Assembly: GCA_016215115.1 (NCBI GenBank)
Contig: JACRLN010000019.1
Location: 1 to 47,817 of the forward strand
Direction: 5' to 3'
DNA: 47,817 bases
Origin: Nitrospirota bacterium
Lineage (GTDB): Bacteria; Nitrospirota; Thermodesulfovibrionia; UBA6902
The notes beneath the pieces were generated by a model that saw only the letters and a program-made list of their open reading frames with translations, was not told where the DNA came from and searched no databases. The translations under genes were made by a program, and so were the position numbers. The number at the start of each line of letters is the position of its first letter. Positions within the stretch are counted from its first letter, which is position 1. Below are positions 1 to 47,817 of the stretch, piece by piece.

Positions 1-48
1 ATACGTCGCACTTGACGGTTTACCCGTCCCGGTGATACCCTTTCTCAT
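1..48 (-). CDS. Start of an unknown gene cut by the window edge
   Basis: Sixteen codons read leftward from an ATG at 48 and encode MRKGITGTGKPSSATY before the window ends. A good ribosome binding site (AAAGGAG at about 57-63) lies nine bases upstream, which supports this as a real translation start. The fragment is too short to assign a family. An insertion-sequence or small DNA-binding protein is possible, but nothing seen here proves it. Confidence 0.4.
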   Translation of the reverse strand, partial: MRKGITGTGKPSSATY

Positions 49-109
49 GGTGGTGTCTCCTTTCGTTAAATTGTTGATTGATTCTCAACTTGAAAGGATA
101 CACCGCCTT

Positions 110-1138
110 TTATCTATTTACACACTTTTTGATTTTACTCCTGCCGTCTTTTCCAACTATTTCTAAAACACAATACATTATTCCTTCTAAGACCTGAATA
201 AAAAACTGATGTAGACAAAACTGTTTCCAGAGAGAATGACACAATCTAAAATCATCTAACGGATCATAGGGCATAACTTTTTGATCATCTAAAAAAAGGA
301 CATCATAATAGTAAGGAGAAAAAACGATTTTCCAGTCTACATCCTTTAAATTAATAACGGTTCCATATTTTTCATACGCTGCAAGAATATATAAAACTTG
401 CAGGAGAGTTTTTCTTCTAAAAAGAGTTCGCTCATTTTCATTTTCTTTGTTTCGGCCAAAGAAGATATCAATCAACTTCTTACGTTCATTTGAGGCAAAA
501 GGTGCCATAATTGCGTCAAGGCTTAGTCGCTTCTTTGAATTTTCAAGATCCTTATAGTTTAGTTTGGGATTAACAAAGAGCCGTTTTTTTATATAGGGTG
601 TGCTATTTATCACATCTTGAAAAGAAGCAGCGAGGTCTTCCGCGACTCCTTTTGTTACACGGTCAATACCATCATCCGGGCGATATGTCAAGACAAGTTT
701 GTATAAGGAGCCAGCATAGTACTGGCCATAACCACCTAATGCATTAGATGGCAAAACCCTAAAATCGCAATTCAATTCATTTGAATCTTTGCCTTCTTCT
801 AAAAAACCCTTTGCAGCAGTAACTCCAACAGGTGATGTTTCAGGGTTGTTTGCTATAGTGGCAAGAGCGATAACTGATTCTCTCCTGCGAAATTTATCAA
901 CAAAGTCCTGATAATTTTTAGGAGGGTCAATTAAATCAATATGCCATAAGGACCAACAGTAAAAAGAATAGTACCTGGCCCTATCTGTGGTTGTAATAAT
1001 GCCCGTCAAAAGGAAATCACTAATAATAAATGACACTCTTGAAAGGCCAAGGGGATCTTTTCCACCCGTTTCTGTCACTACTCTCTTAGTCCATTTTGGC
1101 AATATTTCTTTAAGAGCAGGTATTTTTTTAATGTCCAT
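110..1138 (-). CDS. Orphan 342-aa protein beside a defence gene
   Basis: I do not recognise this family. The predicted protein is soluble, with no signal peptide or clear membrane segment. It is rich in aromatic and basic residues, has a hydrophobic C-terminal stretch of helices (about residues 300-330) and ends in a lysine-rich tail. It contains no Walker motif, nuclease signature or HTH that I can see. No strong Shine-Dalgarno sequence precedes the ATG at 1138. It lies on the same strand as the TOTE-type primase-helicase at 1748-4159 and a broken DUF4062 gene, so a defence-island role is a contextual guess only. The ORF is long, uninterrupted and has normal codon use, so it is very probably a real gene. 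Confidence 0.75.
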   Translation of the reverse strand: MDIKKIPALKEILPKWTKRVVTETGGKDPLGLSRVSFIISDFLLTGIITTTDRARYYSFYCWSLWHIDLIDPPKNYQDFVDKFRRRESVIALATIANNPETSPVGVTAAKGFLEEGKDSNELNCDFRVLPSNALGGYGQYYAGSLYKLVLTYRPDDGIDRVTKGVAEDLAASFQDVINSTPYIKKRLFVNPKLNYKDLENSKKRLSLDAIMAPFASNERKKLIDIFFGRNKENENERTLFRRKTLLQVLYILAAYEKYGTVINLKDVDWKIVFSPYYYDVLFLDDQKVMPYDPLDDFRLCHSLWKQFCLHQFFIQVLEGIMYCVLEIVGKDGRSKIKKCVNR

Positions 1139-1490
1139 ATCGTCTTAGGAATTAAATATCGTACTGGTTGAAACATAAAGAACATCGTGATATTAAAGAT
1201 GTTTTTGATGTAGCCATGATTTTCAGGCACCGACTTGTCACATTAAAACAACCACCCATGTTCTCTCCAAAGTTAGCGGTGCTGTCAAAATTTATCATCC
1301 CTTCCCCTCAACAATTGCAATCTCAAAGTCCCTTTCATTACCTTTACCGTTATTATTAGATTTGACATCTTCATGTCGTCTTTGGCGTCATTTAAATCTA
1401 TCGTCTTTTTGCATCATTTTTGTTTCATCAAAACATAGTGCAAATCTCTTTTCCCCTACCAATTGCCAACTAATCGCCAAAATCGCCAAG
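1139..1490. other. Gene-poor spacer with degenerate short repeats
   Basis: I see no convincing gene here. A 63-codon plus-strand frame at 1168-1359 has no ribosome binding site or family resemblance. The end nearest the DUF4062 remnant (about 1460-1515) carries several imperfect copies of a TCGCCAA/TCGGCAA unit. These may be the decayed remainder of the broken gene at 1491-1661. Confidence 0.5.
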
Positions 1491-1661
1491 TTAACGCCAA
1501 CTAATCGGCAAGTTATTTAAGAACATAATGGGCATTTCTTCCTTTAAAAAGACTTTAAAATATTCCTGCAATAAAATATTTTCTGTAATTATTTCTTTTA
1601 CAGCGAACCGATCTTCTTGTAATTCTTTCTGAACTCCGCTGACAAAGATTTTATATTTCAT
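1491..1661 (-). pseudogene. N-terminal remnant of a DUF4062 protein
   Basis: This minus-strand frame starts with ATG at 1661, reads MKYKIFVSGVQKELQEDRFA and stops after 56 codons. The start closely resembles the N-terminus of DUF4062 proteins (MKYKIFVSSVQKEL-type), which in full-length form usually continue into an AlbA_2/RecG-like ATP-binding region. The remaining domains are absent, and repeats of a TTGGCG unit follow the stop. What is seen is the diagnostic N-terminus followed by premature termination. The inference is that a larger defence-type gene was truncated here. It could instead be a stand-alone small protein, which I consider less likely. Confidence 0.65.
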
Positions 1662-1747
1662 GTTTAATTCCTATTCTAAGATTGTACTATTATATACCAG
1701 AAGTAAAATTGGGAGAGAAGGTTTTTGTAGTTCTGCAGGTCAATCAC

Positions 1748-4159
1748 TCACATAATTGCTTTTTCCACATACCCCAGCGCTTTATATGCCTTTAACCTTC
1801 TTTTATACATTTTCATAAGGACGGGTATGTTTTCATCAACATAATCATAAATTCGCACTTCTGTTTTTCCTTGATATAATCGGTGAAGCCTGCCTGCGTA
1901 TTGAACCATCTTCCCCTTGAAGGAAAAAGGCATTGTAATGAAAAGTGTATCAAGCCGGGGATCGTCAAATCCCTCTCCTATGTATTGTCCGGTTGCAAGG
2001 ATCAGTCGTTCCTCGGTATCGGGAATCGATTCAAGCTTTGATAACATCTCTTTTCTTGTACCGGCTCGCATCCCGCCATGAAGCACGATTATATGTTTTA
2101 CGAATTTCTCAAGCTTCTGCTTCAGTAGCTCAAGGTGTTCTTTTCTTTCAGTAAGGACAATAGGCGACCGTTTTTCTTCAAGCGAATTCAGTATGTCATC
2201 AAATATCATATGGTTACGGTTTTCATCCATTACCAACGGTTGCCATAGGCTTTGAATATTATCTCCATCTGACCAAGGGTATGCAAAATTCGTAGTCCTT
2301 GTCATAAGGCGATATTTCAATGATGAACCGGCTGTGTCTTTACGTGGTGTCACTTTATACCTGACTGGTCCGCACTGCATGGTAATGATCGGATGGTGCC
2401 CGTCACGTCTGTAAGGAGTGGCCGTCAGCCCGACAATATATCTTGCATTTGCCTCCATCATGACGCGCTCAAATGAAAAGGCAGAGACATGGTGACATTC
2501 ATCAACGATGATCTGCCCATAGTTTCTGATCCTGTGGTCTACTTCTTCCTTCTTGTCCAGGCTCTGAATCATTGCAACGTCAATAGCATTGGTTGCCTTA
2601 TTCTTACCTCCGCCGATTTGCCCTATGGATCCGACGGGGATGTTAAGGAAAGTAGCAATCTGTGTACACCACTGTTCAAGAAGCGGTTTGCGGTGAACAA
2701 GCACAAGGGTATTAACTCCTCTCGCCGCTATCAATTTTATGCCTATTACTGTCTTGCCGATGCCAGGCGGCGCAACGAATGTTCCGGTAGCATGTTTAAG
2801 CAGCTCCCTGCATGACTTCTCCTGAGTCTCGGTAAGGTCGCCGGTAAAAGTGAATTGACCCGCATTCCCGTTAACACGCTTATCCTGAATATTGAGCGTC
2901 ATCTGATTGACTGAACAGAGTTCCGAAAGACCTTCCACACAACCGCGTGGTATTGTGATGTAGTTCTGAAGTTCTTCGGCGCAACAGATAACTCTGGGTG
3001 TTAACGCTGTTGAAAGTCTCATGCTCTGCTTCTTGTAAAACTCCGGGTTTTGAAAGGCTGCAAGTCTTTTGATTTTGTTAAGCAGAGGGGATGGCAGGCC
3101 GTCTTTTTTTATATATACCCGGGTTGCAAGGACAGCGTTTATTACTGATGGAAGTTCACAGGCGAGTTTTTCAAATGTTGGACTGCCTGACGAAGACCTC
3201 TCCCATGGTCTTACTTCTTCATCTGTCTGGCTCATGCTTATGTCCATTATGTCTTTTTCTCTTGTGACTTGTTCTACAAAAGACTGAATATCCTTGAGGG
3301 ACAGCTTCTTTATTTCTGACAGATAAGCCCATTGGTCAGAATAGGGGATAAGGTCATCATCAAGAAAAATGCTGTTGCCTTTCTCCATTGGAGCTTTTTG
3401 CAGAGGCAGGGCAATGAGGTTGCCGAAACCGCCTTTGGGCAGTGTGTCCTGATTCGGAAACAATCGGTCATAGCTTTTCATGTCAAGCTCGTGTCGCTGT
3501 GACATTGTTTCTGTTATCAGATAGCTTCCAAGCTGCCTTGCAAGAGAGGAGCTGACAGGCTCTGAAAAGAATATCCAGACGTGGCCTCCATTACCTGAAC
3601 GCGACCTTTCAAGAGATGAAGGAATATTATTATTTCGACAGGTCGTTAAGAAGGCTTTTGCATCTTCCTGCCAGTTTTGTTTATCAAAATCAACTGCAAG
3701 AAAATAGCATGTCTCATCTTCGAGCATTGGATAAACGCCGATAATGATATTCCCTTCAAGATGCCTTCTGACAACATCATCGCTCAGGGAAGATAATCTC
3801 CTGTTATCACACACTCCGCATTTCACAGATGGCTTTTTACATATTCCCCGCAGCCATTCATTCTCACAAACAGGACTGTACCCAACAGCGCCTGTCTTTT
3901 TGCTTATCCAAAACTTAGGATAAACATCTTCCCTGCCCCGGAACAGGATTCGGAATAATGCGATCTTCTTATTCGTTGAAGACTGGGCAGTTACAGATGC
4001 TGTTGGTGATGAAAAAGAAGCGCTTTCAATATCAGCGAGTGCGGTTTGTAATTCATTTAATTCATTAACAAGTTTCTCCCGCTCGGCATCTATTCCCGTC
4101 AACCGCTTTTTGATAGAAAAAATGGCATTAATGATGTCTTCCCTTTTCTTGAATGACAT
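1748..4159 (-). CDS. TOTE-type archaeo-eukaryotic primase fused to DEAD-like helicase
   Basis: This 803-aa protein has a short N-terminal coiled coil (about 5-48), a Cys-rich knuckle (CKKPSVKCGVC, about 107-117), an archaeo-eukaryotic primase domain and a C-terminal SF2 helicase. The primase shows the metal-binding DFD (about 157-159), the SGNGGH nucleotide motif (about 188-193) and the GNLIALPL strand (about 246-253). The helicase shows Walker A (APPGIGKT, about 463-470), a DECH box (about 553-556), LTATP, and the motif V/VI run GEGFDD...QYAGRLHR. This architecture matches the primase-helicase of TOTE conflict systems, which are predicted anti-invader modules. No nuclease domain is fused at the C-terminus. 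The neighbours (a DUF4062 remnant and an unknown 342-aa gene) fit a defence island. The activity and the target are inferred. Confidence 0.88.
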   Translation of the reverse strand: MSFKKREDIINAIFSIKKRLTGIDAEREKLVNELNELQTALADIESASFSSPTASVTAQSSTNKKIALFRILFRGREDVYPKFWISKKTGAVGYSPVCENEWLRGICKKPSVKCGVCDNRRLSSLSDDVVRRHLEGNIIIGVYPMLEDETCYFLAVDFDKQNWQEDAKAFLTTCRNNNIPSSLERSRSGNGGHVWIFFSEPVSSSLARQLGSYLITETMSQRHELDMKSYDRLFPNQDTLPKGGFGNLIALPLQKAPMEKGNSIFLDDDLIPYSDQWAYLSEIKKLSLKDIQSFVEQVTREKDIMDISMSQTDEEVRPWERSSSGSPTFEKLACELPSVINAVLATRVYIKKDGLPSPLLNKIKRLAAFQNPEFYKKQSMRLSTALTPRVICCAEELQNYITIPRGCVEGLSELCSVNQMTLNIQDKRVNGNAGQFTFTGDLTETQEKSCRELLKHATGTFVAPPGIGKTVIGIKLIAARGVNTLVLVHRKPLLEQWCTQIATFLNIPVGSIGQIGGGKNKATNAIDVAMIQSLDKKEEVDHRIRNYGQIIVDECHHVSAFSFERVMMEANARYIVGLTATPYRRDGHHPIITMQCGPVRYKVTPRKDTAGSSLKYRLMTRTTNFAYPWSDGDNIQSLWQPLVMDENRNHMIFDDILNSLEEKRSPIVLTERKEHLELLKQKLEKFVKHIIVLHGGMRAGTRKEMLSKLESIPDTEERLILATGQYIGEGFDDPRLDTLFITMPFSFKGKMVQYAGRLHRLYQGKTEVRIYDYVDENIPVLMKMYKRRLKAYKALGYVEKAIM

Positions 4160-4610
4160 AATATTTATTCCCAGAAGCAGTCTTTAATATATTACAGTTA
4201 TATGTATTTTTTCTGGAATAACCGGAGAAGTCCTCCTGAAACACCATCTTCAATTAATATTATTTCCATACAAAATGGAGGGAAATGTTTCTCAGTTCTT
4301 GACATTATCATGCGTCCGTTGACATCAAGAGAAAGAAAAATGTAATATGAACCTCAGACAATTTCTCGCAGTGATTGCTGATAATTTGTGGCAGAAATCG
4401 TGTCGTGAAAATGTCGTGACTCTTACTGAAAAATAGTCCCCTGACTTGATTTTTATCCCCCGTTATGCCGGTTTGATGGCATGCATATTTGGTCAATTAA
4501 AGTTATCCCCTCAAAAGTGCGATAATTATATATATATTATGTAGATAGGATTGACAACAAAATATTATGGTGGAGGTTAAAAAAGCAATTTCTGTGGAGC
4601 CACGGCAAGT
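4160..4610. other. Intergenic region upstream of the VWA gene
   Basis: These 450 AT-rich bases contain no recognised gene. A 62-codon minus-strand frame (4308-4496) and a 29-codon plus-strand frame (from 4346) have no family resemblance. A 15-codon frame starting with ATG at 4567 ends in an ATGA overlap with the VWA start at 4611 and could be a translational-coupling leader, but this is weak. Confidence 0.4.
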
Positions 4611-6671
4611 ATGAAATTAAGACCGGTTATAGTTATAATTTTTATCAGCATTATTTTTATTGCAAATATAGTATATGCCGTGAATAAGGACAATATGGAT
4701 GTGGTCCTTGTCATGGACAGTACCGGAAGTATGAAAAAAACAGATCCCCGCTCCCTCCGCATGCCGGCAGCCAAATTATTTATCTCGCTCCTGGACAAAA
4801 ATGATCTGGCAGGCGTGATAAGTTTCAATGATTCTGCCGCCGCTCTGAGTCCTTTGATATCATTAGACAGCGAGAACAGTAAAAATATGCTCTTTCAATC
4901 AATTGATAAGATATCATCAACAGGACTGCATACCAATTTATATGAGGCGTTAAACAAAGGGCTTGAGGTTCTCAGCGCAGAGAAAAAAACCGGGAGGGAA
5001 AAGATAATGGTCCTCATGTCTGACGGGCTGATGGATACAGGAGATCCGGAAAAGGATAAAACGCTTATTGAGAAAATAAAGACAGAGCTCACAAAAATGC
5101 TCATAGACAACGGCATAAAAGTCTATGCAATAGCCTTTACCGAACAATCAGACAGACTGTTGCTTGAAAAGGTGTCGAAGCAGACAGGAGGGTTTTATAA
5201 TCTTGCACTGACTGACAAGGATTTCCATGTAGTATTTACATCCATATTTGAAAACCTGAAGACCCCGGATATGCTTCCAATGAGCGAAAACGGATTCCTC
5301 ATAGACAAATCCGTTGAAGAGGTCACCATCGTTGCAACAAAAGACTCGCCCGATACAACGATACAACTGAACTCTCAGGACGGAAAGAAATATTCTTTCA
5401 GAAATAAACCACCTGATTCTGAATGGTTTGTTTCCAGTAATTTTGACATGATGACAATGAAAAAACCTGTTGAAGGGAAATGGGAGATACTCTTCAGCAC
5501 TGGTAAGAATAACAAGGCGTATGTAATTACAAATCTCAACCTGCAAACTAATTTTAATGAGCTCTATCCGCTTTTTGGTCAAACACTTGATATCAAGGTC
5601 TGGCTTGAAAGAGAAGGTAAACCCATCGAGGAAAAAGAGGTGCTTGAGAAAATTCTTCTCTCCCTTGAATTATCAAAGCCTGACGGCGAAACGACACGGC
5701 TGCAGCCATTTGACAAAGGAGACGGCATTTTCGAGAGGAAAATTGAGCTCTATACTGCAGGGAATTATAAACTCAGGATATTGGCAGACGGGAAAACCTT
5801 TCAGAGGGAAAAGGCCTTCTCGTTTAAAGTGGCAGACGCAAAGGAATCACGGGAAGATATCAAGTTGCGGCAATCAGTAAAAAAGCCGGAAGGTCAGATT
5901 CTGCCAAAAGATAATACAGCAGATGAGATCCATTGGGGAAACGTAATGGCCCGGTTCATAATTATCAATCTTGTGCTCGGCATTGCTGCATTAGTCTATC
6001 TGAAAAGAAATAGCTTGAAAAATATAAGTGATATAAAAAAGCTCCTGAAACTAAATGCGATTAAGGGGTTAGTTAAAAAAATGGGGAAAGAACCGGTGCC
6101 GCAGGAAATGAAAAAAGGACAGGCCAGGGAAAAAACAGACAAAGGAAATAAAAAAGAGCAGGAACATGCAGAAAAAGAAGCTGTTCAAACTCCGGAAGAG
6201 CATAAAGAAATGGAAGGAAAAAAGCGGGCAATGTCGCTGGATGAAAACCAGAAGATAAACACAGCGGCAGAAACAAAAATACAGGAGACCGAGAACAGAG
6301 AAGAAAAACAGGATATTGAACCGGAAGCAGAGGTGCGGAATGACATGCCGAAAGATCAAGAGGCCGAGACATTATCAGAAGATTTACGACCACAGGTTGA
6401 ACAAGACAAAAATATGACTGCAAAAGTACAGGGAGAACTGAATGATGAAGCACATGAAGACAGAATATCCGAACAAGAGCCGGCAGTGCAGTATGAAGAG
6501 AAAAAGGGAACAGATGTAAAAGATCCAGGACTACAGGAGACAACAGACAAAGAAGTGGACAAAGTAAACGAACAGGAACAGCAGGAAAATCTGGAAGAAC
6601 TGATTGAGCAGATGGAGAAGGAGCAACAGGAGACAACAGACAAAAAGGGAAAAGAGAATGATACGAGTTAG
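4611..6671 (+). CDS. Secreted/membrane von Willebrand A protein with charged tail
   Basis: The protein has 686 residues. A signal sequence or anchor (about 1-23) precedes a VWA domain (about 28-215) with an intact metal-ion-dependent adhesion motif DSTGS (36-40), a downstream Thr (THTNLYEAL-type strand) and the SDG strand. A beta-rich middle region (about 230-415) follows. A single transmembrane helix lies at about 446-467. The last 180 or so residues are extremely rich in Glu, Lys and Gln with no predicted fold. With the signal N-terminus outside, the VWA domain would be periplasmic and the charged tail cytoplasmic. The next gene overlaps by 14 bases, so the two are probably co-translated. 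The ligand and role are unknown. An envelope-integrity or surface-sensing function is plausible, but nothing local proves it. Confidence 0.85.
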   Translation: MKLRPVIVIIFISIIFIANIVYAVNKDNMDVVLVMDSTGSMKKTDPRSLRMPAAKLFISLLDKNDLAGVISFNDSAAALSPLISLDSENSKNMLFQSIDKISSTGLHTNLYEALNKGLEVLSAEKKTGREKIMVLMSDGLMDTGDPEKDKTLIEKIKTELTKMLIDNGIKVYAIAFTEQSDRLLLEKVSKQTGGFYNLALTDKDFHVVFTSIFENLKTPDMLPMSENGFLIDKSVEEVTIVATKDSPDTTIQLNSQDGKKYSFRNKPPDSEWFVSSNFDMMTMKKPVEGKWEILFSTGKNNKAYVITNLNLQTNFNELYPLFGQTLDIKVWLEREGKPIEEKEVLEKILLSLELSKPDGETTRLQPFDKGDGIFERKIELYTAGNYKLRILADGKTFQREKAFSFKVADAKESREDIKLRQSVKKPEGQILPKDNTADEIHWGNVMARFIIINLVLGIAALVYLKRNSLKNISDIKKLLKLNAIKGLVKKMGKEPVPQEMKKGQAREKTDKGNKKEQEHAEKEAVQTPEEHKEMEGKKRAMSLDENQKINTAAETKIQETENREEKQDIEPEAEVRNDMPKDQEAETLSEDLRPQVEQDKNMTAKVQGELNDEAHEDRISEQEPAVQYEEKKGTDVKDPGLQETTDKEVDKVNEQEQQENLEELIEQMEKEQQETTDKKGKENDTS

Positions 6672-7302
6672 TGCTTTAATTTTTTTGTTTATTATCCAAT
6701 TCCTCCTGATATTTGCCGGGCTTTCCATATTCCTGTTTCTTAAATACGGAAAGCAGGCTGCAAAAGGGACTATCTCTCAAGGGGAAATCAGAAGACTCGA
6801 ATCTGAGATTGAAACCCATAAGAAAGAAATTGCTGCACTTTTGAGATGGAAAGATATGTTTACTGATCTGCAGAAAAACTTCGATCAAATAAAAAACGTT
6901 AACCAAAAACTAAAGGAAGCCATCGATATATTGGTTCCTGAGGCTGAGCGGTCGAAAGAATTTGCGGAATTGATTGCTGAGATCGAGCAAAGCAATAAAG
7001 AACTTGACACGTGCCTCGGGACGCTTAAGAAAGAGAATGAATCATTGAATCAGAATATGCAGGATTTCAAGGATCAAATTTCCGGATTATCAGGCAAGTT
7101 GCAGAACTCCGTCAGCAAAAAAGAGTTTCAAAAAATATTAGACGAAAACACGTATATTCAAACTCAGGTTGAGAAGCTGAGAGAGGAACTTAAGAATAAA
7201 ACTAAAGAATACGAAAAACTCGAAAAGAACTATATATATCTTGAAAAAGAATATAACGCCTTATACAGAGATACTCACGGAAATGAAGTCCCACCCTCTT
7301 AA
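6658..7302 (+). CDS. Membrane-anchored coiled-coil protein
   Basis: An in-frame upstream extension to 6604 exists, but the ATG at 6658 gives a sensible N-terminus (MIRVSALIFLFIIQFLLIF), a transmembrane helix of about 23 residues. It overlaps the 3' end of the VWA gene by 14 bases, so I choose this start (214 aa). From about residue 38 to the end the protein is a nearly continuous heptad-like coiled coil rich in Lys, Glu and Leu, with no enzymatic motif. It probably works as a partner of the VWA protein, whose cytoplasmic charged tail is also rich in Lys and Glu. This pairing is inferred from gene overlap and topology. Confidence 0.8.
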   Translation: MIRVSALIFLFIIQFLLIFAGLSIFLFLKYGKQAAKGTISQGEIRRLESEIETHKKEIAALLRWKDMFTDLQKNFDQIKNVNQKLKEAIDILVPEAERSKEFAELIAEIEQSNKELDTCLGTLKKENESLNQNMQDFKDQISGLSGKLQNSVSKKEFQKILDENTYIQTQVEKLREELKNKTKEYEKLEKNYIYLEKEYNALYRDTHGNEVPPS

Positions 7303-7391
7303 TTCATAAACTGTCCCAATGTACTCACGATAAAATCAGTTTTATTAATTATCCGGGATGTATCGGGCATTCAGAAGGCATTGAAAAGAAT

Positions 7392-7432
7392 AGATTCTGG
7401 CTTAAGGACTGCCGGAATGACAGACAGACAAA
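7392..7432. repeat. Half copy of GTCATTCC-type dispersed repeat
   Basis: This is a partial element ending in GGACTGCCGGAATGACAG. The 23 bases at 7401-7423 are identical to 29461-29483 inside the MITE-like element at 29346-29510. It lies in the gap between the coiled-coil gene and the tRNA cluster. The rest of the gap (7303-7553) holds nothing else I recognise, apart from a text-like CATAACTC repeat near 7525. Confidence 0.6.
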
Positions 7433-7553
7433 ATTGAGTTTTTGGACAGGCTCTACTTGCCATATTATAGCGTCTCTATTAAAATACATACTGTCGAAAT
7501 TTGGAGTTTGGAGTTATCAACCCTATGACTCATAACTCTAACCTCTTTAAAAT

Positions 7554-7627
<74 letters not shown>

Positions 7628-7638
7628 TAGCAAAATTT

Positions 7639-7706
7639 GCAGCTTTTAGCGATTAGCTGTCAGCGGTCAGCTTTTTTCTGACAACTGAAACCTGATTGCT
7701 GATAGC
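7639..7706. repeat. AGCTGTCAGC-type palindromic repeat between tRNAs
   Basis: This spacer between tRNA-Arg and tRNA-His is a run of mirrored GATTAGCTGTCAGC and TGCTGATAGCTGTC words that can fold into a long imperfect hairpin. Another copy fills 7820-7883 (between tRNA-His and the second tRNA-Arg). Related copies occur at 33459-33495 and 35357-35472 in the nuo operon. Confidence 0.7.
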
Positions 7707-7717
7707 TGTCGTAAAAT

Positions 7718-7795
7718 GGTGAGTGTAGCTCAGCCGGTTAGAGCATCTGACTGTGGCTCAGAGGGTCGGGGGTTCGAATCCCCTCACTCACCCCA
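7718..7795 (+). tRNA. tRNA-His (GTG)
   Basis: The acceptor GTGAGTG/CACTCAC is preceded by the extra G (-1) opposite C73, the hallmark of tRNA-His. The anticodon loop CTGTGGC gives anticodon GTG. CCA is encoded at 7793-7795. Confidence 0.95.
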
Positions 7796-7816
7796 AATTT
7801 TGCAGGGCAAAATTTG
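7794..7816. repeat. Perfect hairpin just downstream of tRNA-His
   Basis: CAAATTTTGC and GCAAAATTTG form a perfect 10-bp stem with a 3-base loop, beginning inside the CCA end of tRNA-His. No T-run follows. A near-identical hairpin follows tRNA-Arg(CCG) at 7971-7995, and a half copy follows tRNA-Arg(TCT) at 7630-7640. It could be a processing signal or part of a repeat family. Confidence 0.7.
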
Positions 7817-7819
7817 AGC

Positions 7820-7890
7820 GTTCAGCGATTAGCTGTCAGCATTCAGCTTTTTTAACTGACTGCTGATAGCTAAATGCTGACAGTTTTTTT
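7820..7890. repeat. AGCTGTCAGC-type palindromic repeat, second copy
   Basis: The sequence GATTAGCTGTCAGC...CAGC followed by CTGCTGATAGC and a T-run (CAGTTTTTTT, 7881-7890) could act as a Rho-independent terminator for tRNA-His. It is the same family as 7639-7706. Confidence 0.6.
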
Positions 7891-7894
7891 AATT

Positions 7895-7968
7895 GCGCCT
7901 GTAGCTCAGTTGGATAGAGCATCGGCCTCCGGAGCCGAGGGTCGGAGGTTCGAATCCTCTCAGGCGCG
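7895..7968 (+). tRNA. tRNA-Arg (CCG)
   Basis: The acceptor GCGCCTG/CAGGCGC, anticodon stem TCGGC/GCCGA and loop CTCCGGA give anticodon CCG. The D and T arms are canonical, and CCA is not encoded. It shares its acceptor stem with the upstream tRNA-Arg(TCT), so the two may be related by duplication. Confidence 0.95.
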
Positions 7969-7970
7969 TA

Positions 7971-7995
7971 GCAAATTTTGCGATGCAAAATTTGC
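7971..7995. repeat. Perfect hairpin downstream of tRNA-Arg(CCG)
   Basis: GCAAATTTTGC, loop GAT, then GCAAAATTTGC form a perfect 11-bp stem two bases after the tRNA. It is the same stem as the hairpin after tRNA-His. The remaining spacer to 8090 is a text-like GAGTT/AACTC palindromic repeat. Confidence 0.7.
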
Positions 7996-8090
7996 AGTGT
8001 TGAGTTAGGAGTTTTGAGTTTTAAGTTAAATCTCAAATATGAGATTTATTATCTCATAACTAAGAACTCATAATTCATAACTTAATAACA

Positions 8091-8163
<73 letters not shown>

Positions 8164-8178
8164 CTCTTAAAATCAAGG

Positions 8179-8215
8179 GGTTTTCAAGGTGTTTCAGTCT
8201 TGAAAACCTTTTTTT
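8179..8215 (+). terminator. Rho-independent terminator of the tRNA cluster
   Basis: GGTTTTCAAG and CTTGAAAACC form a perfect 10-bp stem with a 10-base loop, followed by seven T residues. It lies 15 bases after tRNA-Lys and before the convergent dinB gene. Confidence 0.85.
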
Positions 8216-8284
8216 ATCGGATGCCACAACAGACCCATGCCACTCTTTTTGTAACCAAAAAAATTCAATAGCTGATCCCGTATT

Positions 8285-9508
8285 TCAATTTCTTACATTT
8301 ACATTCCTGACCCCCGAGGGTTTCCACGCAGGGGATATGACGCCCGGCGGTTCTGCTTGTTCAAGATAAGACGCCCAGGTGATGGTGAAGTCCCCGTATT
8401 TGTCATTGATGGAATCAACTGCATTGAGGATGGATTTCTCTTTTGCCCTGTAATCGAATAATGCCATTTGATCATTGTCGTCCCTCTTGAGATGCGAGAG
8501 GGTGACGCCGATCAACCTGATACTGTCCTTCAGCCTTATCGCATTGAGGATGCTCAATGCATAACGGTAAATCTCGTGGGTAATGTTCGTGTGGTCAGGC
8601 AGGGTTGTCTGCTTTGTAAAGGTTTCAAAATCAGGATACCTTATGGTGAGAGTGACCTTCCTCCCAATAAAGCCGTATCTTCTGGCTCTCCTTCCGACCA
8701 TTGCGCTTAATTTCAAAATCTGCGCCTCTATTTTTTTCCTGTCGGATATGTCTTTTGGAAGGGTCATGCTGTGCCCTATGGATTTGGGGTCTTCTTCCCT
8801 GACGATGAGAGGTCTGTGACAGATTCCCTGTCCCATCAACTTCAACGTTTCACCGGTGATGCCGAATTTATTTCTCAGCAAACTTGCCGGTGCATTTCCC
8901 AGTTCACCGCAGGTCCTTATCCCAAGCTCTGCAAGCCTCTGTTCAGTTGCGGAACCGATGCCCCACAGTTCCTTTACAGGAAGGTCTTTAAGGAGAGATT
9001 GCATACTGTCTCCCTTTATCCACATAAACCCGTCCGGCTTTGCAAGATCGCTTGCAAGTTTTGCCATTAAAATATTTGGCGCTATGCCGACAGTGCAATT
9101 TATTCCGAACTGCTTTTTGATTGTGTTTTTAATTAAGAACCCGATAGCCTCAGGACCTCCAAAGAGATGGTGGGTTGTTGTTATATCGAGGAAGGCTTCG
9201 TCTATGGAGTAAATTTCAACATCAGGGGTGAACCTGCTGTAGATTTTGGAAAGCTCTTTACAGGTGTGAGTATATTTCCCGTTATCCCCTACAACAAAGA
9301 TGATATGCGGGCAAAGCTTCTTCGCCTCATAAGTATTCATCCCGGTTTTTACGCCGAATTTTCTGGCCTCGTAGGAGCGGGTCGTAATTACAGTCCTGTG
9401 GCCGGAGCCGATGACCGCTATTGCTTTGCCCCGTAATCGCGGATTCGCCTGCTGTTCTACAGAGGCAAAAAAGGCGTCCATGTCTATACAGAGGATTATG
9501 TTTTTCAT
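8285..9508 (-). CDS. dinB: DNA polymerase IV (Y-family translesion polymerase)
   Basis: This 407-aa Y-family polymerase has the palm metal-binding residues in IDMDAFFASVE (D9, D11) and SIDEAFLD (D103, E104), the YEARKFGVKTGM finger region, HhH-type thumb (KELWGIGSATEQRLAELGI) and the little-finger domain. The length is slightly above the E. coli protein. It synthesises DNA across lesions in the SOS response. It is the last gene of a minus-strand block with lexA (10271-10870) and two small genes, so LexA control is likely. No C-terminal beta-clamp box is obvious to me, although QMALFDY (about 370) is a good candidate internal clamp-binding motif. Confidence 0.95.
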   Translation of the reverse strand: MKNIILCIDMDAFFASVEQQANPRLRGKAIAVIGSGHRTVITTRSYEARKFGVKTGMNTYEAKKLCPHIIFVVGDNGKYTHTCKELSKIYSRFTPDVEIYSIDEAFLDITTTHHLFGGPEAIGFLIKNTIKKQFGINCTVGIAPNILMAKLASDLAKPDGFMWIKGDSMQSLLKDLPVKELWGIGSATEQRLAELGIRTCGELGNAPASLLRNKFGITGETLKLMGQGICHRPLIVREEDPKSIGHSMTLPKDISDRKKIEAQILKLSAMVGRRARRYGFIGRKVTLTIRYPDFETFTKQTTLPDHTNITHEIYRYALSILNAIRLKDSIRLIGVTLSHLKRDDNDQMALFDYRAKEKSILNAVDSINDKYGDFTITWASYLEQAEPPGVISPAWKPSGVRNVNVRN

Positions 9509-9525
9509 TCATCCGAAATATCTGA

Positions 9526-9681
9526 CTATTTCTCACTGCATTGCCTGACAACAATGTCAAAGATCTCTTCCATAACTTCCCTGTCTTTGATCATTCTTCT
9601 TATAACACCCTCTCTTTCATTTTTGGGCAATTCCTTTAAGGCCCTCCAGAACAACTCTGATGATGCTTCTTTGATTGTCAT
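9526..9681 (-). CDS. Small helical protein (51 aa) upstream of dinB
   Basis: This gene starts with ATG at 9681 and ends with TAG at 9526-9528. It has a strong GAGGGGG ribosome binding site about nine bases upstream. The protein begins MTIKEASSELFWRALKELP and is amphipathic and helical throughout, with alternating Glu and Arg/Lys. It ends 17 bases before dinB starts, on the same strand, so the two are probably one transcript. I do not know a function. Small proteins with the same MTIKEA...FW.ALK pattern occur in related bacteria as far as I recall. Confidence 0.75.
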   Translation of the reverse strand: MTIKEASSELFWRALKELPKNEREGVIRRMIKDREVMEEIFDIVVRQCSEK

Positions 9682-9709
9682 ATTCTCTGCCCCCTCTCTT
9701 ATTAAAGTG

Positions 9710-9800
9710 CAAAAGTGCGGAAGTCAGAAAGTCCGGAAGTAAGATGGAAGAACTTATGTGCTTTCTCACTTCCACCCTTCCGCGCTTCCGATCTCCTATG
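9710..9800. repeat. GGAAGT/ACTTCC text-like palindromic repeat
   Basis: The sequence GTGCGGAAGTCAGAAAGTCC...CTTCCGCGCTTCCGATCTCC forms an imperfect long hairpin. A second copy lies at 25021-25079, and a fragment (CTTCTCCGCTTCCGC) lies near 13985. Confidence 0.65.
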
Positions 9801-10038
9801 TCTCCACTCCCTCCAGCCTCCAAACTATCAAACCCGTATCAAAGCTTAATTCATATAGCGTACTTCCATCTGTGACGGAAAAATGGAGCAGCTTGTTTTG
9901 TCCGTTCAACGTACTCCATTCGTAAGTGATTTCTTTGATATCAATCTGCCTGCCGGACCATTTGAATCTCATTGGTTTGAGTTTTACACTTCCTCCAAAG
10001 GCGGCAATAACGGATATCTGTTCTCCTATTTCAAGCAT
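9796..10038 (-). CDS. Small beta-rich protein in the SOS block
   Basis: This 80-aa protein begins MLEIGEQISVIAAFGG and carries a beta-rich core: FKWSGRQIDIKEITYEW, then LLHFSVTDGSTLYELSFD and a final W-x-LE. The alternating hydrophobic strands and Trp pattern recall the small DUF6504-like proteins that accompany Y-family polymerases in some bacteria. That resemblance is by eye only. It is on the same strand as lexA and dinB, between them. The start at 10038 has no clear ribosome binding site. The 3' end overlaps the repeat at 9710-9800 by a few bases. Confidence 0.7.
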   Translation of the reverse strand: MLEIGEQISVIAAFGGSVKLKPMRFKWSGRQIDIKEITYEWSTLNGQNKLLHFSVTDGSTLYELSFDTGLIVWRLEGVET

Positions 10039-10132
10039 AGCTTTTAATTAACAATGACTAATGATCAATGAACAATTAAGGAAGAGTTTTTCAATTAGCA
10101 TGGTAATAAATTCATTAAGTTTGTGTTTCTTT

Positions 10133-10200
10133 GTCATTCCGGCTTGCCCGGAATCTTTTTCTAAGAAGGATTCCCGACGCGCTTTGCTTGCGGGAATGAC
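10133..10200. repeat. GTCATTCC-type dispersed palindromic element
   Basis: It is bounded by GTCATTCCGGCTTGCCCGGAATC at the left and a GATTCCCG...CGGGAATGAC arm at the right, giving a two-armed palindrome of 68 bp. Other copies lie at 23985-24088, 25954-26012 and 39854-39949. The flanks (10044-10085 and 10230-10268) hold two further text-like repeats built from AACAATTA and CATAACTC words, so the whole lexA-to-80-aa gap is repeat DNA. Confidence 0.75.
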
Positions 10201-10270
10201 GTCCTCCTGGTTTTACCAATCTCTTACCCCTTACCGCTTACCTCATAACTCATAACCCATAACTCTTCTT

Positions 10271-10870
10271 TCATATCTTCCTGATTACGCCGATAACTTT
10301 ACCTATGATGATTACTTCATCTGATTTGTGTGTTGCCGGCTCCATGTTCCTGTTTTCCGGTTTTAATGTTATCTTGTCCTTCTCCTTGAATACCCTCTTT
10401 ACTGTAGCTTCATCTCCTATAAGTACAACTCCTGTTTCTCCATTTTTTATAGTGGACTGCGGTCTCACTATCACAAAGTCGCCGTCAAGTATTCCCGCAT
10501 CTGTCATGCTGTCGCCGGTTACCTTTAACGAAAATGCGTCTTCCGCCGGAAAAAGTGTTTTATCAATAAAGATGTGTGAATTGATTTCTTCAACAGCAAG
10601 TATCGGCTTGCCAGCCCTTATCTTTCCTGCCACAGGAGCCATGATACCGTCTGATCGACGGAGTCCCGGTATCTCTAAGCCCCTTGATCTTGCAGGGTTG
10701 ATCTTTATAAATCCCTTCCTCTCGATTGCCTTAAGATGCATCCTTGCCGCGGCCCAGAGTATTCCAAAGCGCTCGCCTATTTCCCTGACAGTCGGAGGGT
10801 ATCCGGACTTTTGCAGATATTCTTTGAGGAAATCCAGAATTTTTTTCTGTTTGTCAGTTAGAGTTAACAT
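10271..10870 (-). CDS. lexA: LexA SOS repressor
   Basis: The 199-aa protein has an N-terminal winged HTH (about 1-65, with PPTVREIGERFGI as the recognition region) and a C-terminal S24 autoprotease. The self-cleavage bond Ala81-Gly82 (VAGKI), catalytic Ser121 (TGDSM) and Lys158 (ATVKR) are all in place. The repressor is expected to self-cleave with RecA on DNA damage and derepress SOS genes, including dinB on the same strand. A strong promoter with a palindrome sits directly on the start codon. The recognition helix has the unusual run LWAAARMHL, so its operator may differ from the E. coli or Bacillus type. Confidence 0.96.
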   Translation of the reverse strand: MLTLTDKQKKILDFLKEYLQKSGYPPTVREIGERFGILWAAARMHLKAIERKGFIKINPARSRGLEIPGLRRSDGIMAPVAGKIRAGKPILAVEEINSHIFIDKTLFPAEDAFSLKVTGDSMTDAGILDGDFVIVRPQSTIKNGETGVVLIGDEATVKRVFKEKDKITLKPENRNMEPATHKSDEVIIIGKVIGVIRKI

Positions 10871-10871
10871 A

Positions 10872-10908
10872 TATACATATGTATACTATATCCGGGTTGT
10901 TTTGTCAA
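10872..10908 (-). promoter_or_regulatory. lexA promoter with overlapping palindrome; near-leaderless
   Basis: Reading leftward, TTGACA (10908-10903), a 17-base spacer and TATACA (10885-10880) make a near-consensus promoter. The perfect 14-bp palindrome TATACATATGTATA (10872-10885) covers the -10 box and ends one base before the lexA ATG at 10870. The expected transcription start therefore falls on or within a few bases of the start codon, and there is no ribosome binding site. The palindrome is the best candidate for LexA autoregulation. Confidence 0.65.
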
Positions 10909-10949
10909 GAAGCGGTGGTGTGGTGGTAGAATAGGACTGGGATACTAAG

Positions 10950-12017
10950 ATGATAAACATTGATTCTATTGCTGCACAGGTTAAGCTCAACTGTAATATT
11001 TCAGATGCCAGATACTGGGGATATTATTTGCCGTGCGGGCTGCTCCTCAGGCTGAGGGATCTATACAGGATCGAAAACGGATCAAGGCCCTGGGAAAAAA
11101 TAGGGTCTGACAAGATCGCAGGCTGGATAGGAACAAGGGAAAGATTGTGGCAGGAACTTGAGACCAATGATTTTCATCACATAATTATAGGGAATGAAAA
11201 ATACAGACCATTTGACGTGAAGGGCATAAATGCGGCGCTTCAGGGGCATGGATTTATTTACGGGGCCGGTTACGGCAATCTCCTGAAACCGGTATTCATA
11301 CTTGCGGAGCTTATCAAAAAGGATAAGATCGGCAGATATGATATTTATGTGCTGGGAAGAGAGAGGGCACGCGACCTTTCAACCGTTCCCGCGATGATAC
11401 AGGGGAATACGATCATCCTCAGATATGAGACAGTGAATTTATTTTTCTGGGACAGGTTCGAGGAAATGAAGGCAAGAAAATCCAGCGGTGCGCTGTATCA
11501 CGCCTTTGCCGAATATGGCATTTCAAAAGAGGAGCTCAGCCAAATTTCTGCTGAAAAACTCGAAAAGAATCTTGCAAAGATCACCCGTGAGGAAATTTCA
11601 ACTTATATTTATCATGAATTTGGCGAGGCCTCGCAGAGAAGGCTCCTTGGCAACTGGTGGAAAGAACTCCTGCTGAAACTTCCATACAGCAGGGCGGAAA
11701 TGTTTTTGAGAAGTTTAAAAGATGTCCTTGCCGATACGTGCGATAAAGGGATGCTGTCATACGTGATCAAAAATAAAAAAGCAGGGTCCCTGTTTTTTTA
11801 CATTGCATTGCCGGGGGGACTCAGAAGGAACATTTTTCCGGAAATAGTGACGGCATATGAAGAATTCATAAAGACGCGCGACTGGAATATCGTTGAGAAG
11901 GCACGGTTGGCGGGGTATAACAGAGCAAAAGGGTATGTGGCTGAGCTAAGAAAGATTTATGATGCAGGTAACATATCCGCTGAGATCATAGAGCAGGAAC
12001 TGATAATGAAGGATTGA
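10950..12017 (+). CDS. Conserved 355-aa protein divergent from lexA
   Basis: The protein is cytosolic, with no signal peptide or membrane segment. It is mainly helical and shows no catalytic motif that I can name. It starts MINIDSIAAQVKLNCNISDA and contains conserved-looking aromatic and Gly stretches (ARYWGYYLPCGLLLRLRD, HGFIYGAGYGNLLKP, YIYHEFGEASQRRLLGNWW). The pattern recalls the uncharacterised Sfum_1244-type family of Desulfobacterota and Nitrospirota, but I cannot confirm that. It is transcribed away from lexA, 79 bases apart, so it may share the same control region. A DUF4143 ATPase follows 85 bases later with its own promoter. Confidence 0.75.
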   Translation: MINIDSIAAQVKLNCNISDARYWGYYLPCGLLLRLRDLYRIENGSRPWEKIGSDKIAGWIGTRERLWQELETNDFHHIIIGNEKYRPFDVKGINAALQGHGFIYGAGYGNLLKPVFILAELIKKDKIGRYDIYVLGRERARDLSTVPAMIQGNTIILRYETVNLFFWDRFEEMKARKSSGALYHAFAEYGISKEELSQISAEKLEKNLAKITREEISTYIYHEFGEASQRRLLGNWWKELLLKLPYSRAEMFLRSLKDVLADTCDKGMLSYVIKNKKAGSLFFYIALPGGLRRNIFPEIVTAYEEFIKTRDWNIVEKARLAGYNRAKGYVAELRKIYDAGNISAEIIEQELIMKD

Positions 12018-12065
12018 AATTTCCAAGATCAAATCCCAAACAACAAATTTGTGTCCTGTGATTTA

Positions 12066-12094
12066 TTGACATCGATGTAAAAATGCATTACAAT
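12066..12094 (+). promoter_or_regulatory. Leaderless promoter of the first DUF4143 ATPase
   Basis: TTGACA (12066-12071), a 17-base spacer and TACAAT (12089-12094) place the expected start on the ATG at 12103. The inverted repeat ATGTAAAA (12076-12083) / TTTTACAT flanks an internal ATGCAT palindrome between and over the two boxes, suggesting a repressor site. The second DUF4143 ATPase (26712) has the same layout. Confidence 0.65.
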
Positions 12095-12102
12095 TTTACA
12101 TT

Positions 12103-13254
12103 ATGGTAAACAGAGCCCTGAAGCTGCCGGCTAATAAATCATTTTTTCTCTTCGGTCCCAGACAAACAGGGAAGACCACCCTAATCAACAGTGTTTTCAA
12201 GGACAAGATCTATAAGATCAATCTTTTGCTGAGCGATCAGTTCTTTAAATATTCAAAAGACCCGTCACTTCTGAGAAGAGAGGTCATGGAGAAAAGGAAA
12301 AGCATAAAGCATGTCTTTATAGATGAGGTGCAACGCGTCCCTGAACTTTTAAATGAGGTGCAGCATCTTATTGACAGCACATCGTTATATTTTATCATGT
12401 CCGGATCGAGCGCAAGAAAACTCAAGCGCGGCTATGCAAATCTCCTCGGTGGACGGGCCGTGCAACGTTTTCTTTTTCCTTTTATGTGGCAGGAAGTCTC
12501 CAGGAAGGCCCAACTTATTCATTTCCTGCGTTTTGGGTCACTGCCGCCTGTCTTTCTTGCTGAGACAGAATCAGACAAAATCGACCTTCTGAACGCATAT
12601 GTTGATATTTACCTCCGTGAAGAGATCCAGGCAGAGGGTATTGTCCGGCAGATAGGCGCATTTTCGAGATTTCTCGATATGGCGGCCAGTCAGTTTGGAG
12701 AGATCGTTAACTATTCTACAGTTGCACGAGAATGCCAGCAGGCTGTTATGACTGTTAAAACATATTATGAGATCCTCGTTGATACACTTATTGGTTTTCG
12801 TCTGGAGCCGTGGAGAAAGAGCGTGCGGAAACGCCTTTCCGGACACCCGAAATTTTACCTGTTCGACAATGGCGTTACGAACATCATTAACCGTTATGAC
12901 CACGCTATCTCCGATCCAAATCTCCTCGGCAGATTATTTGAGCAGTTTATCATCATAGAAACAATAAAATGGATAAAGACATCACAGAAGATGATCGATC
13001 TGTACTACTGGCGGACAAACACCGGAGCAGAGGTTGACCTGCTGGTGGAAAGATCAGGAAAGCTTACCGGCGCTTATGAAATAAAATGGTCCAAGACAGT
13101 TACCACAGCGCAGCTTACCGGCCTGAGATCTTTTCAGGAAGACTATCCGGATGTGCCGTGCCATGTAGTGTGCAATATAGATGAACCTTACAGGCTTGGT
13201 AAGGTACTTGTAATGAACTGGAAGCAGTTCCTGCAGGACCTGGTTAAAAGGTAG
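12103..13254 (+). CDS. AAA ATPase with DUF4143 C-terminal domain
   Basis: The 383-aa protein has an AAA-type P-loop (FGPRQTGKTT, about 17-27), Walker B (FIDEVQRVPEL, about 68-78), the sensor-type strand FIMSGSSARKL, and a C-terminal DUF4143 domain. That domain carries the nuclease-like run TGAEVDLLVE...AYEIKWSKT (a D...E-x-K pattern of the PD-(D/E)xK fold). Members are widespread mobile-like ATPases of unknown biological role. Some are suspected to be part of toxin-antitoxin or defence contexts. It has its own leaderless promoter. A paralogue with the same architecture is at 26712-27908. Substrate and role are unknown. Confidence 0.9.
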   Translation: MVNRALKLPANKSFFLFGPRQTGKTTLINSVFKDKIYKINLLLSDQFFKYSKDPSLLRREVMEKRKSIKHVFIDEVQRVPELLNEVQHLIDSTSLYFIMSGSSARKLKRGYANLLGGRAVQRFLFPFMWQEVSRKAQLIHFLRFGSLPPVFLAETESDKIDLLNAYVDIYLREEIQAEGIVRQIGAFSRFLDMAASQFGEIVNYSTVARECQQAVMTVKTYYEILVDTLIGFRLEPWRKSVRKRLSGHPKFYLFDNGVTNIINRYDHAISDPNLLGRLFEQFIIIETIKWIKTSQKMIDLYYWRTNTGAEVDLLVERSGKLTGAYEIKWSKTVTTAQLTGLRSFQEDYPDVPCHVVCNIDEPYRLGKVLVMNWKQFLQDLVKR

Positions 13255-13358
13255 TTTAGATGTCAGGAATTTGTTTGGTATTTGTGTTCCGGAATTTGTT
13301 ATTATTGGTTGTTCTTAATCTATAATTTGGATTTTGATATTTAGAATTTAATAATCAT
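13255..13358. repeat. AATTTGTTTGG-type text-like repeat before selC
   Basis: The gap is built from GGAATTTG, TTTGGTATTTG and GATTTTGATATTTAG words. Related words appear in mirrored form at 12018-12050. I see no gene or clear promoter for the tRNA in it. Confidence 0.45.
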
Positions 13359-13456
13359 GGGAGCGTATAGGGTTCTGGTGTCCCTCCCGGACTTCAAATC
13401 CGGTGTTGCCTGCCACAAGTGGGCAGTGTGGGTTCGATTCCCACACGCTCCCGCCA
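13359..13456 (+). tRNA. selC: Selenocysteine tRNA (TCA)
   Basis: The sequence has an 8-bp acceptor stem GGGAGCGT/ACGCTCCC, a long D-arm, an anticodon stem CCGGA/TCCGG with loop CTTCAAA (anticodon TCA), an extended variable arm (TGCC...GGCA) and a T-arm GTGTGGGTTCGATTCCCACAC-type stem, with GCCA encoded at the 3' end. These features are diagnostic for tRNA-Sec. No selenoprotein, selA or selB is visible in this window, so the tRNA serves genes elsewhere. Confidence 0.95.
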
Positions 13457-13648
13457 ATATTATAACGTTCTTCAAAACCAAGCACAAACCGTTCGCACAT
13501 AGTGATTATCTCCTTTCGTGAATTATATCAGGAATGATACATCTGGCGGGAGAGGGTTTGAGTGGGGGAGCACTTACGATCTTCCGCACTCTTGTACTTT
13601 CTGTCTCTCCATGTTTATACTTAATTACAAAAAAGGATTGGTTGGTAA
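13457..13648. other. Gap between selC and the PilZ gene
   Basis: No gene is evident. A possible weak promoter (TTGTAC around 13590, TTATAC around 13615) precedes the PilZ gene. The first 100 bases after selC look like decayed, formerly coding or mobile DNA, but I cannot name a source. Confidence 0.35.
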
Positions 13649-13963
13649 ATGGACCAAAGAATTTCTAAACGAGTTGCAGGCAAATACAGAGCTGAAATTC
13701 TTTACAGAAATAATATCTATGCCGGGGTTATAGAAAACATTTCATGGTCGGGAGCAAATGTGTTGACGGATCCGCTGGACCCTGAAATTGCTTTCTTGCC
13801 TGATGAATTATTAGATTTAAAATTTGAATCTCCTGCAGGAGAGACAGTCATTTTAAAATGCAAAATAATATGGTCGAGTAAAATACCGCCCGGTAATGAC
13901 AGGAATAGAATAGGAATGCAACTTTTGGAACGGCCATCGAAAGAGATTGCATTCTTTTTCTAA
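13649..13963 (+). CDS. Single-domain PilZ protein
   Basis: The 104-aa protein has the two cyclic-di-GMP-binding signatures of PilZ domains: RxxxR (R4-ISK-R8) at the N-terminus and NISWSG (the D/N-x-S-x-x-G motif, about 35-40), followed by the beta-barrel strands. It probably binds cyclic di-GMP in the cytosol and acts through a partner. No diguanylate cyclase or pilus gene is adjacent, so the output is unknown. Confidence 0.88.
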   Translation: MDQRISKRVAGKYRAEILYRNNIYAGVIENISWSGANVLTDPLDPEIAFLPDELLDLKFESPAGETVILKCKIIWSSKIPPGNDRNRIGMQLLERPSKEIAFFF

Positions 13964-14085
13964 TAATATCTCTCCATTTTCTTGCTTCTCCGCTTCCGCT
14001 TAAGGGGATTGACTTCAGGTTGATATTGAATTATTCTTTCCAAAAAGCATCATTAAATTTGCAGACGGAGTAACCCGGTATTTAT

Positions 14086-15714
14086 ATGAACAACTTTCGC
14101 CATAAATTTAACCCGATCCATACGATACTCATAATAGTCCTTTTAACATATTCCGTTTTCATTATTGCCACGTGTCACTACGAAAGATTGACCGGTGATG
14201 CTACCATATATCTGAGTATCGCTGAAAAATATATCAGGGGTGATTTCAGCAACGCGATCAATGGCTACTGGGGACCGCTTCTGTCATGGTTATTGATCCC
14301 CTTTTTATACCTTGGATCATCCCATCTGTTCGCTATCAATGCCCTGAATCTGATTTTCGGCCTGTTGACGATAATAGGTGTGTGGAGATTGTCATACAAG
14401 TTTCAAATAAATGAGAAGACCGGAAGTATCATTTTACTTCCGATGATCCCTGTTCTTTTGTTTATTTCACTCATAGAGCCTATGGATTTCTTACTCTTAT
14501 GTATACTGATATTCTATCTTAATGTTGTATTCAGGAAAGACTATCCGGACAGGGTATCTCATGGTTTATTCAGCGGCGTGCTGGGCGCATGTGCGTATTT
14601 TGCCAAACCGTACGGATTACCATTTTTTATCAGCCACTTTTTGTTGATCAACGCATGTCATTACTTTGGGAGTTCATTTAAAGAGCACAAAAAAAACGTG
14701 CTGAGAAATGCTGTTGCAGGGCTTGTCATGTTTTCGCTTCTAAGCAGTGTCTGGATCGCTTTAATCAGTAATAAATACAATGAGTTCACCTTCAGCACAA
14801 TGGGAAAACCTAACTTTGCACAATTGGGTCCCGGGTTGCCGGATGAATATCTTGTATATGGTGACCCCATATTTTACGAAGGATTTTATAATCCGCCGGA
14901 TAAGAATTCATTTGTTGTTTACGAAGACCCCACTTATGCCAAAAAAATAATGCCCTGGAGCCCGCTGAAATCATGGAGCTATTTTAAGCATTTTATAAAG
15001 CTAATATCGAGAAACATCCATGAAGGTCTTCGTATATATGAGTCTTATTCCAGGCTGTCAATTACCATTATTATCGCATATATATTATTAATTTTCGCTC
15101 AGCCCTTTCATAAACTTTTCTCGCGTGGTGAAATACTTTATCCATTATTAACTATCATTTTATACACTGGAGGGTACACTCTATTCCATTTTGAGGCGCG
15201 GTATTTATGGATCGTTAATATTCTTCTCCTGCTGATGGGCGGCAAGGTACTCCATGAATTATTTCAAAATGAGTTTTTTAAGAATAAGACAATAAAGAAT
15301 ATTTTAATAGTATTTTTCATATTATCTTTTATACTGACCCCGATAAAATCATTCATCGAGATAGGCAAAAAAAATATTAATAAGGAGATGTATATTCTCG
15401 GTACAGAATTGAGTAAACGGTATAATATTCATGGCAATATCGCATCAAATAGGGAAAAGGTGGAAATTTCAACACACGACGCATGGCATCAGACCTTCCG
15501 CCTGGCTTACTGGTTAAAAAGCAGATATTACGGTCAGGCCAGGGAAAATATTAGTGATGAGGAGTTGGAAAGCGAATTGAAAAAGTATAATATCGATTAT
15601 TACTTTTTCTGGGGTGACCCGAACAGCGCCCCTGAATTTTTATCGCAATACAGGGATTTAACCCGCGGCGAGATACCGGGTTTAACGATCTATTTTTTGA
15701 ATAACAGAAAATAA
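14086..15714 (+). CDS. Polytopic membrane glycosyltransferase-like protein (GT39/ArnT type)
   Basis: The 542-aa protein has an N-terminal transmembrane helix followed by the GT-C-type acidic site TGDATIYLSIAEKYIRGDF (first extracytoplasmic loop), about nine to eleven further hydrophobic helices and a soluble C-terminal domain of roughly 120 residues. This layout fits lipid-linked-sugar transferases of the GT39/ArnT/PMT-like superfamily, with the active Asp (about 38) after the first helix. The acceptor and sugar are unknown. It is a single gene after the PilZ gene and ends before a bidirectional terminator. Confidence 0.8.
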   Translation: MNNFRHKFNPIHTILIIVLLTYSVFIIATCHYERLTGDATIYLSIAEKYIRGDFSNAINGYWGPLLSWLLIPFLYLGSSHLFAINALNLIFGLLTIIGVWRLSYKFQINEKTGSIILLPMIPVLLFISLIEPMDFLLLCILIFYLNVVFRKDYPDRVSHGLFSGVLGACAYFAKPYGLPFFISHFLLINACHYFGSSFKEHKKNVLRNAVAGLVMFSLLSSVWIALISNKYNEFTFSTMGKPNFAQLGPGLPDEYLVYGDPIFYEGFYNPPDKNSFVVYEDPTYAKKIMPWSPLKSWSYFKHFIKLISRNIHEGLRIYESYSRLSITIIIAYILLIFAQPFHKLFSRGEILYPLLTIILYTGGYTLFHFEARYLWIVNILLLLMGGKVLHELFQNEFFKNKTIKNILIVFFILSFILTPIKSFIEIGKKNINKEMYILGTELSKRYNIHGNIASNREKVEISTHDAWHQTFRLAYWLKSRYYGQARENISDEELESELKKYNIDYYFFWGDPNSAPEFLSQYRDLTRGEIPGLTIYFLNNRK

Positions 15715-15740
15715 TTACGACCAATATATTACCAATAAAA

Positions 15741-15772
15741 AAAGGGACGGGTTAGAAACCCGCCCCTTTTTG
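15741..15772. terminator. Bidirectional Rho-independent terminator
   Basis: AAAGGGaCGGGTT, loop AGA and AACCCGcCCCTTT form a stem with one mismatch, with an A-run on the left and a T-run on the right. It separates the convergent glycosyltransferase gene and the large secreted-protein gene and can serve both. Confidence 0.88.
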
Positions 15773-15789
15773 CTGAACTGTCTAATAAC

Positions 15790-18678
15790 TTATTGCTGAA
15801 CTACCCCACCGATTACATTAGGCGCTCCTTCTACAACAGGCTCCGTGCCTATATTGGGGTCTACCCATTCACTTATACTTGGCAGGGAATAGGTTGTTGT
15901 GGTGAGGGCTGAACAAAATGAACTATCGAGCTGCTTCATCCTCTGTTCCTTTTCGAGGGGTTTTACATAATACTTTGTAACTCCATCAGATACATCCGTT
16001 ACTTCGGATCCTTCTGCAATAGAGAACTGAGGAATCCAGCGGGTACCCTCGCCGCATTCTACCTCGTTCCCGGAGTCCCAATCTATACATTTCCCCGGGA
16101 TACCCTGGAGATTTCCAAAACCGCTATATTCGATGTTGAACATGGATGTCGAGAGATCATCCCAGGTATGAACATAGGACACCTGGAGAGGCGGATCGAA
16201 TTTCAGGACCGAACTATCCGACGGATCGACAAGTGCAGTGAACTTGTTCCAGTCGTTTGGCCCGGTTTCCCAGGTATAGAATTCCGGGAGATTGTTCCAA
16301 ACCTGCCATCCGCATGTTTGGCTCGGATTCCAGTCGCAGGCGAGCAGGGCCAGGTTTTCTGGGGTAGGTTCAAATAGCGGCCCGCTCATTACGCCCCATT
16401 GATAAGTATCACCTGTAGCGAGTACAGGGATGCTATCAGAGGTAAGTACCATTTGACTTGAATTAAAACCGTATGAAATATACTGGGCTTCTGCAGGAGG
16501 TACCCCCTGGGGTTGTCCGTAAGTATTGTTATAGGGCCATTGGTCACCGATATTTATTTTGCTGAGATCCGGGCAATTGGTGAAGCACGCCAGGTTTGAA
16601 GGCACCGTGTCGGACGGGAAGATCACGCTTTCAGCATAGAACGCAACAGGAAGTGTATCATCGGCAGAACAGGTAAATGTTGGCGGTGCAGGTGGTGTTC
16701 CCACAACCGAACAGTTTAACTTGATCTGGACATTGCCACCCAATGACTGGGACCAGAAATTCAACATGTCAAAATTGAGGGCGCTGATATCATATGCAAC
16801 CTGAGGGTCTAATTTTTTCCAGAGGAAATTTCCTCCTGAATCATCAAGCCATTCAGCTTTCATAAAATTGGTGCCGTCCCATTTCACGCGATAATTCTTA
16901 TTATCGCTATTATCCCTGTAATCCATGGGGACATTTTTTATATCTCCAAGCGTCATTTCCTTACGTACATGCTTTTTCAGTTTTCCGCCGGAAATCAGGA
17001 CATTATAAAGCTCACCCTCACCGCTTCCGGGGCCAAACCCCATCTTGTAAACTTGATCGCCGTTATTTAAAGTGACATCTCTGGGGAACCAGATCCCGTA
17101 ATAACCGATCCATCCGTAATAATCTTTTCCACCCTGGTTTGTCTTGATAGGAAATCCGGAGTCACGGTTTAATCTCGCTCCGTTTGAATCATAAAGACCA
17201 TATCGCCATGCTGTTTCATCGAAAGCGGTCCGGTCCATGCAAGACGCATTTGCGTCTCCATCGACCCTGAGAAAGTTTGACGAATCGAATGCGAAATCAA
17301 AGGTCTCTTCCTTGGGTGCCGGCATGAATGGATTGCTCTCATAGTTATATACAGTTCCTCCGCCGGAAGAGCCGTCGGCAGTTCTATCCAGGGTGGCCTT
17401 TTCGGTAAAAGACATACTTCCTTCACCGGGTATATTAAAATCACTTCTGAAGGCAAATTTAAGAAGAACTTTGCCTGATGTAGAGTTCTCTACCGACTTC
17501 AGAAGCCCTTTACCCATAGTTATTGGAGCGACGACCCCGTCGATTTCAGGAGACATCTTGAAATTCATTGTGAATAAGCCGTATGGGTTGGTATTACTGG
17601 TTCCTTCAGTAATGACGGCCTTTGCAAAAATGACTTTTGGAGGTTCTTTTCCCATGTCTCCAGCGCTCTCGTGAATCCATACCTTTACAATTTGGGGTGA
17701 GATGTCGTCTGTCCTCGAAGAATTGACGGTCCACATCTCATAATCCGGCATAGTGGAGCCTGAAGACTGATTCTGGGAATCCTGTCCTGCGCTGGAAGGA
17801 TCGTCATTATCGCTGCTGCATAGTTTTTTGTCTATTTGGGCTTTATAGCTTCCTTTATTAACCATCTCATCATACTTTGTCTGTCCAATCATGCAGAGGA
17901 TCTCATTTATTGTTCCAAATGTCTCTGCTGCCCTCTCATTGACAAAGACGTTGGTCTGGTCCTTGCTGAAATCTGAATCGTCAGGGAATGTTGTCGCCAT
18001 GGAGAAGTCACCAAGCTTCATAGCCTGCCCGCCGGGTGAAGAGCTGGTATCCACTACGCTGACCTTTTCAGCTATCTGCAGCCCCTGGGCCTTTGTATCG
18101 AATGTGGCTGTGATATTCATATCACTGCTAATGGTAACATCGATTGTCTTTTTTGTCTTGGTAACATCTACGGACCACCCCGAAAATTTTGAATCTGAGC
18201 TGGGTGTCGCCGTGAGGGTTATTGTTTTCCCCACAACATAGGTTCCATCGCAATCACTTCCACAGCTAATCCCTGAAGCAGTGACTGTTCCTCCTGTTCC
18301 TGTTCCAATATTTGTGTTAGTAATAGTAACATTATAAGTTTTCAAGAATTTTGCTTTGATCGTCTTGTTGGTCCCCATTTTGACAGTGTAGGTCGAATTT
18401 TTGCTTACAAGTATCCCGGCATAAATCCACCCTTTAAATAGTGAGCCTGTGTCTGCCGTAGCCGTAAGTACGACTGACGTGCCCTTATCGTATGCTTCTG
18501 TACAGTCTAACCCGCAGTCAATGTTTGTGGCTGATACGGTCCCGGTTCCTGACCCTGTTTTTACTATTGTAAGAGTTTGTGTTACTGCCTCTGCGTCCGT
18601 CTGAAATAACGGAAAGAGCATCACTGCGACGACCAGAAACATCCCTATAAAACAAGCTGTTTTACATTTTATTGACAT
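15790..18678 (-). CDS. Large secreted protein with two divergent InlB-type repeats
   Basis: The 962-aa protein has a signal peptide (about 1-31). Two tandem beta domains of the divergent bacterial (InlB B-like) repeat type follow, at about 34-112 and 114-195. Each has a Cys pair (IDCGLDC and ISCGSDC), GW at the strand end (FKGW, FSGW) and a closing KAKF/TATF strand. The remaining 760 residues are beta-rich, low in Lys and rich in Asp, Asn, Gly and aromatics, with scattered Cys. They have no domain I recognise. A strong AGGAGG site precedes the ATG. There is no LPXTG, PEP-CTERM or autotransporter barrel. It is probably exported and may be surface-attached. A hairpin with a T-run in its 5' leader may attenuate transcription. 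Confidence 0.85.
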   Translation of the reverse strand: MSIKCKTACFIGMFLVVAVMLFPLFQTDAEAVTQTLTIVKTGSGTGTVSATNIDCGLDCTEAYDKGTSVVLTATADTGSLFKGWIYAGILVSKNSTYTVKMGTNKTIKAKFLKTYNVTITNTNIGTGTGGTVTASGISCGSDCDGTYVVGKTITLTATPSSDSKFSGWSVDVTKTKKTIDVTISSDMNITATFDTKAQGLQIAEKVSVVDTSSSPGGQAMKLGDFSMATTFPDDSDFSKDQTNVFVNERAAETFGTINEILCMIGQTKYDEMVNKGSYKAQIDKKLCSSDNDDPSSAGQDSQNQSSGSTMPDYEMWTVNSSRTDDISPQIVKVWIHESAGDMGKEPPKVIFAKAVITEGTSNTNPYGLFTMNFKMSPEIDGVVAPITMGKGLLKSVENSTSGKVLLKFAFRSDFNIPGEGSMSFTEKATLDRTADGSSGGGTVYNYESNPFMPAPKEETFDFAFDSSNFLRVDGDANASCMDRTAFDETAWRYGLYDSNGARLNRDSGFPIKTNQGGKDYYGWIGYYGIWFPRDVTLNNGDQVYKMGFGPGSGEGELYNVLISGGKLKKHVRKEMTLGDIKNVPMDYRDNSDNKNYRVKWDGTNFMKAEWLDDSGGNFLWKKLDPQVAYDISALNFDMLNFWSQSLGGNVQIKLNCSVVGTPPAPPTFTCSADDTLPVAFYAESVIFPSDTVPSNLACFTNCPDLSKINIGDQWPYNNTYGQPQGVPPAEAQYISYGFNSSQMVLTSDSIPVLATGDTYQWGVMSGPLFEPTPENLALLACDWNPSQTCGWQVWNNLPEFYTWETGPNDWNKFTALVDPSDSSVLKFDPPLQVSYVHTWDDLSTSMFNIEYSGFGNLQGIPGKCIDWDSGNEVECGEGTRWIPQFSIAEGSEVTDVSDGVTKYYVKPLEKEQRMKQLDSSFCSALTTTTYSLPSISEWVDPNIGTEPVVEGAPNVIGGVVQQ

Positions 18679-18718
18679 CTGTTACCTCCTGTAATTTGGT
18701 TTTTGCTTCTTTCAAAAT

Positions 18719-18763
18719 TTAAAAAACCGGATTGCATCTTGACAAAGCCAAGAACATCCGGTT
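18719..18763 (-). terminator. Terminator-like hairpin in the leader of the secreted protein
   Basis: On the minus strand AACCGGAT (18763-18756) and ATCCGGTT (18732-18725) pair, with an inner TCTTG/CAAGA stem, and are followed by a T-run. It lies about 45 bases upstream of the 962-aa gene and 385 bases downstream of the NuoG-like gene on the same strand. It either ends the upstream transcript or works as a leader attenuator. Confidence 0.7.
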
Positions 18764-18949
18764 CGCATATCCAACTAACAAAAATATTTCTTTTGACATA
18801 GCTATATCTTAATTTCTACATCTCTTATCGGCATTTTTGGAAAAAACTTTAACTAAAATTGTAAAAAAATACGACATTTTAAAAATATATATTTATTGAA
18901 GAGTTAAGTTGAAAAAGTGCAGATATTGATTATCCTAAATACGGCAGTT

Positions 18950-19080
18950 GCCACAAATGAACACGAATAAACACGAATGAAATAAAGCTTGAAGACAGAT
19001 TTTGTCTTTAACCAAAATGGTGACGAATGGAACGGTCACAAGTTCCCTGTTATTCGAGATAATTCGTGGAAATTCGTGGC
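18950..19080. repeat. Inverted ACACGAAT/ATTCGTGG repeat pair
   Basis: GCCACAAATGAACACGAATA at 18950 and its inverted counterpart AATTCGTGGAAATTCGTGGC at 19061-19080 bracket about 80 bases. This is a common text-like dispersed repeat. The rest of the gap (18764-19146) is AT-rich and contains no gene. Confidence 0.65.
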
Positions 19081-19146
19081 TGAAAAGCTTTTTTTAGGAT
19101 TATTGTTCGGGTTAAACCAATGACTGTTCGAGGTTATAAATGAACT

Positions 19147-21612
19147 TTACTTCGTTGCTTCGACATTTACTGCAACTATAGGGCATTCCCCGTTTGAGGA
19201 AATATGCGTGAGGGCATGTATCTTTGCATATGGAAAGTGTGCGGGAACGAAGACGGTACCTTCAGAAATTGCGTCAGAATATTTTGCCTTGAGAAAGACT
19301 GAACCCTGTTTTGAGGTCAGCTTTACATGGCTGTTATCCATGATGCCGCGCTTTTTGGCATCTTCTTCATTTATTTCAAGCAATGCTTCTGAGATAACGA
19401 GGTCCAGGGATTTGGAGCTTGTTGACATACTTCCTGAATGCTGCAGGACATCCCTGATTACAAGCTTGAAGGGATAATTTTCACTTAAGGCCTCACCAGT
19501 TTTGTACTCAACCGGATTGAAAAGCCCCTTCTTTTCAGATGGCGTTTTGTCGAGTAAAAGGGTCTTTATCTCTTCCTGGATATTCTGAAGATTTCTTACC
19601 CCTAATTCCTGTCCCATTACCAATGCAAGGTTTTTCAGTATCATCCAGTCAGGGACAGCCTCGCCTGCGGGGTCCACCAGCCTGTATACTTGTTGCAAAT
19701 TGCCTTCAGCGTTTGTGAAGGTGCCGTCTTTTTCTCCCCAGCTTGATGCAGGAAGAACAACATTTGCAAGCTTTGCAGTTTCTGTAAGGAAAATATCCTG
19801 CACAATCAGAAAGTCTAATGACTTTAATTTCCTGATTATCTTTTCACTGTCAGGAAAGGTAACGGCAGGGTCTTCTCCCATGACATATAATGCATTCAGA
19901 GCGCTGTTTTCGCTGTATAGCATTTCAGTAATTCCCATGTAAAAAGGCTGGTTGGAAGGTCTGACGCCCATCTGATAAAGCCCGTAAGTGTTTGAGTATT
20001 CGGCGGGAATCTGGAGGGCGTCAGGTTTATCACCGAGAAGATTGATCAGGTTTGCGGCTGCAAGAACGGTATCCATCCCTTTTGTGTTTTCCGAAGCGCT
20101 GACAGAAAGAGAAATCATCCTGCTTCCTGCTTTGGCAATTGTTTCCGCTGCAGCAATAAGTTCATTTTCAGGTATCCCTGTAATTATTGAGACCTTTTCG
20201 GGAGTATAATTTTCAAGCGATGATTTAAGGTTGTTGAAGTCAGACACTTTTATCTCAGCTTCTTTATTAAAGAGACCTTTATCAATGATTACTTTCATTA
20301 ATCCGTTTAAAAAGGCGACTCCTGTTCCGTCCTTCAGCCTGAGCCACTGCGTGCTGTGACGCGTTAATTTTGTCTCTCTTGAATCTGCAACAATAAGTTT
20401 TGAGCCTTCTCTTTTTGCCTGGAGAATATTAAGACCAAATACAGGATGTGTTACGCTCAGGTCTGATTCAACAATGAGGAGGACCTCTTTTCCGAGAGGG
20501 AATTTCAGACTTATGGAATGGGTTTTCTCGCCAAAGGCCCTTTCCCAGGCCTTTTGCACTTTTCCATAACCGAATGCGGCAGAGGAGTCGATATTGCTGG
20601 TGCCGATGATCTTTCTCATAAATTTCCGCAGGATATAGTTGTCTTCATTTGTGCATCGGGGTGAACCAATGGCGCCGATTGAATTTGCTCCATGAGCTTT
20701 TATGATGGCGTTGATATTATTTGAAATGTAGGTTAAGGCTTTTTCCCATGATACGGGTACAAATTCATCACCCTCTTTTATTAAAGGTTGTCTTAGTCTT
20801 TTTTCACTGTAAATGTAATCAATGCCGAACCTTCCCCGTCCGCAGAGATTCCCGTCGTTTACGCCTTTGCCTTCAATTCCCCTCGACCTCAGTATTTTCC
20901 CTTCTCTCAAGCCGAGGGTAAGAGTGCAGCCCACGCCGCAGAACGGACAGATGGTATCTTTTTCTTCGAGGAACCAGGATCGGGAAGTAAATTTAAATGG
21001 TTTGCTTAAAATGGCGCCGGTGGGGCATATGTCAAGACATTGTCCGCAATAATCACATTCGAGTATTTCTCCAAAGGCAGGCTGAACAACAGTGGGGAAT
21101 CCTCGTCCGATCAGACCAAGCGCGGCCCTTCCCTGATGTTCTGCGCATATACGTACGCATTTTCCGCAGAGGATGCACCGTCTGGATGTAAGCTCAATCA
21201 AGGGTCCCCTGATGTCGGCTGAAGCCTCTTTTCTATGTCTTAAAAATCGTGCCTCCGGTTTGCCGCACTCATATGCAATATTCTGTAAATCGCACTCCCC
21301 TGCCTTGTCACATTCCGGACAATCAAGCGGATGGTGAACGAGCAGCAGTTCAATAACTGTCTGACGGAGTTTTCTAAGTTTTGGCGTATCAGTGGTGATA
21401 ACCATTCCGTTTTCAGCAGGAGATGAACATGCGGCAAAAAGCCTGGCTTGTCCCTCGACCTCAACGATGCACAGCCTGCAGCCGCCGTAGGGTCTTAACC
21501 TCTTATCATAGCAGAGGTTGGGGATGTAGATATTGTTTTTCAATGCGGCCTGAAGTATCGTCTCACCGTCATTTGCAGTAATCTTCTTGCCGTTTATCGT
21601 AAGATTTATCAT
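19147..21612 (-). CDS. NuoG-like iron-sulfur protein without H-cluster or Mo-ligand residue
   Basis: I choose ATG 21612 (821 aa), with GAAGGA just upstream. A longer in-frame start at 21639 would overlap nuoF. Domains: plant-type [2Fe-2S] (about 1-75, Cys in the YGGCRLC run), His-Cys3 [4Fe-4S] (HHPLDCPECDKAGEC), two [4Fe-4S] motifs (CILCGKCVRIC and CDYCGQCLDIC), then a MopB-fold domain with a further CPFCGVGC...LCGRGRFG cluster. In formate dehydrogenases a Cys or Sec follows in the catalytic loop. Here that loop reads SSAAFGYGK, without it. The three-motif [FeFe]-hydrogenase H-domain is also absent. It is therefore a NuoG/Nqo3-type electron conduit, paralogous to the complex I NuoG at 37255-39819. 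It is predicted to form a soluble complex with the two subunits upstream (4-base gap). Confidence 0.9.
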   Translation of the reverse strand: MINLTINGKKITANDGETILQAALKNNIYIPNLCYDKRLRPYGGCRLCIVEVEGQARLFAACSSPAENGMVITTDTPKLRKLRQTVIELLLVHHPLDCPECDKAGECDLQNIAYECGKPEARFLRHRKEASADIRGPLIELTSRRCILCGKCVRICAEHQGRAALGLIGRGFPTVVQPAFGEILECDYCGQCLDICPTGAILSKPFKFTSRSWFLEEKDTICPFCGVGCTLTLGLREGKILRSRGIEGKGVNDGNLCGRGRFGIDYIYSEKRLRQPLIKEGDEFVPVSWEKALTYISNNINAIIKAHGANSIGAIGSPRCTNEDNYILRKFMRKIIGTSNIDSSAAFGYGKVQKAWERAFGEKTHSISLKFPLGKEVLLIVESDLSVTHPVFGLNILQAKREGSKLIVADSRETKLTRHSTQWLRLKDGTGVAFLNGLMKVIIDKGLFNKEAEIKVSDFNNLKSSLENYTPEKVSIITGIPENELIAAAETIAKAGSRMISLSVSASENTKGMDTVLAAANLINLLGDKPDALQIPAEYSNTYGLYQMGVRPSNQPFYMGITEMLYSENSALNALYVMGEDPAVTFPDSEKIIRKLKSLDFLIVQDIFLTETAKLANVVLPASSWGEKDGTFTNAEGNLQQVYRLVDPAGEAVPDWMILKNLALVMGQELGVRNLQNIQEEIKTLLLDKTPSEKKGLFNPVEYKTGEALSENYPFKLVIRDVLQHSGSMSTSSKSLDLVISEALLEINEEDAKKRGIMDNSHVKLTSKQGSVFLKAKYSDAISEGTVFVPAHFPYAKIHALTHISSNGECPIVAVNVEATK

Positions 21613-21616
21613 TCCT

Positions 21617-23470
21617 TCACCCCCCAGCCTTTCCAGCAAGTTCAGGTATGTCTTTTATATCTTTGCATCCCGCAGGGCCTACTTTTATTGAACCGAATTT
21701 GCACGTATCATAGCATGTTCTGCATTGTATGCAGAGCTCCTGAATGATCCTGTGAGGGACCTTTTTTTCTCCGACAATTGCCTTTTGGGGGCAGGCCCTT
21801 AAACAGGCGCCGCAGGCCTTGCACAATTCTTCATCGATGTGGAAGGAGCAGAGTTTACTGCATATCCCTGCCTTGCACCAGTGGTCTTTTATATGTGATT
21901 CATATTCGTCTTTGAAATATCGTATTGTTGACAGGACAGGATTGGGAGCCGTCTGTCCCAGTCCGCAGAGGGATGTTGAAATAATATCCCTGCTGAGGTC
22001 CTGAAGCGTTTCTATGTCCCCGTCTTTTCCTTTGCCTTCAGTGATATCGGTAAGCATATCAAGCATTACCCTTGTGCCGACCCTGCACGGCGTGCATTTC
22101 CCGCAGGATTCATCAGCAGTGAATTCGAGGAAGAATTTTGAAGTGCTGACCATGCAGGTGTCTTCGTCCATGACGACCATTCCGCCTGAACCCATGATTG
22201 CGCCGGTCTTGACAACATCTTCATATGTAACAGGTATGTCGATAAGGCTCTCAGGGATGCAGCCGCCTGACGGGCCTCCCATTTGCACCGACTTGAACTT
22301 CTTCTTTTTGTTCTTCATCCCGCCGCCGATGTCGTATATTATCGTTCTCAGCGGGATCCCCATCGGCACTTCAACAAGACCGACGTTTCTTATATCGCCT
22401 GTGAGGGCAAACACCTTTGTGCCGGTACTTTTTTCCGTACCAAGGTTCTTGTACCATTCAGCGCCGTTCAGGATAATCAGCGCAATTTGTGCAAGTGTTT
22501 CAACATTGTTCAGAACGGAAGGTTTATCCCACAAGCCTTTATGCGCAGGGAAGGGTGGTCTCGGTCTCGGCATGCCGCGTTTACCTTCAATAGAACGCAT
22601 AAGTGCGGTTTCTTCACCGCATACAAATGCGCCTGCGCCGAGATATATTTCAAGGTCAAATGTGAAACCGCTGTTCAGGATATTTTCTCCAAGAAGTCCT
22701 GATTCGTAACATTTGTCTATCGCCAATTGAAGGCGCTTTACCGCGAGAGGGTATTCGGCTCTTACGTATATAACTCCTTTGCTTGCGCCTATCGCCTTTG
22801 CACCTATAATCATTCCTTCAATTACTGAGTGCGGGTCTGCCTCCATGACCGATCTGTCCATAAAGGCCCCCGGGTCTCCTTCATCGCCGTTACACAGCAT
22901 GTATTTCTGATCTGCCTGCGATTTTGATGCGAATTCCCATTTTAATCCTGTCGGAAACCCGGCTCCTCCGCGCCCCCTGATCCCTGAATCTTTCATAACT
23001 TTTATTATGTCGGCAGAGGTCATTTCATTAAGCGCCTTTGCAGCAGCCATATATCCGTCCCTTGCAATATATTCGTCAAGACTTTCGGGGTCTATCAACC
23101 CCTTGTTTCTCAGGACCCTCAAGACCTGGAACTTAAAGAATGGAATATCTTTCATCAAAGGGATTGCCAGTTTTTTCTCCGGCTCCCTGAACATCAATTT
23201 TTCGTAGGGTCTGCCTTTCAGAAAATGTTCTTCAACCAGCTTGGGAATCTCGTCAACAGTAAGTTTCTGGTAAAAAATTTCATCAGGATAAACGAGCATC
23301 ACGGGCCCCTCAGCGCAGAATCCGTTACAGCCTGTGAGTACAATCTTTATTTCATCTGCAAGTCCCCTCTTTTCGAGTTCTTCCTGCAATGCAGCTTTCA
23401 CCTTAGGGGTTCCGCTTGCAACGCAACCGGTCCCTGCGCACAGCAGTAAATTCGCACGAATTTTTTCCAT
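21617..23470 (-). CDS. NuoF/HydB-type diaphorase with C-terminal ferredoxin domain
   Basis: The 617-aa protein has an N-terminal thioredoxin-like [2Fe-2S] domain (CAGTGC, TGCNGFC; about 1-90), the FMN/NADH-binding core (GRGGAGFPTGLKW, LCNGDEGDPGAFMDR), the [4Fe-4S] site CGKCTPCR...SLCGLGQ and a C-terminal two-cluster ferredoxin domain (CKACGACLRAC, CIQCRTCYDTC; about 545-600). Complex I NuoF (420 aa, 35975-37237) lacks the end domains. The extended form is the HydB/HndC type found in bifurcating hydrogenases and related NAD(H)-ferredoxin enzymes, so NADH oxidation or reduction coupled to ferredoxin is plausible. The operon order (HndA-, HndB-, HndC-like, then NuoG-like) supports a soluble complex. 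Confidence 0.92.
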   Translation of the reverse strand: MEKIRANLLLCAGTGCVASGTPKVKAALQEELEKRGLADEIKIVLTGCNGFCAEGPVMLVYPDEIFYQKLTVDEIPKLVEEHFLKGRPYEKLMFREPEKKLAIPLMKDIPFFKFQVLRVLRNKGLIDPESLDEYIARDGYMAAAKALNEMTSADIIKVMKDSGIRGRGGAGFPTGLKWEFASKSQADQKYMLCNGDEGDPGAFMDRSVMEADPHSVIEGMIIGAKAIGASKGVIYVRAEYPLAVKRLQLAIDKCYESGLLGENILNSGFTFDLEIYLGAGAFVCGEETALMRSIEGKRGMPRPRPPFPAHKGLWDKPSVLNNVETLAQIALIILNGAEWYKNLGTEKSTGTKVFALTGDIRNVGLVEVPMGIPLRTIIYDIGGGMKNKKKKFKSVQMGGPSGGCIPESLIDIPVTYEDVVKTGAIMGSGGMVVMDEDTCMVSTSKFFLEFTADESCGKCTPCRVGTRVMLDMLTDITEGKGKDGDIETLQDLSRDIISTSLCGLGQTAPNPVLSTIRYFKDEYESHIKDHWCKAGICSKLCSFHIDEELCKACGACLRACPQKAIVGEKKVPHRIIQELCIQCRTCYDTCKFGSIKVGPAGCKDIKDIPELAGKAGG

Positions 23471-23486
23471 CTATCCTCCATAAATA

Positions 23487-23567
23487 GGAACTAAGAACTA
23501 AGAACTAAGAAGTGAAAACCAAGAAACTTCTTTTTTTCAGTTCCCAGTTCTAAGTTCTCATTTCTTA
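23487..23567. repeat. GAACTAAGAACTAAG text-like palindromic repeat
   Basis: Tandem AACTAAGA units at 23489-23510 face mirrored CCCAGTTCTAAGTTCTCA at 23542-23560 and can fold into an imperfect hairpin. It fills the gap between the HndB-like and HndC-like genes and ends at the HndB-like stop codon. Confidence 0.7.
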
Positions 23568-23568
23568 C

Positions 23569-23952
23569 TTAATATGTCGTTTCACTCCCGACGACCAGGG
23601 CGTACTTTTCTACAGGATTACCGCCGAGGACATGTTCCTTAAATATCTCCCGTATCTTCTCGCCGTCAAGGTCGCCGTATTTTACAGGTGGCTTGTTCAG
23701 TATTTCCACTGTGACCATGGGTTCACGGGCACAAAGACCAGCGCATCCTGAAGTTGTCGTAATTACATCTTCTACTTTGGATTTTTCTATTTCATCCAAT
23801 AATGACGTCATAATCTCCCTCGCCCCTGCAGCAATTCCGCATGTTCCCATATGAACGGTAACCTTGGCCCTGTAACCGCCTTCTCTCAATGCAAATGTGG
23901 ATTTCTGTTTTTCCTTTATCTTTTTTAAGTCGTCAATTGTTAATCTTGCCAT
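23569..23952 (-). CDS. Thioredoxin-like [2Fe-2S] subunit (HndB type)
   Basis: The 127-aa protein has a basic helical N-terminus (about 1-25) and a thioredoxin-like ferredoxin fold with Cys in MGTCGIAAGA and TSGCAGLCAREP, followed by the beta strand MVTVEIL. The family is the small HndB-type [2Fe-2S] subunit that accompanies NuoE- and NuoF-like partners in NAD(P)-reducing hydrogenases. It transfers electrons inside the complex. It lies between the receiver-NuoE fusion and the HydB-type gene on the same strand. Confidence 0.9.
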   Translation of the reverse strand: MARLTIDDLKKIKEKQKSTFALREGGYRAKVTVHMGTCGIAAGAREIMTSLLDEIEKSKVEDVITTTSGCAGLCAREPMVTVEILNKPPVKYGDLDGEKIREIFKEHVLGGNPVEKYALVVGSETTY

Positions 23953-23984
23953 TGTGTGTTCTCCTTTTTAATACCTACCATGAT

Positions 23985-24088
23985 GTCATTCCGTGCTTGA
24001 CACGGAATCCATGGTTCGACAGGCTCACCATGACGATTGTCACCCTGAGCTTGTCGAAGGGCTGGATCCCCACTTTCGCGGGAATGAA
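23985..24088. repeat. GTCATTCC-type dispersed element with inserted words
   Basis: It is bounded by GTCATTCCGTGCTTGACAC and CGCGGGAATGA. The middle carries a TTCGACAGGCTCACC...GAGCTTGTCGAAGG inverted repeat, itself a widespread repeat motif. It lies between the HndB-like gene and the REC-NuoE gene. Confidence 0.7.
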
Positions 24089-24094
24089 GTTTTT

Positions 24095-24124
24095 GACGAG
24101 TTCAACTTTTAAATTGAACTCGTC
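24095..24124. repeat. Perfect hairpin after the receiver-NuoE gene
   Basis: GACGAGTTCAA and TTGAACTCGTC form a perfect 11-bp stem with an 8-base loop, two bases beyond the REC-NuoE stop codon. There is no T-run on the coding side, so it is more likely an mRNA-stabilising or processing structure than a terminator. Confidence 0.75.
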
Positions 24125-24126
24125 TT

Positions 24127-24996
24127 TCATCTATACTTTTCAATAATATCCGGAACCTTCTTCGGGTTCATTGCGCCATAAGTTTCTTCGTCTATTACCA
24201 TGACAGGCGCCAATCCGCACGCGCCGAGACAGCGAACGGTTTCGAGTGAAAATTTCTTGTCTTCCGTTACCTCTCCGACAGCTATCTTAAGATCACCTTT
24301 AATTTTATTCAGAACTTCCTCAACTCTCTTTACATAGCAGGCAGTGCCAAGACATATCCTGATGTTGTGGTCGCCTCTGGGTTTCATGGTGAAAAAGGAA
24401 TAAAAGGAAACAATACTGTGGATCTCAGCCGGTGTTGTGTTCAGTCCCTTTGCAATGCGCTTCTGTACGACAGGAGGGAGATAACCAACGATTCCCTGAC
24501 AGCGCTGAAGCACGGGAATAGAACTGCCGGGTTTGTTCTTGTACTGATTTATAATCCTGTCTATTTCCTGAAGCATTGAGGGTGGGAGCTCTTCTTTTTC
24601 CTTTTTGACAACCGGCGCTTTTCCTTTTACCCATTCGACCGCCCTTCTGGTCACATCCAGCAGCACCGCAGGAGTAAATGGTTTTGGCACATAATCTATA
24701 ATGCCAAGCTCAAGGGCGTCTTTAATGGTATCCTGTGAAGGATAACCAGTAATTATCACGATACCTGTGTCAGGTCTTTTTTGTTTAATCCATCGTATGA
24801 GGGTTATCCCGTCTACCTCGGGCATTTTCAGGTCGGTGAAGACAAGGTCGTAAGGCTGTTGTTCCATCCTGAGTATTGCCTTTTTTGCGCCAAGTGTTCC
24901 CTCGACATTATATCCTTCAGACTTAAGGATAGCCTCACAGCTTCTTATAATTATGGGCTCATCGTCTACGATAAGGATTTTCAAATCATCTGCCAT
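24127..24996 (-). CDS. Response-regulator receiver fused to NuoE/HydC subunit
   Basis: I choose ATG 24996 (289 aa). An upstream GTG at 25008 overlaps the GTGAGG ribosome binding site. Residues 1-120 are a complete receiver: acidic pair D11-D12, phospho-acceptor D55 (FTDLKMPEVDG), conserved Thr in IITGYP, Lys in PKPF. A short Lys/Glu linker (about 121-137) leads to a full NuoE-type thioredoxin-like [2Fe-2S] domain (about 138-289) with the four ligands as CLGTAC and CLGACG (C-x4-C, C-x3-C). Stand-alone NuoE is at 35474-35938. The fusion lets phosphorylation act directly on a redox subunit. It is in one operon with HndB-, HndC- and NuoG-like genes. Confidence 0.93.
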   Translation of the reverse strand: MADDLKILIVDDEPIIIRSCEAILKSEGYNVEGTLGAKKAILRMEQQPYDLVFTDLKMPEVDGITLIRWIKQKRPDTGIVIITGYPSQDTIKDALELGIIDYVPKPFTPAVLLDVTRRAVEWVKGKAPVVKKEKEELPPSMLQEIDRIINQYKNKPGSSIPVLQRCQGIVGYLPPVVQKRIAKGLNTTPAEIHSIVSFYSFFTMKPRGDHNIRICLGTACYVKRVEEVLNKIKGDLKIAVGEVTEDKKFSLETVRCLGACGLAPVMVIDEETYGAMNPKKVPDIIEKYR

Positions 24997-25020
24997 TAAA
25001 AGCCTCACTTTCAGTCATTA

Positions 25021-25079
25021 GCGCGGAAGTCCGGAAGTACAGAAGTTAAAGACTTCAGCGCTTCCGCACTTCCGATCTA
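25021..25079. repeat. GGAAGT/ACTTCC text-like palindromic repeat
   Basis: This is the second copy of the family at 9710-9800. GCGGAAGTCCGGAAGTACAG faces CAGCGCTTCCGCACTTCCG, giving an imperfect hairpin. It fills the gap between the REC-NuoE and REC-GcvH-like genes. Confidence 0.7.
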
Positions 25080-25085
25080 TGTTTT

Positions 25086-25853
25086 CTACTCACTGCTTAA
25101 CGGGAATACCCTTGCGAGCCACAGTAGCCAGCCTTCTGAAAGATGATCTTTCAGCAAGGCGACCATGACGTCGTTTGCTTTCAAATTAACTTCTCTTAAT
25201 TCGCCGTTCATGGGTGATAGAAGTTCGCTTCCATGACCGCTGCTTGTAAAAATCCTTGCAAAAGGTTTTCCGGCTTCAATTTTAACTATATCTCTGATAA
25301 ATTCAACATACATGAGATTGCCTGATAACATCAAGTATCTGAGATCGCATCCGATTTCCCATAAACCGTCTTTAACAGGCCGCGCCCATGTTCCCTCTTT
25401 GTAGAAGATGACAGGGTTTTCTTTATCCCGCAGCGGGGTGATGGAGTCTCTGAACTCGTCAATAAATGCCTGTCTCAAAATCCATCCCTTTGTGTCAAAT
25501 ATCTTTTTTGCAACATTGATCATAAAGTCGGGGGTGAAAGGTTTTTCGATATATTCAAACGCCCCAAGCCTGGTAGATTCCCTTGCGTCTTCCAGTGTGG
25601 GATAACCGGTGATTATGACAACATCTGTCTTGGGCTTGATGACACGGGCTTCCTTGAGCACTACCATTCCGTTTATGTCAGGGAGCCTGACATCCGAAAT
25701 GAGGAGGTCGAAGTCTTCTTTAGCGAGCTTGTTGAGGGCGTCTTCTCCTCTTTCCACAGTTGTTATGCTGTAACCTTCCGCGCCGAGAATCCTCTTGCAG
25801 CTTAAAGTTACAACCGGATCGTCATCAAGTACTAAAATTTTCCCCTTTTCCAT
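25086..25853 (-). CDS. Receiver fused to a GcvH-like (lipoyl-type) domain lacking the lysine
   Basis: The 255-aa protein has a receiver (about 1-122: D10-D12 acidic pocket, D54 in ISDVRLPDI, T in IITGYP, K in EKPF). Its second domain (about 155-250) follows the glycine-cleavage H-protein pattern: an early GLWEIGCD strand, YVEF, an AGKPFA turn, SPMNGELREVN, and the closing EGWLLWLARV. In GcvH the turn before SP carries the lipoylated Lys (VKAASD-type). Here it is SSGHGSELLSP, with Gly where Lys should be. Lipoylation is thus not expected. There is no DNA-binding output. The gene lies upstream of the REC-NuoE gene in the same operon. Confidence 0.85.
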   Translation of the reverse strand: MEKGKILVLDDDPVVTLSCKRILGAEGYSITTVERGEDALNKLAKEDFDLLISDVRLPDINGMVVLKEARVIKPKTDVVIITGYPTLEDARESTRLGAFEYIEKPFTPDFMINVAKKIFDTKGWILRQAFIDEFRDSITPLRDKENPVIFYKEGTWARPVKDGLWEIGCDLRYLMLSGNLMYVEFIRDIVKIEAGKPFARIFTSSGHGSELLSPMNGELREVNLKANDVMVALLKDHLSEGWLLWLARVFPLSSE

Positions 25854-25953
25854 TGCGCCCCCTTACTGTAATTATTATCTTTACCTAATTGCGTATACTG
25901 AAAAAATTAAACTTAAAATTATTATTCGCTTCTCTGTCATTTTGGCTTGTCCT

Positions 25954-26012
25954 GTCATTCCGACTTGTTCGGAATCGTACTTTAAGAATGATTCCCGACA
26001 AGCGGGAATGAC
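25954..26012. repeat. GTCATTCC-type dispersed palindromic element
   Basis: GTCATTCCGACTTGTTCGG and GATTCCCGACAAGCGGGAATGAC bound a 59-bp two-armed palindrome upstream of the REC-GcvH-like gene. It is the same family as 10133-10200. Confidence 0.75.
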
Positions 26013-26031
26013 AATAAAGACAAAGTTTTGG

Positions 26032-26583
26032 CTATTGTAGCATATTATCTGTACTAATTAACCATGCACTTATATCGTCTTTAATAAATTTTATTACATC
26101 CGGCGAATTCATTGGAACACCATCCAGCTCCTGCCTGATTTCGGAAATATTTAAACTGTATAAGCTGTCGTTTCTCCTGTGTTCAAAGATAAAGTCGATC
26201 CCGGGATGCGAGGCGACCAGGACTATAATGGTATCCCCGATATTTCCAAGAGGTTTTCTGTCTATATGATCATACTGAAAAAAAACATGAATCGCTGTGC
26301 CTTTGCCTTTTTCCGTTTTTATGTCCAGGTCTCCATTACATTCTCTTGCAGACTGTGCCAGCAGCGGAATCCCCAGACCGGTACGCTTGCATGCCTTTGT
26401 GGTAAAAAAAGGGTCAAAAACCTTTTTCATTGTTTCCTCATCCATCCCCTTTCCGTTATCGCTGATTTCGATGGATAGAATATTTTCTCTGGTGTCTTCA
26501 ATTATCTTTATCTTGATTTCAGAAGCTTCGGCTGTAATCGAATTTTCTGCAATGTCGAGGATGTGTAATGAGAGGTCTTTCAT
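26032..26583 (-). CDS. Orphan HATPase (histidine-kinase-type ATP-binding) protein
   Basis: The 183-aa protein consists of one HATPase domain: N box (HILDIAENSITA, about 7-18), G1 (DNGKGM, about 42-47), F box (FDPFFTT), G2 (TGLGIPL). A C-terminal extension of about 65 residues has no clear fold. There is no dimerisation/phospho-acceptor His domain, so it is not a complete histidine kinase. Such orphan ATPases recur in the accessory sets of [FeFe]-hydrogenase operons. It could phosphorylate a partner Ser/Thr like RsbW or T, or act as an ATP sensor. Its start at 26583 faces the divergent DUF4143 ATPase promoter. Confidence 0.88.
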   Translation of the reverse strand: MKDLSLHILDIAENSITAEASEIKIKIIEDTRENILSIEISDNGKGMDEETMKKVFDPFFTTKACKRTGLGIPLLAQSARECNGDLDIKTEKGKGTAIHVFFQYDHIDRKPLGNIGDTIIVLVASHPGIDFIFEHRRNDSLYSLNISEIRQELDGVPMNSPDVIKFIKDDISAWLISTDNMLQ

Positions 26584-26676
26584 GGTTCAGAAGGGATTAT
26601 AACAAAACTTGTTTTTGATGGCTATAAGCCAAGAACCGTACAATTAATTTGGCAGATTGAAAGTCTGATTTTCAAT

Positions 26677-26705
26677 TTGACATTAATGCAGAGAGGCATT
26701 ATTAT
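26677..26705 (+). promoter_or_regulatory. Leaderless promoter of the second DUF4143 ATPase
   Basis: TTGACA (26677-26682), a 17-base spacer and TATTAT (26700-26705) lie six bases before the ATG at 26712, predicting transcription to begin at the start codon. The spacer contains the palindrome AATGC-AGAGAG-GCATT (26685-26700). The layout duplicates the promoter at 12066-12094. Confidence 0.7.
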
Positions 26706-26711
26706 TGATAC

Positions 26712-27908
26712 ATGATAAAAAGAATCCTCTCCATGAAGTTTCGTGAGACCGCCGGGAAATACCCTGTTGTCTTCATAAGCGGGCCGAGACAATCGGGAAA
26801 AACCACTCTCGCAAGGATGTCTTTCCCGAAATACAAATATGTCTCCCTTGAGGATATTGACGAAAGGAATTTTGCAAAAGATGACCCGCGGGGCTTTCTC
26901 TCAAGGTATCATCATAATATTATCCTTGATGAAATTCAGAGAGTCCCGGAACTTTTCTCATATTTACAGACTGAAATAGATCGTGATGACGCACCCGGAA
27001 GATTCATTCTCACGGGGTCGCAGCAGTTCCTTTTAATGGAGAAGATAGGACAAACGCTTGCAGGGCGTGTGGCGCTTCTTCATCTGTTGCCGTTCAGTCT
27101 GTCCGAGCTTGCCGGTTCAAGACCGATAGACCCGTTTAAATTTGAAGATACCAAAACGGTAAAGAAGATTCCGCCGTATCCGCTTGAGATAATTTTGCAT
27201 CAGGGGCTTTATCCGAGGATATACGATAAAAAACTTATGGCCCATCAATGGCTCGGCGATTATTACAGGACATATGTTGAAAGGGACGTGAGGGATGTCC
27301 TGAAAATAGGGAACCTTGACACTTTTCAGAGGTTTGTACGCCTGTGCGCGGGACGCTCAGGACAGATATTGAACCTGTCTTCACTGGCAAATGACTGCGG
27401 CATTACACATCCTACGGCAAGACAATGGATATCTGTGCTTCAGGCAAGTTTTATAATTACACTTATTCAGCCACACTATGCGAATTTTTCAAAACGGCTG
27501 ATTAAAAGTCCTAAACTCTATTTCCTTGATTCAGGACTGCTTTGTTATCTTCTAAGGATAAGAGAGCCTGAAGAACTTAAGACCCATGCAATGAGAGGAG
27601 CAATATTTGAGAGCTTTATAATCTCCGAAATTTATAAGGCATTTGCCAATATCGGCGAAGAACCTCCTCTCTATTTCTGGCGGGACCGCACAGGTCATGA
27701 GATCGACCTTATTATCGATATGGGGCAGAAACTGCTCCCTGTTGAAATCAAGTCTTCTTATACAATTGCATCAGATTTTTTTGACGGCATCAAATACTGG
27801 CTGTCTTTAAAGGGTAATGTGCAGAAAACAGGGGCGCTTGTCTACGCCGGAAAAGAGCATTACAAAAGAGAAGGACTGTCGGTTAAAGCATGGTATGAGT
27901 GCTCGTAA
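26712..27908 (+). CDS. AAA ATPase with DUF4143 domain, inserted within the redox cluster
   Basis: The 398-aa protein has P-loop SGPRQSGKTT (about 20-30), Walker B ILDEIQRVPELF (about 73-84), sensor FILTGSQQF, and the DUF4143 C-terminus with GHEIDLIID...LPVEIKSSYT (D...E-x-K). It is a diverged paralogue of 12103-13254. It is on the plus strand, opposite to all its neighbours, and separates the HATPase gene from the PHP/DRTGG genes that would otherwise be one operon. The adjacent broken higA suggests an accessory insertion. The biological role of the family is unresolved. Confidence 0.9.
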   Translation: MIKRILSMKFRETAGKYPVVFISGPRQSGKTTLARMSFPKYKYVSLEDIDERNFAKDDPRGFLSRYHHNIILDEIQRVPELFSYLQTEIDRDDAPGRFILTGSQQFLLMEKIGQTLAGRVALLHLLPFSLSELAGSRPIDPFKFEDTKTVKKIPPYPLEIILHQGLYPRIYDKKLMAHQWLGDYYRTYVERDVRDVLKIGNLDTFQRFVRLCAGRSGQILNLSSLANDCGITHPTARQWISVLQASFIITLIQPHYANFSKRLIKSPKLYFLDSGLLCYLLRIREPEELKTHAMRGAIFESFIISEIYKAFANIGEEPPLYFWRDRTGHEIDLIIDMGQKLLPVEIKSSYTIASDFFDGIKYWLSLKGNVQKTGALVYAGKEHYKREGLSVKAWYECS

Positions 27909-27957
27909 ACGGAATAATTCCTCTTAACTCTCTCTTCTGGCTTCTTTATATCCCGTA

Positions 27958-28188
27958 TCAAAACCCCACAGTCTTTTTAAATTCCTTAACCTTCGGAGAT
28001 TTTTGAGAAGCGATCCAGAGGTCTAATTTCGCCTGCATGTACAGCCAGCTTTCAGGAGAGGTACTTGTTGCCTTCCCGATTCTGACTGCCATCTCAGGGC
28101 TTAATGAGGCCCTGCAGTTTAGCAAAGTTGATAGTGTCTTACGAGTAATTCCCTGACCATCTAATCTCCCCTCACCCCTCTTTGTCAA
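27958..28188 (-). pseudogene. Truncated HigA-type antitoxin
   Basis: The C-terminal two-thirds of a HigA/VapI-type antitoxin is recognisable: ITRKTLSTLLNCRASLSPEM followed by AVRIGKATSTSPESWLYMQAKLDLW. The N-terminal half of the HTH (HPGEILREE... in the family) is missing. The first 13 codons of the open frame come from a dispersed CCCCTCTTTG palindrome and begin at a TTG, so this is not a genuine start. No HigB toxin is next to it. The break is explained by insertion of the palindrome at about 28155. Confidence 0.75.
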
Positions 28189-28223
28189 AGAGGGGATTTA
28201 TGCAGGCTGAAGCCTGAGGCTTC
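28162..28223. repeat. CCCCTCTTTG palindrome plus GAAGCCTGAGGCTTC palindrome
   Basis: CCCCTCTTTG and CAAAGAGGGG (28175-28195) form a hairpin of the same family as 40968-41040. Immediately after it, GAAGCCT-G-AGGCTTC (28209-28223) is a perfect 15-base palindrome of another widespread family, 15 bases beyond the PHP stop codon. The first element interrupts higA. Confidence 0.7.
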
Positions 28224-28237
28224 CAACAGACAGAGCC

Positions 28238-28981
28238 TTACCCCCACTCGACCCTTCTGCCGTCAATGCTTTTGAAAGTCAATTTAATTTCTTCAAGCGT
28301 CGGCTCATTCATGATAAAGCTTGTTGTCCTTCTTCCGATATCTTTCAGCCAATGTGCATCAGAGGAGGTGATCCAGGAGAACGATTTATAGCCGCTGAAC
28401 AAAAGGTCTGCTTTTCCCCGCTCTGTATTGGGCGACATCTCTAATGCATCAAATTCCAAATCGTCAGGGATAAATCCAAGTTGGGATAAAATGCTAAAGG
28501 CATCCCTGTCAACATGGGAGGCGATGGCGAGTCCGCCGAGTGAATGAATGGTGTTTACAATTTTCTGTGCAGACAATGATGTTGCGCCTATCAGGAGGCG
28601 TTTATTGAAATCCAGAACCTCGTCTTTTTCATTAACGACAATTTGTTCACCAAACAGTTTTTCGTCGTTTTCTCCTGGTTGCAGATTTTCGCACACAATA
28701 TCCTCCATTTTAATAATGCTTCCAATATCGTCAAAAAACGCCAGGATGTGCGCTTCTTCTGATGAGGTTATCTCCATCCCTGCAAGGACTGTTAAGGTTG
28801 TACGTTCAGCGGCTTTCCGGGCAGCGATAACATTTTCTGCTGAATTGTGGTCGGTTATGGCAATTATATCAATTCCCTTTTCAATAGCAGTTTTGATTAT
28901 CGCGGAAGGAGTCATTTCAAGGTCGGCACATGGAGAGAGGCAGGTGTGTATGTGGAGGTCAGATCGGAATATTTTCAGCAT
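28238..28981 (-). CDS. PHP-domain metal-dependent phosphoesterase
   Basis: The 247-aa protein shows the PHP motifs SDLHIHTCLSPCAD (H10, H12), ITDHNSAEN, an internal GLAIASHVDRD and a C-terminal SSDAHW. All are metal ligands of TrpH-like phosphoesterases. The family hydrolyses phosphate esters such as 3',5'-nucleotides. The start is coupled to the DRTGG gene upstream (TAATG overlap). PHP, DRTGG and HATPase genes recur together beside trimeric hydrogenases, where their role is not established. Confidence 0.92.
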   Translation of the reverse strand: MLKIFRSDLHIHTCLSPCADLEMTPSAIIKTAIEKGIDIIAITDHNSAENVIAARKAAERTTLTVLAGMEITSSEEAHILAFFDDIGSIIKMEDIVCENLQPGENDEKLFGEQIVVNEKDEVLDFNKRLLIGATSLSAQKIVNTIHSLGGLAIASHVDRDAFSILSQLGFIPDDLEFDALEMSPNTERGKADLLFSGYKSFSWITSSDAHWLKDIGRRTTSFIMNEPTLEEIKLTFKSIDGRRVEWG

Positions 28982-29313
28982 TATTTAAGAAGCAGATAAA
29001 TTTTACCTGCTATCTCAAACGCAGGCATCGACGTTGTTGTGATTGTAATTTTTTCATCCTCTGCTTTTTTCAACGTTTCTTCCGGTATCTGTCTGTTACT
29101 GACAATGACAATTCCTTTTATACCTTTTAAACTTGCAACCGCCACAATGTTCATATGCGTCTGAAGGGTTATCCATATGTTGCCTTCTTTGCTGTTTGCC
29201 ATTACATCGGAAAGCAGGTCGCTTACATAGGCTCCTGTGACGTTGTTTTGAAGACCGTCTTTGTAAGTTTTAATCTCCAGCGATAATTCTTTTACAATGT
29301 CTGAAAGTTTCAT
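28981..29313 (-). CDS. DRTGG-domain protein, first copy
   Basis: The 110-aa protein is a single DRTGG-type alpha/beta domain: VTGAYVSDLLSDVM in place of the DRTGG strand, IWITLQTHMNIVAVA, and IVIVSNRQIPEETL. The family is found next to CBS domains and Ptas, and as small proteins in hydrogenase clusters. It probably binds a small ligand. A second copy is at 29999-30352. It overlaps the PHP gene by one base. Confidence 0.85.
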   Translation of the reverse strand: MKLSDIVKELSLEIKTYKDGLQNNVTGAYVSDLLSDVMANSKEGNIWITLQTHMNIVAVASLKGIKGIVIVSNRQIPEETLKKAEDEKITITTTSMPAFEIAGKIYLLLK

Positions 29314-29345
29314 TTTATTTGCCCCTCCTTTTCTATGGCAATGCC

Positions 29346-29510
29346 GTCATTGACTCGAAAATACCCCTGGCCGTCATTCCCGCGATCTTTTAAGCGGGAA
29401 TCCAGAGTCTTTTACAGGGGAACTGGATTCCGGCCCCCGATTACTACCTTCGAGGGCAAGCTTAAGGACTGCCGGAATGACAGTTTTAAAGGTATTTTCG
29501 GGTCAATGAC
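29346..29510. mobile_element. MITE-like element with 20-bp terminal inverted repeats
   Basis: The left end GTCATTGACTCGAAAATACC and the right end GGTATTTTCGGGTCAATGAC are inverted copies with one mismatch (T versus C at the tenth base). Inside are inward GTCATTCC/GGAATGAC arms. There is no coding capacity. It sits in the gap between the DRTGG gene and the RsbT-like gene. Its internal right arm is identical to 7401-7423. Confidence 0.8.
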
Positions 29511-29557
29511 AACCGTTACAATCAATGCTCCAGCTATGCGTTACTGCGCAAAACATC

Positions 29558-29995
29558 CTAAGGAAAATTTATTACCATCTCCACTGTTGTCCCTTCCCCG
29601 ACAACAGAGTCAATTTTAAACAGATCTGAATTTTTTTTCATATTCGGCAGGCCCATGCCGGCGCCCCAGCCCATTTCTCTTACCCAATCAGGCGCGGTGG
29701 AATAGCCTTCCTGCATTGCCAGCTCAATATTTTCTATCCCCGGTCCCATATCCGCTATTTTTATTGTAATGCTCCGGGAAGTTATGTAATAATGCAGCCA
29801 GCCTGCCGCTGCATATATAATTACATTCATCTCCGCCTCGAAGGTTGCTATTGTGGCACGCCGTATGATTGTTTCATCAACGCCAAGCTCTGAAAGTTTT
29901 AGTTTTAACTGGGTAGACGCCTCTCCTGCCGTTGTAAAATTTCCGCCGATTAACTGAAAAGTTCCATCTATAGTTCCATCTATATTTAACGGCAT
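29558..29995 (-). CDS. RsbT/anti-sigma-type serine kinase ATPase
   Basis: The 145-aa HATPase of the GHKL anti-sigma type has N box FEAEMNVIIYA (about 52-62), G1 DMGPGIEN (about 81-88) and G2 GWGAGMGLPNMKKNSD (about 108-123). Such proteins phosphorylate an antagonist Ser or sequester a sigma factor. Neither an STAS antagonist nor a sigma factor is next to it. It lies between the two DRTGG genes, only three bases after the second, and is part of the same accessory set. Confidence 0.88.
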   Translation of the reverse strand: MPLNIDGTIDGTFQLIGGNFTTAGEASTQLKLKLSELGVDETIIRRATIATFEAEMNVIIYAAAGWLHYYITSRSITIKIADMGPGIENIELAMQEGYSTAPDWVREMGWGAGMGLPNMKKNSDLFKIDSVVGEGTTVEMVINFP

Positions 29996-29998
29996 ATT

Positions 29999-30352
29999 TT
30001 AATCATTCAGGGAACTGCGCAGGCCTGCCTGATACAGTTTCCCTGAGGCGGTATACATACAGAACGGCGTGCTGAGGAGAGGGATTTTTTTCTGCCCGGC
30101 AAGTTCGACTGTGCGCTCATCGGGTTTCTTGTTCAGAACGAATACAATAGCTTTGGTGCCGGCAATTTCCGCTGTCCGGATTACGTTTATCTGGGTAAGA
30201 CCGGTTATCAGGAGGGAGTCTATCGAATGATAATACAGCACATCACTCATCAAATCAGCGCTGCAGGCGCTCCGGATATTTAAATCCTCTAAATCCGCTG
30301 GCCGGACTATAACCGTTGCTTCAAGGATTTCAGTTATTTTGCTTAGTGTCAC
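29999..30352 (-). CDS. DRTGG-domain protein, second copy
   Basis: The 117-aa single-domain DRTGG protein (SACSADLMSDVLYY, LLITGLTQINVIRTA, IVFVLNKKPDERTV) is a diverged paralogue of the 110-aa copy at 28981-29313. It ends three bases before the RsbT-like gene. Ligand and target are unknown. Confidence 0.82.
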   Translation of the reverse strand: MTLSKITEILEATVIVRPADLEDLNIRSACSADLMSDVLYYHSIDSLLITGLTQINVIRTAEIAGTKAIVFVLNKKPDERTVELAGQKKIPLLSTPFCMYTASGKLYQAGLRSSLND

Positions 30353-30386
30353 TTTTCATATACCATGCAGTAAGCTGCAGAGAGAT

Positions 30387-30761
30387 TCATTTAATTTCCC
30401 CTGATTTTTTAAAGGACTCTTTGACAGCAGCAAGCAACGTATCAGGGGTAAAAGGTTTTTCTATGAAATTATAAGCGCCTAATCTTAATGCCTGCACGGC
30501 GGTTTCAACAGTGCTGTAACCGGTAATCATTACGACCTTTGTATCGGGCCAGGTTGCATTGATTTTATTCAGAACTTCAATGCCATCCATGTCAGGCATT
30601 TTCAGGTCAAGCAGTACCAGGCTGAAAGACTCTTTCTCAAGAAATTTAATACCCTCTTTACCGCTGGCTGCCAGCCTGATTTCATATCCCTCTGGCAAAA
30701 GCGCCCTTTCACAGCTTATCCTTACAATTGCTTCATCGTCTATTACCAGTATTTTTTTCAT
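30387..30761 (-). CDS. Stand-alone response-regulator receiver
   Basis: The 124-aa protein is a receiver domain only: acidic pair D8-D9, phospho-acceptor D52 (LLDLKMPDMDG), Thr in MITGYS and Lys in EKPFTP. No output domain is present. It overlaps the upstream sensor-kinase gene by four bases (ATGA), so the kinase is its near-certain donor. Its sequence is very close to the receivers fused to NuoE and to the GcvH-like domain, suggesting that all three descend from one receiver and may share the kinase. Confidence 0.92.
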   Translation of the reverse strand: MKKILVIDDEAIVRISCERALLPEGYEIRLAASGKEGIKFLEKESFSLVLLDLKMPDMDGIEVLNKINATWPDTKVVMITGYSTVETAVQALRLGAYNFIEKPFTPDTLLAAVKESFKKSGEIK

Positions 30762-32365
30762 TTTCCCTCTTCCGTCAAAGGTAGTCTAACAAAAAAACTT
30801 GTTCCTTTACCAACTACGCTTTTTACTTTTATATATCCCCCTAAATGCTTAACAATGCCGTGACTGACCGAGAGTCCAAGGCCTGTGCCTTTACCAACAG
30901 GTTTTGTAGTAAAAAATGGTTCGAACAGCTTAGGCATGTCTTCTTCCTTTATTCCCTGCCCTTCGTCTGTAAATTCTATCTCGATGTAGGGTTTGCCGTT
31001 TTCCATTATACTGCGTGTTGCAACTATTATCCGGCCTCTCTCATTCATGGCGTCGGCAGCGTTGATAAACATGTTCAGAAAAATCTGCTGGAATTGAGAC
31101 GGATCTCCTACGATAATGAACTGGGCATCTTCCAGTTTAATATCAAATTTAATGTGATGAAATTTTACCTGGTTCTGAACCATGAATATTGTACGGTTAA
31201 GTATTTCGTTTATACTTACTTTTCCCTTTTCAGAAGGAGTAGCGCGGGCGAAGGTCAGGAGGTTTTTTATTATCTTTGAACACCTGTCAGCCTGTTCGAT
31301 AATAATAGCGAGATCCTCCGATTCCGTACTCTCCTCAGGAAAACGCTTCTTGAGTAAATGTGCAAAGGTTACAACCCCTGTAAGAGGGTTATTTATTTCA
31401 TGTGCCACGCCCGCTGCCATCCGTCCTAAAGATGCGAGTTTTTCAGTCTGTATAAGGTTCGCATTGGTCCTCTGTATTTCTTCAGCCTTTTTCGCAATTT
31501 CCGCCTCAAGGGTCTGGGTCCATTTTTCTCCCTGATCACGTGCAGTCTTTAAGTCTTTTATCATGGAGTTGAAGGTCTGAGCCAGCACCCCCATTTCATC
31601 TGTGGATTTTATGGGAACGGAATAATCAAGATTTCCGCCTGCGACTTTCTCCATACCATTAACAAGCACGCTGACAGGTCTGGAAACTATCTTATAGATA
31701 ATTATACCGAGAAACAACGATACAGCAAGAACAAATATTATTACATAGGCGGTTAGGGCGAGTCCCTGTCTCAGCAAGGCTTCATCAAGAAACGCAAGAG
31801 AAAGCTGGGCATCAACGAATCCAAGTATTTTCTGATTTCTTGGATGTACGTGACATGCTGCAGTATAGCAGGCGGGTTCATTCGGGATTTCACCAATGGT
31901 ATGAAGCGTCCTGAAGCCCTGATTATTTTTATAAACTATCCATTTTTGCTGTTCCTGTAAAAGAGCGGGAGATCTTTCCGGGTCCGTATGACATCCTTTG
32001 CATGCAACAGAAGTTTTATCAATGACCTGTCCCACACTTTGCTTGTGTGAGGAGAATAAAATATTTCCTTTATGGTTGTATATGCTTACTCTCTGAACGC
32101 CTTCCGGTGTACTGAGAGTTACAAGCACTCGTTGTGTTTCATCCCGCTGGAAATTGAGCATGCTGTGGTAGATGCTTTCTTTTGTAAAATTTACAAAAGA
32201 GCCGCCGTATCTGACAGCGATAGACATAATATCTTTTTGCTGCTTGGTGAGGATGGCATACCAGAAGATTAAGGTCAAAACGACCATCAGAGCGCCGATG
32301 GCAATGATGAGTTTTGCCGCAATGGACTTCCCAGGGTGTCTGAAAATAGTTTTCATACCGGACAT
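30758..32365 (-). CDS. Sensor histidine kinase with periplasmic c-type-heme motifs
   Basis: The 535-aa protein has an N-terminal transmembrane helix (about 18-38), a periplasmic sensor (about 40-200), a second helix (about 204-224), HAMP (about 225-278), HisKA with H322 (AAGVAHEINNPLTG) and HATPase (N box, G1 DEGQGI, G2 GTGLGLSV). The sensor carries CKGCH (122-126), a canonical c-type-heme motif, and CYTAACH (166-172), a C-x4-CH variant. A periplasmic heme would make it a redox or gas sensor. It is divergent from nuoA and coupled to the stand-alone receiver by a four-base overlap. The start may instead be M4 (32356), since a TATAAT lies two bases before ATG 32365. Confidence 0.93.
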   Translation of the reverse strand: MSGMKTIFRHPGKSIAAKLIIAIGALMVVLTLIFWYAILTKQQKDIMSIAVRYGGSFVNFTKESIYHSMLNFQRDETQRVLVTLSTPEGVQRVSIYNHKGNILFSSHKQSVGQVIDKTSVACKGCHTDPERSPALLQEQQKWIVYKNNQGFRTLHTIGEIPNEPACYTAACHVHPRNQKILGFVDAQLSLAFLDEALLRQGLALTAYVIIFVLAVSLFLGIIIYKIVSRPVSVLVNGMEKVAGGNLDYSVPIKSTDEMGVLAQTFNSMIKDLKTARDQGEKWTQTLEAEIAKKAEEIQRTNANLIQTEKLASLGRMAAGVAHEINNPLTGVVTFAHLLKKRFPEESTESEDLAIIIEQADRCSKIIKNLLTFARATPSEKGKVSINEILNRTIFMVQNQVKFHHIKFDIKLEDAQFIIVGDPSQFQQIFLNMFINAADAMNERGRIIVATRSIMENGKPYIEIEFTDEGQGIKEEDMPKLFEPFFTTKPVGKGTGLGLSVSHGIVKHLGGYIKVKSVVGKGTSFFVRLPLTEEGK

Positions 32366-32433
32366 ATATTATAAGAGGCTTTTAATTTTTTTAAAAGGAT
32401 AAATAAAATAATGTAACAATAAACAAGATTAAT

Positions 32434-32470
32434 TTGACAGGGATGGCTGTTTTTGTGTATAAAAAACAGC
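32434..32470 (+). promoter_or_regulatory. nuo operon promoter with overlapping dyad
   Basis: TTGACA (32434-32439), an 18-base spacer and TATAAA (32458-32463) lie ten bases before the nuoA ATG at 32474, predicting a leader of only a few bases. The dyad GCTGTTTTT (32446-32454) / AAAAACAGC (32462-32470) covers the -10 box and could be a repressor or activator site. The intervening region to 32366 is the divergent control region shared with the heme-sensor kinase. Confidence 0.65.
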
Positions 32471-32473
32471 AAT

Positions 32474-32845
32474 ATGTCAGAAACATTTGTCCCATCAGAT
32501 TATTTTCCGGTTGTAATATTTTTCATATTTGCGCTATTAATTGGTTTTGGGACCTTATTATTGGGAGTTGTTTTAAGACCCAAAAGACCATATACCCAAA
32601 AACTTTATCCGTATGAATCAGGCAATCCCCCTGTTGGAGAACCGAGGTATAAGTTTTCTGTCAAATTTTATATTATAGCAATGCTTTTTGTGGTGTTTGA
32701 TGTTGAAGCGGTTTTTCTCTATCCCTGGGCAGTTGCTTATAACAAGCTCGGAATATTCGGTTTTGCAGAAATGATGTTGTTCGTATTTATTCTTTTGATT
32801 GGCTATATATATGTATGGAAGAAAGGGGCCTTTGACTGGGAATGA
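32474..32845 (+). CDS. nuoA: Complex I subunit A
   Basis: An in-frame TTG at 32453 would add seven residues, but ATG 32474 (123 aa) is better placed behind the promoter. Three transmembrane helices, the YESGNPPVG loop (the YECG-type loop near the quinone cavity) and the FDVEAVFLYPW helix are the NuoA signatures. It is the first gene of the nuo operon and encodes an integral membrane subunit at the junction of the peripheral and membrane arms. Confidence 0.95.
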   Translation: MSETFVPSDYFPVVIFFIFALLIGFGTLLLGVVLRPKRPYTQKLYPYESGNPPVGEPRYKFSVKFYIIAMLFVVFDVEAVFLYPWAVAYNKLGIFGFAEMMLFVFILLIGYIYVWKKGAFDWE

Positions 32846-32935
32846 AAGACCGTGAAGCGTTAAGCGTAATACGTTGAAAGAAAATATCTGTCACATATTA
32901 CGGATTATGCATTACGGATTACGAGGATTTGTGTT
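32846..32935. repeat. ATTACGGATTACG text-like repeat between nuoA and nuoB
   Basis: GCGTAATACG (about 32868) faces ATTACGGATTATGCATTACGG at 32898, giving an imperfect inverted repeat. It fills the 90-base gap before nuoB. Confidence 0.6.
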
Positions 32936-33457
32936 ATGACAAAAAATACAGCGGCTGATCTTGTTGAAGTCGAAGAAGGGACAAAAATAATTCCCGGTGC
33001 AAATACTATTATTACTTCTCTTGACAATCTTTTTAACTGGGGAAGGAAGAGTTCGATCTGGCCCATGACTTTTGGTCTTGCATGCTGTGCAATTGAGATG
33101 ATGACAACCGGTTCAAGCTATTATGATTTTGACCGTTTTGGAGTTGTTTTCCGGGCCTCACCAAGACAATCTGATGTAATTATAATAGCGGGCACGGTAA
33201 CAAAGAAGATGGCGCCTGTTGTAAGAAGGGTCTACGACCAGATGCCTGAACCGAGATACGTGATTTCAATGGGAAGCTGCGCATGTTCAGGCGGGATATT
33301 TAACACATATTCCGTTGTTCAGGGTTGCGACACTTTCTTGCCCGTGGATGTTTATATCCCTGGATGTCCTCCCAGGCCTGAAGCATTAATGGAGGGGGTA
33401 ATAAAACTTCAGGAAAAAATACAGAAGGAATATTTCAGATGGAGCCCGTGGAGGTAA
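32936..33457 (+). CDS. nuoB: Complex I subunit B
   Basis: The 173-aa protein carries the ligands of cluster N2: CC in [12 protein letters not shown] in GSCACSGG, and C in PGCPPRPE. The length is close to the family norm, with an N-terminal extension of about 15 residues. It transfers electrons from the peripheral arm to quinone. Confidence 0.97.
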
Positions 33458-33458
33458 A

Positions 33459-33497
33459 TAGCTGACAGCTATCAGCTAATAGCTAACAGCTAAGAAA
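33459..33497. repeat. AGCTGACAGC-type repeat between nuoB and nuoC
   Basis: AGCTGACAGCTATCAGC and mirrored AGCTAATAGCTAACAGC words form an imperfect hairpin. It is the same family as 7639-7706 and fills the whole nuoB-nuoC gap. Confidence 0.7.
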
Positions 33498-33500
33498 ATT

Positions 33501-34031
33501 ATGGAACCATTAGATATAGCGAAAAATTTAAGAGATAAATTCCTGCACGAAGTTACAGATATAAAAAGCTTCAGGGAGCAGGTATTTGTCAGCGTCAAAT
33601 GCGAGAAGATTATGGACATATGCCGCTACCTTTATGAAGACGACAACATCCGGATGAATTTTTTGTCGGATTTATGCGGCGTTGATTATCCTGAAAGAAA
33701 GTTAAGGTTTGAAGTTATTTATAATCTTTACTCTCTGAAATATAATCACAGATTAATAATTAAAGCTTTAATCCCTGGGAATGACCCATGTATTAACAGC
33801 GTTGTGCCTCTCTGGAAAGGCGCAAACTGGCATGAGAGGGAAGCATGCGACATGTATGGAATTGTTTTTACCGGACATCCTGACCTGAGACGCATACTTA
33901 TGCCTGATGACTGGGAAGGGTTCCCGCTGAGAAAGGATTATCCTTTGAAAGGTAAAGAGGGTTTGGAGTACAGGGGTTTTGAAGATCTTAAAGAATTGCA
34001 TAGTCATGATAATGAGTGGAATATAAGATGA
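33501..34031 (+). CDS. nuoC: Complex I subunit C
   Basis: The 176-aa protein has the 30-kDa-subunit signature HEREACDMYGIVFTGHP followed by LRRILMPDDWEGFPLRKDYP. It is not fused to NuoD, unlike in E. coli. It is a peripheral-arm scaffold subunit near the quinone site. Confidence 0.97.
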   Translation: MEPLDIAKNLRDKFLHEVTDIKSFREQVFVSVKCEKIMDICRYLYEDDNIRMNFLSDLCGVDYPERKLRFEVIYNLYSLKYNHRLIIKALIPGNDPCINSVVPLWKGANWHEREACDMYGIVFTGHPDLRRILMPDDWEGFPLRKDYPLKGKEGLEYRGFEDLKELHSHDNEWNIR

Positions 34032-34039
34032 TGACTTAA

Positions 34040-34132
34040 TTTAATGAGCAATGAACAATTAGTAATTATGGAATAAAAACTCCTTAACTGTTCATTCATC
34101 ATTGCTAATTGTTAATTTTAAATTTAGTACTG
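34040..34132. repeat. GAACAATTA/TAATTGTTC-type repeat between nuoC and nuoD
   Basis: ATGAGCAATGAACAATTAGT faces CATTGCTAATTGTTAATTTT across the gap, forming a long imperfect hairpin. Other copies are at 10044-10085 and 42113-42145. Confidence 0.7.
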
Positions 34133-34136
34133 TTCC

Positions 34137-35354
34137 ATGAAGAATAATAGTGAAGATTTAGACAACCCGGAGCACGAGCGTCTGTCGACCAAAGAGCTGA
34201 CCCTTAATTTAGGGCCTCAGCATCCTGCCACGCATGGTGTTTTGCGACTTGTGCTGGACCTTGAAGGTGAAACTGTTGTGAAATGCACCCCGTATATAGG
34301 CTATCTTCACAGAGGTGTTGAAAAACTTGCTGAGCACAGAAACTATCTGCAGATATTACCCCTGACCGACCGTCTCGATTACATCTCCTCCATGTCAAAT
34401 AATATTGGTTATTGCGTTGCACTGGAAAAACTCTTTGCTATCGAAGTCCCTGAGCGGACACAATTCATAAGAACGATCGTGGCGGAAATGTCCCGTATCG
34501 CAAATCATCTTCTCTGGCTTGCTACCCACGCGCTGGATATCGGGGCAATGACGGTTTTTCTTTACTGCTTCAGGGAAAGAGAAAAGATAATGGATTTATT
34601 TGAAAGGCTTTGCGGAGCAAGACTCACTGTAAGCTATCCGAGAATTGGCGGGCTGAAGAATGATGTAGACCCTCAATGGCTGGAGGACCTTTACAAATTT
34701 ACTGATGAGTTCCCGATGAGAGTGGAGCAGTACGAAACACTTATTGACAAGAACCGCATATGGTTGCGCCGTACAAAAGGGGTCGGGATTATTTCTGCAG
34801 AAGATGCAATTAACTGGGGCATGAGCGGACCTGCGCTCAGAGGCTCGGGTGTTCCATACGATGTGAGAAAAGCAATGCCTTATGGGGCGTATGATAAAGT
34901 GAAGTGGGAAGTTCCGACAGGTAAGAATGGCGATGTATATGATCGTTACAGGGTAAGGATGGAGGAATTCCGTCAGTCGAATTCGATAATAAGACAATGT
35001 ATGGAGAAACTTCCTGAAGGACCCATAATGGCTGACGCTCCGAAATTTACTTTGCCGGCCAAGGACAAAGTCCTTTCAGACATGGAGCATCTCATACATC
35101 ATTTTATACTTATTACGAAAGGACCCCAAACAGCTCCGGAAGGCGAAATTTATGTAGCGACTGAGGTTCCCAAAGGGGAGCTGGGTTTTTATTTTATAAG
35201 TGATGGAACGGGAAGGCCTTACCGTATGAGAATAAGGGCCCCCTCCTTTGTACATGTAGCAACATTGCCAAAACTTTGTGAAGGTGAACTTATTGCAGAC
35301 GTGATAGCAAATATCGGGAGCATAGATATTGTGCTGGGAGAATGCGACAGATAA
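34137..35354 (+). CDS. nuoD: Complex I subunit D
   Basis: The 405-aa 49-kDa subunit has [15 protein letters not shown] (quinone-site His), [24 protein letters not shown] and the C-terminal DIVLGECDR (Asp-Arg end typical of the [NiFe]-hydrogenase-derived fold without metal cysteines). It forms the quinone cavity with NuoB. Confidence 0.98.
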
Positions 35355-35356
35355 TT

Positions 35357-35472
35357 AAACAGCTGTCAGCTGTCAGTGGTCAGCTTTCAGCAAGAAAACC
35401 AACATACAAAAACTTAACCGGCAGCTTTCGGTTTTTAGCTGATAGCTGACGGCTGATTGCTGACAGCTAAAA
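35357..35472. repeat. AGCTGTCAGC-type repeat between nuoD and nuoE
   Basis: CAGCTGTCAGCTGTCAGTGG at 35362 faces TAGCTGATAGCTGACGGCTG at 35437 with a 60-base loop. It is the same family as 7639-7706 and 33459-33497 and fills the entire gap. Confidence 0.72.
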
Positions 35473-35473
35473 A

Positions 35474-35938
35474 ATGTTTAACGAAACAGTATTAAAAGAG
35501 ATAAACGAGATAAGAGCGAAATATCCTGACAGGAGGAGTGCCCTTCTGCCTTCATTGTATATTGCACAGAGAGAGTTCGGCTGGCTGAGTCATGAAGCTA
35601 TGCAGTTTGTTGCAAGAACACTCAATTTGCCGGAGGCTGAAGTAAGAGGGACCGCGTCCTTCTACGCAATGTTCAAACATAAACCGGTGGGGCGTAATCT
35701 TATACAACTCTGCACAAACGTGTCATGCATGATTTTGGGCTCTGAGGGACTTCTGGATTTTCTTAATAAGAGATACGGGGTTGAGCCTGACGGAACGTCT
35801 GGTGATGGACGGTTTTCTCTCGTAATTATGGAATGTATAGGCGCCTGCGGCACGGCTCCGGCAATGCTGGTGAATACAGATTTCCATGATAATCTGACAG
35901 AGCAAAGGATAGAGGAGATATTGGAGAAATACAAGTAG
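35474..35938 (+). CDS. nuoE: Complex I subunit E
   Basis: The 154-aa thioredoxin-like [2Fe-2S] subunit carries CTNVSC and CIGACGTAPAM (cluster N1a ligands). It is unfused, in contrast to the receiver-NuoE protein at 24127-24996. The stop codon TAG is supplied by the GTAGGGGC palindrome that follows. Confidence 0.97.
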   Translation: MFNETVLKEINEIRAKYPDRRSALLPSLYIAQREFGWLSHEAMQFVARTLNLPEAEVRGTASFYAMFKHKPVGRNLIQLCTNVSCMILGSEGLLDFLNKRYGVEPDGTSGDGRFSLVIMECIGACGTAPAMLVNTDFHDNLTEQRIEEILEKYK

Positions 35939-35963
35939 GGGCGACCCGGCGGGTCGCCCCTAC
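35935..35963. repeat. GTAGGGGC palindrome between nuoE and nuoF
   Basis: GTAGGGGCGACCCG, a central G, then CGGGTCGCCCCTAC form a perfect 14-bp-arm palindrome. It overlaps the nuoE stop codon. A relative with a different core lies at 42656-42683. Confidence 0.85.
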
Positions 35964-35974
35964 AGGACAGGAAA

Positions 35975-37237
35975 ATGGAAAAAATACTTTTAAAAAACAT
36001 CGATAATCCAAACTCTGCTGATATTAATGAGTACATCAAAGTCGGCGGATATGGAAGTTTGTCCAAAGCTCTTAACATGCAGCCCAAAGAGATTCTTGAA
36101 GAAGTAAAGAAATCGGGACTGAGGGGAAGAGGCGGCGCGGGTTTCCCGACCGGAATGAAATGGAGTTTTGCAATAGCCGATCCGAACTTCCCGAAATATT
36201 TATTATGCAATGCTGATGAGGGCGAACCCGGCACATTCAAGGACAGGCCGATTCTTGAGAAGAACCCACATCTTTTAATAGAAGGGATGGCGATTTCAGG
36301 TTATGTGCTTGGTTCAGAATTCGGCTATGTCTATCTGAGGGGTGAATATCCTTATGCAAAGGATGTTCTCAATAAGGCCATAAAGCAGGCACATGAAAAA
36401 AATTATCTTGGAGACAACATACTCGGAAAGGGTATAAGATTTCATCTTGCAGTTTATCAGGGTGCAGGGGCGTATATCTGCGGTGAAGAGACAGCGCTGA
36501 TTGAGTCAATAGAAGGCAGAAAAGGACAGCCCAGAAACAAACCTCCATTTCCTGTAAATGCAGGCGCATGGGGACTGCCAACGATAGTTAATAATGTTGA
36601 GACTCTCTCAAATTTACCATACATTGTTGAGGCAGGCGGGGAGGCATATTCAAAAACAGGAAATAAAGACTGTTCAGGGCCCAAACTTTTCTGCGTGAGC
36701 GGCTGTGTTAATAAACCCGGGGTGTTTGAACTTCCGATGGGTACGAGTTTGAGAGATATTATCTACAAACATGCAGGGGGGATAAAAGACGGTAAAAAAC
36801 TGAAGGCTGTAATCCCGGGAGGCATTTCGACCCCTGTCCTTCCCGCTGACAGTATAGATTGTGCAATGGATTTTGTATCAATGCCAAAGGCTGGCAGCAT
36901 GCTGGGTTCAGGCGCTGTGATAGTTATGGATGAATCTGTCTGCATGGTCAGAGTAACGCACAGGGCCTTAAAATTTTTTGAGCATGAATCCTGCGGGAAG
37001 TGTGTACCGTGCAGAGAGGGGACGGAGTGGCTAAGGAAGATACTTGAACGGATAGAAAACGGGAAAGGAAGAGAAGGTGATGTCGAACTTCTTTCTGACG
37101 TTGCAGGAAATATATCCGGCAAGACTTTTTGCCCGCTTGGAGACGGCGCGGCAGGGGTGGTTATGGGAATGTTAAAACATTTTAGAAATGAATTCGAGGA
37201 ACATGTTAAAAATGGGAATTGCAAATTTCAAATTTGA
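35975..37237 (+). CDS. nuoF: Complex I subunit F (NADH-binding)
   Basis: The 420-aa protein has the NADH/FMN-binding GRGGAGFPTGMKW and CNADEGEPGTFKDR, and the [4Fe-4S] N3 site CGKCVPCR with a later Cys in TFCPLGDG. It lacks the ferredoxin and thioredoxin-like ends of the HydB-type paralogue at 21617-23470. The last residues (about CKFQI) are encoded inside the AAATTTCAAATTTGAAATTT palindrome, so its C-terminus has been set by the repeat. Confidence 0.97.
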   Translation: MEKILLKNIDNPNSADINEYIKVGGYGSLSKALNMQPKEILEEVKKSGLRGRGGAGFPTGMKWSFAIADPNFPKYLLCNADEGEPGTFKDRPILEKNPHLLIEGMAISGYVLGSEFGYVYLRGEYPYAKDVLNKAIKQAHEKNYLGDNILGKGIRFHLAVYQGAGAYICGEETALIESIEGRKGQPRNKPPFPVNAGAWGLPTIVNNVETLSNLPYIVEAGGEAYSKTGNKDCSGPKLFCVSGCVNKPGVFELPMGTSLRDIIYKHAGGIKDGKKLKAVIPGGISTPVLPADSIDCAMDFVSMPKAGSMLGSGAVIVMDESVCMVRVTHRALKFFEHESCGKCVPCREGTEWLRKILERIENGKGREGDVELLSDVAGNISGKTFCPLGDGAAGVVMGMLKHFRNEFEEHVKNGNCKFQI

Positions 37238-37242
37238 AATTT
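37223..37242. repeat. Perfect 20-bp palindrome overlapping the nuoF end
   Basis: AAATTTCAAATTTGAAATTT is its own reverse complement. It includes the nuoF stop codon (37235-37237) and reaches to 18 bases before nuoG. Confidence 0.85.
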
Positions 37243-37254
37243 CAAATTGATTAA

Positions 37255-39819
37255 ATGATAACTTTAACCATCAACGACAAAGAGATAACGCTGGACAAGC
37301 CGCTCACTGTGCTTGAGGCCGCAAGACAGGCGGGAATAAAGATTCCGACCCTGTGCTATCATGAGGCTCTAAAACCTTACGGCGGGTGCAGATTGTGTGT
37401 TGTAGAGGTTGAGAGGATGCCGAGACTCCAGACTGCATGCACGTTGATGGCAGCAGACGGCATGGTAGTAAAAACCGAGTCCGATACTGTATCCAAAGTG
37501 CGGCGCGGGATACTGGAGTTTTTGCTTATAAACCATCCGCTCGACTGTCCCTATTGCGATAAGGCTGGAGAATGTGAATTACAGGACCTTGTTAACAAAT
37601 ACGGACCGACGGTCGGCAGATACATAGAAGAAAAAAGAAGGGTTCCGGAAAGCCACAAGGATGAGATTTTTACGAGGAACATGTCAAGGTGCGTTGTCTG
37701 CACGCGCTGCGTAAGGATGTGCGGCGATGTTCAGGGCGCATCTGCTATTTCAATTATGGGAAGAGGCAACCGTTCGAGGATGGAGCCTTTCTCAGCGGAG
37801 TCATTTAACTGCGAGTACTGCGGTAATTGCCTTACCGTTTGTCCTGTCGGCGCAATACTGAGCCGTTTATACATTCACAGCTTCAGACCGTGGCAGGTTG
37901 ATAAGGAAGTGGAGACTATCTGTTCATATTGCGGTGTAGGATGCTCACTTGTTGCACAGGTAAGAGATGATGCCATTAAACGCGTAATACCGAGAATGGG
38001 GTTCGGATTAAACAAAGGGCTTTTATGTTCACGGGGAAGATTCGGTTATGAATATATAAACAGCGGCGAGAGACTCAAAACGCCTCTTGTCAGAAAAGAC
38101 GGAAAACTTGTGGAGAGCACGTGGAGCGAGGCCTTGGGTATTGTTGCTGACAAGTTGATGAAAGTCAAGAACTCACACGGCGGTTCAGCCCTTGCTGGTA
38201 TTGCTTCGCCAAGGTGTTCAAATGAGGACAATTATGTGTTCCAGAAATTTATGCGCATGGCATGCGGCACAAACAATATTGATTCGATTTCAAGGACCGG
38301 ATTCGCTGCAGCACAAAAATACTTTGAAGACTTGCTGGGTCAGGGCACAACTGCAAATATAATCGAGGGACTTAAAAATTCAGAGACAATTTTTATCCTC
38401 GGCGGCGATCCGACAGCAATAAATCCTATACTCGGCCTTGCCATTAGAGAGGCTGCGAGACGGGGGGCAAAGATCGCGGTGCTGGGCAATGCAAAAGGGC
38501 TTGAGAGATTTAAGACCCTGCAGTTAGTGCCTTCAGTGTTTAAGGAGGCTGACGTTCTCGAGGCTCTTTTAAATGAGATTTACAATGTCAAAGGCTTGCG
38601 CGGTGAAAACCCGGCCCTCGACAAAGGAATCAGGGCGCTTTATGAAAAAGCAGCCGCAGCGTTTGATATGCAAGGATTTGATAACCTGAAGAAAATACTT
38701 CTGGACAGCGCTTCAACAGCCGTTGTCTTAGGTATGGATCTGTTGCAGCGCACTGACGGACACAGGTCGCTTTTTGCTATTGCGGGACTTATCTATTTGC
38801 TTGAGGCAAGGCTTTATCTGCTCTCGGAAAAACCGAATGAGCAGGGGGTTGTTGACACCGGATGTGTTCCGGACATGCTTCCCGGAGGAAGACCGTTAGG
38901 CATCCATGACTTCAAAAGGAAATTCGAAGCGGCATGGAACGGCGTTATTCCGGAAAACGAGGGGCTGACACTTTTAGAGATAATTGAAGGAGCAAAGAAT
39001 AAGAAAATAAAGGCCTTGTATATTATGGGTGAAAATCCTGTATTTAATCTTCCCAATGAGTCGTTTGTAAGTGAGGCCCTGAAATCTCTCGATTTTCTTG
39101 TGGTGCAGGATATATTCCTGACTGAGACAGCGGAGATTGCGGATGTGGTTTTGCCTGCTCTTGGATGGACTGAAAAAACAGGTACATATACAAATCTCGA
39201 GCGGCGTATACAGCTTCAGAAAAAGGCGGTGGAAACCTCCAACGGCATGGAAGACTGGAAGATAATTGCTGAGATATCTAACAAGATGGGATACAGGATG
39301 AATTTTGCAGATTCAAAAGAAGTTATGGATGAGATAGCAAAGGTGTCTCCGCTTTATAGGGATTTGACTTATCAGGAGATAAGCAAAGGGAATTGCCTGT
39401 GGCCCTATAATGGAGAGCCGCTGAGAGGCGAGATCAGCGAGGCGCCCGCTGTATTCAAAACGGCTAACGAATACAAAGGGGATTTCTACCTCGCGGTTGA
39501 AAAGCCTCTGTTTCATTCAGGCACGCTTTCAAGGAGGTCCCCCGCTTTGATGAAGATATATTCTGAGCCGGCTTTGAAGGTTAGTGTGAAGACCGCCGAA
39601 AAACTTGGATTGAATGAAGGAGACAGGGTGCAATTCTTCACACAGATCGGCAGTAAAGAAGCAATTGTATCGATTGACGAATCTATAAAGGACAACAGAG
39701 TATATTACAGCAATAATTTTAAAGGCAACGGTATATTCAGTTTATTGACTTTTAACATTGATAAATTAACAAAGATGCCCGGCCTCGAGGGGTGCGAGGT
39801 GAAGATAAAGAAATTGTAA
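37255..39819 (+). CDS. nuoG: Complex I subunit G
   Basis: The 854-aa protein has [2Fe-2S] N1b (YGGCRLCVVEV), His-Cys3 N5 (NHPLDCPYCDKAGECELQ), N4/N6-type [4Fe-4S] (CVVCTRCVRMC, CEYCGNCLTVC) and the extra N7 site CSYCGVGC with a later Cys in LLCSRGRFG. The MopB fold lacks a molybdenum-ligand residue, as usual in NuoG. N7 is a feature of complex I in several menaquinone-using bacteria. A paralogue in the minus-strand cluster is at 19147-21612. Confidence 0.97.
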   Translation: MITLTINDKEITLDKPLTVLEAARQAGIKIPTLCYHEALKPYGGCRLCVVEVERMPRLQTACTLMAADGMVVKTESDTVSKVRRGILEFLLINHPLDCPYCDKAGECELQDLVNKYGPTVGRYIEEKRRVPESHKDEIFTRNMSRCVVCTRCVRMCGDVQGASAISIMGRGNRSRMEPFSAESFNCEYCGNCLTVCPVGAILSRLYIHSFRPWQVDKEVETICSYCGVGCSLVAQVRDDAIKRVIPRMGFGLNKGLLCSRGRFGYEYINSGERLKTPLVRKDGKLVESTWSEALGIVADKLMKVKNSHGGSALAGIASPRCSNEDNYVFQKFMRMACGTNNIDSISRTGFAAAQKYFEDLLGQGTTANIIEGLKNSETIFILGGDPTAINPILGLAIREAARRGAKIAVLGNAKGLERFKTLQLVPSVFKEADVLEALLNEIYNVKGLRGENPALDKGIRALYEKAAAAFDMQGFDNLKKILLDSASTAVVLGMDLLQRTDGHRSLFAIAGLIYLLEARLYLLSEKPNEQGVVDTGCVPDMLPGGRPLGIHDFKRKFEAAWNGVIPENEGLTLLEIIEGAKNKKIKALYIMGENPVFNLPNESFVSEALKSLDFLVVQDIFLTETAEIADVVLPALGWTEKTGTYTNLERRIQLQKKAVETSNGMEDWKIIAEISNKMGYRMNFADSKEVMDEIAKVSPLYRDLTYQEISKGNCLWPYNGEPLRGEISEAPAVFKTANEYKGDFYLAVEKPLFHSGTLSRRSPALMKIYSEPALKVSVKTAEKLGLNEGDRVQFFTQIGSKEAIVSIDESIKDNRVYYSNNFKGNGIFSLLTFNIDKLTKMPGLEGCEVKIKKL

Positions 39820-39853
39820 GATGATGTTACGCATACCTTGTAATGTAGAACAT

Positions 39854-39949
39854 GTCATTCTGGCTTGTCCAGAATCTTTCTTAAGAAGGTCGTAGCGACT
39901 CTGCGCGAAGACTCGCTCCGAGATTCCCGACCCATAGGGCGGGAATGAA
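39854..39949. repeat. GTCATTCC-type element between nuoG and nuoH
   Basis: It is bounded by GTCATTCTGGCTTGTCCAG and GGGCGGGAATGA, with a CGTAGCGACTCTGCGCGAAG-rich middle. It is the same family as 10133-10200 and 25954-26012. Confidence 0.72.
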
Positions 39950-39976
39950 AGTAATCTGAGGATTGAGGATATAACT

Positions 39977-40954
39977 ATGACTGGTGTGGAAATGTTAATC
40001 ATCGTTATTAAGACAGTTATTGTAGTAAGTGTCTTTATGCTTCATGTAATGTACGCTCAATATTTTGAGCGGAAGGTTATAGCTCATATGCAGGCAAGGC
40101 TCGGCCCGATGAGGGTCGGCTGGCACGGCATACTTCAGCCGATTGCGGACTCGTTAAAATTATTTTTGAAAGAGGACATTATCCCTTCAAGCGCCGACAG
40201 GCCTATTTTCTATGTTGCTCCTATTATTGGAGTAATTGCCGCCCTGTCTTCGCTTGCAGTAATACCCTTATGGGAAGGCTTAGGAGTCGCCAATCTCAAT
40301 ATAGGAATTTTATATATACTGGCCCTTTCATCTGTGGGTTCTTACTGCGTAATTCTTGGGGGCTGGGCGTCCAATTCAAAATATTCCTTCCTCGGGGGAT
40401 TGCGCTCATCTGCCCAGGTTATAAGTTATGAGATTGCAATGGGTTTGAGTCTTGTCGGGGTTATGATGATGGCTGGAAGCGCAAATCTGTCCGACATTGT
40501 AAAAGCACAGTCAGGGCACTGGTTTATCTGGTATCAGCCGTTGGCCTGCTTTGTATTTGTTATGTCCGCAATTGCAGAGACAAACAGGGCGCCTTTTGAT
40601 CTGACGGAGGCGGAGACCGAGCTTGTTGCAGGCTTTGCAACTGAATACAGCGGAATGCGATGGGCGTTATTTTTTATGGCGGAGTATGCAGGCATGTTTA
40701 TAATGACGGCTCTTGGCACAATTTGTTTTTTAGGCGGCTGGAACGGGCCTGACTTCTGGATATTCGCTTATGTCCCCAAGATTGTCTGGTTAGTGCTGAA
40801 AATTTATGGCTGTATATTTATATATTTCTGGATAAGGGCCACACTGCCGCGATACAGATATGACCAACTGATGAGCATTGGGTGGAAGATCTTTATACCG
40901 TTATCATTGGCGAATATAGTAGTGACGGGATTGGTGAAAATTATATGGAAATAA
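39977..40954 (+). CDS. nuoH: Complex I subunit H
   Basis: The 325-aa protein has about eight helices, ERKVIAHMQARLGPMRVGWHG at the quinone channel entry, the acidic loop ETNRAPFDLTEAETELVAGF, and SIGWKIFIPLSLANI near the end. It connects quinone reduction to the proton-pumping arm. Confidence 0.97.
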   Translation: MTGVEMLIIVIKTVIVVSVFMLHVMYAQYFERKVIAHMQARLGPMRVGWHGILQPIADSLKLFLKEDIIPSSADRPIFYVAPIIGVIAALSSLAVIPLWEGLGVANLNIGILYILALSSVGSYCVILGGWASNSKYSFLGGLRSSAQVISYEIAMGLSLVGVMMMAGSANLSDIVKAQSGHWFIWYQPLACFVFVMSAIAETNRAPFDLTEAETELVAGFATEYSGMRWALFFMAEYAGMFIMTALGTICFLGGWNGPDFWIFAYVPKIVWLVLKIYGCIFIYFWIRATLPRYRYDQLMSIGWKIFIPLSLANIVVTGLVKIIWK

Positions 40955-40963
40955 AGGAAGTAA

Positions 40964-41040
40964 TAATCTCCCCCTTTGGAAAAGGGGGATTAAGGGGGAT
41001 TTTAAAAATCTCCCCTGCCCCCTCTTTTTCAAAGAGGGGA
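40964..41040. repeat. CCCCTTT/AAAGGGG palindromes between nuoH and nuoI
   Basis: CCCCCTTTGGAAAAGGGGGATT, and a mirrored CCCCTCTTTTTCAAAGAGGGG at 41018-41038, form two tandem hairpins with a TTAAGGGGGATTTT link. It is a widely distributed palindrome family, also present at 28162-28200. Confidence 0.75.
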
Positions 41041-41053
41041 ATATAGAGGAGTT

Positions 41054-41605
41054 ATGACTGTTAATGAATTTGTAAAAAAGATACTTTTCATCGAGATCCT
41101 GAAAGGACTTGCACTAACGTTCAAGCATATGGTTACGCCTGCGATTACGAGGCAGTACCCGGCTGAAAGAAGAGAGCCGGTCCCCGGCTCCAGAGGGCTT
41201 CATGCGCTTGTAAGGAATCCTTTGACAGGCAAGGAAAAATGTGTGGGCTGCGGTCTTTGCGCAGCAATGTGCCCTTCGCAATGCATACATATATATACAA
41301 GCGAAGGCGATGACCATAAAAAGGTTGTGGACAGATATGAAATAGAAGTGTTGAGATGTGTCTTCTGCGCATTATGTGTCGAGGCATGTCCTTATGGCGC
41401 TGTGGCGCTTACCGAGCATTTTGAATATTCCGGCTATACAAGGGAAGAATTTTATTATACGAAGGAGCGTCTTTTAGAAAACTGGGACAAATATATGGCA
41501 GGCGCAAAGGGAGAGGAATATTTTGAGAAATTCTGGAGACCGAAATCCGTGGACTTTGCAACTGCTGCACAGGCCGTGCAGGCAAAAGAAAGGGCAGGGC
41601 AATGA
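41054..41605 (+). CDS. nuoI: Complex I subunit I
   Basis: The 183-aa protein has two [4Fe-4S] motifs CVGCGLCAAMCPSQC and CVFCALCVEACPYGA (N6a, N6b) and an N-terminal amphipathic helix (FKHMV). It overlaps nuoJ by four bases (ATGA). Confidence 0.97.
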   Translation: MTVNEFVKKILFIEILKGLALTFKHMVTPAITRQYPAERREPVPGSRGLHALVRNPLTGKEKCVGCGLCAAMCPSQCIHIYTSEGDDHKKVVDRYEIEVLRCVFCALCVEACPYGAVALTEHFEYSGYTREEFYYTKERLLENWDKYMAGAKGEEYFEKFWRPKSVDFATAAQAVQAKERAGQ

Positions 41606-42117
41606 GCACACCTCAGGTCTTATTTGCATATTTCGCTGTTGCGATGACCATACTATCTTTACTTGTGGTGACAAGAAGAAACCCTGTCCATAGCGTCTTG
41701 TGGATGCTGGTTCTTTTTATTCATATAGCAGCCCTATATCTTTTCCTTAATGCTGAATTCATAGCTGCAATACAGATAATTATATATGCCGGTGCTATCC
41801 TTGTACTGTTTTTGTTTGTTATTATGCTGCTTAATTTACGGAAAGAGGAAACGGAAAAGAGGTTTCAAAAGCAGTGGCTGTACAGTATAGCTATAAGCGT
41901 ATTATTTGTATTTTTTTTAGTTTTGATTGTTGGAAATATCACCGTGATTCCCCCGCCGGGGCCCTACACAGCGGATGTGATAAAATCAGAAGGCCATATA
42001 ATGACTGTCGGCAAGGTTCTATATTCCGAATTTCTGCTGCCTTTTGAAATAGCATCATTGATATTGTTGGTGGCGATTATAGGCGCCGTGGTGTTGGCGA
42101 AGAAGAGGATTGAATGA
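41602..42117 (+). CDS. nuoJ: Complex I subunit J
   Basis: The 171-aa membrane subunit has five hydrophobic helices, including LNAEFIAAIQIIIYAGAIL. It is co-translated with nuoI by overlap. A long repeat-bearing gap follows before nuoK. Confidence 0.95.
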   Translation: MSTPQVLFAYFAVAMTILSLLVVTRRNPVHSVLWMLVLFIHIAALYLFLNAEFIAAIQIIIYAGAILVLFLFVIMLLNLRKEETEKRFQKQWLYSIAISVLFVFFLVLIVGNITVIPPPGPYTADVIKSEGHIMTVGKVLYSEFLLPFEIASLILLVAIIGAVVLAKKRIE

Positions 42118-42145
42118 TCAATGAACAATTAATAATGAACAATTA
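42113..42145. repeat. GAACAATTA-type repeat after nuoJ
   Basis: TCAATGAACAATTAATAATG and mirrored GAACAATTATAAATT words follow the nuoJ stop. It is the same family as 34040-34132. Confidence 0.6.
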
Positions 42146-42159
42146 TAAATTAAGGAGGC

Positions 42160-42318
42160 TCTTGCAAAGTATTGAAGAAATCGTTTTTGCCGTCATACCC
42201 GCGAAGGCGGGTATCCAGAAGCCTGCCCTCGAAGGTCTTAATCGGGGGTCTTTGGTTTTAAAGAATACTGGATTCCCGATAAAGACCTTGGGAATGACAA
42301 ATAAAGACTTTTGCAAGA
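42160..42318. mobile_element. MITE-like element between nuoJ and nuoK
   Basis: The left end TCTTGCAAAGT and the right end ACTTTTGCAAGA are inverted copies with one base less on the left. Inside are GTCATACCCGCG and GGGAATGAC-type arms. There is no coding capacity. It lies 30 bases before the nuoK start and forms most of the gap. Confidence 0.75.
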
Positions 42319-42348
42319 ACAGAAATTGATAATTTTGCCGGAGGCAAT

Positions 42349-42651
42349 TTGGTTCCGTTAAGCTGGTACATAGTTCTTAGCGCCTTGATGTTCAGCATAG
42401 GCGTATTTGGCTTTCTTTCACGAAGAAATCTTATTATCATTTTTATATCCATAGAGTTAATGTTGAATTCGGTAAACATCAGTCTTGTTGCCTTCAGTCA
42501 TTATTTACAGTCCATGAGAGGACAGATACTTGTTTTTTTTGTTATTACTGTTGCTGCCGCCGAGGCTGCAATAGGTCTGGCTATATTGATAGCATTTTAC
42601 AGAAATAATCCCACTATTAAGGTGGATGAGATTAATTTATTGAAGGGGTAA
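42349..42651 (+). CDS. nuoK: Complex I subunit K
   Basis: The 100-aa protein starts at TTG 42349, supported by a CCGGAGG ribosome binding site five bases upstream and by the usual N-terminus ([20 protein letters not shown]). Three helices carry the conserved Glu in [12 protein letters not shown] and [12 protein letters not shown]. The TTG start could lower its expression, but the strong ribosome site would compensate. Confidence 0.96.
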
Positions 42652-42655
42652 TAAT

Positions 42656-42683
42656 GTAGGGGCAATTCATGAATTGCCCCTAC
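42656..42683. repeat. GTAGGGGC palindrome between nuoK and nuoL
   Basis: GTAGGGGCAATTCATGAATTGCCCCTAC-type 28-bp perfect palindrome, described by its halves GTAGGGGCAATTCA and TGAATTGCCCCTAC. The outer arms match 35935-35963 exactly (GTAGGGGC/GCCCCTAC), while the core differs. A GTTCCGCATCAAGTGCGGAAT hairpin follows at 42686. Confidence 0.85.
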
Positions 42684-42745
42684 TGGGTTCCGCATCAAGT
42701 GCGGAATGACAAAAACAACAGCATGAACATAAGGAAAAGGAAAAT

Positions 42746-44668
42746 ATGCTGAAATATATACTGATACCGTTACTGCCATTATTATCATTTATCATCAATA
42801 TCCTGTTCGGCAGGAATTTCATAAAGGACAAGGCGCACTGGATTGCCGTGCCGGCAGTCGCCGGGTCATTTATACTTGCCGTCAGCGCCTTTATGGATGT
42901 GCAGGCAGGAAACGTCATTAATGTAAATATTTACAACTGGATTGTATCAGGCAATTTCAATGTGACCATCGGCTTCCTCATAGATCAACTGACGGCAATA
43001 ATGCTTATTGTTGTCACGTCTATAAGCACCCTCATTTTTATTTACTCTATTGGATATATGCATGGTGATGGAGGATATTACAGGTTCTTCTCCTATTTGA
43101 GCCTTTTCGTATTCTCGATGCTGATGCTTGTTATGGCAAACAATTTTCTTCTCCTTTATTTCGGCTGGGAGGCAGTCGGGCTGTGTTCATATTTCCTTAT
43201 TGGTTTCTGGTTTCACAAGAAGTCGGCTGCGGACGCCGGCAAGAAGGCGTTTATTGTAAACAGATTCGGGGACTTCGGTTTTGGTCTCGGCGTGATACTC
43301 GTCTACCTGACCTTTGGTAGCCTTGATTACCTGAAGATCTTCAGCAATACAGGCATTGTCCTGGGACAGACCATAAATATCTTTGGAAACGACATCGACC
43401 TCATTACACTAATATGTCTTATGCTTTTTTGCGGCGCTATTGGTAAATCAGCACAGATCCCGCTGCATGTCTGGCTGCCGGATGCAATGGAAGGTCCGAC
43501 GCCTGTTTCTGCTTTAATACATGCTGCTACAATGGTTACCGCGGGCGTATTTATGGTTGCACGCTGCAACCCGCTCTTCAGCCTTTCTCATACGGCAATG
43601 AATACAGTAGCGGTCGTGGGCGGAGTGACTGCAATATTCGCTGCCACTATTGCGCTTGTACAGAATGACATTAAGCGTGTGATAGCGTATTCAACGGTCA
43701 GCCAGCTTGGATATATGTTCCTGGCCCTCGGCGTGGGCGCTTATTCTGCCGGTATTTTCCATCTTTATACCCATGCATATTTCAAGGCTCTGCTCTTCCT
43801 TGGTTCAGGAAGCGTTATTCACGCATTGCATAATGAGCAGAATATGCAGAATATGGGCGGGCTGAAAAAATACATGCCTATAACTTACGGGGTATTCATT
43901 TTGGCTACTCTCAGCATTACAGGTATTCCGCCATTTGCGGGCTTTTTCAGCAAGGACGAGATACTGTGGAGGGCCTATTCGGGAGGAGAACTCGGAAAAT
44001 TTCTCTGGCTGCTGGCGACTGTTGCAGCCCTTTTGACAGCATTCTATTCCTGGAGATTGATATTCCTCACATTCCACGGCAGGTTCCGCGGGACCCATGA
44101 ACAGGAGCATCATCTCCATGAATCACCGCGTGTTATAACTGTCCCGTTGATGTTACTTGCTATTGGAGCGGTTGCCGCCGGATGGGTCGGGATTCCGCCG
44201 CTTCTTATGGAACACGGCGATAAAATCGGAGAATTCCTGGCCCCCGTGCTTGGACATCCCCACGGAGAAGGATCGCATGCTGAAGAGATGATGGTTATGG
44301 GGATGTCTATATTAGTTGCGGCAGCCGGATGGTTCATAGCATATCAAATGTATGTTAAAAAAACCGATTTGCCGATGAAGGTTGGCGCCATGTTCCAGCC
44401 TTTATATAAGCTGCTTTACAATAAATACTATGTAGATGAACTTTATAGCAGGATATTCGTTCAACCCGTACTTAAATTGTCAGACAAGGTCATTCTCGGT
44501 TTCTTTGATGCAAAGATAATAGAAGGAGTTGTTAACGGAGTACCCAATTTGATCGGCGCATTCAGCAATAAGTTCAGAAAAATACAGACAGGACTTTTGT
44601 CCAATTACGGACTTGTCATGGCAATAGGAGCGCTTGCGATAATAGGGTATATTATCTTTATGAGGTAA
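42746..44668 (+). CDS. nuoL: Complex I subunit L
   Basis: The 640-aa antiporter-like subunit has FGWEAVGLCSYFLIGFW (key Glu), HKKSAADAGKKAF, KSAQIPLHVWLPDAMEGPTP, KRVIAYSTVSQLGYM and the lateral-helix C-terminus (about 540-640). It is one of three proton-pumping modules. Confidence 0.98.
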   Translation: MLKYILIPLLPLLSFIINILFGRNFIKDKAHWIAVPAVAGSFILAVSAFMDVQAGNVINVNIYNWIVSGNFNVTIGFLIDQLTAIMLIVVTSISTLIFIYSIGYMHGDGGYYRFFSYLSLFVFSMLMLVMANNFLLLYFGWEAVGLCSYFLIGFWFHKKSAADAGKKAFIVNRFGDFGFGLGVILVYLTFGSLDYLKIFSNTGIVLGQTINIFGNDIDLITLICLMLFCGAIGKSAQIPLHVWLPDAMEGPTPVSALIHAATMVTAGVFMVARCNPLFSLSHTAMNTVAVVGGVTAIFAATIALVQNDIKRVIAYSTVSQLGYMFLALGVGAYSAGIFHLYTHAYFKALLFLGSGSVIHALHNEQNMQNMGGLKKYMPITYGVFILATLSITGIPPFAGFFSKDEILWRAYSGGELGKFLWLLATVAALLTAFYSWRLIFLTFHGRFRGTHEQEHHLHESPRVITVPLMLLAIGAVAAGWVGIPPLLMEHGDKIGEFLAPVLGHPHGEGSHAEEMMVMGMSILVAAAGWFIAYQMYVKKTDLPMKVGAMFQPLYKLLYNKYYVDELYSRIFVQPVLKLSDKVILGFFDAKIIEGVVNGVPNLIGAFSNKFRKIQTGLLSNYGLVMAIGALAIIGYIIFMR

Positions 44669-44671
44669 GAA

Positions 44672-46219
44672 ATGGAAAATATAATACTTAATCAATTAAG
44701 TTATCCAATCCTCTCATGGACGGTGTTTCTGCCTGTAATAGGCGCATTGTTCCTTCTGTTCATGAGAAACGCAACTCTTATAAGATGGACCACTCTTCTG
44801 GTAACTGCTGCAACTCTCGTTATTTCCCTGCCTCTTTTAACGACTTTTGACAAAGGCACTTATAAGATGCAGTTTGTGGAAAAGCATGGATGGATACCGT
44901 CATGGGGGATAAATTATTTTGTCGGAATAGACGGCATCAGTGTCCTGTTCGTCTTCCTTACAACACTGCTTAGTATCCTTTGTGTGCTTGTTTCGTGGAA
45001 GGCGATTGAGACAAAGGTAAAGGAATTTCATATAGCCATTCTAACGCTGGAAGCCGGAATGTTAGGGGTGTTTGTCGCTCTGGATTTCTTCCTTTTTTAT
45101 ATTTTTTGGGAGGCGATGCTTATACCGATGTTCCTTTTAATTGGGGTGTGGGGCGGTCCGCAGAGGGTGTATGCTGCTATAAAGTTCTTTCTTTATACCC
45201 TTGTTGGAAGCGTATTTATGCTTGTCGGCATTGTTGTGCTGTATTTCATCGGCGGCAATACACTTGATATTTTAGCCCTGAGCGCTGTTCAGTATCCTGT
45301 CAAATTGCAGTTCTGGCTCTTCCTTGCATTCTTTTCAGCGTTTGCCGTGAAGGTCCCCATGTTCCCTGTTCATACGTGGCTTCCAGACGCACACACTGAG
45401 GCGCCGACGGCGGGCAGCGTTATCCTTGCGGGCGTTTTGATAAAGATGGGGGCTTACGGATTCCTGAGATTTTCCATGCCGATGTTTCCTGACGCAACAA
45501 AGTTTTTCATGAAACCGATGCTGATATTATCTGTCATTGCTATTATATACGGCGCCCTGGTTTGTCTTGCACAGAAAGACCTGAAGAGGCTCATTGCATA
45601 TTCCAGCGTCAGTCATATGGGTTTTGTCACTCTCGGCATTTTTGCGCTTAATTCACAGGGACTGGAAGGCGGAATCCTTCAGATGCTGAATCACGGAGTT
45701 ATTACAGGGGCCCTGTTTTTGATGATCGGGATTATTTATGAAAGGACGCATACAAGGGCGATTGCCGATTACGGAGGGTTTGCCGGTCTGGTCCCCTGGT
45801 TTGCCGGTCTTTTTATGGTACTCACACTTGCTTCCATCGGCCTGCCGGGAACGAACGGTTTCATCGGAGAATTTTTAATACTATTCGGGGCCTTCAAGGC
45901 CCAAAAGATTTACGGCGTACTTGCAGCTACAGGGGTTATACTCGGAGCAGGATATATGTTGTGGCTCTATCAAAGGATATTCTGGGAAAAGCCGAACCCC
46001 GACTGGACCTCAGGTCCTCATCCTGTATGGGATTTAAATCTGAGAGAAATAGCTGCATTAGTTCCTCTGGTTGCGCTGATTTTCTGGATAGGATTTTATC
46101 CTGACACCTTTTTGAGTTATATGCATTCATCAGTGGAACATTTACTTGAAAATATCAACAAGCGCGCTTACGCAGGGCAGGAAAACCTGACAGCGCGGAC
46201 CATCATGGAGATTTTCTGA
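44672..46219 (+). CDS. nuoM: Complex I subunit M
   Basis: The 515-aa antiporter-like subunit has FWEAMLIPMFLLIGVWG (key Glu), VKVPMFPVHTWLPDAHTEAP and KRLIAYSSVSHMGFV. It starts three bases after nuoL ends and overlaps nuoN by one base (TGATG). Confidence 0.98.
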   Translation: MENIILNQLSYPILSWTVFLPVIGALFLLFMRNATLIRWTTLLVTAATLVISLPLLTTFDKGTYKMQFVEKHGWIPSWGINYFVGIDGISVLFVFLTTLLSILCVLVSWKAIETKVKEFHIAILTLEAGMLGVFVALDFFLFYIFWEAMLIPMFLLIGVWGGPQRVYAAIKFFLYTLVGSVFMLVGIVVLYFIGGNTLDILALSAVQYPVKLQFWLFLAFFSAFAVKVPMFPVHTWLPDAHTEAPTAGSVILAGVLIKMGAYGFLRFSMPMFPDATKFFMKPMLILSVIAIIYGALVCLAQKDLKRLIAYSSVSHMGFVTLGIFALNSQGLEGGILQMLNHGVITGALFLMIGIIYERTHTRAIADYGGFAGLVPWFAGLFMVLTLASIGLPGTNGFIGEFLILFGAFKAQKIYGVLAATGVILGAGYMLWLYQRIFWEKPNPDWTSGPHPVWDLNLREIAALVPLVALIFWIGFYPDTFLSYMHSSVEHLLENINKRAYAGQENLTARTIMEIF

Positions 46220-47664
46220 TGAACACGGCGAATTATTTAGTAGATATTACCATGATTATGCCTGAGCTCACGCTCATATGCGTGGCTTTGATACTCTTAT
46301 TGCTGGACCTTGTCGTTAAAAATAAAGAGGTCCTCGCCGCTGTGGGCATAGCCGGAACGCTTGTAGCATTATACGGAACTTATAAACTATTTGTATTTCA
46401 TGCGCCTCAAAGCGTATTTGCGGACATGTTTGTGCTGGACGGATATTCCAATTTCTTCAAGCTGATTTTCTATCTCAATATAATCCTGACAATACTGATT
46501 TCCCTTAAATACATGACAATAGAAAAAGCATCTTTTGGGGAATATTATTCGCTTTTAATATTTGCCACTACGGGCATGATGATAATGGCATCTGCCGCTG
46601 ATCTGATAGTCCTCTATCTGGGCCTTGAATTGATGGCGCTTTCCACATATATTCTTGCAGGGCTTATGAGAAAACAATTGCGTTCAAATGAGGCTGCGTT
46701 GAAATACTTTTTCCTGGGCGCTTTTTCTTCGGCGATTCTCCTTTACGGAATTTCCATGACATACGGGCTTACAGGCACGACCAATCTCAGGGAAATAGCT
46801 GCTGCGCTGCAGACATTAAACATCATGGAAAGCCCCGCTGTCTTTCTCGGACTGATATTTTTAATAGTTGCGTTTGGGTTTAAGGTTGCGCTGGCTCCGT
46901 TTCATATGTGGGCGCCTGACGTGTATGAAGGCGCTCCAACATCTATCACTGCATTCATGTCCGTGGGTCCGAAGGCCGCGGGGTTTGCAGTAATGGGAAG
47001 GGTGTTATTTGAGGCGTTTGGGGGGATGCAGATGCAATGGAACAGCATCCTGATACCGCTTGCCGTTATCACAATGGCTGTTGGAAGCATCATCGCCCTT
47101 GCACAAACGAATATAAAAAGGATGCTTGCCTACAGTTCCATAGCACACGCAGGCTACATGCTGCTGGGAATCATTGCCGGCACTCCGGAGGGGCTTGCAA
47201 GCACGGCAAACTATTTAATGATATACATGTTCATGAATATCGGCGCATTTGCAATAGTAATAATGTTGAGAAGAGAAGGGTTCCAGGGAGAAAATCTTGA
47301 TGATTACATGGGGCTTGCAAAGAGCCATCCTCTGGCTTCTGCATTGATGCTTATCTTCATGTTCTCTCTTACAGGAATCCCGCCGACAGCCGGTTTTATC
47401 GGAAAGTTCTACGTATTTATGGAGGTGATCAGATCAGGATACACATATCTCGCGATTATAGCGGTTATATTCAGCGTCATCTCGGCATTTTTCTATTTAA
47501 GGGTCGTTATGTATATGTACATGAAAGATCCAAAAGAAGATGTAACGCTGACTACATCTTCTACTTTGAGTATTGCTCTCGCAATCACGGCAATTATGGT
47601 TTTAATCCTCGGTATTTTCCCTTCATTTTTGCTTAATCTGGTAAGGTCCTCGATACCGGGATAG
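46219..47664 (+). CDS. nuoN: Complex I subunit N
   Basis: The 481-aa antiporter-like subunit has YLGLELMALSTYILAG (key Glu), FKVALAPFHMWAPDVYEGAP and KRMLAYSSIAHAGYM. It is the last gene of nuoA-N. I see no clear Rho-independent terminator in the 150 bases that follow. Confidence 0.98.
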   Translation: MNTANYLVDITMIMPELTLICVALILLLLDLVVKNKEVLAAVGIAGTLVALYGTYKLFVFHAPQSVFADMFVLDGYSNFFKLIFYLNIILTILISLKYMTIEKASFGEYYSLLIFATTGMMIMASAADLIVLYLGLELMALSTYILAGLMRKQLRSNEAALKYFFLGAFSSAILLYGISMTYGLTGTTNLREIAAALQTLNIMESPAVFLGLIFLIVAFGFKVALAPFHMWAPDVYEGAPTSITAFMSVGPKAAGFAVMGRVLFEAFGGMQMQWNSILIPLAVITMAVGSIIALAQTNIKRMLAYSSIAHAGYMLLGIIAGTPEGLASTANYLMIYMFMNIGAFAIVIMLRREGFQGENLDDYMGLAKSHPLASALMLIFMFSLTGIPPTAGFIGKFYVFMEVIRSGYTYLAIIAVIFSVISAFFYLRVVMYMYMKDPKEDVTLTTSSTLSIALAITAIMVLILGIFPSFLLNLVRSSIPG

Positions 47665-47817
47665 GTGTCCGGTATGGATGTAACCCTTCAGTGAAAGGTG
47701 GAAGCAACACGCCTCAGATGTTATTTTTTGAATCAGGGCGGTTTCTTCTTTTTAAGGAGGTGGGGTATCTTTATGGAACAAGAGGGGGGAAGGATCAAGG
47801 GTAATGTCCTTGGATAG
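47665..47817 (+). other. Tail after nuoN with a possible short ORF at the window edge
   Basis: An AAGGAGG site at 47754-47760 precedes ATG 47773, which opens only 14 codons (MEQEGGRIKGNVLG) before a TAG at the last base of the window. A second ATG at 47803 could start a longer gene that runs off the edge. There is no recognised structure; I considered a riboswitch and could not fit any. Confidence 0.35.

Follow-up and report, generated by a model that had tools for sequence, protein, structure and literature searches.

In response regulators with enzymatic output domains, a receiver is coupled to an enzyme-type domain and not to a DNA-binding one. The locus described here departs from this group because the domain joined to its receiver transfers electrons within a larger multi-subunit complex and is no enzyme in its own right. 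The closest complexes are the HydABC/Bfu enzymes, with which the locus shares a BfuB subunit carrying an N-terminal [2Fe-2S] domain, an FMN domain and C-terminal clusters, a four-cysteine BfuC and the cluster cysteines of BfuA, and from which it differs by a receiver on BfuC, a degenerate formate dehydrogenase (FDH)-like domain in BfuA and added two-component genes. In Bfu enzymes, the C1 cluster has been proposed as a gate between the low- and mid-potential paths and is viewed as conserved in all members (PMC9304861), and HydC is located near the mobile HydB bridge (PMC9499530). The words "kinase", "histidine" and "response" are absent from the main text of the Bfu survey (PMC9304861), and no published description of a receiver-NuoE/HydC fusion was found among the open-access papers searched.

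A receiver associated with an NADH dehydrogenase is represented by mycobacterial Rv3143/MSMEG_2064, which binds complex I and is a proposed modulator acting by protein contact (PMC9274095). Rv3143 is a separate orphan regulator found mainly on NuoD, whereas here the receiver is covalently attached to the NuoE/HydC subunit of a Bfu enzyme and a likely kinase is encoded nearby. Caulobacter FixT (PMC7078487) likewise combines a receiver and an Fe-S cluster in one polypeptide within a haem kinase pathway, but it consists of one receiver domain, which has a four-cysteine motif of its own, and acts as a kinase inhibitor, while in the present protein the cluster belongs to a separate NuoE domain. Finally, the sensory-hydrogenase clusters exemplified by Tam HydS (PMC8163306) also place HATPase-bearing regulatory genes beside HydABC-type genes, and a DRTGG/PHP/HATPase set occurs with a HydS-like gene at one related locus (L124); unlike those clusters, the locus studied here has no hydrogenase, and its input is a two-component system with a receiver on the enzyme. 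Electron bifurcation governs the use that anaerobes make of their low-potential electrons, and the environmental switching of such complexes is largely obscure.

The window, a stretch of 47,817 nucleotides from a member of the Thermodesulfovibrionia (Nitrospirota), carries on its minus strand a gene in which a receiver is joined to a NuoE-type subunit (Table 1). The first-pass annotation had placed it correctly as one 289-residue frame, leaving the strand unstated. The frame runs from an ATG at 24996, preceded by AAAGTGAGGCTTTTA with the Shine-Dalgarno-like GTGAGG, to a stop at 24127; stops are present on the plus strand of the same interval. Residues are numbered here according to a 293-residue reading from an in-frame GTG at 25008, and subtraction of four gives the numbers used in the first-pass annotation. 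A repeat-like sequence of the CACCCTGAGCTTGTCGAAGGG type occupies positions 23953–24126, between the fusion and ferredoxin genes.

Table 1. Features of the locus in minus-strand order from kinase to BfuA, followed by the ordinary complex I nuoE, which is outside the system and given for contrast only.
Feature	Position	Strand	Basis
Histidine kinase, HAMP-HisKA-HATPase, N-terminal sensor region with two haem-c-like motifs	30758..32365	-	Pfam
RR1, single-domain response regulator, overlaps kinase gene	30387..30761	-	PF00072, 111 bits
DRTGG-domain protein	29999..30352	-	Pfam; syntenic in relatives and sister class
HATPase_c_2 (anti-sigma-like) protein	29558..29995	-	Pfam
Second DRTGG-like protein	28981..29313	-	Pfam, below cut-off
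PHP-domain phosphoesterase-like protein	28238..28981	-	Pfam
HATPase_c protein without HisKA domain	26032..26583	-	Pfam
Receiver-GcvH-like fusion, 255 aa, directly upstream of receiver-NuoE	25086..25853	-	PF00072, 88 bits; PF01597, 26.9 bits
Receiver-NuoE (receiver-BfuC) fusion, 289 aa	24127..24996	-	Pfam PF00072 and PF01257
Fusion sub-parts: receiver, then linker, then NuoE half	receiver ~24652-24978; NuoE half ~24130-24564	-	
Thioredoxin-like [2Fe-2S] ferredoxin subunit, HndB-like in position	23569..23952	-	PF01257, 20.7 bits, below cut-off; conserved neighbour
BfuB/HydB-like NuoF, N-terminal [2Fe-2S] and C-terminal 2x[4Fe-4S], 617 aa	21617..23470	-	Pfam, HydB alignment
BfuA, NuoG/FdhA-like, 830 aa, without formate dehydrogenase catalytic residue (Gly357)	19147..21639	-	FdsA-type FDH alignment
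Complex I nuoE	35474..35938	+	PF01257, 169.9 bits; TIGR01958 above cut-off

The N-terminal half of the protein matches the Pfam family Response_reg (PF00072) at residues 11–119, with 101 bits over profile positions 1–109 of 111, and the C-terminal half matches 2Fe-2S_thioredx (PF01257) at residues 149–293, with 164 bits over the full profile (145/145). The receiver has the acidic pair Asp15 and Asp16, the phospho-accepting Asp59, Thr87 and Lys109, and shows the order of β and α elements of a CheY fold in the predicted model. The NuoE half comprises a helical and a thioredoxin-like part, matches HydC/NuoE in fold, and carries the four cluster cysteines Cys219, Cys224, Cys260 and Cys264. No stop or frameshift lies between the two halves; both Pfam domains share one uninterrupted frame, in agreement with the earlier statement that the receiver is covalently part of a [2Fe-2S] subunit. 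Pfam and NCBIfam scans found no DNA-binding output domain on the fusion, which sets it apart from transcriptional response regulators. In the AlphaFold model (pTM 0.46) the two folds are separate and joined by a disordered linker with pLDDT below 50, with no confident receiver/NuoE interface and no defined relative orientation.

The nine functional positions, five in the receiver and four cysteines, already reported as intact by the first-pass annotation, are invariant in 85 distinct homologues, the exception being one row without an N-terminus, and the linker is mostly 24–26 residues long in this set. That annotation had proposed a search for the fusion over genomes and named a missed stop, a frameshift or a lack of conservation as grounds for abandoning it; nothing of the kind appears in the 85 homologues. 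Of 61 related genomes, about 50 carry the fusion; in a sample of 296 Nitrospirota genomes it is present at full length in about 75, each of these 75 belonging to the class of the window. Among the contig matches to the fusion, the best 80 of 264 are all of Nitrospirota type, by name or by neighbourhood, and a search of plasmids gave no convincing receiver-NuoE fusion. Between close relatives, dN/dS is 0.02–0.06 for the receiver and 0.02–0.04 for the NuoE half, with a looser linker; judged from these values, both halves are under purifying selection. In a tree of the NuoE halves, all fused sequences cluster together (support 88/87, not starred), which is consistent with a single fusion event. 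Apart from truncated or split cases, the fusion-less genomes among 32 tested also lack a close (>70%) BfuB orthologue, retaining at most paralogues at about 55% identity. Two receiver-less NuoE genes, L123 (genome G033) and L160 (G023), were considered as natural losses of the receiver and rejected: both start directly after a 100-N scaffold gap and are thus assembly truncations, and L123 still carries FPPSMLQEID, as in the fusion.

The genes downstream of the fusion identify its partner enzyme as a Bfu-family (HydABC-like) NADH/ferredoxin module of which, by homology, the fusion is the BfuC subunit. BfuB aligns with HydB of the bifurcating NiFe hydrogenase (7T2R_B) with 826 bits, the ligand motifs being kept, and with HydB of bifurcating FeFe hydrogenases with 672–802 bits (7Q4V_B, 802), far above the roughly 380 bits reached at most with complex I NuoF. 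It contains the FMN, NADH_4Fe-4S, N-terminal [2Fe-2S] and C-terminal Fer4 cluster domains, and BfuC is adjacent. This pair is the BfuBC core in the sense of Schut et al. (PMC9304861). The best match of the NuoE half is HydC of the same NiFe enzyme, 7T2R, and Foldseek concurs. The earlier description of a NuoE redox subunit therefore stands as regards the [2Fe-2S] NuoE-type domain, which is closest to HydC of Bfu enzymes and not to complex I. Indeed, assignment of the fusion as the complex I NuoE was rejected, because a separate nuoE is present at 35474 within a divergent nuoA-N operon that begins at 32453 and has its own NuoEFG, and because the fusion scores 118.5 bits against the NuoE model TIGR01958 (cut-off 142.4) and falls below the cut-offs of the other NuoE equivalogs. 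In loci with testable flanks, BfuB lies downstream of the fusion in 71 of 72 and BfuA in 63 of 65. At two loci in relatives, the nuo operon itself houses the Bfu and two-component genes, in the nuoE/nuoF gap at L080 and the nuoD/nuoE gap at L090.

Although the cluster cysteines of BfuA are present in 58/58 relatives, the position of the formate dehydrogenase cysteine is Gly357 in all 58 and the next histidine is replaced by Tyr358 in 55 of them. A formate dehydrogenase function was thus rejected, the catalytic Cys/Sec-His pair being absent, as was a hydrogenase function of the module, which has no H-cluster domain. By its BfuB homology, the module would catalyze NADH/ferredoxin bifurcation or confurcation.

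An unfused state of the same module exists in another Nitrospirota class (family f25), where NuoE lacks a receiver (54–60% identical) and lies within the nuo operon in the order nuoABCD, DRTGG, CBS-HATPase, DRTGG, PHP, HATPase, NuoE, ferredoxin, Bfu-type NuoF and NuoG. This arrangement fits the Nuo-Bfu type of Schut et al., clade 39, reported in Nitrospirae and Planctomycetes (PMC9304861). The loci of this sister class showed neither a kinase nor a receiver gene, which suggests that the two-component parts were added in the Thermodesulfovibrionia.

The first gene of the minus-strand series encodes the kinase. The first-pass annotation had called it a heme kinase. Its haem-c-like motifs are conserved (C122xxCH in 32/34 sequences, C166x4CH in 34/34), as is the HisKA phospho-acceptor His322 (34/34), and the two motifs are predicted to lie between two membrane helices. 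The kinase is found within 10 kb of the fusion in 29 of the 46 loci with testable flanks and not within that distance in the other 17; it is likely the cognate kinase of the fusion. Of 76 loci with testable flanks, 71 have the receiver-GcvH gene upstream of the fusion. Its product has Asp10, Asp11, Asp54 and Lys104 in 69/69 sequences and Thr82 in 68/69, while its lipoyl-lysine position is not conserved, being His in the window, Gln in 39/69 and Lys in 16/69. This protein is a receiver on an H-protein-like domain that is probably not lipoylated, conserved class-wide. Pfam detected no DNA-binding domain on RR1 or receiver-GcvH. Among the 63 receivers of the genome, those of the fusion, RR1 and receiver-GcvH group together with moderate support (SH-aLRT 87–89), one stray, L217, falling inside the group beside RR1; we read this grouping as a sign that the receivers arose by duplication at the locus and that one kinase probably serves all three. 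On the opposite strand, a DUF4143 AAA ATPase gene (26712–27908, plus strand) interrupts the regulatory genes; some relatives show a similarly sized gap.

What could a receiver do on such a subunit? Direct post-translational control is the simplest reading of a fusion that has no DNA-binding domain, and we give an even chance to a mechanism in which the haem-c kinase phosphorylates Asp59 of the receiver on BfuC and bifurcation or confurcation is thereby controlled. The haems of the kinase would sense extracytoplasmic redox state or a gas, and the kinase would transfer phosphate to Asp59 and to the sibling receivers. The receiver, held on its flexible linker, would sit close to the C1 [2Fe-2S] cluster and to the mobile C-terminal bridge of HydB. 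With C1 as the proposed gate and HydC near the bridge, a receiver on BfuC is well placed to alter bifurcation; its phospho-dependent change would raise or lower NADH/ferredoxin bifurcation or confurcation. Rv3143, the proposed contact modulator of complex I, is a precedent for a receiver that acts on an NADH dehydrogenase (PMC9274095). Post-translational control of electron flow, as first proposed, thus keeps its footing in the lack of a DNA-binding domain, while the "diaphorase" or electron flow concerned is better described as ferredoxin bifurcation or confurcation. The earlier interpretation is right in spirit, regulation being a hypothesis. The fusion suggests that in the Thermodesulfovibrionia, which are deep-living anaerobes, an outside redox signal may adjust energy metabolism on the enzyme and not via genes.

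The best comparative evidence, as we take it, for a role of the receiver half apart from electron transfer comes from a second Bfu complex, found at 12 loci in relatives (L116, positions 8333–9157; L117–L122; L126; L166–L169). Its paralogous BfuC still has a receiver followed by the helical part of NuoE but stops short of the thioredoxin-like half; in Pfam, only roughly the first half of that profile is matched, and the four-cysteine set is lost in 12/12, in conflict with the view that C1 is conserved in all Bfu enzymes (PMC9304861). The phospho-accepting Asp is kept in 10/12, being replaced by Glu in the other two, and all five receiver residues are kept in 5/12; the main-line fusion, unlike this paralogue, strictly keeps both halves. 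Persistence of the receiver and helical half without a cluster argues that the receiver half contributes something other than electron transfer, although the paralogues that lack the phospho-accepting Asp (2/12) or other receiver residues count against direct control, as do the model without a confident receiver/NuoE interface, the 17 of 46 loci with no kinase inside 10 kb and the moderate support for the receiver grouping. A bolder version, in which the phosphorelay gates bifurcation at the C1 subunit on an extracytoplasmic, haem-sensed signal, so changing the division of electrons among NADH, ferredoxin and a third partner, and the receiver subunit of the sister complex, having shed its cluster, is purely regulatory, has in our view clearly less than an even chance. 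NfnA- and NfnB-like genes lie immediately upstream of the paralogue at both loci examined (L116 and L118). The fusion is a class-wide, selected arrangement for which both an unfused earlier state and this cluster-less offshoot are seen, by sequence comparison a stronger case than the first-pass annotation had stated.

Information could also flow the other way: oxidation or reduction of the [2Fe-2S] cluster, or the occupancy of the complex, would change phosphate handling by the receiver, so that the enzyme reports NADH/ferredoxin status to the kinase, RR1 and receiver-GcvH. Three grouped receivers at one locus are a layout suited to competition for phosphate, and the Fe-S-binding receiver FixT inhibits its kinase FixL (PMC7078487). 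Yet RR1 and receiver-GcvH, having no DNA-binding domain, leave such a signal without a downstream reader, and the paralogue retains its receiver after the cluster is lost; we regard reporting by the enzyme as unlikely. We are equally doubtful that phosphorylation controls not turnover but the association of BfuC with BfuAB, complex I or receiver-GcvH/RR1. The nuo operon adjoins the locus in relatives, L080 and L090 place the Bfu genes within nuo, the sister-class module sits inside nuo, and receiver plus helical half is precisely what the paralogue keeps, all of which would suit a docking role; against it, there is no sign of a docking partner, and complex I has its own NuoEFG. A mere tether, by which the receiver attaches a signalling protein to the enzyme for co-expression or localisation and its phosphorylation has no effect on the enzyme, would accord with the flexible linker and the modelled lack of a confident interface, but the phosphorylation residues are invariant in 85 proteins, as expected only if phosphorylation matters, and this explanation is very improbable. 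That a missed stop, frameshift or mis-assembly fused two genes is practically impossible, the same frame being found across many independent assemblies of about 19 families, which are covered by the 61 relatives and the 296-genome sample together: the fusion is neither chance nor an assembly join.

If direct control through Asp59 operates, a phosphorylatable domain on the proposed gate subunit, together with a likely kinase in the locus, would offer a genetic handle for switching bifurcation in vitro, and the same handle would let the roles of C1 and the HydB bridge be probed. Regulatory add-ons of other kinds are also seen on the module: the sister-class HATPase carries a CBS domain, the HATPase_c_2 protein of the L090 cluster (7310–8179) has a receiver of the same type attached to it, and L124 encodes a HydS-like sensory [FeFe]-hydrogenase-DRTGG protein. 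The L124/L125 loci (G006, 7% contamination) carry a NuoE-HATPase-HydS-DRTGG-PHP-HATPase-NuoE-ferredoxin-NuoF cluster, an unfused hydrogenase-type counterpart. At L164 (7425–10269, G049), the kinase, RR1 and receiver-GcvH genes occur together with no adjoining receiver-NuoE or Bfu genes, which indicates that these three signalling genes can occur independently of the enzyme.
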